Shown: positions 1 through 64,000 of the stretch, in pieces | Numbering within the stretch: position 1 is the first letter of the stretch | How the letters are laid out: every line of letters begins with the position of its first letter | Assembly: GCF_008086115.1 (NCBI RefSeq) | Contig: NZ_VSIY01000013.1 | Coordinates: 124,001-188,000, forward strand | Direction: 5' to 3' | Source: Maritimibacter fusiformis | GTDB taxonomy: Bacteria; Pseudomonadota; Alphaproteobacteria; Rhodobacterales; Rhodobacteraceae | DNA: 64,000 bases | Program-made: the position numbers and the translations under genes | Notes under the pieces: model-generated | The model's database searches: none | The model's input: the letters and a program-made list of their open reading frames with translations, nothing else | What the model was told of the DNA's origin: nothing

Positions 1-537
1 CTTGGCGCCGGGCTGAAGGTGAAGCTCAATGCCGTCGCGAGCCTGGGCGCGTTCGAGGCCGAAGTCGACGACCTGATCCGATTTGCCCATGCGCGCGGCA
101 TGGACCTGAGCCTGATCGAGGAAATGCCGCTGGGCGACACCGGGCTCGACCGCAGCCAAAGCGTCCTTTCGCTGCGCGACCTGGAGGCGGAACTGGCCCA
201 GCGCTGGACGTTGACGCCCAGCCGGCGCAACTCGGGCGGGCCGGCGCGTTATGTGCAAGTGGCGCAAACCGGCGGCCAACTCGGCTTCATCTCGCCGATG
301 TCGTGCAATTTCTGCGCGCTGTGCAACCGTGTTCGCGTCAGCTGCACCGGGCGGCTCTACACCTGCATGGGCGACGAAGGCTCGATCGATCTGCGCACCC
401 CGCTTCGCACCTCCGAGCAGGCGACGGTCGAGGCTATCCGCGCGGCCCTGCGCACAAAACCCGAGCGGCATCGGTTTGACATTTCACGAATGGCAAGCCC
501 CGCTGTGGCACGCCATATGTCCGCGCTTGGCGGATAG
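1..537 (+). CDS. moaA: GTP 3',8-cyclase MoaA, C-terminal part (5' end outside window)
   Basis: This is the C-terminal portion of MoaA, the radical-SAM enzyme that rearranges GTP in the first step of molybdenum cofactor synthesis. The reading frame is open from base 1, so the radical-SAM CxxxCxxC motif lies upstream. What is visible is the second, substrate-binding Fe-S site: a CALC pair followed by NRVR and a third Cys 14 residues later (about bases 310-378), plus the C-terminal Gly-Gly tail that MoaA uses in catalysis. It is the only moa gene in the window. Confidence 0.93.
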   Translation, partial: LGAGLKVKLNAVASLGAFEAEVDDLIRFAHARGMDLSLIEEMPLGDTGLDRSQSVLSLRDLEAELAQRWTLTPSRRNSGGPARYVQVAQTGGQLGFISPMSCNFCALCNRVRVSCTGRLYTCMGDEGSIDLRTPLRTSEQATVEAIRAALRTKPERHRFDISRMASPAVARHMSALGG

Positions 538-564
538 ACGGTTCGAACCCGAAAGGAAACGACC

Positions 565-879
565 ATGAGCAAGACCCTCCCTGCCGCCGCCGGCGACCTG
601 GCGACGACCCATCCCGCGATCTGGTCGGCCTATGCCGACCTCGGGGCGGCAACCGCCGCTGCCGGAGACCTCACGAAGCGCGAACGCCGCCTTGTCAAAC
701 TCGCGCTCGCAATCGGCGCGGGTTCCGAAGGCGCGGTTCATTCGCACGCCCGCCGGGGCCTGGCCGAAGGCGTTTCCGAGCGCGATCTGCACCAGGTTGC
801 CCTCTTGGCCATTGGCCCCCTGGGCCTGCCCCGTGCCGTCGCCGCCGGCACCTGGATTTCGGATATGACCGAGAAATAA
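565..879 (+). CDS. Carboxymuconolactone decarboxylase (CMD/AhpD-like) family protein
   Basis: A 104-residue all-helical protein of the carboxymuconolactone decarboxylase fold. The helix pair containing LVKLALAIG, then EGAVHSHARR and a GVS-ERDLHQVALLA segment match the family core. AhpD members carry a redox CxxC; this protein has no cysteine at all, so peroxidase or disulfide chemistry is unlikely and it is closer to decarboxylase-type members. It starts 27 bases after moaA behind an AAAGGAAA ribosome-binding site and is probably co-transcribed. The exact substrate cannot be inferred. Confidence 0.75.
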   Translation: MSKTLPAAAGDLATTHPAIWSAYADLGAATAAAGDLTKRERRLVKLALAIGAGSEGAVHSHARRGLAEGVSERDLHQVALLAIGPLGLPRAVAAGTWISDMTEK

Positions 880-942
880 TCTGCAGCACGAGGTGCCGGA
901 CGCCCGATCGCGATGCATGAGGGTGCCGTCGCCTGACTGGCC

Positions 943-1008
943 TTTGCGGTGGCAGAATGGCCATTTCCGCCCCGCGCGGGGCCGTTGGTTGGTGGTCAGT
1001 TCAGCGTG
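943..1008 (+). repeat. Left copy of ~65-bp imperfect direct repeat flanking the accessory island
   Basis: This segment aligns with 17773-17836 on the far side of the island. Shared blocks, in order, are TTTGC, GAATGG, CCCG, GGCC, TTGG and the end block GTCAG-WW-CAGCGTG (12 of 14 identical). Roughly two thirds of positions match by eye. It may be an old attachment-site or target duplication, or two members of a dispersed intergenic repeat. Confidence 0.45.
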
Positions 1009-1233
1009 TCGCGACCAGCATTACTTGGCCATCGCCAAACCCTAAGTAACTGATTTTATTTATCCCGCATTAGATCAAGGCCACGGAGTTGTCCATTCGC
1101 CAAGCTTATGACGCCCATTTTCGACAAGCATAAGATGCCAATTCTCGGGCGTCGCTGCGGCCGATACTTCGTGGTCGGAACTGGACGGCTGGGGCGTTTT
1201 CAAACCGGAGCGCACCAGACAAAAAAAGACCGC
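1007..1233 (+). repeat. Putative transposon left end with three TnsB-type sites
   Basis: Three related sites point inwards: L1 at 1012-1030 (CGACCAGCAT...TTGGCC), L2 at 1122-1139 (CGACAAGCAT...TGCC) and L3 at 1217-1233 (GACAAAAAAAG...). L1 and L2 match at about 13 of 18 positions; L1 also shares CGAC and TTGGCC with right-end site R3. Three spaced sites on the left match the Tn7 left-end arrangement. L3 overlaps the terminator of doc. Confidence 0.5.
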
Positions 1234-1247
1234 CCATAAGGGCGGCC
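1221..1247 (-). terminator. Rho-independent terminator after doc
   Basis: On the minus strand a GGGCGG-less-loop hairpin is followed by a run of seven T. The stem is formed by 1230-1235 and 1240-1245 with a 4-base loop; the T run is the complement of 1221-1227. It lies about 65 bases past the doc stop codon. Confidence 0.8.
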
Positions 1248-1309
1248 TTCCAAAATCGACATGATAGCGGGCCGATAGGGCCCCTTATGTTAAATCGGGC
1301 TTCAAACCT

Positions 1310-1696
1310 TCATATCGCGGCCATCCCTTGCTCAAGCCAGGAGGCAAAATCGGCTTCGGTTAGGTCGCCAGACGCGAGATCTTCCATCATGCGCACGCCC
1401 ACGACCGGATCGGGACGAAAAGCGTAACCATTAAGCCGCAGAAAGGTGATCGCCGTGACGAAGGCCGTGCGCTTGTTGCCATCAACGAAGGCGTGAGCCT
1501 TGGCGATCCCGAACGCGTAGGCCGCTGCGATCTCACTCACTCCGGCGTCCTTGTATGCCGCGAGATTCATCGCGCGGGCACAGCCCATTTCGAGAAGTGC
1601 CCGGTCCCGCATCCCGGGCGCGCCGCCGTGTCGGGCGATCTGCCGGTCGTGAATGATGGTGACCGCGGCCAAGGGCACCCAGATATGGTTGCTCAT
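1310..1696 (-). CDS. doc: Death-on-curing (Doc/Fic-fold) toxin
   Basis: A 128-residue Doc-family toxin, close to the 126 residues of P1 Doc. Doc toxins phosphorylate EF-Tu and arrest translation. The Fic-like catalytic loop is intact at residues 68-76: His68, Asp72, Gly73, Asn74, Lys75, Arg76. The start codon overlaps the stop of the upstream antitoxin (ATGA), so both are translationally coupled. The partner is an AbrB-type protein rather than the classical Phd. As transposon cargo it could stabilise the element. A terminator follows. Confidence 0.9.
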   Translation of the reverse strand: MSNHIWVPLAAVTIIHDRQIARHGGAPGMRDRALLEMGCARAMNLAAYKDAGVSEIAAAYAFGIAKAHAFVDGNKRTAFVTAITFLRLNGYAFRPDPVVGVRMMEDLASGDLTEADFASWLEQGMAAI

Positions 1697-1917
1697 GCCA
1701 GGGCTTGCAGCAGATCCCGGTTGTCATCCATGACGATTTCGGCTGCCTTGAGCGCCTCCGCCACGGAGGGATCATGCGTCATGAGCTTGAGGCTGCCATC
1801 GTCGCCGCGGACCACGAACAGGGAATCCCCTTCCTTGGCGTCGAGTATCGTGAGCATTTCAGTCGTCAGGGTCATGACCGCCGAATTGCCAACTTTGCGG
1901 ATTTTTGTCTCGATCAT
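1693..1917 (-). CDS. AbrB/MazE/SpoVT-type antitoxin
   Basis: A 74-residue protein with the swapped-hairpin AbrB fold: MIETKIRKVGNSAV...L, then an acidic GDS-LFV strand and a C-terminal helix likely to wrap the toxin. The frame extends to 1971, but ATG at 1917 is preferred: it has GGAGG 8 bases upstream, and the best promoter (1943-1971) lies downstream of the longer start. It should neutralise Doc and repress its own promoter. A near-perfect palindrome at 1941-1950 overlaps the -10 element. Confidence 0.85.
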   Translation of the reverse strand: MIETKIRKVGNSAVMTLTTEMLTILDAKEGDSLFVVRGDDGSLKLMTHDPSVAEALKAAEIVMDDNRDLLQALA

Positions 1918-1940
1918 CTTCGGGCCTCCGTGTTTACACT

Positions 1941-1971
1941 CGTATATACGCACTTCGACGATTGTTCGCAA
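1941..1971 (-). promoter_or_regulatory. Promoter and palindromic operator of the AbrB-Doc module
   Basis: Read on the minus strand, TTGCGA (complement of 1966-1971) is followed after exactly 17 bases by TATATA (1943-1948). The perfect 10-bp palindrome CGTATATACG (1941-1950) covers the -10 box, where an AbrB-type antitoxin would block polymerase. Both boxes match 4 of 6 consensus positions. Confidence 0.55.
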
Positions 1972-2004
1972 GATGCTGGGCTGGGACAGGAACCAGCCTC
2001 TATT

Positions 2005-3828
2005 TCATGAGAGAATATCCCCTTTCAAATCACTGACCCGATAGAAGTCAATGCCAACCTCGGCCCCGCTCAACGCGGGGCGAACGCGGTGCCGCTTCAG
2101 CCGACGGACTACCTCCCCGATCTGCAGATCATGCTGTTCAGCGAGTCTGGCCGGATGGGTGAACCGGCCCTTGAATTCCGCCACCGTCGCCGGGTCGAAC
2201 CGCGGGATCCGATGTCCACCTGACGGACCAACGATCCAGTCGACGGCCAGGCTCACGTCCTCCGGGCACCGGTCCACCAGGCCCCACCCGGTGTCCTTCG
2301 GAATCTTGAGCGCACCGAAAGCTTCCATGGGCGAGAGCCCCGTCGTGCAGGCCGCCGCGTGGTGCTTGACCTCGGCCGTGTCCACCCGCAGCGCAGTGAT
2401 CCCGCCCTCACCAGTCAGGCGAACCACGCGCTTGAGGAACCCGCCGAGGATCATGTGTACCACAGTAATGGCCGGCACCTTGGCCTTTTCCGCGGCTTTC
2501 GAGACCGGCACCAGCCCGTCGGTCTCGGCCCCCAGTTCGGTTGCTTTCGCGTGCAGATCGCCAACCAGCATGGCAACCTCCTCGCGATCCACGGCCTTCT
2601 GGATCCGCCCCTTCAGTCCCGGCCGTTCGGAGTAGATGGGTGTGAGAAGCCGATCGGCAAAAAGCTGATCGACGAGGGGTCGACCACAACCCAACACGTC
2701 AGGCAAGGAAACAACATGCACTATCCGCTTCGTTCGGGCCGCGATCTCCCGGCCCCTGGCCACAGGGATGGGGTAATGGGCCGAGGCCTTCTCAGGCAGT
2801 ACTCCGGCAGCAATCAGCACGTTGCCCAGAGCCCTCGAGTCAAGCTGCTGCTCCTTGGCAAGGGAAGCGAGCGTGTGCAGGCGGCGTTCGGGGAGTTCCA
2901 CACCGAGCACCTTGGTTCCGGCCGGCAGGGCGATGCTCTCAGTGATGACGTCGCGAAGGATCCGCGCGATGTCCCCGGGTTCCTTGAGCGATTTCGAGTG
3001 CGCAATGGCTTCATAGAAGCGCCCGAATATCTTGCGCGCCCCGGGTGTCCCGGTTGCATCATCGAATTTCCTGAGCTGAGCCTCCAGAGCTTCCCGGATG
3101 CCCTGCTCGCCGCGCGACGTGAATTCAAAGCCCACACGCCCGGCGCGGTCCCAGTCATCAGAGGTCAGCTCCGGCAATTTCTGCGCCGGGCCGAAGGCAA
3201 CCAGTACGCCCAGAAGCTCTGTCGCACGGGTTGCCTGATCCAGCGTTTGCGAATCCAGCCAATCGGAGCCAGTATTCCCGTCGAGGCGACGCAGGACATA
3301 GTCCTGGAGCGGCGAAACCGAGCGGTGCACTGCCCTCTCGATCATCTTCTGAAGCTCAGCGCCGCGCTCGGGCACCCGGCGATCAAGTTCGTGAAACTTG
3401 TCATCCCACGCAATTGACGCCTGGCGCAGGAGCGGGATCTGGTGATGCTGACAGGTTCGCACGACCGACAGCGTCCACGTCCAACGCCCGCGGCGAATGC
3501 CGGTCTCGTCATCCCTTGCCAGACAGGCCGGACAAAAGACCGTGTAGGGATTTGCGAGGAACTCCGCGGTGACCAGCTCACCCCGGATGTCGTATAGGCG
3601 TTTCCCGACCGGAATTGCGGCATTCGCGCACAGGTCCTCGACAGCCACTCCTGCGATCTCGGCGAGGCGCGAGACAGCAGTTCTGTCATTGACCGCCATT
3701 TGGTCTGGCGAAATGCCGACATCGCGAAGAAACGAGACCAGCCGATCACCGGTGTGGAGCCTGGCAAGGCACGCCGCATATGACAGCGGACTCTCCTCGG
3801 GATGAAAAGGGAAATGAGGGACGAGCAT
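2005..3828 (-). CDS. tniQ: TniQ/TnsD-like target-selection protein
   Basis: A 607-residue TniQ-family protein. The N-terminal TniQ domain is recognised by the opening PHFPFHPEESPLSYAACLARLH, and a zinc-binding set follows: Cys99, Cys102, Cys126, His128/129. TniQ proteins of Tn7-like elements bind the target site and recruit TnsC. The length is closer to TnsD (sequence-specific chromosomal targeting) than to the short TniQ of CRISPR-associated elements, so a site-specific target is expected. The long C-terminal half (about 250-607) probably contains DNA-binding repeats. Its start overlaps the tnsC stop (TGATG). Confidence 0.85.
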   Translation of the reverse strand: MLVPHFPFHPEESPLSYAACLARLHTGDRLVSFLRDVGISPDQMAVNDRTAVSRLAEIAGVAVEDLCANAAIPVGKRLYDIRGELVTAEFLANPYTVFCPACLARDDETGIRRGRWTWTLSVVRTCQHHQIPLLRQASIAWDDKFHELDRRVPERGAELQKMIERAVHRSVSPLQDYVLRRLDGNTGSDWLDSQTLDQATRATELLGVLVAFGPAQKLPELTSDDWDRAGRVGFEFTSRGEQGIREALEAQLRKFDDATGTPGARKIFGRFYEAIAHSKSLKEPGDIARILRDVITESIALPAGTKVLGVELPERRLHTLASLAKEQQLDSRALGNVLIAAGVLPEKASAHYPIPVARGREIAARTKRIVHVVSLPDVLGCGRPLVDQLFADRLLTPIYSERPGLKGRIQKAVDREEVAMLVGDLHAKATELGAETDGLVPVSKAAEKAKVPAITVVHMILGGFLKRVVRLTGEGGITALRVDTAEVKHHAAACTTGLSPMEAFGALKIPKDTGWGLVDRCPEDVSLAVDWIVGPSGGHRIPRFDPATVAEFKGRFTHPARLAEQHDLQIGEVVRRLKRHRVRPALSGAEVGIDFYRVSDLKGDILS

Positions 3829-4802
3829 CAGCGCGCACCCTGCCCGAACAACTGGGCCTCACCGAGATCGATCCTGGCCCAGTGGCGGGCAAGAAAGACG
3901 TTCTGACCCATGCCGCAACCTTCCTGCATGCCCCAGCTCTCGGCGAAATGGTTGATTGTCAATTCATCGGCATCCACCAGGGCCGCCGCCTCGAGCGCCG
4001 CGAGGATGTTTTCGATACAGCGGCCGAAACGGTTGCGGCTCGCGTGAACGAGACGATCCACCAGATCCTCGTCCGACGGCGGCTGCACGCCGACCGCGTT
4101 GCAGAAACCGGCGATGACCTTGGTCAAGGCATTGCGATCCGAATGCGGCGAAACATCCCCAAGAGGCAGCCGCCAGTAGCGGCGGGTGACCTGGGCATCG
4201 CAGGAAGCGATCTGCCAGAGGCTTTCAACACCGCTCAGCACGACGCTGACGGCACCGTCCCCCTGCATCAGGTTGCGGACGGTCTTCAGGAAGACATCGA
4301 CCTTGAACTTGCTCCCAGCGCCGAACAGGTCATGCGCCTCATCGATCCACAGGATCGCCGTCCCACGGAGTCTGAAATGGTGCCGCACCTTGCGCATGAT
4401 ATCGTCCTCGGTCTGTGACCGGGAGACGGACGGGTACCCGCTGGCGCTGAGGATCTCGATCCCCAGGCTCTTGGCGGTGGCCGGGCTGGGCACACGCACC
4501 CCGACCCATGGCTGATGTGCCGCGTCGCGCGGCTGCAACGCCGGATGAGTCTTCAGGCCATGATGCACCAGCGAGGTCTTGCCCCCGCCGGCGGGCTCCA
4601 CCACGGCGATGCCGCGTGCATCGCCGGCCTTGTTGAAGAGGCGGGGCTTCGGAAGCAGGTTTCCCTGCTCATCGCGCTGCAGCAGCCGGTCCAGGTAGCT
4701 ACGGAACTGAGCGTCCCGCGGGGTCGAGAGGTACTTGTCTCGCAGCCGGTCCACGGCTGCGAGTTTTTCGTTGATGGTGAGAGTTGATGCAGTCATGGTC
4801 AT
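3828..4802 (-). CDS. tnsC: TnsC/TniB-like AAA+ transposition regulator
   Basis: A 324-residue AAA+ ATPase that should assemble on target DNA and pass TniQ's choice of site to the transposase. Walker A is GGGKT (about residue 72-76 from the 4802 start) and Walker B is ILWIDEAHDLF. The frame allows an earlier start at 4820, but ATG at 4802 overlaps the tnsB stop (ATGA) with GGAGG just upstream; ATG at 4796 is a further option. Size and motif order match TniB/TnsC of Tn5053- and Tn7-like elements. Confidence 0.9.
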   Translation of the reverse strand: MTMTASTLTINEKLAAVDRLRDKYLSTPRDAQFRSYLDRLLQRDEQGNLLPKPRLFNKAGDARGIAVVEPAGGGKTSLVHHGLKTHPALQPRDAAHQPWVGVRVPSPATAKSLGIEILSASGYPSVSRSQTEDDIMRKVRHHFRLRGTAILWIDEAHDLFGAGSKFKVDVFLKTVRNLMQGDGAVSVVLSGVESLWQIASCDAQVTRRYWRLPLGDVSPHSDRNALTKVIAGFCNAVGVQPPSDEDLVDRLVHASRNRFGRCIENILAALEAAALVDADELTINHFAESWGMQEGCGMGQNVFLARHWARIDLGEAQLFGQGAR

Positions 4803-7018
4803 TCGTCCTCCAGGGTCCAATCGTCGCCGTCATCAGCCACGTCGGCATGATCGCCCGGCTGATGAGCGGGAAATTGGATCGCGCTGAAACCGCCGGAAGC
4901 AGAATCTTCCGCGCTGGTTTGATTTTCGTCGGCGTTGTCGTCCGAGGGGGTGCAACCGGCCGTGGCAAGGCGCGTCCCCCATTCGTCCCGGGCCCCGTCA
5001 TAGGGGTTCTCAGGCTCCGTCTCCGAGGTCTTGAACCCGATGAACAGGCGGTCTTCCTCGTAGTCCATGCGCTTCTCGGACCAGTCTTCCATGATGAGCC
5101 CGACGCGGGTCATGGCATCGCTGTTGGTTTTCTTGATGAAATCGAGCGCTTGGCGAACCACGGCAAAGTTGACTTCGGCGTTCCTGGCATTTTTCGCTCG
5201 GATCTCGGCCGCCGCGTGCAGCCATTCCTGCGCACAGACGCCTTGATACCGATCGAACACGGCGGGGATCTCGAACCAGCGCCCATTCAGCTCGGCCCAG
5301 ATGGCGCCGATGTCCTCGGGATACCACCGGATCGAGACCTTGCGCTCCTGCGCCCTGGTCATGAACCGGGCCAGGATTTCCGAGTGATAACGGACCCCGA
5401 GGATGGTGATCCCCTGACGGGTCACGGTGCGTTCCCGCTCATGGCCGAAAATCAGGCGCCGACGACCGAGGTCCGGCGGTGGCTGGACACCGAATTTCTC
5501 GACCAGCCGGTTCCAGCAGTCCAGCGGAGTTTCCCCATTCAGCCCGCGGTGCGGGGTGCGATGGTAAATGTCCACGATGTAGCGAACCAGGACCGAACAG
5601 AACTCTTCCGGGTTGAGCGCTGCACGTGCCACCGAGTCGTAATCCCCCCGCTCGACGGTGTTGCTGAAGGTCCGCCCACTCAGCCGGGGCATAAGTTTGG
5701 TCGCGAATGTGCCGAACACGCGCTCGATCCTGCCCTTCGATTCCGGAGGGGCAGCGGCGCAATACTGCAGCGTGATGCCGAGGTCGGACACGCGCGCCTG
5801 GACAAGGTTCGAGATGTTGTAGCTCACACAGTCGGTCACGATGAACGAAGGCCAGCCGAACTGGTTCCAGGGCGTGAGACCGCCGTAGGCATCTCCCCAC
5901 ACACCCTTGTCGCGCATCATCATTTCGATGACCCGGAGTGCGCTCTGAGAGTTGGGCTGCCGGGAGATCACCATGCCGACAATGCACCGCGTCGCACAGC
6001 AGATGGCCACGGTGATCCACCACCGGGCCTTCTTCTTGTCCAGCCCGAGGGCCTTCTTTTCCTCCTCCGTCAGGTGATGAAACAGCCCACCTTCGGCCAT
6101 GAGGGTAATCGCATCGACCTCCCACTCGTCGAACTCGACACGTTGCATCGGGCGCGTAATATCAAGCCCCATGCCGACGGGTGCGAACTGCCGGTTTGCA
6201 GCCTCCCGGCCTTTGCGGGTCAGGGTCACGTCGAAAGGGTTGAGCTTCCGGATGGCCTGCCGCACCGTCTCACGGGACGGGCAGAGGATTTCCGGCTCGC
6301 TGGCGGCCCGGCGACGCTCATTCTCGGCGAGGAAGGCGGTTTTGACCTCTTCGAAGACGATGGCCTGCGACGGGCGCTGGATGTTGAGATACTTGCTCAC
6401 GACCTTGCCCATGATCATCAGTTCATCGGCTGTCATTCGGCGGTCCCGATTACCGCGTTCGGAGATCCTGTCGTAAAGGCCTGCCAGACCGAAACGTCTC
6501 TCCTTCCGCTCCCATTCGAGCACGGTCTTCGCGCCCAGATCTTCAGGTACAGGCAGATCTTTGCCACGATCTTCGGGCGAACCCTCCCGCTGAATCTTTG
6601 CGGCACGCAGCTTGATGGCATCGAGGTGAGGTTTGACGGAATTCGCGGTGCGCTTGATGTCCGTTTTATCGTCGTTCAGAAGCTCACGGAACGCATGTAC
6701 AACAGACATCCGCATCGCGGCCTTTTTCTGGGCTTTGTGGCCCCTGAGGGAAAGCAGCTCACCATTCGGCAGAAAGCGCTTCCGCAGATGCTCGGGCTGA
6801 TGTTGGTTCGGAGTGCACTTAAAGTTTCCGACCGTGAGATAACGGCTGATTTCGGCGTTGGTCATGACCTGAGGCACGCCCTTGCCCGTCGCCGCGACGA
6901 ACATATGGCCATCTTCGCGGGTCTCGAAGTAGCGGAAAGGCTGCCCTCCGATCACGATACCATCGTATTCCGAGAAGGAGAACTTGGGCTGAACGGGGCT
7001 GGGTTTGACGGCGTTCAT
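4799..7018 (-). CDS. tnsB: TnsB/TniA-like DDE transposase
   Basis: A 739-residue transposase of the Mu/TnsB/TniA group with an integrase-core domain and Mu C-terminal domain. Catalytic residues are recognisable: Asp297 (EFDEWE), Asp396 (IVTDC) and Glu432 (KGRIERVF), giving the D-x35-E spacing of the superfamily. The N-terminal 250 residues carry helix-turn-helix regions expected to bind the terminal repeats. In Tn7 systems TnsB joins the 3' ends to the target. The start overlaps the upstream tnsA stop (ATGA), implying fixed stoichiometry of A and B. Confidence 0.92.
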   Translation of the reverse strand: MNAVKPSPVQPKFSFSEYDGIVIGGQPFRYFETREDGHMFVAATGKGVPQVMTNAEISRYLTVGNFKCTPNQHQPEHLRKRFLPNGELLSLRGHKAQKKAAMRMSVVHAFRELLNDDKTDIKRTANSVKPHLDAIKLRAAKIQREGSPEDRGKDLPVPEDLGAKTVLEWERKERRFGLAGLYDRISERGNRDRRMTADELMIMGKVVSKYLNIQRPSQAIVFEEVKTAFLAENERRRAASEPEILCPSRETVRQAIRKLNPFDVTLTRKGREAANRQFAPVGMGLDITRPMQRVEFDEWEVDAITLMAEGGLFHHLTEEEKKALGLDKKKARWWITVAICCATRCIVGMVISRQPNSQSALRVIEMMMRDKGVWGDAYGGLTPWNQFGWPSFIVTDCVSYNISNLVQARVSDLGITLQYCAAAPPESKGRIERVFGTFATKLMPRLSGRTFSNTVERGDYDSVARAALNPEEFCSVLVRYIVDIYHRTPHRGLNGETPLDCWNRLVEKFGVQPPPDLGRRRLIFGHERERTVTRQGITILGVRYHSEILARFMTRAQERKVSIRWYPEDIGAIWAELNGRWFEIPAVFDRYQGVCAQEWLHAAAEIRAKNARNAEVNFAVVRQALDFIKKTNSDAMTRVGLIMEDWSEKRMDYEEDRLFIGFKTSETEPENPYDGARDEWGTRLATAGCTPSDDNADENQTSAEDSASGGFSAIQFPAHQPGDHADVADDGDDWTLEDE

Positions 7019-7689
7019 TTGGACATCCTCCGGCGGACATGGGCCTCGTGCGTAATGCGCACGTTGAGTGTGAGTTCGAGTTCGTGAGAGCGGAGCAGGC
7101 GAACCACGGCCCGGAACCCGCGCGCTCCGAGGCCGATTGCCTCGACCAGATCCTGGACCCGGACAGAGCCGACGATCTCGCCAAGGAGTCTCCGTGCGGC
7201 AGCGTCTGCATCGGGATCGGGACGACGCATCTCATGCATCATCTCGGCATTGAAGTATTCCACGGGGTCGATGTCACGCTCGGTCATCACGACGACCGCG
7301 TCGGCAAAGCTCCGAGGAACCCGAGCCGCGACTTCCGCAAGCTCGTTCTGAACCTTGGCTTGGCGGCGGCGAAATTCCGACTTCACCATGATCGCGACGC
7401 GCTTGCCGTCGGCCATCAGGGCGCGGAAGTCGAAAAAGTGCTTGCCGATTTCCCCGTCGGCCTCGAGCCACTGAAAGAGCACTTGGCTTTCGATCCCAGC
7501 CACATCCGGGCGGGCGAGGAGGACAAGCATGCACTTCATTTCGGTGTTGCTGTCGTAGCCCACGGTGTAGCCCTCATCGGGGTCCATCGTGACCTGTCCA
7601 GTTTGGTGTTCCCGGGCACCGACGGCCGTTTTACGTGCAGTCTGCACGCGCTCCGGCATCGTGATCCCGCCATCCGGCATCTTCATCAT
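7015..7689 (-). CDS. tnsA: TnsA-like PD-(D/E)XK endonuclease (first gene of the transposition operon)
   Basis: A 224-residue protein coupled to tnsB. A TnsA-type nuclease core is visible: Glu50 (SNTE), Asp87 (FFDF) and Lys103 in a hydrophobic strand ending IMVK, i.e. E...D...xK, with Gln69 and Glu67 nearby. TnsA cuts the 5' ends of Tn7 so that transposition is cut-and-paste. The last ~90 residues contain a winged-helix-like stretch that would contact TnsC, as in Tn7. The motif reading is by eye, so the assignment rests partly on gene order. The start has AAAGGAA 8 bases upstream. Confidence 0.65.
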   Translation of the reverse strand: MMKMPDGGITMPERVQTARKTAVGAREHQTGQVTMDPDEGYTVGYDSNTEMKCMLVLLARPDVAGIESQVLFQWLEADGEIGKHFFDFRALMADGKRVAIMVKSEFRRRQAKVQNELAEVAARVPRSFADAVVVMTERDIDPVEYFNAEMMHEMRRPDPDADAAARRLLGEIVGSVRVQDLVEAIGLGARGFRAVVRLLRSHELELTLNVRITHEAHVRRRMSK

Positions 7690-8063
7690 ACTCTTGTTCC
7701 TTTCGGCATGAAGGTACCGCTCGCCGGAATGCGCTCCGACGCTGCCCGAAGACGGCGATACCGATTTCTGGTTTCGTGTTGAGAGCCCGCCGGTGACTTC
7801 GGGAGGCTCGGGGGGCAGGCTTCACCGTGGGGCGGCCTGCGAAGCCTGGTGGTCTACTCTTTGCCGTTGACCATCGTCGTTGATCTCCTCTTGACCTTGA
7901 CCTCGGAACCGGTCGCCAAGCTGCGGCGTTGTCGATTGAGAGGTTGGCTGACTGCCGGTTTCACGAAGAAAAAACTGCGTCCCGATCTGCGTGATCTGCC
8001 GTTCAGCCTTCGCTTGGGGTCGAGAAACTACCCAATCCGGACCCCCCGACAACAGCTGATTTT
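7690..8063. other. Leader region upstream of tnsA, no convincing gene
   Basis: 374 bases between tnsA and the innermost right-end repeat. Short frames on both strands (for example 7822-8052 minus) have no recognisable motif or ribosome-binding site. The region presumably carries the tnsA promoter and untranslated leader. Confidence 0.5.
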
Positions 8064-8278
8064 GGCCAAAATATTTTTGTCGATTCCATTTCCGTTTTCT
8101 TCCAACTGAACCGAGTGAATTTCAGACTTCACCTAAGCCATTGTTTTTTCTTGGTAAATAAATGAGTAAAGACAACCACTCCGGAAGACCGTCGGTCAAA
8201 CTTTTTTTGCGAGGTGGAGAACAGCTCTGAATTGGTCCGAACCAAGGGTCGCCGCCGAGACATTTTTGCAACGCGACA
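8064..8278 (-). repeat. Putative transposon right end with three TnsB-type sites
   Basis: Read inwards on the minus strand, three sites share the core GCAAAAAW-R-TYT-GRCC: R1 at 8254-8271, R2 at 8194-8212 and R3 at 8064-8082. The tip reads TGTCGCG (complement of 8272-8278), identical to the first seven bases of the left end. Placement just upstream of tnsA fits autoregulation of the operon by its transposase, as in Tn7. Confidence 0.55.
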
Positions 8279-8415
8279 TGGCAAACCGAATTGAATGGTA
8301 TAGGTTTGAATCCCCGGTGGCCCGCGTCCGCGATCCGTTTTTCGACGAATCAGCGGCTTCCGCGAAGACCGATCACGATGACGATGACGATGGCGATGGG
8401 CACGGGTCACGGTTG

Positions 8416-8481
8416 CCAGGGCAAGGGCAAGGGCAAGGGCAAGGGCAAGGGCAAGGGCAAGGGCAAGGGCAAGGGCAAGGG
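8416..8481 (+). repeat. Hexanucleotide tandem repeat, (CAAGGG) x10 plus one variant unit
   Basis: Ten perfect CAAGGG units run from 8422 to 8481, preceded by a variant CCAGGG and by a GATGAC-rich tract (about 8379-8398). It lies between the transposon end and hsdM. No convincing coding frame runs through it, although it is open in two frames as Gly-Gln or Gly-Lys dipeptides. Copy number is likely unstable by slippage. Confidence 0.9.
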
Positions 8482-8660
8482 ATCTGTCGGCGCGCCAGGA
8501 AACACTTGCAACAACTTCAGAAGGCCAAGCCTGCGGTCAGGCCCCTCCTTTCACGAAAAGCGGCAATTTCCTTGAGGAAGCTCGGCATTTCCGGTCATAT
8601 CGCCTTGGAAACGAAAGAGCGCCGCCCCGAGTGCAGCGCCGCGAAGAAACGAGGCGCAGC

Positions 8661-10943
8661 ATGGCGATCAAGAAAAGCGACATTTACCGTTCTTTATGGG
8701 AGAGCTGTGATCAGCTCCGGGGCGGAATGGATGCCTCGCTCTACAAGGATTACATCCTTACCCTGCTCTTCGTGAAATACATCTCCGACCGGGCCGGGCA
8801 ACCTGACGCCCTGATTGAGGTGCCGGAAGGATGCTCGTTCGAAGACATCCGCAAGCTGCGCGGCACTAAGGACATCGGCGAAGGCATCGACACTGCCATC
8901 GCCGGGATTGCCGAGGCGAACGACCTCAAGAACGTGATCGATCGGGCCTATTTCAACGATACCGAGAAATTCGGGCGCGGGCCCAAGATGGTCGCGACGC
9001 TCACCGCGCTCATCAACATCTTCAGCCGCGAGGAGCTGAACTTCAGCCGCAACCGGGCGGATGGCGACGACATCCTCGGCGATGCCTATGAATACCTGAT
9101 GCGGAACTTCGCCACCGAGTCCGGCAAGAGCAAGGGCCAGTTCTACACGCCTGCCGAGGTCTCACGCGTTGTCGCCGCGGTCGCCGGCGTCAACCGTGCC
9201 ACCAGCCCCAAGCAGACCGTCTACGACCCCACCTGTGGTTCAGGCTCTCTCCTCCTCAAGGCCGCCGACGCCGCCGATGTCAGCCTGACCATCTACGGTC
9301 AGGAAATGGATATCACCACCCGCGGCCTCGCCAAGATGAACATGATCATGCACGGGCGCGAGGATGCCGAGATCGCCCAGGGCGACGTCATCGGCGAGCC
9401 GCAGTTCAAGGCCTCCGAAACCGAACTCCAGACCTTCGACTTCGTAGTCGCCAACCCTCCGTTCTCGGCCAAGGCCTGGGGCGCGGGCCTGACCAGTGAC
9501 AACAAATTCGGCCGCTTCGACCTTGGCATGCCGCCCGACAAGAACGGTGACTTCGCCTTCTTGCTGCACATCCTGGGCTCCATGAAAGCCACCGGCTCCG
9601 GCGCGGTCATCCTGCCCCATGGCGTGCTCTTCCGCGGCAACAAGGAGGCCGAGCTTCGCCAGAAGATCCTGAAGCGTGGTTACATCAAGGCGATCATCGG
9701 CCTGCCGGCGAACCTCTTCTATGGCACCGGCATCCCCGCCTCGATCATCGTGCTCGACAAATCCGGCGCCTGCGCGGAGCGTCCCGTCTTCATGATCGAA
9801 GCCTCGCGCGGCTTTGCCAAGGACGGCAACAAGAACCGCCTGCGCGAGCGTGATATTCACAAGATCACCGATGCCTATACCCGGCAGGGCGAGATCAAGG
9901 GCTACTCCCGGCTCGTCCCCTACGCCGAGATTACCCGCAACGATTTCAACCTGAACATCCCGCGCTACATCGACGGCTCCGACTCCGAGGATCTGCAGGA
10001 CATCGAGGCGCATCTGAAAGGCGGCGTGCCGAACCGCGACATCGACCTGCTGGCCGAGTTCTGGGATGTCATGCCGGGTGTGCGGTCCATGCTTTTCGGG
10101 CCGAACCCGCGCCCGGGCTATTCCGACCCGCTGATCGCGCCGGAGGAGGTCCGCACCACCATCCGCAACCATCCCGAATTCGACGCCTTCAGAACTCAGG
10201 TTCAAACCATCCTCGACGGCTGGGCCGGGCAGAACGCGCCGCTGATGGATGGCATCCAGGTGGGCGACACGCCCAAAGCGCTGATCCACACCATTGCCGA
10301 GGACATGCTGACCCGCTTTGCCGAGGCGCCGCTCATCGACCAGTATGAGGCCTATCAGCGTCTCATGTCCTACTGGGCGGACACCATGCAGGACAATGTT
10401 TTCATCATCGCCCACGATGGTTGGGAAGCGGCCAAAGAACTGCGCGAGGCGCGCAAGGAGGTCGATGGCAAAAAGGTCAAATGGCTGGAAGAGGCCGACC
10501 TGACCGTGAAAAAGGTGCGCCTTGTGGCGGATGTCATCCCGCCCCGGTTGATCGTCGCCCGTTTCTTCCCCGAGATGCAGCGGGCGCTTGATGACGCGCA
10601 GGCCAAGGCCGAGGAACTGGCCCGCGAGATCGAGGAGATGGTCGAGGGACACGGGGCCGAGGGTGGTCTGCTGGCCGATGCGCTGACCGAGGCGGGCAAG
10701 CTGACCGCCGCGTCGGTCAAGGCGCGGCAGAAATTCGGCGAGGCCGAGCCGGAAGAAGCAAAGCTGCTGAAACAGGTGGCCAGGCTGATGACGGCCGAGA
10801 CGGCGGCAAAGAAGGCGGCCAAGGAGGCCGAGGAGGCACTGACCGAGGCCACTCTGAAGAAATATCCGGACCTGGACGGGACGAACCTCCTTGGACCTGG
10901 CAGAACAGCGTCATCGTCGCCCGCCGCGCCCGGCCAGAGCTAA
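8661..10943 (+). CDS. hsdM: Type I restriction-modification DNA methyltransferase subunit (HsdM), 3' end truncated
   Basis: An N6-adenine methyltransferase subunit. The N-terminal helical domain begins IYRSLWESCDQLRGGMD; SAM-binding motif I is DPTCGSG (189-195) and catalytic motif IV is NPPF (265-268). ATG at 8661 is chosen over an in-frame start 30 bases upstream because GAGG precedes it and the family begins there. The usual sequence after KKYPDL near residue 740 is replaced by an unrelated 20-residue tail, so the C-terminus is lost. No hsdS or hsdR follows, so methylation would need a specificity subunit from elsewhere. Possibly still expressed but probably not functional alone. Confidence 0.85.
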   Translation: MAIKKSDIYRSLWESCDQLRGGMDASLYKDYILTLLFVKYISDRAGQPDALIEVPEGCSFEDIRKLRGTKDIGEGIDTAIAGIAEANDLKNVIDRAYFNDTEKFGRGPKMVATLTALINIFSREELNFSRNRADGDDILGDAYEYLMRNFATESGKSKGQFYTPAEVSRVVAAVAGVNRATSPKQTVYDPTCGSGSLLLKAADAADVSLTIYGQEMDITTRGLAKMNMIMHGREDAEIAQGDVIGEPQFKASETELQTFDFVVANPPFSAKAWGAGLTSDNKFGRFDLGMPPDKNGDFAFLLHILGSMKATGSGAVILPHGVLFRGNKEAELRQKILKRGYIKAIIGLPANLFYGTGIPASIIVLDKSGACAERPVFMIEASRGFAKDGNKNRLRERDIHKITDAYTRQGEIKGYSRLVPYAEITRNDFNLNIPRYIDGSDSEDLQDIEAHLKGGVPNRDIDLLAEFWDVMPGVRSMLFGPNPRPGYSDPLIAPEEVRTTIRNHPEFDAFRTQVQTILDGWAGQNAPLMDGIQVGDTPKALIHTIAEDMLTRFAEAPLIDQYEAYQRLMSYWADTMQDNVFIIAHDGWEAAKELREARKEVDGKKVKWLEEADLTVKKVRLVADVIPPRLIVARFFPEMQRALDDAQAKAEELAREIEEMVEGHGAEGGLLADALTEAGKLTAASVKARQKFGEAEPEEAKLLKQVARLMTAETAAKKAAKEAEEALTEATLKKYPDLDGTNLLGPGRTASSSPAAPGQS

Positions 10944-11098
10944 AGGGAAACGGCGGGCACGGCCTCGCATCCCTGAAGACCCATCTGAGGCTGTCCTTCG
11001 ACCACCACGATGCCGGCGAAGATGCCCGGGCCGCTGCAGAGGTCGTCCTGCACGCGGAGAAAGCGAAGGGACCCGGGATTTGCTTTCACGATGCTTGA
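10880..11098 (+). pseudogene. 3' fragment of a DEDDh-family 3'-5' exonuclease
   Basis: In the frame one base off from hsdM, 73 codons read DEPPWTWQNS-VIVARRARP, then a GNGGHGLASLK block and the Exo III motif HHDAGEDARAAAEVVL, ending at a TGA at 11096-11098. This is the C-terminal third of an RNase T/DNA polymerase III epsilon-type exonuclease. No start and no Exo I (DxE) motif exist upstream, because the 5' part is replaced by hsdM. The two reading frames overlap at the join, around 10875-10900, which marks an old deletion or recombination point. Confidence 0.7.
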
Positions 11099-11288
11099 TC
11101 GATGCCAGCGCAAATACACCCACCGCAAGCCCGGCGGCTGGCGATCCGAAGCTATCAATCATCTGAAATGCGGGTAAAGGGCGGGAAGCGGCCGTTCGAG
11201 GCACTCGGATCAACGTCTCTTGGCCCTCGCAAATGTCGACGATAGTTATGCCTGCTGTAATGCCGGTAAATGGGACTGCGACCTTTTG

Positions 11289-12191
11289 TTATTCACCAGC
11301 AAGCAAGTCTACTTTCAACCCTGCGTAGTTTGTCTTGCCTGCAAGAATATCGACAAAGACCTGATTTCGTTTGGCGGCGCGATCTTTCAGTCGGTCGAAC
11401 GCCAAAACCTCAACCATTACGTTACGCATAGTATAATAATTGTAAGCCATCGGTCCCCCAAAGTTTGTGATCTTAAAATCGTTGTCTTTGAGGTATCGCT
11501 CAAGGTCAGCGTTCCAGTCTGCAATCACATAGCCACGGACCATGGTTTCGGGGGAGACCACGATCTTTCTGCCACCAGAAGTCGTAATGCCGCCGTAGTC
11601 CCGAATTTCACCCACCTGACTTATCAGCTGTTGGACGGGATTATCGGTTGGGTGATCTGCTTCCTCCGCGATATCATACTTAGCTTTCTGGGGACGCTTC
11701 ATTTCAACAAGTAGAAGCTCGTTGTCATTATTTACCAAAATGTCATGGGCATACGAGCCTTTTCCTCGATGCTTACCTTTCGGAGTTCTGTCACTGGAGA
11801 TGTATTCAGCATAGGCAAGGTCATCATCGATCAGCCATAGGTTATGCGCGGAATAGTCAATTTCTTCGCTATCCTTGTACCGTGGATAGACAAGCTGATG
11901 TACTGCGTCTTCTTTTGCGATGGTGCCATCTTCTTTTCGATTGAGCATCTCGGAAAGGACTTTGATTACGTCATTTCGGTAGGCCACATAGACTGCTAAA
12001 GCTTCCTTGGCGTCAGCCGTGATGTTATTTCGGACAACACTCTGGAGGTCTTCGTAGGGCGTTTCCGAGTTGATCTTACGGAAATCAAACTTGCTCCTGA
12101 GACGTGCGACGAACAAGTCTTGAGCAAGCTGCTCTTTGGATTCGAGAATTGCTCTTTCCTCTACAAACTCATTCAAGCTTTTTCCGCCCAA
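11289..12191 (-). CDS. PD-(D/E)XK nuclease-like protein; probably the C-terminal half of the adjacent ATPase gene
   Basis: A 300-residue frame with a restriction-endonuclease-like core: Asp150 (AHDILV), Glu163 and Lys165 (LLLVEMKRP), followed by a QLISQV helix typical of the fold. It begins at a TTG with a poorly spaced AGAGG. More telling, the same frame continues upstream without interruption to a TAA at 12222-12224 that ends the ATPase frame, so the two were probably one protein of about 690 residues. Composition is clearly AT-richer than the neighbours, a sign of recent acquisition. No named defence family is assigned. Confidence 0.6.
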   Translation of the reverse strand: MGGKSLNEFVEERAILESKEQLAQDLFVARLRSKFDFRKINSETPYEDLQSVVRNNITADAKEALAVYVAYRNDVIKVLSEMLNRKEDGTIAKEDAVHQLVYPRYKDSEEIDYSAHNLWLIDDDLAYAEYISSDRTPKGKHRGKGSYAHDILVNNDNELLLVEMKRPQKAKYDIAEEADHPTDNPVQQLISQVGEIRDYGGITTSGGRKIVVSPETMVRGYVIADWNADLERYLKDNDFKITNFGGPMAYNYYTMRNVMVEVLAFDRLKDRAAKRNQVFVDILAGKTNYAGLKVDLLAGE

Positions 12192-12221
12192 ACCTCTTCG
12201 CAGAATTGGATCAAGCGCGAT

Positions 12222-13352
12222 TTACTCCTCAACCTGCGCCTGCATCACTTTCCGTCTGCGTCCTGTGTAGTCAGGTTCCAAGGTGAGAATGTGTGCTTTC
12301 GCCTCAGCAGCCAAGGCATCTTTTAGCTTTTTGTCAGATTTGCCATGGGTAATCTTCACATTGAGGTTTTCGATTTTGTCACGAGACTGAGTCGCCTTGA
12401 AGTACGAGCTACTGACTGCAACGAGATAATTATATCGGCGACCATTCTCGTCTTCGAATGCAGTTTCACGAAGGCCCTTTGCGATGTTCTCCAAGTCGCT
12501 TGTGGCTCTGTTATCTGCATAGAAATAGAGACTATGCCGCTTCGACTTTTCGGCATCAATCGTCATAAAGTTGAATTTGAACTCAAACGTCTCACCTTCG
12601 ACCTCGAGAACAACGCTCTTCTCATCTCGAACGACTACACTTTCCGAGAAATATTTAGCCAGGTTGAATTTTGCATCGGCAATTTCAAAAATGAAATTCT
12701 TGGGTGCTTTTCTCTGAACAAAGTCCAGCAGGAAATGGTCCAGCACTGCGGTCAAGATCGACTCTTCTGTGTGGCCTTCATCAACGTCCGGACCGGAAAA
12801 ATTAAAGTACTTACAATATTCCTCAAGCGGATTTGCAAATACTACAGAAAGGCCACTCGAATAGGCATGACGCTTGATCAGCGCAGATTCGTCGATTTCC
12901 TCCAAGTTGTCAAAATCGCTGAGTGGCTTGTACTCAAATACCGCGTTGCTTTGGCTTCCGTCCTCGAAAGTGGTTGGCGATGAATAAAATACGCGGTCAA
13001 AGATCTTGAACGAAATAAAGCGGCCGAACCCTTTACCGTTTCTTCGAAGCTTGTTGCCGGTGAACGGCGTAAGAAATGCTATGAGGTTCTCCTTGTTGAA
13101 CCCCTCGCCGTTGTCTTCAACTGATATTCTTTTGTTATCAACGTCAAACTTTACACGAACGAAACCCTTCTCGTAGGCTTCTTCCCCATATTTGTCTTCT
13201 ATGGAGTGTAGTGAATTAGTAATCGCTTCAAACAGAGGATAAAGAAAACCAGTCAATTGAGATGGTAATGACGCTCGCTTTATCTCTGAAGCCAAATCCA
13301 ATCTACGGTGTTTCAAATTGCACCTCACTCGACAAGCTCTGCAAGGGTCCAC
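12222..13352 (-). CDS. GHKL (HATPase_c) ATPase, probable defence protein, ended by in-frame TAA
   Basis: A 376-residue GHKL-fold ATPase domain of the Hsp90/MutL/MORC type. The N box is FEAITNSLHSI (Glu42, Asn46), the G1 box DNGEGF (80-85) and the G2 box NGKGFGR (105-111). No kinase phospho-acceptor or sensor domain is seen, so it is not a histidine kinase. The GTG at 13352 is weak; a TTG at 13319 behind GTGAGGTG is an equally likely start. The stop at 12222 is followed in the same frame by the nuclease frame 11289-12191, suggesting a nonsense mutation in a single ATPase-nuclease gene. It is AT-rich and lies beside hsdM. Confidence 0.65.
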   Translation of the reverse strand: MDPCRACRVRCNLKHRRLDLASEIKRASLPSQLTGFLYPLFEAITNSLHSIEDKYGEEAYEKGFVRVKFDVDNKRISVEDNGEGFNKENLIAFLTPFTGNKLRRNGKGFGRFISFKIFDRVFYSSPTTFEDGSQSNAVFEYKPLSDFDNLEEIDESALIKRHAYSSGLSVVFANPLEEYCKYFNFSGPDVDEGHTEESILTAVLDHFLLDFVQRKAPKNFIFEIADAKFNLAKYFSESVVVRDEKSVVLEVEGETFEFKFNFMTIDAEKSKRHSLYFYADNRATSDLENIAKGLRETAFEDENGRRYNYLVAVSSSYFKATQSRDKIENLNVKITHGKSDKKLKDALAAEAKAHILTLEPDYTGRRRKVMQAQVEE

Positions 13353-13731
13353 TTGACGCTATTTTTTGACAGGTTTCAAGGCGGTACGATGGAGTCTTAG
13401 TTGAACATGCCGATGCAGCCCGGGGAGGCGCCTGGCCGATGGCCGTGGGCTCGGAGGTGAGCTATCACGGTGGGGCAATTCCCAACGTGCTCCAGGACGA
13501 ACGCCGCCGGATCAATGGCTTTTCAGTATGATCGGCGCTCCAGGGCCGCCGCCAAAAAATGTATTCGCACCGTTCCGTTTCAGGATCTTGTCGATGCCTC
13601 GGTGAATGACCGCTTTGGGCCGCTCGCGTCACTTGGGCAAAAAGGGCAGAAAGCACGCGTGAGCGAAAAGAGGACATCCAGTCCGCTTCGCGCCCAGATT
13701 CACCGCGAGCTTGGCGGCTCTCCATGCCATC
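13353..13731. other. Non-coding stretch, no gene recognised
   Basis: 379 bases between the ATPase start and the AraC fragment. It should contain the ATPase promoter. Around 13605-13630 it holds GAATGACCGCTTTGGGCCGC, resembling short intergenic remnants common in alphaproteobacteria. Nothing else is supportable. Confidence 0.5.
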
Positions 13732-14045
13732 GTGACCGCCGCAGCGGGCGGTGGGGTCGGTGCTGCTGCGTTGCTGGCCAGCGTCGGGATCGCTCCCGAC
13801 GACCCCTGGGACGCCAGGTAGTTGGTTCCGTCCGAACGCTACTATGACATGCTCGAAAGGATCGCCGATCAAATCGACGTGACGGATCTTCCCGTACGCA
13901 CCGGCGCTTCCCTGCGGCTTGACGAATACGGCGCGCTTGGGCGGCTGGCCTTCAAGGCTGCTACGACGCTTGGGGCGTCCTACGCGCGAGTGAAGCGCTA
14001 TGCGCGCCTCTGGACCAGCGTTGTCGAATACGAGCTGAGGCCGGC
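13732..14045 (+). pseudogene. Broken AraC-family regulator, N-terminal (arabinose-binding type) domain only
   Basis: From GTG 13732 the frame reads an AraC-type N-terminal domain: LLASVGIAPDDPWDA, then SERYYDMLERIADQ, DLPVRTGASLRLDEYGALG and RYARLWTSVVEYELR. It is interrupted by TAG at 13819-13821 and stops resembling the family at about 14042, where it runs into the reverse-oriented integrase fragment. The C-terminal helix-turn-helix pair is missing. Function is lost on two counts. Confidence 0.65.
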
Positions 14046-14226
14046 GAAGCTTGCTATCGATGGCGAGGTTGAATAGCGCGAGATCTCTGGTGTGTCCGGC
14101 AATCTCGAGACGGACCCGGATCGCCCAGACGTGCTTAGGCAGTAGTGGGCGCTTCTGGCCAACGATGCGGCCCTTGTTCCAGGCGGGACAGCAGACGCGG
14201 ATGGTTGGCAAGTTGGCGGTGGACAT
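14044..14226 (-). pseudogene. 5' fragment of a tyrosine recombinase (phage-type integrase)
   Basis: ATG 14226 follows a strong GGGAGGA site. The first 60 codons (NLPTIRVCCPAWNKGRIVG, then PLLPKHVWAIRVRLE and DLALFNLAIDSKLR) match the N-terminus of a small integrase family common in proteobacterial islands. Similarity ends at about 14044, at the join with the AraC fragment; the catalytic R...HxxR...Y part is gone. The frame stays open for another 190 codons of unrelated sequence, which should not be read as protein. Confidence 0.65.
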
Positions 14227-14615
14227 ATCAGTTCCTCCCATCCGCCCTGCCCACCTCGTCCTCGACATCGTGCCGATGGGCCGATCACAGCATCCTGATG
14301 AACCCCAGGTGGCCGCTCCGAGCCCAATTTGCCGAGTTCCGCGGGACGCACGCATGCCGGGTAGCGCCGGCGGGTAAAATATTTTCAATGACTGCTCGGG
14401 GCCTGTCTGGGGTTTGTAGCCCCGGAAATCGGGCAATCTGCCTGTCATTCCTCCAACCAAGCGTTTCAGGAGTTGATCGCAGGTTGCCGTTACCATCGTG
14501 AATTGGTACGCGATAGTCTTATTGACTTTCTGTCCATGAACCCACGCTGCAGGCCGGTCGGACGCCTGCATTGCCTGGCATCTTGAACAGGTCTTGCCCC
14601 CTACCGGAGATGGAA
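14227..14615. other. Intergenic stretch between integrase fragment and tehB-like gene
   Basis: Contains the integrase ribosome-binding site (about 14230-14237) and presumably divergent promoters for the integrase and the downstream methyltransferase. No coding frame has a recognisable motif. Confidence 0.5.
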
Positions 14616-15179
14616 ATGACAGATCTGAACAGCCGTCACGGCCTGAACCCGCCCCACAGCGAAGTGGTCAACGCTTGCCAGCAGATCGAGCCTTGCGATG
14701 CACTCGATATGGGGTGCTCGAATGGCCGCAATGCCCTTTACCTCAGCCAGCAGGGTTTCAACGTCACCGCAGTGGACAGCAACGCCAATGCCATTGGCAT
14801 GCTGCAATCCATTGTCGTGCAGGAAGGCATCGGCAATATCGATGCGCGCGTTTATGACATCAACGAGGCCGGATTGGATGCCGACTATGGGTTCATTGCC
14901 TGTACCGTGACCCTGATGTTTCTCGACCCCGGGCGGGTCGAGGCCGTTCTCGCTGACATGCAGGCACGTACCTTGCCCGGCGGCTACAATCTGATCGTTT
15001 GTGCCATGGACACAGCCGCCCATCCCTGCCCGGTCGGGTTTCCGTTCACCCTGCATGAAGGCCAGCTCAGCACCATCTATCAGGGCTGGGAAATGCTCAA
15101 GTACAACGAAGATCTCGGCACCATGCACAACGGGGCACAGCTACAGTTTGCAACCATGCTGGCGCGCAAACTGGCATAG
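14616..15179 (+). CDS. tehB: TehB-like SAM-dependent methyltransferase (tellurite resistance)
   Basis: A 187-residue class I methyltransferase. Motif I is LDMGCSNGRNALYLS; further TehB signatures are THSEVV-like PPHSEVV at the N-terminus, CTVTLMFLD, PGGYNLIVCAMDT, VGFPFTLHEGQL and WEMLKYNEDLG. TehB methylates tellurite and related oxyanions using SAM. ATG 14616 is preferred over a start 45 bases upstream because GGAGA precedes it at the right distance and TehB proteins begin there. TehA is absent. It is a plausible accessory resistance gene in the island. Confidence 0.85.
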   Translation: MTDLNSRHGLNPPHSEVVNACQQIEPCDALDMGCSNGRNALYLSQQGFNVTAVDSNANAIGMLQSIVVQEGIGNIDARVYDINEAGLDADYGFIACTVTLMFLDPGRVEAVLADMQARTLPGGYNLIVCAMDTAAHPCPVGFPFTLHEGQLSTIYQGWEMLKYNEDLGTMHNGAQLQFATMLARKLA

Positions 15180-15561
15180 GCGTTAATAGTCCTTGCGCGT
15201 CCGAGAATGCCGCCGGTGGGTGGCCCTCGCGCTTACGGCTTGGATGATTTCTGCCCGTGCCCCCGATGACGACGAGAACAAGGCCCTCCTGGTGAGGGAC
15301 GCCACGGCTTCAAGGCCATAGCCGTCAGTCGGCTACATGGGGCCGATTGACGGCTATGGCCCTGAAATTCCATCGCGGGGTGAACAGAGCCGAAGTTTTT
15401 TCTTCGTGCCTCTGACTGTTGGCCAATCTCCATATCAAAGGAGGGAAACAACTCTCATCCATCCCGGGCAGAACAAGGAGCCACCTACCCCCAGGAAACA
15501 GCACGCGGACAGGGCTTGAGGCTGCCATGAATGGCAGACGCGCAACAAAAGGAGCACCAAC
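15180..15561. other. Intergenic region with a long hairpin
   Basis: No coding frame is convincing. The region holds the 48-base inverted repeat at 15314-15361 and the AAAGGAG ribosome-binding site of the next gene (about 15547-15553). Confidence 0.5.
15314..15361. repeat. 20-bp inverted repeat (one mismatch, 8-base loop)
   Basis: Arms 15314-15333 and 15342-15361 (GGCCATAGCCGTCA-RTCGGC and its complement) pair at 19 of 20 positions; the odd pair is a G-U wobble in RNA. No T run follows on either strand, so it is not a standard terminator. It may be a recombination or transposase hairpin, or an RNA structure. Confidence 0.8.
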
Positions 15562-15975
15562 ATGCTGCGCAACCTACCCACGAAGACGCTGTCCGCAGAT
15601 CCGCGACTCGCCAGCGTCCGCGCGCATTTCGCCGAGCACGGAACGGCCCTGTGCAATGCCGCCGGGCTGATCGACGCCGACGCAGGAACTGCGCGCGTTC
15701 TGCGTCTCATGTCCACTCTGCGTGAAGCGTCGCGCCTCGACCGGGCGACGCGGCGCAGGCTGGTCGATCTGCACCGGCTCCTATCCCTCGATCCCGTTGT
15801 CGACGAGTTCGAACCGGACTTGTCCTTCTGGAGTCCTATCGACCCCGCCAGCCCCGAAGTGGAGGAGCTCTGCCTGCTCACCGACCGTCTCTATGACCTT
15901 CTGGTCGAAATCGGAGAACTGGATGAGGACCAGGATGCACTGGCGCTCGCCCTCCGGGCGCAAGACGCGGCCTGA
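15562..15975 (+). CDS. Hypothetical acidic helical protein
   Basis: A 137-residue protein with no family I recognise. It is Leu/Asp/Glu-rich and predicted mostly helical, with no signal peptide, membrane segment or cysteine motif beyond isolated residues. It starts behind an AAAGGAG site 8 bases away. It is followed after 75 bases by another unrecognised helical gene, and the two probably form an operon. Codon third positions are strongly G/C, so it is genuinely coding, but function is unknown. Confidence 0.6.
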   Translation: MLRNLPTKTLSADPRLASVRAHFAEHGTALCNAAGLIDADAGTARVLRLMSTLREASRLDRATRRRLVDLHRLLSLDPVVDEFEPDLSFWSPIDPASPEVEELCLLTDRLYDLLVEIGELDEDQDALALALRAQDAA

Positions 15976-16050
15976 AACGGACGGCCGGTCGTGCGCGGAT
16001 TGCACCGCTGGCGTCCTGCACTTCCCACGAAGCGACAAGAGGACACTGCC

Positions 16051-16521
16051 ATGAAATATTTCGCTCAACTGAGTCTCGACCATCTCTGGGCCCGGACGTT
16101 GCAGGAAATCGATTTCCTGCACGATGAAGCCCAACGCAATGATGCGGAGATGTCTGCACCAGACCTCAACATTCTGTCGAAAGCGCTCCGCGACCTGCGC
16201 AACGACGGGCCGCTTTCGGACCAGGTGGCTGGCGAGATCGGTCGCATCGAGGATCTTCTTTACGAAGCCGTCGCGCGAGAGACCCTCGGCTTCCGGAACG
16301 TCTTCGACGGAACGGATGACCCGGACCACGGTGCCATCGGGCGTGTCCTGGAGGTCCCTATTCTGTCGAAGAACGGCGCCGCTCTCGACGCTCTGCAACA
16401 GCGTTTCCGAAAGATCTTGGCCATGCGTGATCTTGTGGCGGCCCGGGTCGATGCGGGCTGCCAGATGGCTCGCCTGGGGGTCGCCGGAAACGACGCCGTC
16501 TCGGACAAGAGCGCAGCCTGA
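16051..16521 (+). CDS. Hypothetical helical protein
   Basis: A 156-residue protein beginning KYFAQLSLDHLWARTL. ATG 16051 is chosen because AGAGGA lies about 8 bases upstream; an earlier GTG-type start at 15991 has no site. No domain recognised; predicted mostly alpha-helical with no membrane segment. Same orientation as 15562-15975, and likely co-transcribed with it. Both look like plasmid- or integrative-element-type accessory genes. Confidence 0.6.
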   Translation: MKYFAQLSLDHLWARTLQEIDFLHDEAQRNDAEMSAPDLNILSKALRDLRNDGPLSDQVAGEIGRIEDLLYEAVARETLGFRNVFDGTDDPDHGAIGRVLEVPILSKNGAALDALQQRFRKILAMRDLVAARVDAGCQMARLGVAGNDAVSDKSAA

Positions 16522-16522
16522 A

Positions 16523-17054
16523 GACCTATCCCGCACCGCTGCAGAACGACTGCGGCGGTGCGGGGGCCGATAAAAAAATCACGCGATCGGCAGGTTTTCT
16601 CTTCCTGTTCGAAAATAACGGACAATATTCTCCTTACCAGCACCGACGACCAGGCTTTGAGACCAACCGGAAGGAACCTGCCAACGCCCGACTTCTCCCC
16701 GCGACGGAACATGACGCCAAAGAATCAGGCACACCAGCACTGTTTCCGCCAGCGCATGAAAGGGGGAACATCTGCTCAACACAACATCCCCCCGACACAG
16801 CCGGGGCCGGTCTCGGCACCGCCTACGCGACGGAGCAGCACCTCCTCCGCCACGGTGCCAGCCTCTGCGACCTGTACGGTGCCTTCGGGCCGCCGATCCC
16901 GGACGCTGATGCCGCTGAGGCCGCGCTGCGCGACATCACACGCATCCTGGCCGACCAGACACCGTCGTCTCTCGACCGGATCGGGCATGCACGGGGCTTG
17001 CCAGCCTCCGACAAGACCCTCTGGCATGGGGCGCGGTTCCGTCGTGCCGACTAA
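16523..17054 (+). pseudogene. Open frame with coding bias but no start codon
   Basis: The frame ending at TAA 17052-17054 is open back to 16431 but has no ATG or GTG near its beginning. From about 16800 it has strong G/C third-position bias and protein-like sequence (AYATEQHLLRHGASLCDLYG, later LRDITRILADQTPSSLDRIG). It may be the 3' part of a gene that lost its start, or be reached by a frameshift from the gene ending at 16521. No family recognised. Confidence 0.4.
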
Positions 17055-17442
17055 GACCGGGGCACGCTGTGCCCTTCCGGCGGCGCGGGCTTGCCGCCTG
17101 AGCGTCTACCCGGACGAGTTCGGGATGGAGCAGGATATCTGCGACGTGACGCTGTGGCTAATCGAGAAGCACAGCCTGTCTCGTGTCCACGTCTGGGTGG
17201 ACCGGCACTACACGCAGATCGGCCGGGAAATCGCCGGCGTCACCGTCATGACCTCGCCAAGGCACCCCGCGCGTTTGACCGAGGCGGCGCGCGCGGCGCC
17301 TTTCGCCCTCGGCTACACGAACGAAGACACCCGCGCAGACACTTACGGCCACCCGTTCTGCGACGGCCATCACTCGAGGCATGAGGCCATCCAGGCCTAC
17401 GCGCGCATTGAGGGCGCGCTACGATGCTGGCGATCATCATAG
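17026..17442 (+). CDS. Hypothetical protein
   Basis: A 138-residue frame beginning inside the end of the previous frame, with coding-type codon bias throughout. The central part (DICDVTLWLIEKHSLSRVHV) looks like a folded alpha/beta domain; no catalytic motif or named family is recognised. The start is uncertain: ATG 17026 lacks a clear ribosome-binding site. A strong terminator follows 20 bases downstream, supporting this as the last gene of a rightward operon. Confidence 0.5.
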   Translation: MGRGSVVPTKTGARCALPAARACRLSVYPDEFGMEQDICDVTLWLIEKHSLSRVHVWVDRHYTQIGREIAGVTVMTSPRHPARLTEAARAAPFALGYTNEDTRADTYGHPFCDGHHSRHEAIQAYARIEGALRCWRSS

Positions 17443-17462
17443 GAAATTCGTAAGCATCTCGG

Positions 17463-17493
17463 AAAAGGGCGGCGAAAGCCGCCCTTTTTTTTT
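17463..17493 (+). terminator. Rho-independent terminator
   Basis: Stem GGGCGGC (17467-17473) and GCCGCCC (17478-17484) close a GAAA tetraloop and are followed by nine T. It ends the rightward accessory operon. Confidence 0.92.
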
Positions 17494-17740
17494 CATGCCT
17501 TTCGATCCTTGGTCCAATACCTGCGAATATTGCGCGTCTACTTCTCGGCAAGACCTCGGTACGGTCGCTGATGTGCTCATCCTGGCGACCTGTTCGACGG
17601 TGAACGGCAGCGGCGGTGCGCCATCAGCCCAAGAAGCCCAGAAAAAATTCCGGAAAGAGTTTCTATCCCCTGTTTCCGGTTCCCATATCCCTCGGGACAG
17701 TGCCAAACTCGCGTTCATGCGAGAAATGCCAGAAATGGCG
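17494..17740. other. Non-coding stretch at the right edge of the island
   Basis: No gene recognised. Includes TTTCCGGTTCCCATATCCCT around 17670-17690 and an imperfect repeat of GAAATGCC/GAAATGGC near 17723-17738. It separates the island operon terminator from the nrdJ terminator. Confidence 0.45.
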
Positions 17741-17765
17741 GAAAATCGGGCGCTTACGCCCGATT
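17741..17765 (-). terminator. Probable terminator of nrdJ
   Basis: A perfect 9-bp stem (17744-17752 with 17757-17765, loop CTTA) followed on the minus strand by TTTT. It lies about 85 bases past the nrdJ stop codon. Confidence 0.65.
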
Positions 17766-17772
17766 GACCTTA

Positions 17773-17836
17773 TTTGCTTGCGGAATGGACCTCCGACGCC
17801 CGCCGGTGGCCACTAATTGGCAGTCAGAACAGCGTG
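17773..17836 (+). repeat. Right copy of ~65-bp imperfect direct repeat flanking the island
   Basis: Partner of 943-1008; ends with GTCAGAACAGCGTG (17823-17836) against GTCAGTTCAGCGTG on the left. It lies just past the nrdJ stop codon, so it would mark the island/core boundary. Confidence 0.45.
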
Positions 17837-17848
17837 AGCCTAACCACC

Positions 17849-20104
17849 TCACCCGCATTTTGAATGGCCGCAGGCGGTGCAGGTCATGCAGCCCTCGACC
17901 ATCCGCATCTCGTATTGGCCACAGCTCGGGCAGGCCGGGCCGGGGCGGTTGAGGCCGAGGTTCACGACCTCGGCGCGCGGATCGCTTTTCAAGCCCAGGC
18001 CTTCGCCTGCCAGAAACCCGGTCGCCACCATGTGCCTCTCGATTACCCCGCCGATCGCGGCCAGGATCGAGGGCACGTATTTGCCGCCCAGCCAGGCGCC
18101 GCCGCGCGGGTCGAACACCGCCTTCATCTCCTCGACGACGAAGCTCACGTCGCCGCCGCGCCGGAACACCGCCGAGATCATCCGCGTCAGCGCCACGGTC
18201 CAGGCGAAATGCTCCATGTTCTTGGAGTTGATGAACACCTCGAAGGGCCTACGGTGGCCGCTGACCACGAGGTCGTTGATGGTGATGTAGATCGCGTGTT
18301 CGCTGTCGGGCCACTTGAGCTTGTAGGTCGAGCCTTCCAGCGCCTGTGGCCGGTCGAGGGGTTCCGAGATGTAGACCACATCGCCGCCGGTTTCGATCTC
18401 GGGCGCCTTGTCAGACGCCTCGCTGACCGACAACACCGACCCGGTAACCGCGTTTGGGCGATAGGTCGTGCAACCCTTGCAGCCAGACTGGTAGGCGGCA
18501 AGGTAGACATCCTTGAAGTCCTCGAACGAGATGTCCTCGGGCACGTTGATGGTTTTCGAGATCGACGAATCCACCCATTTCTGCGCCGCCGCCTGCATCT
18601 TCACATGCGCCATCGGCGGCAGGGTCTGGGCGTTGACGAAATAGTCGGGCAATTCCCGGTCGCCGAATTTCTCGCGCCACATCTGCACGGCGTAGTCGAC
18701 CACCTCCTCCTCGGTGCGGGTGCCGTCCTTTTGCAGCACCTTGCGGGTGTAGGCATAGGCGAACACCGGCTCGATCCCCGAGGACACGTTGCCGGCATAA
18801 AGGCTGATCGTGCCGGTCGGCGCGATCGAGGTCAGAAGCGCGTTGCGGATGCCGTGTTCACGGATCGCCTCGCGCACGTCCTCGTCCATATGCACGAGCG
18901 ATCCGCTTTCCAGATAGCGCTCGGCGTCGAACAGCGGGAACGCGCCCTTTTCCTTGGCGAGATCCACGCTTGCCAGATAGGCGGCGCGCGCGATCCGCTT
19001 CATCCAGGCCTCGGTCTGCGCCGCCGCCTCGTCCGAGCCATAGGTCAGCCCCAGCATGATCAGCGCATCGGCCAGCCCGGTGACACCCAGCCCGATCCGG
19101 CGCTTGGCCAACGCCTCCTGGCGCTGCGCCTCCAGCGGAAAGCGGCTGGCGTCCACCACGTTGTCCATCATGCGCACGGCGGTGGCGACGATCTCGTCCA
19201 GCGCCGCCTCGTCCAGCGCCGCGCCCGCCTCGAACGGGTCCGTCACCAGCCGGGCAAGGTTGACCGACCCCAGCAGGCAGGCGCCATAGGGCGGCAGCGG
19301 CTGCTCGCCGCAAGGGTTGGTCGCGGCGATGGTCTCGCAATAGGCGAGGTTGTTCATCTGGTTGATGCGGTCGATGAAGATCACGCCCGGCTCGGCATAG
19401 TCGTAGGTCGCGCGCATGATGCGGTTGAACAGATCGCGCGCCTCGACGGTGTGATAGATGATGCCGTCGAACACCAGGTCCCAGCTTCCGCCGGACTTGA
19501 CCGCGTCCATGAAGGCATCGGTCACCAGCACCGACATGTTGAACATGCGCAGCCGCGCCGGATCGGCCTTGGCGGCGATGAAATCCTCGATATCGGGGTG
19601 GTCGCAGCGCATCGTCGCCATCATCGCGCCGCGCCTCGACCCCGCCGACATGATGGTGCGGCACATCGCGTCCCACACATCCATGAACGAAAGCGGCCCC
19701 GAGGCATCCGCCGCCACGCCCTTCACATCCGCACCCCGTGGCCGGATGGTCGAGAAATCATAACCGATGCCGCCGCCCTGCTGCATGGTCAGGGCGGCCT
19801 CTTTCAGCATGTCGAAGATCCCGGCCATGCTGTCGGGGATGGTGCCCATCACGAAACAGTTGAACAGGGTGACGTTGCGCCCGGTGCCGGCGCCTGCCGT
19901 GATCCGCCCCGCCGGCAGGAACTTGAAATCCTCGAGTGCTTCGTAGAACTCGGCCTCATGCTCCGGCTCGCTGGCCGAAAGGGCACGCGCAACCCGGCGC
20001 CAACTGTCCTCGACCGACTTGTCCACCGGGGTGCCGTCGGCCTGTTTCAGCCGGTATTTCATGTCCCAGATCTGTTCCGCAATCGGGGCGGTGAAACGGC
20101 TCAT
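17849..20104 (-). CDS. nrdJ: Adenosylcobalamin-dependent (class II) ribonucleoside-diphosphate reductase
   Basis: A 751-residue class II ribonucleotide reductase that makes deoxynucleotides with coenzyme B12 and works with or without oxygen. Active-site signatures are NPCGEQPLPPYGACLLGS and the phosphate-binding APTGTISLYAGN segment; the catalytic redox Cys lies in an early strand (PSGPLSFMD region follows). The C-terminus is a zinc-ribbon tail with paired cysteines (CPSCG, CMTCTACGHSKC). Length fits alphaproteobacterial NrdJ. It is a single gene with its own terminator and a candidate NrdR-like site upstream. Confidence 0.95.
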   Translation of the reverse strand: MSRFTAPIAEQIWDMKYRLKQADGTPVDKSVEDSWRRVARALSASEPEHEAEFYEALEDFKFLPAGRITAGAGTGRNVTLFNCFVMGTIPDSMAGIFDMLKEAALTMQQGGGIGYDFSTIRPRGADVKGVAADASGPLSFMDVWDAMCRTIMSAGSRRGAMMATMRCDHPDIEDFIAAKADPARLRMFNMSVLVTDAFMDAVKSGGSWDLVFDGIIYHTVEARDLFNRIMRATYDYAEPGVIFIDRINQMNNLAYCETIAATNPCGEQPLPPYGACLLGSVNLARLVTDPFEAGAALDEAALDEIVATAVRMMDNVVDASRFPLEAQRQEALAKRRIGLGVTGLADALIMLGLTYGSDEAAAQTEAWMKRIARAAYLASVDLAKEKGAFPLFDAERYLESGSLVHMDEDVREAIREHGIRNALLTSIAPTGTISLYAGNVSSGIEPVFAYAYTRKVLQKDGTRTEEEVVDYAVQMWREKFGDRELPDYFVNAQTLPPMAHVKMQAAAQKWVDSSISKTINVPEDISFEDFKDVYLAAYQSGCKGCTTYRPNAVTGSVLSVSEASDKAPEIETGGDVVYISEPLDRPQALEGSTYKLKWPDSEHAIYITINDLVVSGHRRPFEVFINSKNMEHFAWTVALTRMISAVFRRGGDVSFVVEEMKAVFDPRGGAWLGGKYVPSILAAIGGVIERHMVATGFLAGEGLGLKSDPRAEVVNLGLNRPGPACPSCGQYEMRMVEGCMTCTACGHSKCG

Positions 20105-20182
20105 GCGAGAATCCCTGCGCGTGGTGGAAGGCTTCGACGATACGCGCCCGACCCCAACAGGTCAACTTGCCAAGCCCGCCAG

Positions 20183-20206
20183 ACCCACTATCTTGTGTCA
20201 GTGGGT
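20183..20206. promoter_or_regulatory. Candidate NrdR-like operator upstream of nrdJ
   Basis: Inverted repeat ACCCACT (20183-20189), 10 bases, AGTGGGT (20200-20206), enclosing TATCTTGTGT (20189-20198), which equals half of the NrdR box consensus as I remember it. It lies 80-100 bases upstream of the nrdJ start, between nrdJ and a divergent gene. Confidence 0.35.
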
Positions 20207-20220
20207 GCTAAGGGGGTGCC

Positions 20221-20652
20221 ATGTCACAACACGTCAACCTGGTCAAACTCTGCGTCGGCTGCGACAGCCCGGACCAGTTGGAAAACTGGCAGACGGCGCG
20301 CGCCAAGGGCGATCCCGCATACCAGCCGCGCCATGTCACCCGGATGTGGCCGAAACGCGAGGCCGAGCTTCTCGACGGCGGCTCGCTCTACTGGGTGTTC
20401 AAGGGCGTGATCCTGGCCCGCCAACGCCTGCTCTCGCTCGACGAAGTGATCGGCGAGGACGGAATCAGGCGCTGCGGCCTGGTGCTCGACCGCGAACTGG
20501 TGCGCACCAGCGCGGCCCCCCGGCGCCCGTTCCAGGGCTGGCGCTACCTCGCCGCCGCCGATGCCCCCGCCGACCTCACCAAGGCGCGCGCCAGCGACGA
20601 CACCCTGCCGCCCGATCTGGCCGGCGCGCTGGCGGATATCGGCATTCTCTGA
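20221..20652 (+). CDS. DUF1489 family protein
   Basis: A 143-residue conserved alphaproteobacterial protein of DUF1489. Family features are the opening NLVKLCVGCDSPDQLENWQ, the HVTRMWPKR segment and GGSLYWVFKGVILARQ, followed by the RPFQGWRYL motif. Function is unknown. It is divergent from nrdJ, and its promoter must lie in the 116-base gap that also holds the NrdR-like repeat. A structured repeat follows 12 bases after the stop. Confidence 0.85.
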   Translation: MSQHVNLVKLCVGCDSPDQLENWQTARAKGDPAYQPRHVTRMWPKREAELLDGGSLYWVFKGVILARQRLLSLDEVIGEDGIRRCGLVLDRELVRTSAAPRRPFQGWRYLAAADAPADLTKARASDDTLPPDLAGALADIGIL

Positions 20653-20664
20653 CGCGCCTGCGTC

Positions 20665-20740
20665 TTCATCTTGGCAAAAAAACTCCAGGGGGAGCGTTCA
20701 ATTCGCCCCGCGAATTGGACATGGGGGACAGCGTCCCCCG
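20665..20740 (+). repeat. Structured intergenic repeat, family A, full copy
   Basis: Starts TTCATCTTGGC, then an A-rich linker, CTCC-AGG-GGAG hairpin, an 11-bp stem (20696-20706 with 20710-20720, one wobble) and GGGGGAC-agc-GTCCCCC (20723-20739). The copy at 35078-35153 has the same architecture with different stem bases. Placed directly after DUF1489, it may act as a 3' end element. Confidence 0.75.
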
Positions 20741-20755
20741 ACCGGCCTGAAATCC

Positions 20756-21688
20756 TCAATACCCCGCGTCGCGGTCCACCAGGTGCAGGAACGGCTCGCC
20801 CGCCTCGCCCCGGCGGATGTTCTCCGCGATCACCCGCGACGCCGAGGCGGGCCGGGTTTCCGAGGCGACATGCGGTGTCACCGTCACCTTCGGGTGCCGC
20901 CAATAGGGGTGATCCGCCGGCAGCGGCTCCACCCGGAAGGTGTCGAGCGTCGCATGCCCCACCTGTCCGGCATCCAGCGCCGCCAGAAGTGCCGCGTCGT
21001 CGATCAGCGCGCCGCGCCCGGGGTTCAGCACCACCGCGCCTTCGGGCAGCAGCGCCAGCGTATCGGCGTTCAGCGTGTTCTCGGTGGCGTCGGTATGCGG
21101 CAGAAGCAGCACCAGGATCTCGGACCGGCGCAGCACCGCGCCCAGCCCGTCGTCGCCGTGAAAACAGGCAACACCGTCCAGCGTCTTTTCGCTGCGGCTC
21201 CAGCCTGCCACGTCGAACCGCAAAGCCGTCAACGCCCGCGCACAGGCCTGCCCCAGAACCCCCAGCCCCAGCACCCCGACGCGCCGGTCGCGCGCCAGCG
21301 GCGGGGTCTCCTGGGTCCAGTCGCCGGGCGCGCGCAGGATGTCACGGTCAATCCCGAGGTGGTGGCGCAGCACATGCGCGGTCACCCATTCGACCATGCC
21401 CTCGGTCAGGCCCTCGTCGACCATGCGGGCATAGGGCATGGTCAGCTTCGGGTTGCCGATGATCGTCTCGACCCCGGCCCAGAGGCCCAGCGCCGCCTTG
21501 GCGTTCACATAGGCGCTCAGGTCGGTCTGCCCGCCCATCGGGGCATAGACGATGTAGTCCACCAGGGCCGGGTCCAGATCCTCGCCCAGCCGGGCTTCGA
21601 TGCCGACATCCGCCAGTGCGGCTTGCAAATGCGGGCGGTAGGTCTCGAACAGCCCCGGCTTGGCGATCACTTGCACATTTACGCTCAT
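20756..21688 (-). CDS. ghrA: Glyoxylate/hydroxypyruvate reductase A
   Basis: A 310-residue D-2-hydroxyacid dehydrogenase of the GhrA type, reducing glyoxylate or hydroxypyruvate with NAD(P)H. The nucleotide-binding motif is GVLGLGVLGQA; other landmarks are LLPHTDATENTLN, the catalytic Arg/Glu region after LNPGRGALIDD, and the catalytic His in TPHVASETRP. The start ATG overlaps the rodA stop (ATGA), so it is translated as the last gene of the mre/rod operon, although its metabolic role is unrelated to cell shape. Confidence 0.9.
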   Translation of the reverse strand: MSVNVQVIAKPGLFETYRPHLQAALADVGIEARLGEDLDPALVDYIVYAPMGGQTDLSAYVNAKAALGLWAGVETIIGNPKLTMPYARMVDEGLTEGMVEWVTAHVLRHHLGIDRDILRAPGDWTQETPPLARDRRVGVLGLGVLGQACARALTALRFDVAGWSRSEKTLDGVACFHGDDGLGAVLRRSEILVLLLPHTDATENTLNADTLALLPEGAVVLNPGRGALIDDAALLAALDAGQVGHATLDTFRVEPLPADHPYWRHPKVTVTPHVASETRPASASRVIAENIRRGEAGEPFLHLVDRDAGY

Positions 21689-22830
21689 TTCGGCCTCGCT
21701 CTGTGAACATGCGCCGATTGCACCAGTCCGAATCCGATCATCAGGATCAGCATCGCCGAACCGCCATAGCTGACCAGCGGCAGCGGCACGCCGACAACCG
21801 GCATCAGCCCCATCACCATCGACATGTTGACCGCGAAGAACAGGAAGAACGTGACCGCGACCCCCAGCGTCACCAGCGCGCTGAAGCGGTCGGTGTTGCG
21901 CATCGCAGAGACGACACAGAAAAACAGGATCGCGACGTAGAGCGCCAGAAGCGAGCTGGCGCCGATGAAGCCGAATTCCTCGGCCAGGGTGGTGAAGATG
22001 AAGTCGGTGTGCTTTTCCGGCAGGAAATTCAGGCGCGACTGGGTGCCCTGCATGAAGCCCCGCCCGGTCCAGCCGCCCGAGCCCAGCGCGATCTTGGACT
22101 GGGTGATGTGATAGCCCGCCCCCAGCGGGTCGATGGACGGGTCCAGGAAGGTGTCGATGCGTCGATACTGGTAATCGGCCAGCAATTGCCACTCGGTCCC
22201 GCGGCTGAGAAACACCGCCGTCACCGCGCCGATGCCGATCACGATCACGGCCACGAAATAAAGCCAGTGCACCCCCGCCAGGAACATCATCGCCGCCCCG
22301 CCCGCCAGCAGCAGGATGGCGGTGCCGAGGTCGGGCTGGGTGAGGACCAGCGCGGTCGGAACCAGGATGATGATCACCGGCAGAAGCACCCAGAGCGGCC
22401 GCGACACCTTGCCGATATCGAGCCAGTCGTAATAGGCCGCCAGCACCATCACCAGCGAGATCTTGGTCAGTTCCGAAGGCTGCAGGCGCATGAAGCCCAG
22501 GTCGATCCAGCGCTGCGCGCCCATGCCCACGTCGCCCACGAACTCGACCGCGACAAGCAGCGCCACCGACACCGCAAAGGCCAGCGCGGCCATGTTGCGC
22601 CAGAACCAGATCGGCACCATGGCGATGACCAGCATCATCGCCAGCCCGACGCCGAAGCGCTTCATCTGTGGCTCGGCCCAGGGCGTCATCGAACCGCCGG
22701 CGACGGAATAGAGCATCAGGATTCCGATCCCCGCCACCGCGATCAGCAGAAAGATCAGGTACCAGTTCAGGTAGAACAGCTTGCGGACGCCGGTGGGTGT
22801 CCATTTGACGTTGTATTCAAGAAAGGTCAT
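21685..22830 (-). CDS. rodA: Peptidoglycan glycosyltransferase RodA
   Basis: A 381-residue SEDS-family polymerase with about ten transmembrane helices. RodA polymerises lipid II during elongation with PBP2. Family landmarks are MGAQRWIDLG, RLQPSELTKIS, QPDLGTA, the FLPEKHTDFIF loop and the C-terminal VPLPLVSYGGSAML. Gene order mrdA-rodA and the ATGA overlap with mrdA are conserved. It acts in the inner membrane with MreBCD encoded upstream. Confidence 0.95.
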   Translation of the reverse strand: MTFLEYNVKWTPTGVRKLFYLNWYLIFLLIAVAGIGILMLYSVAGGSMTPWAEPQMKRFGVGLAMMLVIAMVPIWFWRNMAALAFAVSVALLVAVEFVGDVGMGAQRWIDLGFMRLQPSELTKISLVMVLAAYYDWLDIGKVSRPLWVLLPVIIILVPTALVLTQPDLGTAILLLAGGAAMMFLAGVHWLYFVAVIVIGIGAVTAVFLSRGTEWQLLADYQYRRIDTFLDPSIDPLGAGYHITQSKIALGSGGWTGRGFMQGTQSRLNFLPEKHTDFIFTTLAEEFGFIGASSLLALYVAILFFCVVSAMRNTDRFSALVTLGVAVTFFLFFAVNMSMVMGLMPVVGVPLPLVSYGGSAMLILMIGFGLVQSAHVHRARPK

Positions 22831-24770
22831 GCGCGCTCCCGCCCCTGCGAGGGGGCCTGCGGCGGGCGCAGGTTCAGCGCCTCCAGACGGGTGCGTATGG
22901 TGCCGCGCTGCGACGGCGGATAGGCGTCGAGCGGCGGCACCCCGTCATAGATCGCCGCCAGCAGGATATCGCGCCCGATCGGCGCCGCCGCGGTCGAGCC
23001 GCCACCGCCATGCTCGACCACCACCGACACCGCGATCTCGGGCGCATCGTGCGGCGCGTAGCAGACGAACAGCGCGTGGTCGCGCCGCTCCCACGGCAGG
23101 TCGTCGTTCGAGGTGACGCCGGCGGCGCGTTCGGCGGCGGTGATGTTGCGCACCTGGCTGGTGCCGGTCTTGCCCGACATGCGCAGCCCCTCGGCCACCA
23201 CCCGCGACGATCCGGCGGTGCCGCGCGCGGCGTTGACGACCTCGTACATGCCCTGGCGCACGGACACCAGGTGGGCCGGGTCGATGTCGAGCGGCGTGCG
23301 CCCGGCGACCGGCTGTTCGACCCCGTCTATGGCGCGCACCAGGCGCGGCTCGATCGCGTTGCCCGACGCCAGCCGCGCCGTCATCACCGCCAGTTGCAGC
23401 GGCGAGGCCAGCACGAAGCCCTGGCCGATGGTTGCGTTCAGCGTGTCGCCGATCATCCATTCGGCTTCGCGCGCCCGGCGTTTCCAGTCCTTGTCGGGCA
23501 CCAGCCCCTCGGCCACACCCGACAGCGGCAGGTCATAGCGCTGGCCCAACCCCAGCCGCCGGGCCATGTCCGAGATCCGTTCGATCCCGACCTCCTGGGC
23601 GATCTCATAATAGAACACGTCGCAGCTTTCGCTGAGCGAGCGGATCAGGTTCACCTGCCCGTGGCCACCGCGACGCCAGCAATGGAACCGGCGTTGCCCC
23701 AGTTCGACGAAACCGCGGCAGGTGACGGTATCGTCCAGCGTGATCACGCCCGCCTCCAGCGCCGCCAGCGCGGTCACCATCTTGTAGGTCGAGCCGGGCG
23801 GATAGATGCCCTGCGCGGTCTTGTTGGCAAGCGGGCGGTAGGGGTCTTCGAGCAGCGCCTTGTAATCGGGGCCGGAGATGCCGCGCACGAACTTGTTGGG
23901 GTCGAAGCTGGGGGCCGAGGCCAGCGCCAGCAGATCGCCGGTGCGGCTGTCCATCACCACCGCCGCGGCGCTTTCACCGGCCAGCCGCGCCTCGCAGAAG
24001 TTCTGCAGCGCGTGGTTCACCGTCAGTTGCACGTTGCCGCCCGGCTCGCCCTCCTGGCGGTCGAGCTCGCGCATCACGCGGCCGACCGCGTTGACCTCGA
24101 CATGGGTGGTGCCGGCAGACCCGCGCAGTGTCTTTTCCAGCTTGGCCTCAACCCCGGTCTTGCCGATCTGGAAGCGCGGGATCTGCAACAGCGGGTCCTT
24201 GTCGTCGATCCGGTTCAGGTCATAATCCGACACCGGCCCGACATAGCCCACCACATGCGCGAAATCCGACCCCAGCGGGTAGTGCCGCGACAGGCCCAGT
24301 TCCGGCGAGATGCCGGGCAGCGCCGGGGCGTTGACCGCCACTTCCGACACGTCCTCCCAACTGACCCGCTCGGCCACCGTGACCGGCACGAAGGGGCTCA
24401 GGCGCTTCATGTCGGCGATCACCCGCGCCTTGTCTTCGGGGGTCAGCCAGATCAGCTTGCCCAGCCGGTCCAGCACCTCTTCGGGGTCGCCCGCATCCTC
24501 GCGCACGATCACGATGGAATAGTTCTGCTCGTTGCCCGCAAGCAGCACGCCCTTGCGATCGAAGATCAGCCCGCGCGCTGGTGGCAGCAGGCGGATGTTG
24601 ATGCGGTTCTGTTCCGACAGCATCCGGTAGGCATCGGCCTCGCGCACCTGCATGTAGCGCAGGCGGCCCACCAGCACCGCCCCGAACGCCAGTTGCGCGC
24701 CGCCCAGCAGAAGGCCGCGCCGGGTGATCGTGCGGCTGCTCTTTTCGGTATCGGCAGGTGATCGTTTCAT
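22827..24770 (-). CDS. mrdA: Penicillin-binding protein 2 (transpeptidase)
   Basis: A 647-residue elongation transpeptidase. An N-terminal membrane helix is at about 20-38, followed by the PBP dimerisation domain and the transpeptidase domain. The active-site SxxK is Ser327-TYK330 (PGSTYKM), the second motif is the SES-CD region after LIRSL, and the third is SGKTGTSQV. ATG 24770 overlaps the mreD stop (ATGA); an upstream in-frame extension to 24830 lies inside mreD and is rejected. Partner of RodA in sidewall synthesis. Confidence 0.95.
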   Translation of the reverse strand: MKRSPADTEKSSRTITRRGLLLGGAQLAFGAVLVGRLRYMQVREADAYRMLSEQNRINIRLLPPARGLIFDRKGVLLAGNEQNYSIVIVREDAGDPEEVLDRLGKLIWLTPEDKARVIADMKRLSPFVPVTVAERVSWEDVSEVAVNAPALPGISPELGLSRHYPLGSDFAHVVGYVGPVSDYDLNRIDDKDPLLQIPRFQIGKTGVEAKLEKTLRGSAGTTHVEVNAVGRVMRELDRQEGEPGGNVQLTVNHALQNFCEARLAGESAAAVVMDSRTGDLLALASAPSFDPNKFVRGISGPDYKALLEDPYRPLANKTAQGIYPPGSTYKMVTALAALEAGVITLDDTVTCRGFVELGQRRFHCWRRGGHGQVNLIRSLSESCDVFYYEIAQEVGIERISDMARRLGLGQRYDLPLSGVAEGLVPDKDWKRRAREAEWMIGDTLNATIGQGFVLASPLQLAVMTARLASGNAIEPRLVRAIDGVEQPVAGRTPLDIDPAHLVSVRQGMYEVVNAARGTAGSSRVVAEGLRMSGKTGTSQVRNITAAERAAGVTSNDDLPWERRDHALFVCYAPHDAPEIAVSVVVEHGGGGSTAAAPIGRDILLAAIYDGVPPLDAYPPSQRGTIRTRLEALNLRPPQAPSQGRERA

Positions 24771-25306
24771 GCCAGCCGCGCCTCCGCCACGATCTCGCCG
24801 GGTTGCAGGCGGCGCACGCGCAGCACCCACACCGACACCGCCACGACCAGTGGATAGGCCAGCGCGTTGGCCAGAAACGCCATCACCGACAGCCCGAACC
24901 CGGCCTGGCCGACCAGAAACACCGACAGCAGCACCCGCTCAGCCAGCATCATCGCGGCCAGCACGGCGGCAACGGTCGCCCATTCGACCAGGAAGGACTG
25001 GTCGCGCAACAGCCCGGCGCGGGCGCGCAGGAACTCGAGCCCGACAACCGCAAGCGCTGTCCAGACACCGGGCGGGCGCAGGAACATCAGGTCGGTGAGC
25101 AACAGGGCAGCGGCGAACAGCAGCACCGGCACGAAATCGGGCCGACGCAGCACCCAGGCAAAGCCCAGGCAGACGATCAGGTCGGGCGGCATCAGACCGC
25201 CGCCCATGCCGCCCAGCGGCAAAAGGCGGATGAACACCACCACGCCGGAGAGGACCAGAAACAGCACGACATAGCCGATGCGGCGCAGGGTAAGCGGGTC
25301 GATCAT
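24767..25306 (-). CDS. mreD: Rod shape-determining protein MreD
   Basis: A 179-residue inner-membrane protein with about five hydrophobic helices, the size of alphaproteobacterial MreD. The sequence is poorly conserved in general; assignment rests on hydropathy, the MPPDLIVCLGFAWVLRRP segment and position between mreC and mrdA. Both ends overlap neighbours by four bases. It is part of the elongasome scaffold with MreC and RodA. Confidence 0.88.
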   Translation of the reverse strand: MIDPLTLRRIGYVVLFLVLSGVVVFIRLLPLGGMGGGLMPPDLIVCLGFAWVLRRPDFVPVLLFAAALLLTDLMFLRPPGVWTALAVVGLEFLRARAGLLRDQSFLVEWATVAAVLAAMMLAERVLLSVFLVGQAGFGLSVMAFLANALAYPLVVAVSVWVLRVRRLQPGEIVAEARLA

Positions 25307-26235
25307 TCGCTGCCCTCCGCCGTGTCTTCGGGCATGTCTCCAGCGGGCACGCCCTCGGCGACCGGGGCCAGAAGCGGGTTCATCACCACCAGCCCGCCCA
25401 CATCCTCGACCACCTCGCCGGGATGGCTGCGCAAGACGCGCAGGAAATCGAGCCGCTGGTAATCCGCCGCCAGCCGCACCCGCAACCGGCCGTTCGGCCC
25501 CTTGATCACCTCGCCCACCAGAAGCCCCGCGGGAAACACCCCGCCATCGCCCGAGGACACAACCCGGTCACCCGGGCGCACGCCGTCGACCTTCTCGATG
25601 AACTCGAGAGGCGGGGCCGCGCTGTTGTCGCCGGACAAGAGCGCGTTCTGCCCCGAGGGCTGCACCGTCACCGGGATGCGGCTGTTGGAATCGCTCAGAA
25701 GGATCACCCGGCTGGTCCGGTCGCCGACGCCGGAAATCCGTCCGACCAGCCCCAGCCCGTCCATCGTCGCCCAGCCGTCGACCACCCCGTCGCGCGCGCC
25801 CACGTTCAGAAGAACCGACTGGCGGAACGGCGAGCCGGAATCGGTCAGCACCACGCCGGTGACATAGGACAGCCGCGCGTCCAGCCGCACGTTGTTCAGC
25901 GACATCAGCTCGGCGTTCTGCTGTTCGAGTTGCAGCGCCGCCTCGCGCCAGGCCTTCATCTGCTGAAGCTCGCGGCGCAATTCCTGGTTCTGCTCGTAGA
26001 TCCGGGCGTAGGACTGGAAGCCCTCGACCATGTTGGCAGCCTTGGTCACCGGCACCAGCGCCCATTCCATGTTGGGGATCACCGCATCGACGATCTGGGC
26101 ACGAAAGCGTTCGACGCGCGGGCTGTCGATCCGCCACAGCAGGAACAGACCGAACAGCGCAATGACCATCAGCCCGATCAGGATTCGCCTGACCGGGCCG
26201 ACGTAGTCGTCACTGGTGCGTCGGTTCGTCGCCAA
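25303..26235 (-). CDS. mreC: Rod shape-determining protein MreC
   Basis: A 310-residue MreC: a short cytoplasmic N-terminus, one membrane helix (about 17-35), a coiled coil (about 75-112) and the periplasmic beta-barrel domain with LNVGARDGVVDGWATMDGLG and GDRVVSSGDGGVFPAGLLVG, typical of the family. It links the MreB filaments to PBP2. The C-terminal 30 residues are acidic and variable. It follows mreB by 32 bases. Confidence 0.94.
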   Translation of the reverse strand: MATNRRTSDDYVGPVRRILIGLMVIALFGLFLLWRIDSPRVERFRAQIVDAVIPNMEWALVPVTKAANMVEGFQSYARIYEQNQELRRELQQMKAWREAALQLEQQNAELMSLNNVRLDARLSYVTGVVLTDSGSPFRQSVLLNVGARDGVVDGWATMDGLGLVGRISGVGDRTSRVILLSDSNSRIPVTVQPSGQNALLSGDNSAAPPLEFIEKVDGVRPGDRVVSSGDGGVFPAGLLVGEVIKGPNGRLRVRLAADYQRLDFLRVLRSHPGEVVEDVGGLVVMNPLLAPVAEGVPAGDMPEDTAEGSE

Positions 26236-26267
26236 TTGGCCTCCGTTTCCCGGGGCCGCCCCCGGCG

Positions 26268-28989
<2,722 letters not shown>

Positions 28990-28992
28990 GTC

Positions 28993-29070
28993 GGTATCTC
29001 TCTCTTAGTCCTAGCCGTCAGTACGTCGGCGCGCACGATGTCCCCTGAGCGGTCGCGCCAACGGGCACGC
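28993..29070 (-). promoter_or_regulatory. Candidate attenuator between leader peptide and leuA
   Basis: Just after the leader stop, two pairings compete on the minus strand: CTGAGCG with CGCTCAG, and GGCGCG with CGCGCC further on; they share intervening bases and cannot form together. That is the logic of leader-peptide attenuation. A clear U run is missing, so termination may be Rho-dependent or the switch may affect translation. Confidence 0.4.
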
Positions 29071-29157
29071 TCAGAGGCGGCTAAGAAGCAGCAGCGCGGC
29101 GGCAAGCGGGCGCAGGGATGCGCCGGGCTTGGACGGAATATTGGCTGCCGTGTTCAT
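29071..29157 (-). CDS. leuL: Leucine-operon leader peptide
   Basis: A 28-codon frame, MNTAANIPSKPG, then SLRPLAAALLLLSRL and stop. Six of the last 13 residues are leucine, four of them consecutive (CTG CTG CTT CTT). It ends 81 bases before leuA. Such a peptide is a sensor: scarcity of charged tRNA-Leu stalls the ribosome in the Leu run and alters downstream folding. The sequence makes this strong for leucine sensing; the mechanism is inferred. Confidence 0.75.
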   Translation of the reverse strand: MNTAANIPSKPGASLRPLAAALLLLSRL

Positions 29158-29411
29158 GTGCGGCACTATAGCCCGGGCGGATCGAATGAAAAGGGCTTTT
29201 TGATCCAACTCCGGGGTGCACTGCGTAGCCTTCGGACGTGACAGAGGAACAAGATTGTCGTGAAAACCAATCAGGTCTTTCAATTTGAACAAAAATTGCC
29301 CAGAAGGGCGCGGAAAAATAAGTTGAATTACCCCATTGTTGGAACCCGGAGGTCGGGGACGATCCGAAACCCGGTTTTCACGACAGCAGGATTTGAGGAG
29401 TTTAGCGGGTC

Positions 29412-30017
29412 ATGAGCCAAGCCCGGACGCGCAAGAGCGCCGCCGACCGACGTGCCGAGATTGTCGAGACCGCGATCCGGCTATCCGCCGAGATCGGGCC
29501 CGACCGGGTGACGACGCAACAGCTTGCCGATGCCGTGGGCGTGACCCAGCCGGCTATCTTTCGGCATTTCGCAACGAAAGCCGACATCTGGCTCGCGGTC
29601 GGCGAACGTATCGCCGCCAATTTCCGTGACATCCACGCCCAACCGCACAGCACCGCGGGCGACGATCCGCACGGCACATTGGTCAAGGTGATCGGGCACC
29701 ATTTCGTCCACATCGCGCGCAACCCCGCCGTCCCGGCGATCCTGTTCTCGCGCGAGTTGCACAGCGAGGTCGCGACCCTGCGCGAGAGCTTCGCCGAATT
29801 GATGGCGGAGCGGCGCGCGGCGATCGCCGCCCTGATCCGCTCGGCGCAATCGGCTGGCCTGCACCGCGCCGAGATCGTGGCCGACGACGCCGCGCACCTG
29901 GTCCTGGCGGCGATCCAGGGCCTGTCGATGCGCTGGAGCCTCGAGGACCGGACCTTCGACCTGGCCGACGAAGGCGGACGGGTGATCGAGGGGCTTCTGA
30001 ACTCGTTCCGCGCCTGA
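29412..30017 (+). CDS. TetR/AcrR family transcriptional regulator
   Basis: A 201-residue TetR-type repressor. The helix-turn-helix is at about 15-60: RRAEIVETAIRLSAEIG, VTTQQLADAVGVTQPAIFRHF, KADIW. The C-terminal ligand domain is helical and has no diagnostic motif. It lies 190 bases upstream of the sulfide:quinone-oxidoreductase-like gene in the same orientation and may regulate it. It is divergent from the leucine leader. Confidence 0.85.
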   Translation: MSQARTRKSAADRRAEIVETAIRLSAEIGPDRVTTQQLADAVGVTQPAIFRHFATKADIWLAVGERIAANFRDIHAQPHSTAGDDPHGTLVKVIGHHFVHIARNPAVPAILFSRELHSEVATLRESFAELMAERRAAIAALIRSAQSAGLHRAEIVADDAAHLVLAAIQGLSMRWSLEDRTFDLADEGGRVIEGLLNSFRA

Positions 30018-30058
30018 CGGGTCCGCGCGCATCCTTCTCGCATTCAATTTGTCGCAGA

Positions 30059-30079
30059 TATTGGCGTTCTTTATTGGCG
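30059..30079 (+). promoter_or_regulatory. Direct repeat upstream of sqr-like gene
   Basis: TATTGGCG occurs at 30059-30066 and 30072-30079, 13 bases apart. It may be a regulator-binding site in the 190-base gap between the TetR gene and the flavoprotein gene. A weak observation only. Confidence 0.25.
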
Positions 30080-30207
30080 CCTTGTGATGTAGAATGGCGT
30101 GCAACCCTGCGATTGCCGGATACCTATGGATTCGCGGCTGGGGCGCAGGGAGGAATTTCCGCGGCAGGCGGGCTTGGCCTGGCTGGACGGAAGACAAGGG
30201 AGAAGTC

Positions 30208-31485
30208 ATGGCACATGTCGTCATTCTGGGGGCCGGTCTTGGCGGGACCATTCAGGCCTATGAGCTGAAGGACACGCTGACGCGCAGCGACAAGATCACC
30301 GTCATTTCAAACAAGCCGTATTTCCAGTTCACCCCGTCGAACCCCTGGGCCGGTGTCGGCTGGCGGTCGAAAAAGGACATCACCGTCGACCTCGAGCCGG
30401 TGATGAAACGCCGCGGCATCGACTTCATCTGCGATGCGGCCGAGAAACTCCTGCCCGAGGAAAACAAGATCGTCCTCGCCTCGGGCAAAGAGGTCACCTA
30501 CGACTATCTGGTGATCGCGACCGGCCCGGAACTGGCCTTCGACGAGATCGAGGGTTTCGGCCCGGACGGGCACACCAACTCGGTCTGCCAGATCGAACAC
30601 GCCGAGAAATCCGGCGGCGACGGCGGCACCTGGGAGAAATTCTGCGCCGACCCCGGCCCGATCGTGGTGGGCGCGGTGCAGGGGGCCAGCTGCTTTGGCC
30701 CGGCCTACGAATACCTGCTGACCATCGACACCGACCTGCGCCGGCGCAAGATCAAGCACAAGGTGCCGATGACCTACATCACGTCGGAACCCTATATCGG
30801 CCATCTCGGGCTGGGCGGGGTCGGCGACACCAAAGGCCTTCTGGAATCCGCGATGCGCGACCGCGACATCACCTGGATCACCAACGCCAAGACCGTGAAG
30901 TTCACCGAGGACGCGGTGCATTGCATCGAGATGAACGAGGACGGGACCGAGAAGAAGACTCATGAGGTGCCGTCGAAATACACCATGATGCTGCCGGCGT
31001 TCCGCGGCATCCCGGCGTTGATGGGGATCGAGGGGCTGGTGAACCCGCGCGGCTTCGTCATCGTGGACGAGTATCAGCGCAACCCGAAATACCGCAACAT
31101 CTTCGGGATCGGCGTCGCCATCGCCATCGCGCCCCCGGTCGCCACCCCGGTGCCCACCGGCGTGCCCAAGACCGGCTTCATGATCGAATCGATGGTCACC
31201 GCCACCGCCAACAACATCCCCCGGATCATCCGTGGCGAAGAGCCCAACGAGTTGCCAAGCTGGAACGCGCTGTGCCTGGCAGATTTCGGCGACCGCGGCG
31301 CGGCCTTCCTGGCCATGCCGCAGAACCCGCCGCGCAACGTGAACTGGGCGGCGGAAGGCAAGTGGGTGCACTGGGCCAAGCTGGCCTTCGAGTGGTATTT
31401 CATCCGCAAGATCAAGAAGGGCGTGTCCGAGCCCTGGTATGAGAAATTCGCGATGAACCTGATGAAGATCAACAAGATCCGCTGA
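30208..31485 (+). CDS. sqr: Sulfide:quinone oxidoreductase-like FAD flavoprotein
   Basis: A 425-residue flavoprotein of the SQR/flavocytochrome c-sulfide dehydrogenase group. The FAD-binding motif is VVILGAGLGG (residues 4-13), followed by the PWAGVGWR segment; the second nucleotide region contains VVGAVQGASCFGPAYE, whose Cys is a good candidate for the redox pair. The C-terminal amphipathic region (WAKLAFEWYFIRKIKKG) would bind the membrane. Sulfide is oxidised and electrons go to quinone. The subtype is not resolved. ATG 30208 follows AAGGGAGAAG. A UUCG-capped terminator follows. Confidence 0.82.
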   Translation: MAHVVILGAGLGGTIQAYELKDTLTRSDKITVISNKPYFQFTPSNPWAGVGWRSKKDITVDLEPVMKRRGIDFICDAAEKLLPEENKIVLASGKEVTYDYLVIATGPELAFDEIEGFGPDGHTNSVCQIEHAEKSGGDGGTWEKFCADPGPIVVGAVQGASCFGPAYEYLLTIDTDLRRRKIKHKVPMTYITSEPYIGHLGLGGVGDTKGLLESAMRDRDITWITNAKTVKFTEDAVHCIEMNEDGTEKKTHEVPSKYTMMLPAFRGIPALMGIEGLVNPRGFVIVDEYQRNPKYRNIFGIGVAIAIAPPVATPVPTGVPKTGFMIESMVTATANNIPRIIRGEEPNELPSWNALCLADFGDRGAAFLAMPQNPPRNVNWAAEGKWVHWAKLAFEWYFIRKIKKGVSEPWYEKFAMNLMKINKIR

Positions 31486-31504
31486 GGGTTTTCGCGGCGA
31501 GACA

Positions 31505-31531
31505 GGGGCCGTCCTTCGGGGCGGCCCTTTT
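31505..31531 (+). terminator. Rho-independent terminator after sqr-like gene
   Basis: A 9-bp stem (31506-31514 with 31519-31527, one G-U pair) capped by a TTCG tetraloop and followed by TTTT. Confidence 0.88.
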
Positions 31532-31580
31532 CATTGCGCGGTTCCAAAACGGCGGTTCGGGTCGTCGCGGCAAGCCGCCG

Positions 31581-31632
31581 GGCAAAAGCCCTCTGAAGGC
31601 TTTTGCCCAAGGTTTTCGGGAAAACCTTGGGC
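31581..31632 (-). repeat. Structured intergenic repeat, family B (double hairpin)
   Basis: On the minus strand, just after the MORN gene, GCCCAAGGTTTT-cccg-AAAACCTTGGGC is followed by a second stem GGCAAAAGCC/GGCTTTTGCC that shares its GGC with the first. The copy at 40984-41034 has the same overlapping two-stem layout with different stem bases. Confidence 0.7.
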
Positions 31633-31640
31633 CTCTTGCG

Positions 31641-33152
31641 TCAGTTTCCGTCCGTTGGGACAGCCGCATCCGGGGCGACATCCTCTGGAGCGGCCTCAGC
31701 CGGGGCGGCCTCCTCGCCCTCGTCCTCGCCGCCTTCCAGCATGGTGTCGAGAACCCCGTCGACCCATTCGCCGGAGGCGCGGGTGCCATCGGAATAGGAC
31801 ACGGTGCCCTGCCCCTCGCGCACCCCGTCGACGAAGTTGCCTTCGTAGACCGAGCCGTCGACATAGCGCTCCACCCCGAGGCCGTTTGCCAGACCGTTGG
31901 CCCAGGTGCCTTCGTAGCCGCTTCCGTCCGGCTTGGTCAGGGTGCCCTGGCCGGAGCGCTTGTTGGCCGCGAATTCGCCGACATAGACCGCGCCATCGGC
32001 AAAGGTCGTGGTGCCCTGGCCGTGGCGCAGACCGGCCTTCCACGACCCGGAATAGCTGTAGCCATCGGGATAGGTCAGCGTGCCTTCGCCCTCGTAGAGA
32101 CCGGCGGCGAACATGCCGTCATAGACCGCGCCGTTGGCATAAGTTGCCACACCTTCGCCGTGGAACACGCCATCCTGCCAGCCGCCCTTGTAGGTCGCGC
32201 CGTCGGGATAGGTGATGGTGCCTTCGCCATCCGGCAGCCCGGCACGGAAGGCGCCTGCATAGACCGACCCGTCGGGATAGGTGATGGTGCCCTCGCCCTC
32301 GATCTGGCCCTCGATCCAGTTGCCGACATAGCGAAACCCGTCGACGCCGATGAAGGTGCCCTGGCCGTGGCGCTTGTCGTTGACGAAGGTGCCCTCGTAG
32401 ATGTCGCCGTTGGCATAGGTGACCTTGCCCTCGCCAGCGCGCACCCCGGCCTCGAACGGGCCTTCGTAGCTGTCGCCGTTGGGCTGGGTCAGCTTGCCCT
32501 CGCCCTGCATCTGCCCATCGGCCCAGCCGCCGGTATAGACCATGCCATCGGCCCCGGTGAAGGTGCCCTGGCCGGCGCGCTGGTCGTCCTTCATGCCGCC
32601 GTCATAGACCGAACCGTCGACATAGGTGGAGCGGCCCTGGCCGTCCTTCACACCCATCACCCAGTCGCCTTCGTAGACATAGCCCGAGGGGCTTTCCATC
32701 CGGCCCTGCCCGTGATGCAGCGCGTTGCGGAACCCGCCTTCGTATTTCACGCCGTTGGCATAGATCGCCAGCCCGGAGCCGTTGATCTTGCCCTCGACCC
32801 AGTCACCCTCGTAGCTCGACCCGTCGGCAAAGGTGATCTTGCCGAAGCCATGCGGCCGGCCCTTGGCAAAGCTGCCCTCGTAGACCGAGCCGTTGGGAAA
32901 GCGCGCCGTGCCCTGGCCCCGGATTTCGCCATCGACGAACTGGCCGGTGTATTCATAGCCCGAGGGCATCCGGTAGGTGCCTTCGCCATGCGGCTCGCCA
33001 TCCTTGAAGGTGCCCTCGTAGACACCGCCGTGATCGTATTGCTTGACCTCGACATCGCCATCCTGCGCGACCGCACCGCTCGCGGCCAGCATCAGCCCAA
33101 GCGCCACGCCCAGTCGCGCCGGCGCATGTCTCTCTCGAACCAGTCGACCCAT
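31641..33152 (-). CDS. Secreted MORN-repeat protein (18 full repeats)
   Basis: A 503-residue protein with a signal peptide (cleavage after ASGAVAQ, about residue 29). Residues 40 to about 455 are 18 uninterrupted 23-residue MORN repeats of the form G-x-x-Y-x-G-x-W/F-x-x-G-x-x-x-G-x-G-x-x-x-x-x-(D/N), then a nineteenth degenerate copy and an acidic Ala/Glu-rich tail. MORN arrays form long beta-hairpin solenoids; in bacteria their function is mostly unknown, possibly membrane or envelope association. The start has GAGGAG 5 bases upstream. Divergent from nadE. Confidence 0.88.
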   Translation of the reverse strand: MGRLVRERHAPARLGVALGLMLAASGAVAQDGDVEVKQYDHGGVYEGTFKDGEPHGEGTYRMPSGYEYTGQFVDGEIRGQGTARFPNGSVYEGSFAKGRPHGFGKITFADGSSYEGDWVEGKINGSGLAIYANGVKYEGGFRNALHHGQGRMESPSGYVYEGDWVMGVKDGQGRSTYVDGSVYDGGMKDDQRAGQGTFTGADGMVYTGGWADGQMQGEGKLTQPNGDSYEGPFEAGVRAGEGKVTYANGDIYEGTFVNDKRHGQGTFIGVDGFRYVGNWIEGQIEGEGTITYPDGSVYAGAFRAGLPDGEGTITYPDGATYKGGWQDGVFHGEGVATYANGAVYDGMFAAGLYEGEGTLTYPDGYSYSGSWKAGLRHGQGTTTFADGAVYVGEFAANKRSGQGTLTKPDGSGYEGTWANGLANGLGVERYVDGSVYEGNFVDGVREGQGTVSYSDGTRASGEWVDGVLDTMLEGGEDEGEEAAPAEAAPEDVAPDAAVPTDGN

Positions 33153-33307
33153 GTCACTCCTCTTTCCGCGCCTGCCGTTGCCGTTAAGTCAGAAACCTAT
33201 GCGAGCGCCCGGGCCGAGACAAACGTTTTCGCCCCGACCGGCGCTGCTGGCGGCTTTTCCTCCCGCGTGAACCTGTTAAATGTCAAAGTGTTCGCAACGG
33301 AGCGCGC

Positions 33308-34978
33308 ATGACCCAACGATTTCGCCTGACCCTGGCCCAGCTCAACCCGACCCTCGGCGCGATCGATGAGAACGCCGCCCTGGCGCGGGCCGCCTGGGCC
33401 GAGTCCAGGGACGCCGGCGCCGACATGATCGCCTTTCCCGAAGGCTTCCTGACCGGCTACCAGCCGCAGGACCTGGTGATGCGAACGGCCTTCTGGCGCG
33501 ATGCGATGGACGCCGCCGACCGGCTGGCGCGCGACTGCGCCGACGGCCCCGCGATCGGCATCGGCGCGCCGTTTCACGGCGGGCGCGATCTCTTCAACGC
33601 CTACTACATCCTCGAAGGCGGCAAGGTGCGCCTGCGCGTCACCAAGCAGGTGCTGCCCAACGAGACCGTGTTCGACGAAAAGCGCCTCTACACCCCCGGC
33701 CCTGACCAGGGCCCGTTCCGCATCGGCCCGCTTCTGATCGGCACCCCGATCTGCGAGGACGCCTGGTGGCCCGGGGTCTGCGCCACCATGACAGCCGCCG
33801 GGGCCGAGATCCTGCTTGTGCCCAACGGCTCGCCCTATTTCCGGGGCAAGATGCCGATCCGCCATGCCCATATGCGCGACCGGGCGGCGGAAACCGGGCG
33901 CGCGGTGATCTATCTCAACCTCGTCGGCGGGCAGGACGACCAGGTGTTCGACGGCGGCAGTTTCGGCGTGAACCCCGGCGCGGAAAACGGTGGCGACATC
34001 GCCTTTCAACTGCCCGCCTTCGACGAGGCGCTGGCCCATATCGACCTGACCGAAACCGGTGCGGGTTGGCGGATCGACCCGGGCGAGCGCGCGCCGTTGC
34101 CCGCCGAATGGGAGGCGGATTACCGCGCCATGGTGCTGTCGCTGGCCGACTACATGCGCAAGACCGGGTTTTCCAGGGTGCTGCTGGGCCTGTCGGGGGG
34201 CATCGATTCGGCGATCGTTGCGGCCATCGCCACGGACGCGTTGGGGCCGGACAACGTGCGCTGCGTGATGCTGCCGTCGGAGTTCACCACCGAGACCTCG
34301 CTGGACGATGCGAGGGCCGTCGCCGAGGCGCTGGGCTGCCGCTACGACATCATCCCGATCGCCGGGCCGCGCGCCGCCGTGACCGAGGCGCTGGCACCGC
34401 TGTTCAACGGCACCGAACCCGACGTGACCGAGGAAAACATCCAGTCGCGTCTGCGCGGCGTGCTCCTGATGGCGCTCAGCAACAAGTTCGGCGAAATGCT
34501 GCTGACCACCGGCAACAAGTCCGAAGGCGCGGTCGGCTATGCCACGATCTATGGCGACATGGCCGGCGGCTACAACCCGATCAAGGACCTCTACAAGACC
34601 CGGGTGTTCGAGACCTGCCGCTGGCGCAACGCCAACCACCGGCCCTGGATGAAGGGACCGGCAGGCGAGGTGATCGCGCCCCGGGTGATCGACAAACCGC
34701 CCTCCGCCGAGTTGCGCGCCGACCAGAAGGACGAGGATTCGCTGCCGCCATACGAGGTGCTCGACAGGGTCCTCGACGGGCTGATCGACCGCGAGGCCAG
34801 CGTGGCCGAGCTGGTGGCCGAGGGGTTCGACCGCGCGGTGGTGAAAAAGGTGGAGGGGCTGATCTTCACCTCGGAATACAAGCGCTTCCAGTCCGCCCCG
34901 GGCACGCGGCTCACACCCCGCAGCTTCTGGCTCGACCGGCGTTACCCGATGGTGAACCGCTGGCGCGACAACAGCTAG
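33308..34978 (+). CDS. nadE: Glutamine-dependent NAD+ synthetase
   Basis: A 556-residue two-domain NAD synthetase. The N-terminal nitrilase-type glutaminase has the Glu-Lys-Cys triad in IAFPEG, TKQVLPN and PICEDAWW; the C-terminal synthetase has the PP-loop LSGGIDSA and LTTGNKSEGAVGY. It converts deamido-NAD to NAD+ using ammonia channelled from glutamine. Length is typical. It stands alone, divergent from the MORN gene, with a family A repeat about 100 bases past its stop. Confidence 0.96.
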   Translation: MTQRFRLTLAQLNPTLGAIDENAALARAAWAESRDAGADMIAFPEGFLTGYQPQDLVMRTAFWRDAMDAADRLARDCADGPAIGIGAPFHGGRDLFNAYYILEGGKVRLRVTKQVLPNETVFDEKRLYTPGPDQGPFRIGPLLIGTPICEDAWWPGVCATMTAAGAEILLVPNGSPYFRGKMPIRHAHMRDRAAETGRAVIYLNLVGGQDDQVFDGGSFGVNPGAENGGDIAFQLPAFDEALAHIDLTETGAGWRIDPGERAPLPAEWEADYRAMVLSLADYMRKTGFSRVLLGLSGGIDSAIVAAIATDALGPDNVRCVMLPSEFTTETSLDDARAVAEALGCRYDIIPIAGPRAAVTEALAPLFNGTEPDVTEENIQSRLRGVLLMALSNKFGEMLLTTGNKSEGAVGYATIYGDMAGGYNPIKDLYKTRVFETCRWRNANHRPWMKGPAGEVIAPRVIDKPPSAELRADQKDEDSLPPYEVLDRVLDGLIDREASVAELVAEGFDRAVVKKVEGLIFTSEYKRFQSAPGTRLTPRSFWLDRRYPMVNRWRDNS

Positions 34979-35077
34979 GCGCGGACATGGCCGGGCGTTG
35001 GTCGGAATACTGCACGAACCCCGCCGATCCTGCCCCCAAATGCCCCGGAAAATGCCGACTTCGGACAAGTTCGCCAT

Positions 35078-35153
35078 TTCATCTTGGCAAAAATACTCCG
35101 GGGGAGGCGGTCGGTTTGCCCCGGCAAACCGACCGGCCGGGGGCAGCGCCCCC
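35078..35153 (+). repeat. Structured intergenic repeat, family A, full copy
   Basis: TTCATCTTGGC, AAAAATACTCC, CTCC-GGG-GGAG hairpin, a perfect 12-bp stem (35109-35120 with 35123-35134) and GGGGGC-agc-GCCCCC (35139-35153). It matches the copy at 20665-20740 in element order, the CCC loop context and the agc loop, while stem sequences differ. Confidence 0.75.
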
Positions 35154-35227
35154 ACCCGCCATTTCGATTGAGCCGACAGCCGGGAGTCGATAGGGTGACC
35201 GGGCAACTCATGCCCCGGAGGTCCTCG

Positions 35228-35767
35228 ATGTTTCGACTCGCCGCCACCTCTCTTGCCACCGTCCTCGCCACCGCCATCGCCCTTCCCGCGATGGCTCAGG
35301 AGCTTCTGCCCCGCTACACGATCATGGGCACCGCGACCGTGACCGTCGACGGCACCGAGCACAGCCTCGTGATCCCCTACGATACGGAAAATGACAGCGC
35401 CTATGCCGCCGAGCGCAACATCATGGGCCGGCGCAGCGTCAACCTCCTGGCCCGTACCGTGAACGACGACGGCATACCCGGCAGCCCGATGCTGCAACTC
35501 ACCTTCTGGGTCGACAACGGCACCGGCGACTTCCTGTCGGCCGAGTTCTTCGGCGAGGACATGAACACACCGCTCGCCGCCGGATCGGACGGCGGAACCG
35601 TCGCCTTCGGGAATTTCTCGATCAGCGACGACAACGAGATCAGCGCCGATTTCTCCGGCGAGTTCGTGCGGATGGAGAACTACATGTCCGAGCCCGCCAT
35701 CGCCCCGGGCACCGACCCGGTGCCGATCAGCGGCACTTTCTCGGTGACCGTGCCCAAGCCCGAGTGA
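35228..35767 (+). CDS. Hypothetical secreted protein
   Basis: A 179-residue protein with a Sec signal peptide (cleavage after LPAMA, about residue 23). The mature part is rich in Thr, Asp and Gly and predicted all-beta, with no cysteine and no family I recognise. ATG 35228 is chosen because GGAGG precedes it by 7 bases and a signal peptide starts there; the longer frame from 35084 runs through the family A repeat. Likely periplasmic. Followed after 4 bases by a DUF1801-type gene. Confidence 0.7.
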   Translation: MFRLAATSLATVLATAIALPAMAQELLPRYTIMGTATVTVDGTEHSLVIPYDTENDSAYAAERNIMGRRSVNLLARTVNDDGIPGSPMLQLTFWVDNGTGDFLSAEFFGEDMNTPLAAGSDGGTVAFGNFSISDDNEISADFSGEFVRMENYMSEPAIAPGTDPVPISGTFSVTVPKPE

Positions 35768-35771
35768 CAAC

Positions 35772-36206
35772 ATGACAGACAGCGGCATCAAGACGCGCCC
35801 GACCGGCGCGAGCGTCGCGGAATTCCTGGCCGGGGTCGAACCGTCGCCGCGCCGTGCCGACGCCCTGGCCCTCGACGCGATCTTTCGCGAGGTGACCGGC
35901 TGGCAGCCCCGGATGTGGGGTCCGTCGATCGTCGGCTACGGCAGCTACCACTATGTCTACGACAGTGGGCACGAGGGCGACATGTGCGCCACCGGCTTCA
36001 GTCCGCGCAAGGCCAATCTGGTGCTCTACATCATGCCCGGCTACCAGGATTACAGCGACTTGCTGGCCGGGCTTGGCAAGCACCGGCTGGGCAAATCCTG
36101 CCTCTACCTGGGCAAGCTCGCCGATGTCGACCTGGGGATGCTGCGGCAGATCATCCGGACCGGGCTTGACGACCTCGCGGTCAACCACACGGTCAGCCCG
36201 GGCTAG
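35772..36206 (+). CDS. DUF1801 domain protein
   Basis: A 144-residue DUF1801 (YdhG-like) protein. Family marks are the VAEFLAGVEPSPRRADALAL start, the MWGPSIVGYGSYHYVY core, FSPRKANLVLYIM and HRLGKSCLYLGKLADVDL. Function is unknown; the fold is similar to frataxin-like proteins. It is probably co-transcribed with the upstream secreted protein and converges with the metallopeptidase gene 3 bases away. Confidence 0.85.
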   Translation: MTDSGIKTRPTGASVAEFLAGVEPSPRRADALALDAIFREVTGWQPRMWGPSIVGYGSYHYVYDSGHEGDMCATGFSPRKANLVLYIMPGYQDYSDLLAGLGKHRLGKSCLYLGKLADVDLGMLRQIIRTGLDDLAVNHTVSPG

Positions 36207-36209
36207 GCG

Positions 36210-36602
36210 TCATTCCCACCAGCGGTCGATCGCGGCGATATCGTCATCCGACCAGCCGAAATGATGCGCCAGTTCGTGCACCATCACATGCGCCACCAGG
36301 TCGGCCAGCGCCACGTCGCCGCGCGCAATCCATTCGTCCAGGATCGCCCGGCGAAACAGCCGGATCACGTCCGGCCCGGTCCCCGGGTCCATCACCGATT
36401 TGTGGGTCAGCGGGATGCCTTCGTAAAGCCCGGTCAGTGCGAACGGATCGTCCATCCCCATCTCGTCCAGCAGCGCATCGTCGGCCAGGTCTTCGACCCG
36501 CAGCAAGACGTCGCGCGCCGGGCCGCGAAACGCCTCGGGCAGTGCCTCGACGGCCTCCAGCGCCATGCGTTCGATCTCGTCCAGCCCCGGCGCGTCCATC
36601 AC
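36210..36602 (-). CDS. Zincin-like metallopeptidase family protein
   Basis: A 130-residue small metalloprotease-like protein. The zinc motif HELAHHFG, followed by the acidic WSDDDI, sits at the C-terminus (about residues 109-122). Family members are 110-130 residues long and have no signal peptide; substrates are unknown. The start overlaps the stop of the upstream CopD-like gene (ATGA), so the two are coupled. Confidence 0.85.
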   Translation of the reverse strand: MMDAPGLDEIERMALEAVEALPEAFRGPARDVLLRVEDLADDALLDEMGMDDPFALTGLYEGIPLTHKSVMDPGTGPDVIRLFRRAILDEWIARGDVALADLVAHVMVHELAHHFGWSDDDIAAIDRWWE

Positions 36603-37039
36603 CAGCCCCCGGTGCTGATAAAGGCGCCGGCCATCACGAACAGGATCGAGAACAGCGTCACCGCCCGGATATGCCAGCCCATCAGCGGCAGCGTTTCCGC
36701 CGACAGGTTCGGGATCACCCGGAAGCGCGCATTCAGCGCCAGCCCGGCGGTCATCGCCAACAGGATCAGCTTGACCGCCACCGCGCCGGATACGGCGTCG
36801 TCAAAGGCGAACCACGCACGCCAGTCGGGTGCCACCGCATAGGCCAGCCACAAACCGCTGGCTACCTGCACCAGAAGGGCCGGGATGCCGATGCGCTCGA
36901 ACCCGGCCTCGAAATCCGTCAGGATCTGCGGCGACCCTGCCCTGAGCGCACGCGGCAGCACGCTCACCGCCAGCACCAGGTGCCCGCCGGTCCAGATCGC
37001 CGCACCCAGAAGATGCGCGGTCAGCACCCAGTAGAACAT
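36599..37039 (-). CDS. CopD-like four-helix membrane protein
   Basis: A 146-residue inner-membrane protein with four hydrophobic helices. The first helix contains LTAHLLGAAIWTGGHLVL and the last GWHIRAVTLFSILFVMAG; conserved histidines in helices 1 and 4 fit the CopD/cytochrome b561-type family, which may bind haem or copper. ATG 37039 is chosen over a start in the gltX promoter region at 37153. Divergent from gltX. Substrate is not inferable. Confidence 0.78.
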   Translation of the reverse strand: MFYWVLTAHLLGAAIWTGGHLVLAVSVLPRALRAGSPQILTDFEAGFERIGIPALLVQVASGLWLAYAVAPDWRAWFAFDDAVSGAVAVKLILLAMTAGLALNARFRVIPNLSAETLPLMGWHIRAVTLFSILFVMAGAFISTGGW

Positions 37040-37121
37040 GCCGAATCCTTTTCCGCCCGTCACCGCCCAGATATGGACAAAACCCCGCGCATATGAAAGA
37101 GCAGCCGGCAAGGAGACCGCC

Positions 37122-38441
37122 ATGACCACCACCCGTTTCGCGCCCTCGCCCACCGGCTATCTGCATGTCGGCAACCTGCGCACCGCGCTGATCAATTTCC
37201 TGATCGCCCGCAAGGCCGGCGGCCAGTTCATCCTGCGCCTCGATGACACCGACCCGGAACGCTCGAAGCCCGAATATGCCGACGCGATCAAGCAGGATCT
37301 GGAATGGCTGGGCCTGACCTGGGACCGGGTGGAAACCCAATCCTCGCGCCTCGACCGCTACGAGGCCGCCGCCGACGAGCTGCGCGCCAAGGGCCGGTTC
37401 TACGAGTGTTTCGAGACCCCGACCGAGCTGGACCTCAAGCGCAAGAAACAGCTCAACATGGGCAAGCCGCCGGTCTACGACCGCGCCGCTCTGGCGCTGA
37501 GCGAGGATGAAAAGGCGACGCTCCGGGCCGAGCGCGGCGCCGGCCACTGGCGCTTCAAGCTCGACCACAGCCGGATCGAATGGACCGACGGCATCCTCGG
37601 GACGCTCTCGATCGACGCGGCCAGCGTGTCGGACCCGGTGCTGATCCGCGCCGACGGGCAGTTTCTCTACACGCTGGCCTCGGTCTGCGACGACATCGAC
37701 TTCGGGATCACCGACGTGGTGCGCGGCTCGGACCACGTTACCAACACCGCGACCCAGATCCAGATCATCGAAGCGCTGGGCGGCACCGTGCCGCGCTTTG
37801 CACACCACTCGCTTCTGACCGGCCCGCACGGCGAGGCGCTGTCAAAACGCCTCGGCACGCTGGCGCTGCGCGACCTGCGAGCACAGGGCATCCAGCCGAT
37901 GGCGCTGCTCAGCCTGATGGCGCGGCTGGGCTCGTCGCAGCCGGTCGAACTGCGCCAGTCGATCGACGAGATCGTCGAGGGCTTCGATCTGTCCACCTTC
38001 GGCACCGCACCCACCAAGTTCGACGTGGCCGACCTGTTGCCGCTGACCGCGCATTACCTCGCCACCCTGCCCTATGCGGCGGTGGCCGAGCATGTCCGCG
38101 CGCTGGGCGTGCCGGACGATATCGCCGAAGCCTTTTGGACGGTGGCGCGCGAGAACATCACCAAGCTCTCCGACCTCGAGGACTGGTGGCAGCTTTGCCG
38201 CGACGGCGCCGAGCCGCTGGTTGACGAGGACGACCGCGAGATGATCGCCACCGCCTTCGACCTCCTGCCCGATCCGCCCTATACGGCCGACAGTTGGAGC
38301 ACCTGGACCGCCGAGGTCAAATCCGCCACGGGGCGCAAGGGCCGGGGTCTGTTCATGCCACTCAGAAAGGCCCTGACCGGGCGCGAGCATGGCCCGGACA
38401 TGTCGTCGCTTATGCCGCTTCTGCAAAAGGTCCGGCGCTGA
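37122..38441 (+). CDS. gltX: Glutamyl-tRNA synthetase
   Basis: A 439-residue class I synthetase that charges tRNA-Glu. The HIGH-type motif is YLHVGNLRTAL, preceded by RFAPSPTG; the KMSKS-type loop is EALSKRLG. The length is short for GluRS and alphaproteobacteria often carry two copies, so this could be the paralogue that aminoacylates a specific subset (Glu or Gln tRNA). ATG 37122 has AAGGAGA upstream. A partial family A repeat follows 8 bases after the stop. Confidence 0.93.
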   Translation: MTTTRFAPSPTGYLHVGNLRTALINFLIARKAGGQFILRLDDTDPERSKPEYADAIKQDLEWLGLTWDRVETQSSRLDRYEAAADELRAKGRFYECFETPTELDLKRKKQLNMGKPPVYDRAALALSEDEKATLRAERGAGHWRFKLDHSRIEWTDGILGTLSIDAASVSDPVLIRADGQFLYTLASVCDDIDFGITDVVRGSDHVTNTATQIQIIEALGGTVPRFAHHSLLTGPHGEALSKRLGTLALRDLRAQGIQPMALLSLMARLGSSQPVELRQSIDEIVEGFDLSTFGTAPTKFDVADLLPLTAHYLATLPYAAVAEHVRALGVPDDIAEAFWTVARENITKLSDLEDWWQLCRDGAEPLVDEDDREMIATAFDLLPDPPYTADSWSTWTAEVKSATGRKGRGLFMPLRKALTGREHGPDMSSLMPLLQKVRR

Positions 38442-38449
38442 CAGGCCGC

Positions 38450-38480
38450 TTCATCTTGGCTGAAATACTCCCGCCGGAGG
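38450..38480 (+). repeat. Structured intergenic repeat, family A, short copy
   Basis: TTCATCTTGGC-TGAAATACTCC followed by a CTCC-cgcc-GGAG hairpin (38468-38479). It lacks the two downstream stems present in the copies at 20665 and 35078. Confidence 0.7.
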
Positions 38481-38573
38481 CATGAAAGGTTCAACCCGAC
38501 CGCTCCGATTGCGCCAAAACCGGCCACTCGATACGCGAATCCTGCAACCTGCCCGCCGCGGCAGCCCGCGACT

Positions 38574-39140
38574 TCACAGCCGCACGATCCCCGCGCCGAC
38601 CGTCGCCAGCCCGTCGTCCACCATGTCGCGCTCCGCACCGCTCAGGCTCTGCGCACGGCGGTAGCGCGGGGCGGCCCGGTCATCGAGGATCGGCACCTCC
38701 CAGCCATCCGTGGTCTCGAAGAAATGCCGCACGCCAGCTTCGCCGAACTCGGTCAGGAACCCCTGCACCACCACGTCGACATAGCTCAGAAGCACCGGAT
38801 GCGCGGCGCTCGGCACCGCCTGGTCCACGCCGGGGATGGCATAGATCGCCACCTCGATATCGCGCCCGACGGGATGCGCCACGGCGCGGGTGACCGGGTG
38901 CCGGTGATAGGCACGCTCGCGTTCATCGAGCGCCGTCCAATCCGCCCCCGGCACCGCTGCGATCAGCCCGTCGATGACCGCGCCGGGCGAAGGCACCACG
39001 GTCAGAAAGCTCACGTCACGCAGCGGCGAATGCCGCCAGGCACGCCGCCACCCGGACACCCGCGCCGGGTGAGCCTCGGGGAAATCGTGGGTGCGCCGGT
39101 TGACCAGCGACCCGTAGCCAAAGAAGAACGCGTCAGACAT
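38574..39140 (-). CDS. Gamma-glutamylcyclotransferase (ChaC-like) family protein
   Basis: A 188-residue protein with the cyclotransferase fold. The substrate loop is FFFGYGSLVNRR at residues 4-15, and a catalytic Glu is expected in LDERERAYHR. Related ChaC enzymes degrade glutathione to 5-oxoproline and Cys-Gly. ATG 39140 starts at this motif as in the family; the in-frame extension to 39323 runs into the glycine riboswitch and is rejected. Confidence 0.82.
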   Translation of the reverse strand: MSDAFFFGYGSLVNRRTHDFPEAHPARVSGWRRAWRHSPLRDVSFLTVVPSPGAVIDGLIAAVPGADWTALDERERAYHRHPVTRAVAHPVGRDIEVAIYAIPGVDQAVPSAAHPVLLSYVDVVVQGFLTEFGEAGVRHFFETTDGWEVPILDDRAAPRYRRAQSLSGAERDMVDDGLATVGAGIVRL

Positions 39141-39242
39141 AGGGGCAATCTGATCGCCCGGCGCGACCGACACAAGGGCTGCGAGGCCGGGCCGATAAAC
39201 GGGGGCTTGTAAGGGCCATGCAAGCCCGCTAACGTCCCCGCA

Positions 39243-39410
39243 CCTGCGCAGGGAGAACCCGGCGGGCCGCTCGCGGCTTGGCCGGTGCCGAAGGAGCAAC
39301 CGCCCCGGTAAACTCTCAGGCAAACGGACCTCGCAGGGTCAAACTCTGGAGAGACCCCGGGCCAGCCGGGGCGCCGAAGGGATAACGATCTCAGGCGTCA
39401 GGACAGAGGG
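39243..39410 (+). ncRNA. Tandem glycine riboswitch
   Basis: Two consecutive glycine aptamers precede gcvT. Aptamer 1 (about 39243-39338) has GGGAGAACC, GCCGAAGGAGCAA and AAACTCTCAGGCAAACGGAC, closed by CCTGCG/CGCAGG. Aptamer 2 (about 39343-39410) has GGAGAGACC, GCCGAAGGGATAA and TCTCAGGC-TCAGGAC, closed by CTCTG/CAGAG. Glycine binding typically turns on expression of glycine cleavage. Confidence 0.93.
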
Positions 39411-39471
39411 GGCATCGAACGGGCCAAGGGCCCAGCGATGCCGGGCGCGCCACCCCGGCGGGGGAAACCGG

Positions 39472-40584
39472 ATGGGTGAGTTGCAGCGCACGGTCTTATA
39501 CGATCTGCACAAGGAATACGGGGCCAAGATGGTTCCCTTCGCGGGCTGGGACATGCCCGTTCAATTCGCGTCCGGCGTGATGAAGGAGCACCTTCACACC
39601 CGTGCCGAAGCGGGACTGTTCGACGTCAGCCACATGGCCCAGGTCATCCTGCGCGGCGACGACGCGGCCCGCGCGCTCGAGGCACTGGTGCCGGTCGACG
39701 TGATCGGGCTGAAGCCGGGTCGGCAGCGCTATGCGATGTTCACCACACCCGAGGGCGGGCTGCTTGACGACTTGATGATCGCCAACAAGGGCGATCACCT
39801 GTTTCTGGTGCTGAACGCCGCGCGACGCGATGTCGACCTTGCCCATCTGCACGCCAACCTGTCCGGCCTCGAGGTCGAGGAAATCACCGGCCGCGCGCTG
39901 GTCGCGCTGCAGGGCCCCAAGGCCGAGGCGGTGCTGGCCGCGCTCAACCCGGCTGTCCGCGACATGCGTTTCATGGACGTGGCCGACCTCGAGCTTGCGG
40001 GCGCCACCTGCTGGGTCAGCCGCTCGGGCTATACCGGCGAGGACGGCTTTGAGATCTCGGTGCCCAACACGATGGCGCCGCGCCTCGCACGGGCCCTGCT
40101 CGACGATCCCCGCGTGCAGCCGATCGGCCTCGGCGCGCGCGATTCTTTGCGGCTCGAGGCCGGGCTGTGCCTTTATGGCTCCGACATCGACGAGACCACC
40201 ACGCCGGCCGAGGCCGATCTGGGCTGGGCGATCCAGAAGGTCCGCCGCCCCGGTGGCGCGCGTGAGGGTGGCTTTCCCGGCGCCGACAGGATCTTGGCCG
40301 AACTGACGGACGGGACCGAACGCCGACGCGTCGGCCTTGCCCCCGACGGCCGCGCCCCGATGCGCGCCGGCACCCAGCTTTTCGCCGACGAGGACGGCGC
40401 CGAGCCGATCGGCAGCATCACCTCGGGCGCCTTCGGCCCGTCGATTGAACGGCCGATGTCGATGGGCTATGTCCCCGCCGGCATGGCCAAACCCGGCACG
40501 AGGCTGTTCGGCGATGTGCGCGGCAAGCGTCTGCCTGTCAGCGTTGCCGAACTGCCCTTCCACCCCCACACATACAAGCGTTGA
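39472..40584 (+). CDS. gcvT: Aminomethyltransferase (glycine cleavage T-protein)
   Basis: A 370-residue T-protein that takes the aminomethyl group from lipoyl-GcvH, releasing ammonia and passing a one-carbon unit to tetrahydrofolate. Landmarks are [26 protein letters not shown] with the folate-binding Asp, [13 protein letters not shown] and [14 protein letters not shown]. First gene of gcvTHP, under the tandem glycine riboswitch that ends about 60 bases upstream. Confidence 0.96.
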
Positions 40585-40601
40585 TCCAACAGGAGCATTC
40601 C

Positions 40602-40961
40602 ATGAAGTACACCGAAGAACACGAATGGCTCGAAGAGGCCGATGGCATCGTCACCGTGGGCATTACCGCCCATGCCGCCGAACAGCTGGGCGACATCGTA
40701 TTCGTCGAACTGCCCGAGGCCGGCACGACCGTCTCGAAAGATGACGAGGTCGTGGTGATCGAAAGCGTCAAGGCCGCCTCCGACATCCTCGCGCCGCTGG
40801 ATGGCGAGATCGTCGAGGTGAACGACGCGATTTCCGACGATCCCGGCAAGGTCAACGAAGACCCCGAGGGCGACGCCTGGTTCTTCAAGCTCAGGATCGA
40901 GGACGTTTCGGTGCTCGACGACCTGATGGACGAAGCCGCCTACAAGGCCTTTATCGGCTGA
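40602..40961 (+). CDS. gcvH: Glycine cleavage system H protein
   Basis: A 119-residue lipoyl carrier. The lipoylated lysine is Lys57 in [14 protein letters not shown] 40602 is preceded by AGGAG; a start 21 bases earlier is not conserved. It shuttles the methylamine intermediate between GcvP, GcvT and the lipoamide dehydrogenase. A family B double hairpin separates it from gcvP and may set relative expression. Confidence 0.97.
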
Positions 40962-40983
40962 TTGAACGCCGGTTGCCCGGATC

Positions 40984-41034
40984 GCCAAGGGTCTGCGAGC
41001 GACCCTTGGCAAATCTCTTGTGAAGAGATTTGCC
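40984..41034 (+). repeat. Structured intergenic repeat, family B (double hairpin)
   Basis: GCCAAGGGTC (40984-40993) pairs with GACCCTTGGC (41001-41010); AAATCTCTT-gtg-AAGAGATTT (41011-41031) forms the second stem, which can extend through the shared GGC to GCC at 41032-41034. It lies inside the gcv operon just before the gcvP ribosome-binding site. Confidence 0.75.
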
Positions 41035-41047
41035 CACGGAGACACAG

Positions 41048-43894
<2,847 letters not shown>

Positions 43895-43984
43895 GTGCGT
43901 GAAAGCCATGCCCGCGCGGGGTTGAAATCCGGCCCGCGCGGGCGCACATATTTCGCAACTTGAATATTTGCCGGGAGACACCCG

Positions 43985-44431
43985 ATGGCCAAACCGATGA
44001 AACTCACCTGCCTCGCTTGCGGCGCGGTCAACCGGGTGCCCTCAGACAAGCTGGGTGCCGGGCCGAAATGCGGCACCTGCGGTGAAAAGCTGAACGACGC
44101 CAAGGTGCACGAGATCGACGCGGGCGTGCTGGCCAAGGCCACGAAGAACGACGACCTGCCGCTGCTGGTCGATTTCTGGGCGCCGTGGTGCGGCCCGTGC
44201 CGGATGATGGCGCCGGAGTTTTCCAAGGCGGCGCAGGCATTGGGCCCCGATGCGCGGCTGGTCAAGATCAACACCGAGGATCACCCCAAGGTATCGGCCA
44301 GGAACAACATCCGCGGCATCCCGACGATGATCCTCTACCAGAACGGTCGCGAAGTCGCACGCCAGTCGGGTGCGGTGCCGGCCCGCGCGATCGAGGATTT
44401 CGTGCGCACAAAGGCCAGGGTCGGCGCCTGA
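43985..44431 (+). CDS. trxC: Thioredoxin TrxC (thioredoxin 2)
   Basis: A 148-residue zinc-binding thioredoxin. The N-terminal zinc ribbon uses Cys9, Cys12, Cys29 and Cys32; the active site is WCGPC (Cys69, Cys72) and the cis-Pro is in GIPTM. It reduces disulfides in the cytoplasm and often responds to oxidative stress. It follows gcvP by 90 bases and may have its own promoter. Confidence 0.94.
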
Positions 44432-44504
44432 CGGAATCGCCCGGGGCGCGCGGCGCGATATCCGCTTGACACCGCGCCCCGGAAACGCCAGATAGCACCC
44501 CGTT

Positions 44505-44580
<76 letters not shown>

Positions 44581-44613
44581 GATCCCATCCCATGATGATC
44601 GCCTTACAGCGCG

Positions 44614-45510
44614 CTATCGCAGCGCCTCGGCGAGGAAGTCGAACACGAACCGCAAGCGGCGGTTGCGATGGATTTCGCGGTGCGCGGTCAGCCAGACCGG
44701 GAACGGGAACGGCGCCAGACCGGGCAGCGCCCGGCGCACCTCGGGGTCGGCGTCACCGATCCGGTCGTCGATCAGCCCCAGCCCCAGATCCTGTTTCACC
44801 AAAGCCCACATCACCAGGAAACTGGCCGAGCGCAGCGGGAAATTCGCCTCGGTCAGATCGAGGCCCATTGACCGCAGCCCCTCGATCATCAGGGCGGTGT
44901 CATCCAGTCCGATGATGCTGGCGCGCGACAGGTCAGAGGCAGTTGCGGTCGACCCGAGGCGATCAAGATAGGCGGGCGTGCCGTAAAACCGGCCGGTGGC
45001 ATCGCGAATCTTGCGCGCCACAAGGTCGGGTTCTTTCGGGCGGAAGTTGCGGATGGCGATATCGGCCTCGCGCCTGAGCAAGTCGGAGGCGTCGTTCGAC
45101 GCGATCACCTCGATCACGATCCGGGGTTCGGCTTCGTGCAGGTCTTTCAGGATCGGCGGCAGCAGCATCGCGGCATAGGCGTCCGAGGCCGAGATCGTGA
45201 CCATCCCCTCCATCGCCTCGTTCTGGCCATAGGCCGTCATCGAGAGCCGCCCCGCCGCCTCGCCCATGGCGCGGACATGTTCGATCAACTCGTGCCCGGC
45301 GGGGGTCAGGCGCAGCCCGCGTCCGACCCGTTCAAAGAGCACCACGCCCAGTTCCTGCTCCAGCGCATCGACCTGCCGCCCCAGCGTCGGCTGCGCCAGC
45401 CCCAGCGCCCGCGCCGCCGCCGACAACGAACCTTCCTCGGCGGTCACAAGGAACGCCCGCGCGCGGTTCCAGTCGAATTTGACCGATCTCCAATCCATGC
45501 GAATACGCAT
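44614..45510 (-). CDS. LysR family transcriptional regulator
   Basis: A 298-residue LysR regulator. The winged helix-turn-helix spans about 12-70 (RARAFLVTAEEGSLSAAARALGLAQPTLGRQV); the rest is a two-lobed effector domain. It is divergent from the DUF4386-NmrA pair and is likely to regulate it from the 171-base gap, which contains the short repeat CATATC twice (about 45508-45526). The effector is unknown. Confidence 0.9.
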   Translation of the reverse strand: MRIRMDWRSVKFDWNRARAFLVTAEEGSLSAAARALGLAQPTLGRQVDALEQELGVVLFERVGRGLRLTPAGHELIEHVRAMGEAAGRLSMTAYGQNEAMEGMVTISASDAYAAMLLPPILKDLHEAEPRIVIEVIASNDASDLLRREADIAIRNFRPKEPDLVARKIRDATGRFYGTPAYLDRLGSTATASDLSRASIIGLDDTALMIEGLRSMGLDLTEANFPLRSASFLVMWALVKQDLGLGLIDDRIGDADPEVRRALPGLAPFPFPVWLTAHREIHRNRRLRFVFDFLAEALR

Positions 45511-45681
45511 ATCAGATCGGCATATCCAGTCAATTTCATTTGGATTGCCGGTGCGCTATCCCTGTGTCAGCGGCGCAAAACGCGGCGCGCGAACAAACAG
45601 ACAGACCCAAGACGGCAAGCCTTTCGACCCGCACCCCCGGTGCGGGACCGGCCCCGGTTTGCCCAAGGAAAGGACCACGAC

Positions 45682-46410
45682 ATGCACCTCTTCAACGATC
45701 CCCGGTCGCGTGGCTATGCACGCCTGACCGGCGCCTTTTACCTCTTCATCGCCGTGTTCGGCTTTTTCTCGATCCTCTGGGTGCCGGCGCAGTTGCTGGT
45801 GCCGGGCGACGCCGCGGCGACCTTCGAAAATATACTGGCCCGGCGCGGGCTGTTCCTGGCCGGAATTGGCGGCGAAGTGGCGATCCTGATCGCCGAGATC
45901 ATGGCCACCGCGCTGCTTTACTTCATGTTCAAGCCGGTCAGCGCCGCGCTGTCCTTTGCCGCCGCCCTGGCGCGGCTGAGCATGGTGGGCGTGATGGCGG
46001 CGATGCTGTTCTTTTCCGCCGGTGCCCTGGTGCTGGCCGAACCGGGCGGCGCGCTGGCGAGCTTTTCCGAGGCGCAGCGGCTTGACCTCGGCAACCTGTT
46101 TCTCGGGATGCACGATGCCGGCGTCTGGATCTGGCAGGTGTTTTTCACCGTGCACCTTGCCATTCTCGGCCAGCTCGTCGCGCGGTCGGGCCGTTTCCCC
46201 CGCCTTCTGGGTCACGCGATGACGCTGGGTTCGGTCGGCTACCTGCTCGACAGCCTGCACAAATTCGCGCTGCCCGAGGCCGCGGGGCTGGGCACCGTCA
46301 CCGCCGTTTTCCTCGGCATCGTCACGCTGGCCGAAGTGGGCTTTGCCCTATGGCTGGTGATCCGCGGACCGCGCCCCGCCTCGACTGCCATGACCCAGGC
46401 CGCGGCCTGA
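45682..46410 (+). CDS. DUF4386 family membrane protein
   Basis: A 242-residue protein with six or seven hydrophobic helices, matching DUF4386: the RLTGAFYLFIAVFGFFS start, the FMFKPVSAALSF loop and the LGHAMTLGSVGYLLDSLHKF segment. ATG 45682 has AAGGAA about 10 bases upstream. Function is unknown. It forms an operon with the NmrA-like gene and is divergent from the LysR regulator. Confidence 0.8.
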   Translation: MHLFNDPRSRGYARLTGAFYLFIAVFGFFSILWVPAQLLVPGDAAATFENILARRGLFLAGIGGEVAILIAEIMATALLYFMFKPVSAALSFAAALARLSMVGVMAAMLFFSAGALVLAEPGGALASFSEAQRLDLGNLFLGMHDAGVWIWQVFFTVHLAILGQLVARSGRFPRLLGHAMTLGSVGYLLDSLHKFALPEAAGLGTVTAVFLGIVTLAEVGFALWLVIRGPRPASTAMTQAAA

Positions 46411-46471
46411 CCCACACCCGGCGCGGGCGGTCCCTGCCCGCGCCTCATTCAATTTAGGAAAGGACCAAGAC

Positions 46472-47176
46472 ATGACACGCATCTGCATCATCGGCATCTC
46501 CGGCAAACTGGGTCAATACATGACCGAACACGCGCTCGCCCACGGCTACGAGGTGGTTGGCGTCTGCCGCCCCGAGAGCGTCGGCAAGCTCGACCGCTTC
46601 AAGGGACGGATCACCGTTTTCCCGGCGCGGACCGACAACGCCGACGTGGTTGCCCAGGCGGTCAAGGGCTGCGACGGCGTGCTTACCGTGCTCGCCCCCT
46701 GGGGGTTCACCAACTACGCCAGCGGCACCGCCCGCGCGGTTCTGGAAAACGCCGAGCCGGGCGCAAGGCTGATCTTCTCCTGCGGCTGGCACATCACCAA
46801 GGAGGGCAAGGACCGCTACAGCCTGGGGCAGAGGTTCATCTATGGGTTTTTGACCTTCATCGCCTGGGCCACCCGGTTGGCCGACATCTCCGACCAGGTG
46901 CGGGCGACCGACATGATCTTCGCCTCCGATACCGCCTGGACCGTGGTGCGCGGCTCGGACCTCGAGGAGGGCGAGAGCGAGGGGCTGCCGGTCTGGGCGC
47001 GCCATGTCGGCGACCCGGTGCTGGCCTCGAACCTGACGCGTCGCACGGATTTCGCGTTGTTCATGGTGCATGCGCTGACCGATGACCGGCTGATCCACGA
47101 AGCCCCGGCGATCGTCGGGCGCAACTCGGCCTCGGCCAAGGCGCACCCGGAGGCGGTGGCGTCGGTTCCGGCATAG
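46472..47176 (+). CDS. NmrA/SDR-type NAD(P)-binding protein
   Basis: A 234-residue atypical short-chain dehydrogenase. The Rossmann motif near the N-terminus is IIGISGKLGQYM (G-x-x-G-x-x-G type); the canonical Tyr-x-x-x-Lys active site is not evident, so it may act as a redox sensor or an NAD(P)H-dependent oxidoreductase. Starts with AGGAAAGG upstream, 61 bases after the DUF4386 gene. Confidence 0.8.
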   Translation: MTRICIIGISGKLGQYMTEHALAHGYEVVGVCRPESVGKLDRFKGRITVFPARTDNADVVAQAVKGCDGVLTVLAPWGFTNYASGTARAVLENAEPGARLIFSCGWHITKEGKDRYSLGQRFIYGFLTFIAWATRLADISDQVRATDMIFASDTAWTVVRGSDLEEGESEGLPVWARHVGDPVLASNLTRRTDFALFMVHALTDDRLIHEAPAIVGRNSASAKAHPEAVASVPA

Positions 47177-47206
47177 AACGTTGGCGCGCGCGGGGAACCG
47201 GGCGCG

Positions 47207-47716
47207 CTACCCCTCGGCCTGGTTGTAGGTCATGTCGACCACCATGCGCCAGGTCTCGGCGCCCTCGGGGCGCAGCATCTGCTGGATGGCAAAGCTGCCC
47301 GCGTCGGGCGCCATGATCTTGACCCAGGTTTCATAGGGCTTCTCGTCGACCATCAGGGGCTCGGTCGAGAACAGCTCGATCAACTCGGCGGTCTCGGACC
47401 CGGCAAGCTGCACGGTCTGGTCTGTGGCCGCCGTCCAGAACCCGGCGCGGACCTTGCCATTCTCGCCCCGCACCAGCCTGAGCGAAATGTCCGACGCGCC
47501 CGCCGCCACCACGCATTTGCCCTTGACCGCCACGTCGCCCGCACCCTCGGCCTGCTCGACGCCGACCTTGCAGCGGCCCCGTTCCATCGGCTTGTCGGCG
47601 CCGGTCGAGAGGCTGCCCTCGCCCACCCAGTCACCTGCCACGGCAAACAGATCGGCGGCCCCCGCCGGCAGGGCGAGGGTGATGAACGCGGCGGCAAACA
47701 AGGGTCTGATCATCAA
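47207..47716 (-). CDS. Hypothetical secreted protein
   Basis: A 169-residue protein with a signal peptide (cleavage after LPAGAA, about residue 20). The mature part is predicted beta-rich, with a CKV...CVV cysteine pair (about residues 48 and 67) that could form a disulfide. No family recognised. Its start overlaps the stop of the upstream RND exporter (ATGA-type), so it may be a periplasmic partner of that exporter. Confidence 0.7.
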   Translation of the reverse strand: MMIRPLFAAAFITLALPAGAADLFAVAGDWVGEGSLSTGADKPMERGRCKVGVEQAEGAGDVAVKGKCVVAAGASDISLRLVRGENGKVRAGFWTAATDQTVQLAGSETAELIELFSTEPLMVDEKPYETWVKIMAPDAGSFAIQQMLRPEGAETWRMVVDMTYNQAEG

Positions 47717-49944
47717 TTCCTCCGGCCCGGCGCGGGGCTCTTGTGCGGACCGAACACCGCGATCACCGCGGGCAGGACCAGAAGATCGGCGATCAGCGCC
47801 AGGACATAGACGCTCATCGCGATGGTGCCGAAATCGGCAACGCCCTTGGTGGTGGCAAAGATCGAGCCGCCCATGCCAAGGACCAGAACGGTGGAGGTGG
47901 TTACCAAGGCCGGCGTGGCCTCGTCCAGCGCCTCACGCAGACGTGTCCGCCCGATCCGCGAAAACCCGCCGGTCAGGCGCAGCCGGTTCAACACATGCAG
48001 CGTGTCATCCACCGCCACCCCGAAGGCGACCGCCAGCGCCAGCCCGTTGGCGAACTCGATCCCGTGCCCCGACAGGGCCAGCCAGGCCCCGATCAGCGAC
48101 ACCGGCAACACGTTGGGGATCAGCGAGATCAGCGCCACCCGGATCGAGCGCAGCCACAGCGTGATCAGAACGCCCACGGCCGCCAGCGCGATCAGCAGGC
48201 TTCGATTAAGCTCGGTCAGGATCTTGGCCGCCACCCGCGCGGTCATCACCGGAAGGCCGGTGGCCGCGCTGACCTCGACCCCGTCCAGCGCCGGGTTCGC
48301 GGCGATGGCCGCGTCAATCCTGGCCGCCAGCGCGTCGGTCTGTTCACCGCTCTCATACTGAAACGACAGCGTGACCAGCGCGCGGCTGCCGTCCTCGGAC
48401 ACCAGCCGGCGGGCCAGCGCCTCGGGGATCTCGTCCGCCCCACCCATGTCGCGCGACAGCCGGGCCAGCGATTGCACCTTGTCGCTGCCGGCCACACGGA
48501 CAACGGTATCGTGGACCTCGGAAATCACCTCGGTGTCGGTCGAGCGCACCGCCACCTGAAGCACCGAAACCGGCGTCACCTTTTCCTCGATATCGCGAAA
48601 GGCCGCGATCACCGGCTCGTTCGGGCTGAGACTGTCGAGGATCGAGTAACGGGGCGAGGCCTGGCTGTAGAACACCGTCGCCACCACCAGCACGATCAGC
48701 CCCAGGGTCGCGACAGTCCTGGGCCGGGCCAGCGCGAGGCGCGGCAGGTAGACGAAAAACAGCCCGCTGGGCGGGCGCCGCTCGAGCCGCTCGAACTTTT
48801 CGTTGAACCAGGGGTGATGCCCGGCGGCGCCGAGGATAAGGGTCTGCGTCAGCAGCACGGTGAACGAGGACAAGAGGATAAGAAGCGTGCCCATGCGGCC
48901 CAGTTCGGCGATGATCTCGGCGCGTGACAGGGTCAGCGCAGCAAACGCGACGGCGGTGGTGATGCCGGCGAAGATGCAGGCGATCGCCACCCGGCGCACG
49001 GCGCGCACCGTGGCACGTTTGCTGTCGCGCCCGGCCTGGCGCGCCCGCTCGAAGCTGATGTGGATCGAATCCGATGTGGCCAGGATCAGGACCAGCACCG
49101 GCAGCGTCACCGACACCGTGTTCACGGTGATGCCAAGATGGCCGAACACGCCCAGCGAGGTGACCAGCGACACCAGCGGCCCGGCCAGCGTGAGCAACCC
49201 CAGCGTCACGCTGCGCAGCGCGATCACCGCCACGATGAAGCCGACCGCAGCCCCCACCAGGTTCAGAAGCAGCACATCGCTCACCAGTCCGCGCGCCACC
49301 CGGTCGCGCAACACCGGATAGCCCGACAGCCGGATCGTCGCGCCCGATGCGGCCTCGGCCTTGTCCGCCAGGTCCGCCAGCGCGTCGATCTGGTTGGCGC
49401 GGCCATCCTGCACGTCGGAATCCAGATCGCTGATCGGCAGGATCGCCACCATCGCATTTCGGTCCGGCCCCATCAGGCGGCGCAGCGCGGCGTTGCCGCC
49501 ACGCTCGGCGTCGAAGCGCGCGGCCATCGTCGCCCGGTCGGGCAGCGGGAAAGGCACCAGCGGTTCGGCCTCGCCGTCCGCGCCGGTGACCTGAAGCGAC
49601 AGGGGCGAGACCGCGGCGCGCACACCGTCGACGAATTGCGCATCCAGCAGGAAATCCGACACCGCCATCAGCACCGTCGGATCGGCCAGGTCGTCAGCCT
49701 CGATCAGCACGATCACATCGTTGGAATCGCTCTCGAAATCGCGCGCAACGTCGAGGAATTCCTCGTAGGCCGGGAAATCGCTGCGAAAGAACCGAAGCAG
49801 GGCATCGTCGAACGTGACCTTGGTCGCGCCGGTGACGCCGAACACCAGGAGCGCGGCGAACACCAGCCAGAGCAGCGAAAACCCTGCCCTGACCCGCGCC
49901 AATGCCGAGGCCAGCGCCCGGCCGAACCGCCATTGCGAAAACAC
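47713..49944 (-). CDS. RND superfamily (MMPL/SSD-type) exporter
   Basis: A 743-residue exporter with about twelve membrane helices in two RND halves: one helix near residue 20, a periplasmic loop, helices 213-400, then a second loop and helices 590-735. Motifs are the ILATSDSIHISFE and AFGVAVDDTLHVLNR helices with buried acidic residues of proton relay. Substrates may be hydrophobic lipids or hopanoid-type molecules, but nothing in the sequence decides. Shorter than HAE efflux pumps. First gene of an operon with the secreted protein. Confidence 0.85.
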   Translation of the reverse strand: MFSQWRFGRALASALARVRAGFSLLWLVFAALLVFGVTGATKVTFDDALLRFFRSDFPAYEEFLDVARDFESDSNDVIVLIEADDLADPTVLMAVSDFLLDAQFVDGVRAAVSPLSLQVTGADGEAEPLVPFPLPDRATMAARFDAERGGNAALRRLMGPDRNAMVAILPISDLDSDVQDGRANQIDALADLADKAEAASGATIRLSGYPVLRDRVARGLVSDVLLLNLVGAAVGFIVAVIALRSVTLGLLTLAGPLVSLVTSLGVFGHLGITVNTVSVTLPVLVLILATSDSIHISFERARQAGRDSKRATVRAVRRVAIACIFAGITTAVAFAALTLSRAEIIAELGRMGTLLILLSSFTVLLTQTLILGAAGHHPWFNEKFERLERRPPSGLFFVYLPRLALARPRTVATLGLIVLVVATVFYSQASPRYSILDSLSPNEPVIAAFRDIEEKVTPVSVLQVAVRSTDTEVISEVHDTVVRVAGSDKVQSLARLSRDMGGADEIPEALARRLVSEDGSRALVTLSFQYESGEQTDALAARIDAAIAANPALDGVEVSAATGLPVMTARVAAKILTELNRSLLIALAAVGVLITLWLRSIRVALISLIPNVLPVSLIGAWLALSGHGIEFANGLALAVAFGVAVDDTLHVLNRLRLTGGFSRIGRTRLREALDEATPALVTTSTVLVLGMGGSIFATTKGVADFGTIAMSVYVLALIADLLVLPAVIAVFGPHKSPAPGRRN

Positions 49945-50069
49945 TAGCGGTCCCCTCCCAGAGCGGGACGGACCTGCCCGACATCGGCCGCCATCATCTG
50001 CCTCTCACGAGTTTCCGCGCCACCTAGCCTTTGCGGGCGGGTCTTTGCAAGGCGTTTGGCGGCGATCCG

Positions 50070-50432
50070 TCAGTCGAGAAAGGTCCAGCTGTCGGCCCCG
50101 TCGAAGTGGCGCACACGGGTCGTTGCCACGATGTCGGGATCGTCGGCAAGGCGCAGGTTCACCGCGAAACGGTCGTCGATCAGGCTGGCCCAATGGGTCG
50201 TCGCCCCGCAGGTCTTGCAGGTGTGAAACGCAAGCTCCTTGTCGCCCCAGGCATAGGCGATGGTGGCGTCCGGTTCGGCGATCACCCGCCCCTTGACCGG
50301 CGGCGCATAGACCCAGAGCGCGGCCAGCCGCCGGCAGATCGAACAATTGCAGGCGGTCGCGCCCTTGGGCCGGGTGATCTCGTAGCGCACCGCGCCGCAA
50401 TGGCACGAACCGGTGATGATGTCGTCGCTCAT
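50070..50432 (-). CDS. GFA (glutathione-dependent formaldehyde-activating) family protein
   Basis: A 120-residue zinc protein of the GFA/CENP-V fold. Zinc ligands are in GSCHCGAVRYE, CNCSICRR and CKTCGATTHW. Only some family members act on S-hydroxymethylglutathione, so the activity is unassigned. ATG 50432 is the family start; it lies 10 bases after the upstream oxidoreductase and is probably co-transcribed. If formaldehyde is released by that enzyme, a link is conceivable. Confidence 0.88.
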   Translation of the reverse strand: MSDDIITGSCHCGAVRYEITRPKGATACNCSICRRLAALWVYAPPVKGRVIAEPDATIAYAWGDKELAFHTCKTCGATTHWASLIDDRFAVNLRLADDPDIVATTRVRHFDGADSWTFLD

Positions 50433-50442
50433 GCCGTGGCCC

Positions 50443-52950
50443 CTACCCATCCGCCCGGATGCGCGCGTTGGTCGGGTCGTGCGGGCTGTCGGGGGCGATC
50501 TCGGCATCCCACAGGCGGTTCTGCATCATCACCTTCAACTTCGTGCCCGGCTTGGCGAGGTCGGGGCGCACATAGCCCATGCCGATCGACTTGCCGAAGA
50601 CCACCGAATAGCCGCCCGAGGTCAGCCGCCCGACCTTTTCCCCGCCGGAAAACAGCGCCTCGCGGCCCCAGGGGTCGGCATCCTCCGGCCCGTCGATCAG
50701 CAGCGTCACGCAGAGCGAGCGGATGCCGGTGGCCTCCATCGCCGCCTTGCCGTGGAAGTCCTTGGTGAGATCGACGAACCGATCCAGCCCGGCCTCCAGC
50801 GGGGTGGCGTCGCGGCCAAGTTCGGTGCCGAAGGCGCGATAGCTTTTTTCCTGCCGCAGCCAGTTCTGCGCCCGCGCGCCGACCGGCTTGAGCCCATGCG
50901 CCTTGCCCGCCGTCATCAGCAGATCCCACAGGTAGTTCTGCATCTCGATCGGGTGATGCAGCTCCCACCCCAACTCGCCGGTATAGGCGACGCGGATGGC
51001 GTTGACCGGGCACATGCCCAGTTCGATCCGCCGGGACGAGAGCCAGGGAAAGCGCTTGTTCGACAGGACCGTGGCGGGATCGGCATCGCGGATCACCTCG
51101 GCCAGCACATCACGCGATTTCGGCCCGGCGATGGCAAAGACGCCCCATTGCGTCGTCACGTCCTGCACGCCCACCCAGTCGCCCGCGTGCTCGGCGCGCC
51201 AATCCTCGACCGCCTTGATGAGGAAATCCTCGTCGTAATCCGCCCAGGCCCCGGCGGAGATCAGGTAATACTCGTCCTCGGCCTCGCGCACGATGGTGTA
51301 TTCGGTGCGCGTGGTGCCGGCCACGCTCAGGGCATAGGTCAGGTTGATCCGGCCCACGCGGGGCAGCTTGTTGGTGGTGAACCAGTCCAGAAACCCGGTC
51401 GCGCCCGGTCCGAACACCTTGTGCTTGGCAAAGGCGGTGGCGTCGATCAGCCCGGCAGCCTCGCGGATCGCGCGCGCCTCGGCCTCGGCATATTGCCACC
51501 AGCCGCCGCGCCGGAAGCTGCGGGCGTCGTGGTCGAAACTGTCCGGCGCATCGAGGGGGCCGTAGTAGTTCGGCCGCTCCCACCCGTTGACCTGCCCGAA
51601 TTGCGCGCCCAGCGCCTTTTGCCGGTCATAGGCGGGCGCGGTGCGCAGCGGGCGGCAGGCTTCGCGTTCCTCGTCGGGGTGGTGCAGGATGAAGACGTGG
51701 GAATAGCATTCCTCGTTCTTGCGCGCGGCATATTCGGTGGTCATCCAGCCCTGCGCATAGCGGCGCGGATCGAGGCTGGCCATGTCGATCTCGGCCTCGC
51801 CCTCCACCATCATCTGGGCAAGGTAATGGCCGGTTCCGCCCGCCGCCGTGATGCCGAAGGAAAAGCCCTCGGCCAGCCACATGTTGCGCAGGCCGGGTGC
51901 TGGCCCGACCAGCGGATTGCCGTCCGGCGTGTAGCAGATCGGGCCGTTGAAATCATCCTTCAGCCCCACCGTTTCCGAGGTCGGGATGCGGTGGATCATC
52001 GACATGTATTCCTGTTCGATCCGCTCCAGATCGAGCGCGAACAGGTCGGCGCGGAAACTGTCGGGCACGGCATATTCGAACCGCGCCGGGGCGCCGAACT
52101 CATAGGGGCCGAGAATCCAGCCGCCGCGTTCCTCGCGCACATACCATTTCGCGTCCGCATCGCGCAGCACCGGGTGTTCGCCGTGGCTCTTGCGAAACTC
52201 CACCAGCGCCGGGTCCGGCTCGGTCACGATATACTGATGCTCGACCGGGATCGCCGGAATGCGGATGCCCAGAAGCCCGGCGGTGCGCTGGGCGTGGTTG
52301 CCGGTGGCGGTGACGACATGCTCGGCGCGAATCTCGAAGGTCTCGCCCGAAGGCACCAGGTTGCCGCCCCGCTCGACCATCACGGACCCGCGCACGATCC
52401 ACTCGGACCCCGTCCATTCATAGCTGTCGACTTGGCGCTTTCGAACGATCTCGACCCCGCGCATCCGGGCGCCCTTGGCCATCGCCATGGTGACATCGGC
52501 GGGGTTGATATAGCCGTCGGTCGGGTGAAACAGCGCGCCGACAAGGTCTTCGGTGCGCACCAGCGGCCAGCGTTCCCTGATCTGCGCCGGGGTCAGGAAC
52601 TCGTAGGGGATGCCCACGGTCTCGGCGATCGAGGCGTAAAGCTCGTATTCATCCAGCCGCGCCCGGGTCTGGGCCATGCGCAGGTTGCCGACCACGCTGA
52701 AGCCCGCGTTCAGCCCGGTTTCTTCCTCCAGCGTCTTGTAGAACTTCACCGAGTAGTCGTGGATGTGGCTGGTGGCATAGCCCATGTTGAATAGGGGCAG
52801 CAGCCCGGCGGCGTGCCATGTCGAGCCCGATGTCAACTCGTCACGCTCCAGCAGCATCACGTCGGCCCAGCCCGCCCGGGCCAGGTGATAGGCAATCGCC
52901 GTCCCGACCGCGCCGCCGCCGACCACCAGGGCTTTCACATGGGTTTTCAT
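50443..52950 (-). CDS. FAD-dependent dimethylglycine/sarcosine dehydrogenase-like oxidoreductase with GcvT domain
   Basis: An 835-residue fusion. Residues 1-390 form a DAO-type FAD domain with GGGAVG (11-16) and STWHAAGLLP, whose His46 is the usual covalent FAD site. Residues ~430-835 are a GcvT-like folate-binding domain (LDWFTTNKLPRVG, GELGWELHHP, TPLEAGLDRFVDL). Such enzymes N-demethylate dimethylglycine or sarcosine, passing the one-carbon unit to tetrahydrofolate. Substrate cannot be fixed by motif alone. The adjacent GFA gene and the separate gcv operon fit one-carbon metabolism. Confidence 0.88.
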   Translation of the reverse strand: MKTHVKALVVGGGAVGTAIAYHLARAGWADVMLLERDELTSGSTWHAAGLLPLFNMGYATSHIHDYSVKFYKTLEEETGLNAGFSVVGNLRMAQTRARLDEYELYASIAETVGIPYEFLTPAQIRERWPLVRTEDLVGALFHPTDGYINPADVTMAMAKGARMRGVEIVRKRQVDSYEWTGSEWIVRGSVMVERGGNLVPSGETFEIRAEHVVTATGNHAQRTAGLLGIRIPAIPVEHQYIVTEPDPALVEFRKSHGEHPVLRDADAKWYVREERGGWILGPYEFGAPARFEYAVPDSFRADLFALDLERIEQEYMSMIHRIPTSETVGLKDDFNGPICYTPDGNPLVGPAPGLRNMWLAEGFSFGITAAGGTGHYLAQMMVEGEAEIDMASLDPRRYAQGWMTTEYAARKNEECYSHVFILHHPDEEREACRPLRTAPAYDRQKALGAQFGQVNGWERPNYYGPLDAPDSFDHDARSFRRGGWWQYAEAEARAIREAAGLIDATAFAKHKVFGPGATGFLDWFTTNKLPRVGRINLTYALSVAGTTRTEYTIVREAEDEYYLISAGAWADYDEDFLIKAVEDWRAEHAGDWVGVQDVTTQWGVFAIAGPKSRDVLAEVIRDADPATVLSNKRFPWLSSRRIELGMCPVNAIRVAYTGELGWELHHPIEMQNYLWDLLMTAGKAHGLKPVGARAQNWLRQEKSYRAFGTELGRDATPLEAGLDRFVDLTKDFHGKAAMEATGIRSLCVTLLIDGPEDADPWGREALFSGGEKVGRLTSGGYSVVFGKSIGMGYVRPDLAKPGTKLKVMMQNRLWDAEIAPDSPHDPTNARIRADG

Positions 52951-53056
52951 CGACGGACCTCCTCAGCGCGGCATGATGCGCACAGATTGCCGAATTCGCG
53001 CGTTTTCGGAAAGGTGGCTCCGACCGATGAAGGCCCGAAACCGACAGGTGGCAACG

Positions 53057-53746
53057 TCAGCGCCGCAGCGCCGCGTCGAACTTGTGGATCGGCAGAACCG
53101 GCGACAGGATCGCGCGCAGCTCGGCGCGTTTCGGATCGTCGGGGTCGAACAGGCTGTAGCAGATGTAATCCTGAACGATGGCGCCCTGCTGCTCATAGCC
53201 GTAGCTGAGAAACTCGCGCCCGGCCTCGGTGGTCCACCAGTAGGGATCGACCGACTCGGTGGTCTCGGAGGCGGATTCGGCGATGGTGTAGTTGGTCAGG
53301 TCGCGGTTCTGCCATTGCCAGACATGCATCAACTCGTGCGCCATGATCAGGGCCGAGGGATAGGGCACCGCGTCGGGCCAGCCCTCGAAGGTGTCGGGAC
53401 GGTAGTAGTCGTAGCTGAAATAGACCTTGTCGTAGAGCACGAAGGCGGCGGGCCAGGTCCAGACGCGCTGAGTCGAGCGCTTGCGCTCGCAGATCCCCTC
53501 GGGCGGCTTGCGCGGACCCTGGGCGGCGACCTCGGCATCGGGCTTGCGCGGGCGCGGCAGGGGCAGCACGCCTATCCCCGCCGTTACCTCGACCGCGTCG
53601 GCATCCAGCGTGTCGCCAAAGAACGCATCGGCAAAGTCACGCTCGGCCGGCGTCAGGCCGCGCGCGCAGGCCGACAGCACCACCAGCGCCGCAAGGGCGG
53701 TGATGGTGCGTGCGGCGCGGCGTGATGTTGTTCTGGCCAATGGCAA
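53057..53746 (-). CDS. Lipoprotein with HELMH zincin motif
   Basis: A 229-residue protein with a lipobox (VLSAC, Cys at about residue 27). A HExxH motif, MAHELMHVWQWQNR, lies at about 140-150, followed by a downstream Glu-rich segment (ESASETTES) that could give the third ligand. It is probably an outer-membrane-anchored, peptidase-like protein. No close family recognised. It is a single gene between the oxidoreductase and a small membrane protein. Confidence 0.72.
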   Translation of the reverse strand: MPLARTTSRRAARTITALAALVVLSACARGLTPAERDFADAFFGDTLDADAVEVTAGIGVLPLPRPRKPDAEVAAQGPRKPPEGICERKRSTQRVWTWPAAFVLYDKVYFSYDYYRPDTFEGWPDAVPYPSALIMAHELMHVWQWQNRDLTNYTIAESASETTESVDPYWWTTEAGREFLSYGYEQQGAIVQDYICYSLFDPDDPKRAELRAILSPVLPIHKFDAALRR

Positions 53747-53816
53747 TCCCTCGGGTCGGACCCAAGGGATGCGGGCGCGCGCGCCATCTTGTCAAGCCTC
53801 ACGCGCCCGGATGCGT

Positions 53817-54230
53817 TCAGGCCGGTGACAGCTTGGCCCGCCAGACCGCGATGCCCAGCCAGGCCATCGCCACGACGATCAGGATCGCACCCAGCAACAC
53901 CAGGTAGGGCGGCACGCCCAGCACGATTTCCGCCACGATGCCGATCGGCATCAGCATGCCGGCGAAGGCCAGCCACGAGACCCACTTGGCCGACATCTGG
54001 TCGATCGGCAGTTTCCACACCAGATAGCCGATCAGCACGTTGAGAAGAGCAAAGAGGTTGCCGTGAACGTGCGCCAGTCGCGCCTCGAAATGGGTGCCGA
54101 TGCCGTAATCCGCGATCCACTGTTCCTTGCTCGGCGCGAAATCGCGCAGGTAGATCAGCAGGAACCCGTAGGCCATGAAGGCGGCGAGAAACAGCAGCCC
54201 GCCGGTGATGTTGAGTTTTCCGTAGGTCAT
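53817..54230 (-). CDS. Small four-helix membrane protein
   Basis: A 137-residue inner-membrane protein with helices at about 8-30, 58-75, 84-105 and 110-130. The loop FEARLAHVHGNLFALLNVLIGYL has a histidine pair that could bind haem or a metal; I do not recognise the family. Its promoter region carries a palindromic operator-like site (54300-54349), so it is probably condition-dependent. Possibly related to small haem-copper- or nitric-oxide-associated proteins, but this is speculation. Confidence 0.65.
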   Translation of the reverse strand: MTYGKLNITGGLLFLAAFMAYGFLLIYLRDFAPSKEQWIADYGIGTHFEARLAHVHGNLFALLNVLIGYLVWKLPIDQMSAKWVSWLAFAGMLMPIGIVAEIVLGVPPYLVLLGAILIVVAMAWLGIAVWRAKLSPA

Positions 54231-54299
54231 TTTTCCGTCCTTGACGATGATCCGCGCGACTCACACCCGATGCGTATGTCGCCGGAAAGCAGGCAGAGT

Positions 54300-54349
54300 G
54301 TAATACGGATATAACATTCATCAAGGAAAATCGTTATATACGTATAACG
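54300..54349. promoter_or_regulatory. Operator-like inverted repeat upstream of 53817-54230
   Basis: CGTTATA (54332-54338), TACG, TATAACG (54343-54349) is a perfect 7-bp inverted repeat; a further TATAAC half-site lies at 54310-54315. The AT-rich tract contrasts with the surroundings. Position 70-120 bases before the start fits regulation by a dimeric repressor. Confidence 0.5.
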
Positions 54350-54396
54350 ACAGTCGAAATGTCGCAGGATGAGCGGACATGGCGGGAGGAAAAGGA

Positions 54397-54424
54397 AAAG
54401 CCCCGCCTTCGCGGGGCTTTGACT
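54397..54424 (-). terminator. Terminator after the 2-hydroxyacid dehydrogenase gene
   Basis: AAAGCCCCGC (54397-54406) pairs with GCGGGGCTTT (54411-54420) around a CTTC loop. On the minus strand it is followed by a T-rich tail (TTTTCCTTTTCC), so it best serves the leftward gene at 54489. Confidence 0.75.
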
Positions 54425-54488
54425 GACCGACCAGTGGCCCTTGCGGGTCCAACTGCGGGTGCGATGCGGCGCCGCGCCGCCGGGCGCG

Positions 54489-55475
54489 TCACAACACCCC
54501 CGGCACCACCTGGTCCGGTGGACGGTGGCCGTCGGCGAAGGTCTTGATGTTGATGATCACCTTCTCGCCCATCTCGATCCGCCCCTCACGGGTGGCCGAA
54601 CCCATGTGCGGCAGCAGCACCACGTTGTCGAGGTCGCGCAAGCGCGGATTGATGTCGGGCCCGCGCTCGAACACATCGAGCCCCGCCCCCGCGATCTCGC
54701 CCGCGCGCAGCATCCGGGTCAGGGCGTTTTCGTCGATCACCTCGCCGCGCGAGGTGTTCACGATGACCGCGTCGGGCTTCATCAGCTTCAGCCGCCGCGC
54801 GTTCATCAGGTGGAAGGTCGAGGGCGTGTGCGGGCAGTTGATCGAGATGATGTCCATCCGGCTGACCATCTGGTCAAGGCTTTCCCAATAGGTCGCCTCG
54901 TGTTCGGCCTCGATCGCGGCGTGAAGGCGGCGGCGGTTGTGGTAATGCACCTGCATGCCGAAGCAGCGCGCGCGCTTGGCGACCGCCTGCCCGATCCGGC
55001 CCATGCCGAGAATGCCCAGCCGCCGCCCCGCGATCCGCCCGCCGAGCATCGCGGTGGGCGACCAACCCTGCCAGCCGCCGGCGTGCATCAGGGCAAGCCC
55101 CTCCGGAATGCGCCGGGTCACCGCGAGGATCATCGCCAGCGTCATGTCGGCGGTATCGTCGGCGCTGACCCCGGGGGTGTTGGCGACGAGGATGCCGCGC
55201 TGGCGCGCAGTGGCAACGTCGATGTGGTCGACACCCGCCCCGTAATTCGCGATCAGCTTCAGCTTGTCACCGGCCTTGGCCAGCATGCCCTGGTCGATCT
55301 GGTCGGTCAGGGTCGGCACCAGAACGTCGGCCCGCTGCATTGCGCTGGCCAGTTCGTCGCGCGTCATCGGGGTATCGTCGTCGCGCAATTCGACGTCGAA
55401 CAGTTCCTTCATCCGGGTCTCGACCACTTCTGGCAACCGTCGCGTAACGACAACACTCAGCCGTTGTGAACCCAT
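54489..55475 (-). CDS. D-isomer 2-hydroxyacid dehydrogenase (glyoxylate reductase-like)
   Basis: A 328-residue NAD(P)-dependent dehydrogenase. Rossmann motif GILGMGRIGQAVAKRA; catalytic Arg in NTSRGEVIDENAL, Glu further on and His in LLPHMGSATREGR. Substrates of this subgroup are glyoxylate and hydroxypyruvate. ATG 55475 has GGAGGGG upstream and gives a normal-length N-terminus; the longer frame is unsupported. It is a second hydroxyacid reductase in addition to ghrA. A terminator follows. Confidence 0.9.
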   Translation of the reverse strand: MGSQRLSVVVTRRLPEVVETRMKELFDVELRDDDTPMTRDELASAMQRADVLVPTLTDQIDQGMLAKAGDKLKLIANYGAGVDHIDVATARQRGILVANTPGVSADDTADMTLAMILAVTRRIPEGLALMHAGGWQGWSPTAMLGGRIAGRRLGILGMGRIGQAVAKRARCFGMQVHYHNRRRLHAAIEAEHEATYWESLDQMVSRMDIISINCPHTPSTFHLMNARRLKLMKPDAVIVNTSRGEVIDENALTRMLRAGEIAGAGLDVFERGPDINPRLRDLDNVVLLPHMGSATREGRIEMGEKVIINIKTFADGHRPPDQVVPGVL

Positions 55476-55563
55476 GGAACCCCTCCGCTGGCTTTTCTTT
55501 GGCGCGTTTCGCTGGCATGGTGGCAAGGAACGCGGAGAGGCACAAGCGCCGTTGGCGCGACAA

Positions 55564-56103
55564 ATGAGAACAACCGCGTCGTTGGGCAGTCGAATGACCG
55601 TATTCGGTTTATTGCGCCGGGCTTTGGCAGGTGTGGCGGGAAGCGTGCTTCTCGTCCAGCCGGCATTCGCGCTGGAGCGCGGGCCGGTCACCAACCTGCC
55701 GCTGCCGCGCTATGTCTCGCTGAAAACCGACGAGGGCAACGTGCGCCGTGGCCCGTCCTTGTCGCACCGGATCGACTGGATCTTCGTGCGCCGGGGCATG
55801 CCGCTCGAGATCGTCGGAGAGTTCGGCCATTGGCGCCGGGTTCAGGACCGCGACGGGGTCGGCGGCTGGGTTCATTATTCGTTGTTGTCCGGGGTGCGCA
55901 GCGCGTTGATCGAGACCGACCTTGCCCCGCTGATGGCGGCGCCGAACCCCGACAGCCCGGTCAAGGCCCATCTCGAGGCGGGCGTGATCGTCTGGATGAG
56001 CAGTTGCGCGGCGGACTGGTGCAAGGTCGAGGTGGAGGGAACAAAGGGATGGATGGAGAAGACCGCACTCTGGGGCGTGCGGCGGGACGAGGTCTTCGAC
56101 TAG
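55564..56103 (+). CDS. SH3-domain secreted protein
   Basis: A 179-residue protein with a signal peptide (FGLLRRALAGVAGSVLLV, cleavage after about residue 36) and one bacterial SH3 (SH3b) domain: YVSLKTDEGNVRRGPSLSHR, then WVHYSLLSG. Such domains bind peptidoglycan or mediate envelope contacts. Two ATG codons, 55564 and 55594, are both possible starts. It overlaps the start region of the next gene. Likely periplasmic. Confidence 0.8.
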   Translation: MRTTASLGSRMTVFGLLRRALAGVAGSVLLVQPAFALERGPVTNLPLPRYVSLKTDEGNVRRGPSLSHRIDWIFVRRGMPLEIVGEFGHWRRVQDRDGVGGWVHYSLLSGVRSALIETDLAPLMAAPNPDSPVKAHLEAGVIVWMSSCAADWCKVEVEGTKGWMEKTALWGVRRDEVFD

Positions 56104-56168
56104 GGATCGACACCGTCGACACGCAGGCCGCCGCCCGCACGCTGAACCGTTCGGGCCGGCGCTTCGTC

Positions 56169-57101
56169 GTGGTTCACGCCGCCAGCGACTGGCACCCGTC
56201 GGTTGCCACCGGCGACAACGGCTTTTTCCCGAAACTGACCGCCGAGCTTGCAGGCCAGGGGATCGAGGCGCGGCTGGTGCGCGCCAGAAGCCGCCCGGCT
56301 GACATCCTCTCGGACCCCGAGGCCGGTCACATCCACCTGAAAATCGGCGCGATGCCCGGCTATGCCCCGAACCTCCTGCACGTGAACCAGGGCTATATCC
56401 AGGGGTTCTGGTATCTCGACGAACTGGGCACACACGCCAACAGCTCGCTGCGTTTCGCGCAATTCTGCGCGGACCGGGTGAACCGGGGGCATGCCGAGTA
56501 TTTCTTCAACGGCGTCACGGGCTGGATGCTGCGCAACAACGTCTCCAACAGCCCGCAGGCCGAGCGGCGGCCGGACCTGCTGGAACCGGCGCGCGCCGTG
56601 GTCTTTACCCAGGAAATCGAGTTTCAGCGCAGCCGCGCGCACTACCTGACCAACGAACAGATGATCCGCACCGCCGCCGAGTTCGACCGCCGCCGGCTGG
56701 TCTATGTCAAACCGCACCCGCACCAGTCCAAGGCGGCGCTGCGCGATATCCTCGCGGTGACGCGCGACTATCAGAACGTCCGGGTCTGCGAAGCCTCGGT
56801 GCACGATCTGATCGAGGTCTCCGACATCGCCGTCACCCAGAATTCCGCCGCCGGATTCGAGGCATTGATGCAGAAAAAGCCGGTGGTGACCTGCGCCCGG
56901 TCCGACTACCACGGCGCGACCCTGACCGCGCGCACCGCGGGCGATCTGCGCGACGCGCTGGAGTTTGGACCGGCGGCGATGGAGGGCTTTGCCTACGAAA
57001 AGTTCTTCTACTGGTTCTTGTCGCGCAACCTGCTCGAGCCGGTGAAAGAAAGTTTTGCCGAACGCGCGGTGGCGCGCATCCGCGACAAGGCGTTCCTGTA
57101 A
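56169..57101 (+). CDS. Capsular polysaccharide (KpsS/LipB-type) family protein, start uncertain
   Basis: A frame with the capsule-synthesis signatures of the KpsS/LipB group: a GDNGFF loop at the N-terminus, EYFFNGVTGW and the conserved YVKPHPHQSKAAL with an Ser/Gln region, followed by SDIAVTQNSAAGFEALMQKKPVV. These match the phosphoglycerol- or Kdo-type glycosyltransferase fold. The frame is open upstream to the end of the SH3 gene but offers only a GTG at 56169 as a start; homology seems to begin before it. The real start may be a rare codon near 56103. It adjoins the SH3 gene. Confidence 0.62.
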   Translation: MVHAASDWHPSVATGDNGFFPKLTAELAGQGIEARLVRARSRPADILSDPEAGHIHLKIGAMPGYAPNLLHVNQGYIQGFWYLDELGTHANSSLRFAQFCADRVNRGHAEYFFNGVTGWMLRNNVSNSPQAERRPDLLEPARAVVFTQEIEFQRSRAHYLTNEQMIRTAAEFDRRRLVYVKPHPHQSKAALRDILAVTRDYQNVRVCEASVHDLIEVSDIAVTQNSAAGFEALMQKKPVVTCARSDYHGATLTARTAGDLRDALEFGPAAMEGFAYEKFFYWFLSRNLLEPVKESFAERAVARIRDKAFL

Positions 57102-57116
57102 GGGGCAGCGCCCGCC

Positions 57117-58259
57117 TCAGCCCCGGCGGCGCGACAGGGCAAGGATCGCCGGCACGATCAGCGCCACGATCACCGCGACCGCCGCGAAGGACAGCCGGAG
57201 GCTCCACAAGGCCGCCAGCCCGCCCATCATCGACGGGCCGAGGAAAAAGCCGATCATCCCCGCCATCCAGGCCCGCGAGATCGCCACTGGGCGGGCGCGT
57301 TCGCTGACCTGGCGGCCAAGGATCGAGTTGACCGAGGGCACGATGCTGGCCACGCCCAACCCCAGCACCGCGACCCCCGCCAGCACCGTGCCCTGGGTCG
57401 GCGCCGCCGCGATGATCACCGCGCCAAGGCTGCCCAGGATCGCCGAGCCGAGGATCAGCCGCGCCTCGCCCATCCGTTGCGCCAGCACCTGCCCCATGAT
57501 CCGGCCAAAGGCCATCACGAAGCCCAGCGTCGCGGGGCCGAAACTGCCCGCCCCCACTTCGCCGCCCAGCGTGCGCTCGATATGCAGCGCCGACCAGGCC
57601 TCGGTCGCGTTCTCGCCGATGAACGAAGCAAACAGGATCAGCGCGGCCAGCAGCACCGGCGTCCACGGCGGCGTGGCGCTGCTGTCGGCCTCGTCGGGCG
57701 CGGGCGCGGGCAGGCGCCGGTCCCAGCCGATCAGGACCAGGACAAGCGCCACGATCGCCATCGCCGGCAGCACGGTGCCATAGCCCGCACCGGCCTTGCG
57801 GGCAAAGGCGATCACCAGCGCGGTGATGCCGAAGGCCAGCGAGAAACCGGCATGGTTGAGGTTCATCAGGTGCAGGCCGCGGCGGGCCTCGATGGTCGCG
57901 ATGCGCACATTCGCGGTCATGTCGGCAAAGGCGACCGCGCCACCGGCAAAGAACAGGGCCACGCCCAGCGCCACCACGCCGCCCGCCATCGCGGGCAAAA
58001 GGAACGACAGCACGATCGCCATCCCGGCCACCGGCAGGGCATTGCCGCCGAGCATCTGCCCCAGGCGCGGTGCAAAGCCCATGGCGATGATCGAGCCGAT
58101 CGCCGGCAGCACCAGCACCGCGCCCATTACGGCGTCGGACGCACCGACCGCCTGCTTGATATCGGGCATCAGGGCCGCGATCGAACCCCAGAACACGCCG
58201 ACCGCCGCCAGCGTCATCAGCGGCGCGCGCGATATTCTCAGACCCTCAAGCACCGGCAT
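57117..58259 (-). CDS. MFS transporter
   Basis: A 380-residue major-facilitator protein with about twelve helices and a central cytoplasmic loop with [15 protein letters not shown]. The first helix pair includes [23 protein letters not shown]; the substrate is not inferable. ATG 58259 is chosen over an extension to 58343 because a membrane segment follows directly. Convergent with the KpsS/LipB-like gene. Confidence 0.85.
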
Positions 58260-58451
58260 CGCCGCCCTCCGAACTCCTGTTGCCCGCCCGCCCCCTCTAG
58301 GGCATTTTGCGGCGGTCTTCCATCCGCCCGGCCGGGGGCGCACGGCCTGAAATTACTGCTTCCCCCTGCCCCGAATCCGGTCTATACGCGCGTTTTCACG
58401 CGGGCGTTGCACCCTTGGAGGAACCCCGCATCTACAATCTGGAGACTACCC

Positions 58452-59114
58452 ATGGCTCGTGAAATCCCTGATTTCAACGCCACGGTACGGACGGGGACAG
58501 GCAAGGGGGCCGCTCGTCAAGCTCGCCGTGAAGGCAACGTACCGGGCATCGTTTATGGCGGCGGCGTCGATCCGCTTCCGATCAATATCCCCTTCAGCGT
58601 GCTGCTCAAGCGCCTCAAGCAGGGCCGTTTCCTGTCGACGCTGCTCAACCTCAAGGTTGACGGTCACGACGACGTGCGCGTGATCTGCCGCAACGTGCAG
58701 CGCGACGTGGTGAAGGATCTGCCGACGCATGTGGACTTCATGCGCCTGCACCGCAACACCCGTATCAACCTGTTCATCCAGGTCGATTTCGAGAACGAGG
58801 AAGAATCCCCCGGCATCAAGAAGGGTGGCGTTCTGGTCGTGGTCCGGCCCGAGGTCGAACTGAACGTTGTGGCCGGCGACATTCCCGAGCGTCTGGTGGT
58901 CGACCTGACCGGGCTGGAAGTCGGCGATGTCATCCACATCTCGGACATCACGCTGCCGGCCGGCGCCAAGCCGACCATCGAGCGCGATTTCGTGATCGGC
59001 AACATCTCGGCCCCGTCGGGCCTGCGCGGCGCCGACGAAGAGACCGATGAAGAGGTCGAAACCGAGGTCATCGGCGAAGAGAAGGACGACGACGCCGAGG
59101 CGACCGAAGAATAA
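58452..59114 (+). CDS. rplY: 50S ribosomal protein L25/general stress protein Ctc
   Basis: A 220-residue bL25 of the long (CTC) type. The N-terminal 5S-rRNA-binding domain has [21 protein letters not shown]; the C-terminal domain and a very acidic tail (about 195-220) follow. ATG 58452 has GGAGA-type sequence upstream. It heads a rplY-pth arrangement interrupted by a FkbM gene on the opposite strand. A bidirectional terminator follows. Confidence 0.93.
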
Positions 59115-59137
59115 GTCTGGCGACATCGCAGGAATAC

Positions 59138-59166
59138 AAAACGGGGCCGGTTTCGGCCCCGTTTTT
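59138..59166 (+). terminator. Bidirectional terminator between rplY and FkbM gene
   Basis: A 9-bp stem ACGGGGCCG/CGGCCCCGT (59141-59149 with 59154-59162, GTTT loop) with AAA on the left and TTTTT on the right. It serves rplY and, weaker, the convergent FkbM gene. Confidence 0.9.
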
Positions 59167-59200
59167 CGTCGTGATTGCGTGTTTCGGACAAGCCCCTGCG

Positions 59201-59908
59201 CTATTCGTGCACCCGCTGGAACACCACCACCTCGCCCTGCGTGCCCCAGGGCATGTAGGTCATGTCGTTGCGCGACATGCCGTCGAAGATCGCGCGCACG
59301 CCCGATGGCGGATAGACCATGGTGTGAATCTCCATGATAACCAGCCGCACGCAGTCGGGCCAGGCCTGCTGGCTGAGCTGCAACTCGCCGCCCTCGACAT
59401 CCATGATCACCACGCTGGGCTGATGCTCCTCAAGCAGCGCCGACAGTCTCAGCGCCGGCACCTCGGCCAGCTTGTCCCTGGGCGCATCCGCCCCGGCGAT
59501 GGTCGAGGCCCAGAATGCGTCGCGCACCAGGAACGACACCGTGTCGGCGTCGAACCGGTCATCCACCACCGCGCCGTGGATCAGTTGCGCTGCCGCGGCG
59601 CCGTTGCCGTCGAGGTTCTGGCGCAGCACCTCGAGCATCACCGGCGAGGCTTCGACGGCGACGACGTTGTCGCCCCCCACCGCACGCGCCGCCAGCGCCG
59701 AGACATAGCCGGCCCCCGCCCCAATATCGAGAACCTTGTCGCCCGGTTTGGCATGTCGCCGGATCGCGGCGCTTTCGTTCCATTCGTATTTGCCGCTTTC
59801 CAGCGCGCGCCGAAGGCTGTCGTTCAGCGCGTGTCCCGGCACGCGCAGCTTGATCCCGTCGAGCTCGAAACTTGCCACCTTGCCCCCTGATTGGCCCCGC
59901 CTTGGCAT
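59201..59908 (-). CDS. FkbM family methyltransferase
   Basis: A 235-residue SAM-dependent methyltransferase of the FkbM type. Motif I is KVLDIGAGAGYVSALAARAVG, followed by AVEASPVMLEVLRQNL; acceptor is likely a hydroxyl on a glycan or small molecule but unspecified. The start may be ATG 59908 or a GTG at about 59878. It is convergent with rplY and divergent from pth. Confidence 0.82.
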   Translation of the reverse strand: MPRRGQSGGKVASFELDGIKLRVPGHALNDSLRRALESGKYEWNESAAIRRHAKPGDKVLDIGAGAGYVSALAARAVGGDNVVAVEASPVMLEVLRQNLDGNGAAAAQLIHGAVVDDRFDADTVSFLVRDAFWASTIAGADAPRDKLAEVPALRLSALLEEHQPSVVIMDVEGGELQLSQQAWPDCVRLVIMEIHTMVYPPSGVRAIFDGMSRNDMTYMPWGTQGEVVVFQRVHE

Positions 59909-59980
59909 TCCCGGCGGTCTCGCATAATTTGTCCTCGACCGATCCTATGGGGCGGATATGAAAAGTCCAGCAGAGGCGGC

Positions 59981-60649
59981 ATGAAACTCTTCGTGGGGCT
60001 GGGGAATCCCGGTCCGAAATACGCGGGCAACAGGCACAACATCGGCTATATGGCCGTCGACCGGATCGCTGTGGACCATGCCTTTTCACCGTGGCGGGCC
60101 AAGTTCCAGGGTGTGATGTGCGAGGGGCGGCTGGGGCGCGAAAAGGTGGTGTTGCTCAAGCCCGAGACCTTCATGAACCTGTCCGGCCAGTCGGTCGGGG
60201 CGGCGATGCGGTTCTTCAAGCTCGAGCCCGACGACGTGACCGTGTTCCACGACGAGCTTGACCTCGCCCCCGGCAAGGTGCGGCTGAAACAGGGCGGCGG
60301 CCATGCCGGGCACAACGGCCTGCGCTCGCTTCATGCCCATATCGGCGAGGGCTATCACCGGGTGCGGCTGGGCATCGGCCATCCCGGCCACAAGGACCGG
60401 GTGTCGCCCTATGTGCTGTCGGATTTCGCCAAGGCCGACGCCGACTGGCTGGATGACCTGATGCGCGGCATATCGGACGGCGCACCGCACCTGGCCGAGG
60501 GCGACGGGCCGAAGTTCACCAATGCCATAGGCCTGCGCATGGCCCCGCCCAGGCCCGCGCCGAAACCGGAAACAGCGACAACCGAGGAGCCGACCCCTGC
60601 GCCCGACACCCGATCTCCGTTCCAGAAGCTCGCGGACAAGTTCAGATGA
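59981..60649 (+). CDS. pth: Peptidyl-tRNA hydrolase
   Basis: A 222-residue Pth that releases peptides from peptidyl-tRNA. Conserved catalytic His is in AGNRHNIGYMA; also FMNLSGQSV, HDELDLAPG and GGGHAGHNGLRS. A variable C-terminal extension rich in Pro, Thr and Glu (about 190-222) is typical of alphaproteobacterial members. The stop overlaps the next gene start. Confidence 0.95.
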   Translation: MKLFVGLGNPGPKYAGNRHNIGYMAVDRIAVDHAFSPWRAKFQGVMCEGRLGREKVVLLKPETFMNLSGQSVGAAMRFFKLEPDDVTVFHDELDLAPGKVRLKQGGGHAGHNGLRSLHAHIGEGYHRVRLGIGHPGHKDRVSPYVLSDFAKADADWLDDLMRGISDGAPHLAEGDGPKFTNAIGLRMAPPRPAPKPETATTEEPTPAPDTRSPFQKLADKFR

Positions 60650-61680
60650 GCCTTGAAGGCGCCTTTCGCGAACAGGCCACGCACAACCGTGCCCTGGGTT
60701 CGCCGTTTACCGCACGGGTGTTGCGCATCGCCGCCGAACGCGCGGTGCCGGGCAATCCGGTGATGGACCGGATGCTGGCCTGGGAGGGCGATATCGGCCC
60801 GCACGGCGCCTCGTTGCCGCTCCGGTTCCTGTCGGGGTTGCAGGCGCTGGTGCTGACCGGTGCCTGCCGCGAACTTGTCGCCGCCTACCCGCCAAACCCG
60901 GCACCCGACGACGCGACGCTTGGCGCCGCCATCGACGCGGCCCTGGCCGATCACGCAGACACGCTGATGCGCTGGATCGACAGCCCGCCGCAGACCAACG
61001 AGGTGCGCCGCGCCTCGGTGATGATCGCCGCCGGGCAATGGCTGGCGGATCGGTTCGGGCTGCCGCTGGTGCTGTCCGAACTGGGCGCCGCCGCCGGGCT
61101 GAACCTGATGTGGGACAAGTTCTGCCTGGCGCTGGCCTGCGGCACCTTCGGGCCGAAACGCTCGACGGTGTGGCTCGACCCCGACTGGCGCGGCCCCTGT
61201 CCGCCCGCCGCCGAGATCGAGGTGATCGACCGGCGCGGCGTCGATCTCAACCCGATGGACCCGCATGACCCCGACGACGCGCTGCGCCTGGTCTCGTTCC
61301 TCTGGGCCGACCAGCCGCAGCGGATCGACCGCACCCGCGCCGCGATTGACCTGGCCGAGGCCGTGGTCGACCGGGGCGATGCCGCCGCCTGGCTCGAGGC
61401 GCGGCTGGCCGAGCCCCACCCCGGCGCGCTGCATCTCGTCACCCATACCGTCGCCTGGCAGTATTTCCCCAAGGCCACCCGCACCCGCTGCCTGGCCGCG
61501 CTCGAGGCCGCCGGTGCGCGCGCCACCCGCAAGGCCCCGCTGGCCCGGCTGTCGATGGAGGCCGATGGTTCCGGCAAGGCCGGGGCGGCGATCAGCCTGA
61601 CCGTCTGGCCGGGGGGCCGGACCTTTTCGCTGGGCCGTGTCGATTTTCACGGTCGCTGGGTGGACTGGACGCCGCCTTGA
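60646..61680 (+). CDS. DUF2332 family protein
   Basis: A 344-residue DUF2332 protein; the family is widespread and uncharacterised. Features are the AFREQATHNRALGSPFTARVL N-terminus, the central LSELGAAAGLNLMWDKFC and HTVAWQYFPKATRTRC segments. The start overlaps the pth stop (ATGA), so it is translated with pth. No enzyme activity is proposed. Confidence 0.85.
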   Translation: MSLEGAFREQATHNRALGSPFTARVLRIAAERAVPGNPVMDRMLAWEGDIGPHGASLPLRFLSGLQALVLTGACRELVAAYPPNPAPDDATLGAAIDAALADHADTLMRWIDSPPQTNEVRRASVMIAAGQWLADRFGLPLVLSELGAAAGLNLMWDKFCLALACGTFGPKRSTVWLDPDWRGPCPPAAEIEVIDRRGVDLNPMDPHDPDDALRLVSFLWADQPQRIDRTRAAIDLAEAVVDRGDAAAWLEARLAEPHPGALHLVTHTVAWQYFPKATRTRCLAALEAAGARATRKAPLARLSMEADGSGKAGAAISLTVWPGGRTFSLGRVDFHGRWVDWTPP

Positions 61681-61725
61681 GGCAATAGTGCGACGGATTT
61701 GAATGTGTCATCGCGAGGAGCAGAC

Positions 61726-61968
61726 ATGACAACCGAACCCGTCATCGCGCAGAAAGGACCCTTTGCCGTCGAGGTCGAGGAAGGCAAACGCTATTTCTGG
61801 TGTGCCTGCGGGCGCTCGAAAAAACAGCCCTTTTGCGACGGGTCGCACGAGGTGACCGACCTCAAGCCGGTGAAATACACCGCCGAGGCCACGAAAAAGG
61901 TGTTCTTCTGCGGCTGCAAACGAACCGCCGGCCAGCCGCTGTGCGACGGCAGCCACAACAGCCTGTGA
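61726..61968 (+). CDS. Two-domain CDGSH iron-sulfur protein
   Basis: An 80-residue protein with two CDGSH zinc-finger-type [2Fe-2S] motifs: CACGRSKKQPFCDGSH and CGCKRTAGQPLCDGSH. Each provides three Cys and one His ligand. Tandem CDGSH proteins are implicated in redox sensing or iron-sulfur handling. ATG 61726 is preceded by GAGGAG-like sequence (CGAGGAGCAG). Confidence 0.92.
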   Translation: MTTEPVIAQKGPFAVEVEEGKRYFWCACGRSKKQPFCDGSHEVTDLKPVKYTAEATKKVFFCGCKRTAGQPLCDGSHNSL

Positions 61969-61972
61969 CGTG

Positions 61973-63136
61973 ATGCGGCGCATCCTCTTTCGCGGCTTCC
62001 TCGTCCTTCTGGTGGTGCTGGCCGGTGTCGCGCTGTGGAAACGCGACGACCTCGCGCGGCTTTATGCCGTCAACACGCTGTTTGACGAAGACCGGATCGT
62101 CGCGAACTTCATCCACATGGATGCGCTGTTTCACACCCGCCCGATGCAGACCCGGCGCGGACCGCCCAGCCCCTTGCCCACCGCCGTCAACCCGGTGACC
62201 CTGCCCGAGGGCACCGAAGCCTGGCTCGAGGCGCGCAACGCCACCTCGCTTGTCATTCTCAGGCGCGGCGAGATCGTGCACGAGGACTACCGCAAAGGCA
62301 CCGAGGCGGGCGATCTGCGCATCAGCTGGTCGGTGGCGAAAAGCGTTCTGGCCGCCCTGTTCGGCATCGCGCTGGACGAAGGCGCGATTGCCTCGATCAA
62401 CGATCCGGTGACGGACTACGCCCCGGCGCTGGCCGGCTCGGCCTATGACGGGGCGACTATCCGCAATGTGCTGAACATGGCGTCGGGGGTGGAGTTCGAC
62501 GAGGACTACCTGGATTTCTGGTCCGATATCAACAAGATGGGCCGGGTCGTGGCCCTGGGCGGATCGCTTGACGACTTCGCCGCCGGGATCAAGGCGCGCC
62601 GCGCGCCGCCGGGCAGGGAATGGCACTATGTCTCGATCGACACGCATGTGCTGGGCATGCTGTTGCGCGGCGCCACCGGACGCTCGGTGCCCGACCTGAT
62701 GGAGGAAAAGCTGTTCGGCCCGCTCGGGCTCGGGGCCGATCCCTATTACGTCACCGATGGCGAAGGCATCGCCTTCGTGCTGGGCGGGCTGAACATGACC
62801 AGCCGCGACTTCGCCCGCTTCGGCCAGATGATCGCGCAGGGCGGCGAGTGGCAGGGCAAGCAGATCGTGCCGGCAAGCTGGGTCACCGCCATGACCGCCG
62901 AAAGCGCGCCGTGGCAGGACGGCCAGATGGCGCGCTATGGTTTTCAGTGGTGGCTGCCCAACGACGCCGGGCCGGGCGAAGCCTTCGCGATCGGGGTCTA
63001 TGGCCAGTATATCTGGGTCGACCGCGCCCGCGGCGTGGTGATCGTCAAGACCGCCGCCGACCGCGGTTTCCAGGAACCGGGCGTGTTCGAGGACAATATC
63101 GCGATGTTCCGCAAGCTGGTGGAGGCCGTGCAATGA
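61973..63136 (+). CDS. Serine hydrolase (beta-lactamase/class C-like)
   Basis: A 387-residue serine hydrolase with an N-terminal membrane anchor (about 4-24). The catalytic SxxK is in SWSVAKSVL and the YxS/N motif is in HYVSIDTHVLG; a third motif is likely in the SRDFARFGQM region. Members include esterases and D-peptidases; resistance function is not implied. Start ATG 61973 preferred, GTG 61970 possible. Stop overlaps the next gene (ATGA). Confidence 0.88.
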   Translation: MRRILFRGFLVLLVVLAGVALWKRDDLARLYAVNTLFDEDRIVANFIHMDALFHTRPMQTRRGPPSPLPTAVNPVTLPEGTEAWLEARNATSLVILRRGEIVHEDYRKGTEAGDLRISWSVAKSVLAALFGIALDEGAIASINDPVTDYAPALAGSAYDGATIRNVLNMASGVEFDEDYLDFWSDINKMGRVVALGGSLDDFAAGIKARRAPPGREWHYVSIDTHVLGMLLRGATGRSVPDLMEEKLFGPLGLGADPYYVTDGEGIAFVLGGLNMTSRDFARFGQMIAQGGEWQGKQIVPASWVTAMTAESAPWQDGQMARYGFQWWLPNDAGPGEAFAIGVYGQYIWVDRARGVVIVKTAADRGFQEPGVFEDNIAMFRKLVEAVQ

Positions 63137-63507
63137 AACTGATCCCGGACCAACCGGTGAACGTGCTGGGCGGCCCGCTGCTGTCGTGCTCGGACGAACC
63201 GCTGACCGGCTTTTTCCGCGACGGGCATTGCAACACCTGCGATGCCGACACCGGCCGCCACACTGTCTGCGCCATCATGACGGCCGAGTTCCTGGCCTAT
63301 TCCAAATACGTCGGCAACGACCTGACCACGCCGCGCCCCGCCTTCGATTTTGCCGGGCTCGTTCCCGGCGATCACTGGTGCCTGTGTGCGGCGCGGTTCC
63401 TTCAGGCGCATGACGAGGGTTGCGCCCCCAGGGTCCGGCTGGAGGCCACCCATATCCGCGCACTCGAAGTGGTGAAGCTGGAAATCCTCGAACAGAACCG
63501 CGCCTGA
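63133..63507 (+). CDS. DUF2237 family cysteine-rich protein
   Basis: A 124-residue DUF2237 protein. The family marks are NVLGGPLLSCSDEPLTGFFRDGHCNTC, AIMTAEFLAYSKYVGNDL and GDHWCLCAARF with several conserved cysteines, perhaps a metal site. Function unknown. Coupled to the serine hydrolase by a four-base overlap. Confidence 0.85.
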   Translation: MKLIPDQPVNVLGGPLLSCSDEPLTGFFRDGHCNTCDADTGRHTVCAIMTAEFLAYSKYVGNDLTTPRPAFDFAGLVPGDHWCLCAARFLQAHDEGCAPRVRLEATHIRALEVVKLEILEQNRA

Positions 63508-63577
63508 AAACGGGGGCTGTCGGCCCGCTCCGAATTGCGCTTAATGACCTCGAAAAACCGCAAACGGAGAGCGCCCT

Positions 63578-64000
63578 TTGGAACGTGCCGAGCTTGAGGC
63601 CCTGTGCGGGCGGGTCGGGATCACCACCTGGTATGGCGACCGGGCGGTGCCGGACGCGAGCCTCGTCGCGATCCTGCGCGCCCTTGGCCACGACCCCGAG
63701 ACCGGCGATGCGCCCGGCCTGCCCGGCCTGCACGACGACCCGGCGCGCGCCGGCACCTGCCACATGCCCGAAGGTCTGGCCGAGCGCCCGGCCTGGGGGC
63801 TGGTCTGTCAGCTTTACGAACTGCGCTCGTCGCGAAACTGGGGGATCGGTGACTTCGCCGACCTCGCCCGGCTGGCCCGGATCGCCGCCGAGGCGGGGGC
63901 GGATTTCCTCGGGGTGAACCCGCTGCACGCCCTGTTCCTGGCCGCACCGGAGCGTCACAGCCCGTTCACGCCGTCAAACCGGGCCTTTCTGAACCCGCTC
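63578..64000 (+). CDS. malQ: 4-alpha-glucanotransferase, N-terminal part (3' end outside window)
   Basis: The start of MalQ: YELRSSRNWGIGDFADLARLA and FLGVNPLHALFLA match the family's second and third conserved blocks. TTG 63578 is the likely start, with GGAGA about 10 bases upstream. The gene continues past 64000. MalQ transfers glucan segments in maltodextrin and glycogen metabolism. Confidence 0.9.
   Translation, partial: MERAELEALCGRVGITTWYGDRAVPDASLVAILRALGHDPETGDAPGLPGLHDDPARAGTCHMPEGLAERPAWGLVCQLYELRSSRNWGIGDFADLARLARIAAEAGADFLGVNPLHALFLAAPERHSPFTPSNRAFLNPL

What the first reader, a model, noticed from the sequence alone, without database searches (positions are those of the whole stretch)
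11289..13352. Probable single-gene GHKL ATPase-PD-(D/E)XK nuclease defence protein interrupted by one stop codon
The ATPase frame ends at TAA 12222-12224; the very same frame stays open through IALDPILRRG into the nuclease frame, with no competing ribosome-binding site. Together they give about 690 residues with N, G1 and G2 boxes and a D150/E163/K165 nuclease core. The AT-rich composition and position beside hsdM suggest a defence gene. I do not recognise the combination as a named system. The stop could be a mutation, a sequencing error, or a recoding/two-subunit arrangement.
Basis: partly seen in the sequence, partly recalled or inferred. Interest (0 to 1): 0.75.

Follow-up and report, generated by a model that had tools for sequence, protein, structure and literature searches.

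The report
Broken GHKL ATPase-nuclease phage-defence gene
This is one member of an already described family of single-gene bacterial proteins (an ATP-driven clamp joined to a DNA-cutting domain, shown elsewhere to block phages), and in this genome it is cut in two by a single stop codon that no relative shares, so it is most likely an ordinary damaged copy or a base error.

Summary
On the minus strand one frame runs from 13352 to 11289, interrupted only by TAA at 12224-12222. The true start is probably TTG 13316. Full-length homologues span the join: 76 of 80 fetched relatives are one uninterrupted ORF. All 13 close intact relatives have leucine where the window has the stop. No relative is split at that point; the five other broken copies are broken elsewhere. 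Both halves of the window protein keep the family's invariant residues, so the stop is recent or an error, not a conserved two-subunit or recoding design.

The family is not new. Its parts (GHKL motifs, a second beta domain, a C-terminal E-D-ExK nuclease) match paraMORC3 (Iyer 2008). They also match the architecture of VcSduA, a GHKL-headed Shedu protein shown to restrict phages (Nat Microbiol 2025). Profile comparison puts the nuclease domain closest to Shedu's SduA_C (hhalign 94.9%), ahead of HsdR_N (79.9%), although the curated SduA_C model itself does not match the window. The window belongs to a standalone alphaproteobacterial branch. The gene is foreign in composition (GC3 0.50 against 0.62-0.88 nearby). 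Verdict: a new, probably inactivated member of a known kind.

The parts
11289..13316 (-). Whole gene: GHKL ATPase - beta/helical middle region - PD-(D/E)XK nuclease, interrupted by one in-frame stop
   Evidence: One frame; start TTG 13316 matches the start position of 12 close relatives and has an upstream GTGAGGTG; full-length homologues
12225..13316 (-). Upstream half, 364 codons: GHKL ATPase and second (S5-like) domain, ending inside the helical linker
   Evidence: Pfam HATPase_c 28.8 bits; full-length relative's AlphaFold2 model matches Hsp90/TRAP1
13215..13229 (-). N box E30-x3-N34 (FEAITN)
   Evidence: Invariant in 52 relatives
13101..13115 (-). G1 box D68-N-G-x-G72
   Evidence: D68, G70 and G72 invariant
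13017..13037 (-). G2 box G94-K-G-F-G-R-F100
   Evidence: Invariant
12222..12224 (-). In-frame TAA (codon 365); leucine in all 13 close intact relatives
11292..12221 (-). Downstream half, 310 codons: rest of linker and nuclease domain
   Evidence: C-domain model pLDDT 88.2, pTM 0.84
11292..12044 (-). PD-(D/E)XK nuclease domain used for the model and for profile comparison
   Evidence: Foldseek: McrC, E. coli SduA 8ps5, BspD6I; hhalign to SduA_C set 94.9%
11910..11912 (-). Conserved E469 (E of E-D-ExK), followed by H473
   Evidence: Invariant in 53 sequences
11742..11744 (-).
   Evidence: Invariant
11697..11705 (-).
   Evidence: Invariant

Best explanation
A horizontally acquired, standalone paraMORC3-type / Shedu-like anti-phage gene. 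When intact, the protein most likely works as a homodimeric clamp: ATP binding by the GHKL domains closes the clamp on DNA through the second (S5-like) domain, and a helical linker passes this to the C-terminal PD-(D/E)XK domains, which then cut invading DNA. In this assembly a nonsense codon in the helical linker separates ATPase from nuclease, so the copy is probably inactive, through a recent mutation or a base-call error. Shown here: gene layout, homology, motif conservation, and the uniqueness of the stop. Inferred: ATP gating, DNA as target, defence role, inactivity.
For: 76 of 80 relatives are one ORF across the join. The stop column is leucine in all 13 close relatives. The window keeps 65 of 67 columns that are at least 90% conserved in the family, and 215 of 227 close-clade invariants, equally in both halves. 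ATPase match to HATPase_c. Full-length model matches Hsp90/TRAP1, the GHKL plus middle-domain fold. C-domain model has PD-(D/E)XK enzymes on top (McrC, SduA, BspD6I). hhalign to SduA_C 94.9%, E 4.8e-8, with controls HsdR_N 79.9% and the ATPase half 0.1%. Weak HSDR_N/PDDEXK_9/NERD/SduA_C matches among members. Defence-rich neighbours: type I R-M and Shedu, CBASS-type genes, RnlAB, Abi, MmeI-helicase-GIY-YIG operons, and a temperate phage carrying a copy beside its integrase. Gene GC3 0.50 against 0.62-0.88 in six nearby genes. VcSduA, of the same architecture, needs both its ATPase glutamate and its nuclease lysine to restrict phages (PMC12137116).
Against: The curated SduA_C model does not match the window. 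Foldseek E-values for the C domain are marginal (best 0.005; none below 0.001). The full-length model has moderate confidence (pTM 0.51). No experiment exists on this clade. The VcSduA sequence itself was not held, so direct homology to it was not measured.
Confidence: 0.85

Rival explanations
1. The stop is a sequencing or assembly error and the organism carries an intact gene.
For: Both halves keep their conserved residues with no sign of decay: N and C halves of the window are as similar to relatives as the intact L028 is. Only one assembly of this organism is held.
Against: No read data available. Several large neighbouring ORFs are intact, so the assembly is not generally error-ridden. 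Real lesions occur in this clade.
Confidence: 0.25
2. Two-subunit arrangement: the ATPase ends at TAA and the nuclease is re-initiated as a separate, cooperating polypeptide.
For: GAGGAG directly precedes the stop; TTG 12176 has a weak G-rich stretch upstream. GHKL proteins can work with separate nucleases (MutL-MutH; established knowledge, discussed in PMC2292703).
Against: None of 80 relatives is split at the join. No canonical start within 30 bases of the stop. The stop falls inside a predicted helix of the intact relative (residue 369 region, helix 351-371), not at a domain border.
Confidence: 0.05
3. Programmed read-through or recoding of the TAA.
For: The frame stays open and conserved beyond the stop.
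Against: No relative has a stop there. TAA is the stop least prone to read-through (general knowledge). No special context was found: the region's inverted repeats are long-range and imperfect.
Confidence: 0.02
4. The family is a housekeeping or DNA-repair ATPase-nuclease (MutL-like), not defence.
For: Standalone, without a fixed partner in this clade; GHKL-nuclease logic resembles MutL.
Against: Patchy distribution (7 of 385 class genomes), plasmid and temperate-phage carriage, foreign composition, recurrent defence neighbours, published anti-phage activity of the same architecture (PMC12137116).
Confidence: 0.08

Closest known systems
paraMORC3 family (Iyer, Abhiman & Aravind 2008, PMC2292703)
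   Same: N-terminal GHKL, second S5-like domain, C-terminal restriction-endonuclease-fold domain with E-D-ExK; widespread, patchy, mostly proteobacterial and Bacteroidetes; one subset in R-M operons, another standalone
   Different: The window's branch is a distinct standalone alphaproteobacterial clade (22-31% identity between its intact member L017 and the distant members), and this copy has a stop codon
VcSduA, GHKL-headed Shedu (type I-D) of Vibrio cholerae WASA (PMC12137116)
   Same: GHKL ATPase then PD-(D/E)xK nuclease in one protein; N-box Glu and ExK Lys at comparable positions (E27/K557 there; E30/K540 here)
   Different: VcSduA is described as carrying the DUF4263 signature; the window does not match that Pfam model.
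Shedu SduA (SduA_C, PF14082; E. coli SduA 8ps5)
   Same: Nuclease core with the same order of invariant residues (E, D, ExKxP, Q) and a similar C-terminal [ST][FY]D-x-L stretch; hhalign 94.9%; Foldseek rank 2
   Different: N-terminal region is an ATPase here, not the SduA N-terminal domain; Pfam model not matched
MutL / MORC / Hsp90 (GHKL ATPases)
   Same: GHKL plus second-domain clamp layout
   Different: No fused PD-(D/E)XK nuclease in those families (general knowledge)

Membership tests
paraMORC3 | N-terminal GHKL ATPase with intact N, G1 and G2 motifs | tested here: met
   HATPase_c 28.8 bits; invariant motifs
paraMORC3 | S5-fold domain following the GHKL domain | tested here: inconclusive
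   The full-length relative's model matches Hsp90/TRAP1 over GHKL plus middle domain, but pTM is 0.51 and the domain was not assigned on its own
paraMORC3 | C-terminal RE-fold domain with conserved E-D-ExK | tested here: met
   E469, D525, E538-x-K540 invariant; PD-(D/E)XK enzymes top the fold search
paraMORC3 | R-M operon (SF2 helicase, methylase) or standalone in proteobacteria | tested here: met
   Distant clade: MmeI-type MTase + DEAD/ResIII helicase + GIY-YIG + this gene; window clade standalone
Shedu (SduA_C / DUF4263) | Match to PF14082 over its curated cut-off | tested here: not met
   No match for the window at E <= 1; 4 of 53 relatives weak, best E 0.01
Shedu (SduA_C / DUF4263) | Nuclease core homologous to SduA_C | tested here: met
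   hhalign 94.9%, E 4.8e-8, catalytic residues aligned; closer than HsdR_N; 8ps5 second in Foldseek
Shedu type I-D (VcSduA) | Direct homology to VcSduA | not tested
   Sequence not held in the collections used; only architecture and residue positions compared
Shedu type I-D (VcSduA) | Anti-phage activity dependent on ATPase and nuclease residues | not testable with these tools
   Needs phage challenge

The most novel reading that the evidence does not exclude
In this organism the gene is really used as two polypeptides, or by regulated read-through, so that nuclease output is throttled: a lineage-specific split of a normally fused ATPase-nuclease immune protein.
Probability: 0.04. Interest if true: 0.6.

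Novelty: new member of a known kind. Interest (0 to 1): 0.25.

Why it matters
It resolves an open first-stage finding into a known defence architecture. It also links the 2008 paraMORC3 family to the Shedu nuclease branch by profile comparison, and adds a standalone alphaproteobacterial clade, plasmid copies and a temperate-phage copy as intact candidates for testing. The window's own copy is of little functional interest because it is probably broken.

Tried and rejected
Viral contig scans for close relatives gave none. PDB sequence searches gave no useful match for either half or for the family profiles. PADLOC has no model for this protein; the weak DUF3644 hits (E 0.0016-0.011) were taken as chance, as they match only 2-3 members. 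A conserved partner gene for the window's clade was sought by all-against-all comparison of flanking ORFs and not found. A shared in-frame stop was suspected in one class genome (G420, TAG reported) and rejected: the copy is intact within the homologous stretch. The Shedu structural papers cited by PMC12137116 are not held (for the one tried).

Full report
Observation. The minus strand of 11289-13352 holds a 376-codon stretch, TAA at 12224-12222 and a 310-codon stretch in the same frame. The N-terminal half matches HATPase_c (28.8 bits, cut-off 26.4). The natural start is TTG 13316, which aligns with the ATG/GTG/TTG starts of 12 close relatives and follows GTGAGGTG. The stop is codon 365 of the read-through frame.

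Homologues span the join. Plasmid records hold three close full-length relatives annotated as one ATPase or ATP-binding protein (44-47% identity in the N half, 62-63% in the C half). The genome scan gave 80 loci; 76 are a single ORF across the join. In all 13 close intact relatives the residue at the stop position is leucine. Four fetched loci and one class-level genome are broken, each at a different place: L027 nonsense at residue 221 plus a frameshift near 566-570, L029 frameshift at 501, L030 frameshift near 201-216, L069 internal loss of about 138-444, and L111 between 198 and 281. So there is no conserved split and no conserved stop.

State of the window copy. It keeps 65 of 67 columns conserved in at least 90% of the family, and 215 of 227 close-clade invariants (80 of 85 in the N half, 135 of 141 in the C half; the stop column is one of the 12 differences). 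Its N/C identities to relatives mirror those of the intact nearest relative L028, a Paracoccus. The stop is therefore recent or an error; these data cannot tell which. Reinitiation is not excluded but is poorly provided for: GAGGAG abuts the stop, then ATC; the next in-frame starts are TTG 12191 and TTG 12176.

Domains. Invariant across the family are E30, N34, D68, G70, G72, GKGFGRF (94-100), R270, and in the C domain E471, H475, D527, E540, K542 (L017 numbering). Window equivalents are E469, H473, D525, E538 and K540. The AlphaFold2 model of the window's C domain is good (pLDDT 88.2, pTM 0.84). Its best PDB matches are PD-(D/E)XK enzymes: McrC, E. coli SduA (8ps5) and BspD6I, all with marginal E-values. 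A full-length relative's model (pLDDT 79.6, pTM 0.51) matches Hsp90/TRAP1, as expected for a GHKL ATPase with its middle domain; the stop falls in the helix that follows.

Which known kind. Iyer et al. 2008 (PMC2292703) defined paraMORC3 as GHKL-S5 proteins with a C-terminal RE-fold domain carrying E-D-ExK, some in R-M operons and some standalone. Adams, Blokesch and colleagues (PMC12137116) showed that VcSduA, a GHKL-PD-(D/E)xK protein which they place in Shedu type I-D, restricts phages, and that mutating the ATPase glutamate or the nuclease lysine abolishes this. The window protein has the same architecture. The Pfam SduA_C model does not hit it. A profile of its C domain aligns with 14 SduA_C-type domains at 94.9% probability (E 4.8e-8, 173 columns, catalytic residues in register), against 79.9% for HsdR_N and 0.1% for the ATPase half as negative control. 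I therefore file it as paraMORC3 and call it Shedu-like; formal Shedu membership is left open.

Setting. In a large distant clade, 13 loci share an upstream operon: a MmeI-type methyltransferase, a DEAD/ResIII helicase and a GIY-YIG protein, then the GHKL-nuclease gene. The window's clade is standalone, placed with the Paracoccus copy L028 in a fully supported 15-row clade. Relatives sit beside type I R-M and a Shedu gene on a Vibrio fluvialis plasmid, CBASS-type genes, RnlAB and Abi genes. One lies next to the integrase of a temperate phage. The window gene has GC3 0.50, against 0.62-0.88 for six other genes nearby, and lies beside a type I methyltransferase gene.

Mechanism. Most likely ATP-driven dimer closure of the GHKL domains gates a DNA nuclease, as proposed for VcSduA. 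The architecture and motifs are shown here; gating, DNA target and defence are inferred from the cited work. The window copy most likely yields only the ATPase part.

Novelty and score. New member of a known kind, probably inactivated; interest 0.25. The only reading that would raise this, a real lineage-specific split or read-through, has about 4% probability.

Noticed in passing
L149 2485-4509 (phage vB_RanS_PJN03, ON245412.1): A 674-aa intact member of this family, next to the integrase of a temperate phage, is annotated as N-acetylmuramoyl-L-alanine amidase; the family HMM matches it end to end (E 2.9e-111).
   Followed up: yes
L046, L057, L058, L063, L065, L078, L082, L084, L087, L091-L093, L096, upstream of the match: Conserved operon of MmeI-type methyltransferase, SF2 helicase and GIY-YIG (T5orf172) protein, then the GHKL-nuclease; an Abi_C-type gene is inserted in L058, L082 and L096.
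   Followed up: partly
L131 1-1941 (+) and L132 1324-3141 (-): Proteins with a different kind of GHKL ATPase (ELVDN N box) and a C-terminal domain found by the SduA_C search (L131 over the cut-off, L132 below it): a second GHKL-Shedu combination.
   Followed up: partly
L010 6610-10004 (Vibrio fluvialis plasmid): A Shedu gene and a GHKL-nuclease gene overlap by 4 bases, directly behind type I R-M genes, suggesting one operon with two related nucleases.
   Followed up: no
L027, L029, L030, and L069, L111: Three of 16 close relatives and one of 64 distant ones in the genome scan (plus L111) are broken, all at different positions (Fisher p 0.024). The sample is biased by the score cut and drafts may hold errors, but repeated loss would fit a costly nuclease.
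   Followed up: partly
window 2005-7689 (-): Transposition genes: TniQ, TniB-type AAA and Mu/TnsB-type transposase, plus a 224-aa ORF of unknown family at the position where a TnsA would lie. No element ends were determined.
   Followed up: no
window 8631-10943 (+): Full-length type I methyltransferase (hsdM) with no hsdR or hsdS recognised among the neighbouring ORFs scanned; the genome's only HSDR_N match lies on another contig (C1:29637-29852).
   Followed up: partly
window 8415-8487: About a dozen tandem copies of a GGGCAA-type hexamer shortly upstream of hsdM.
   Followed up: no
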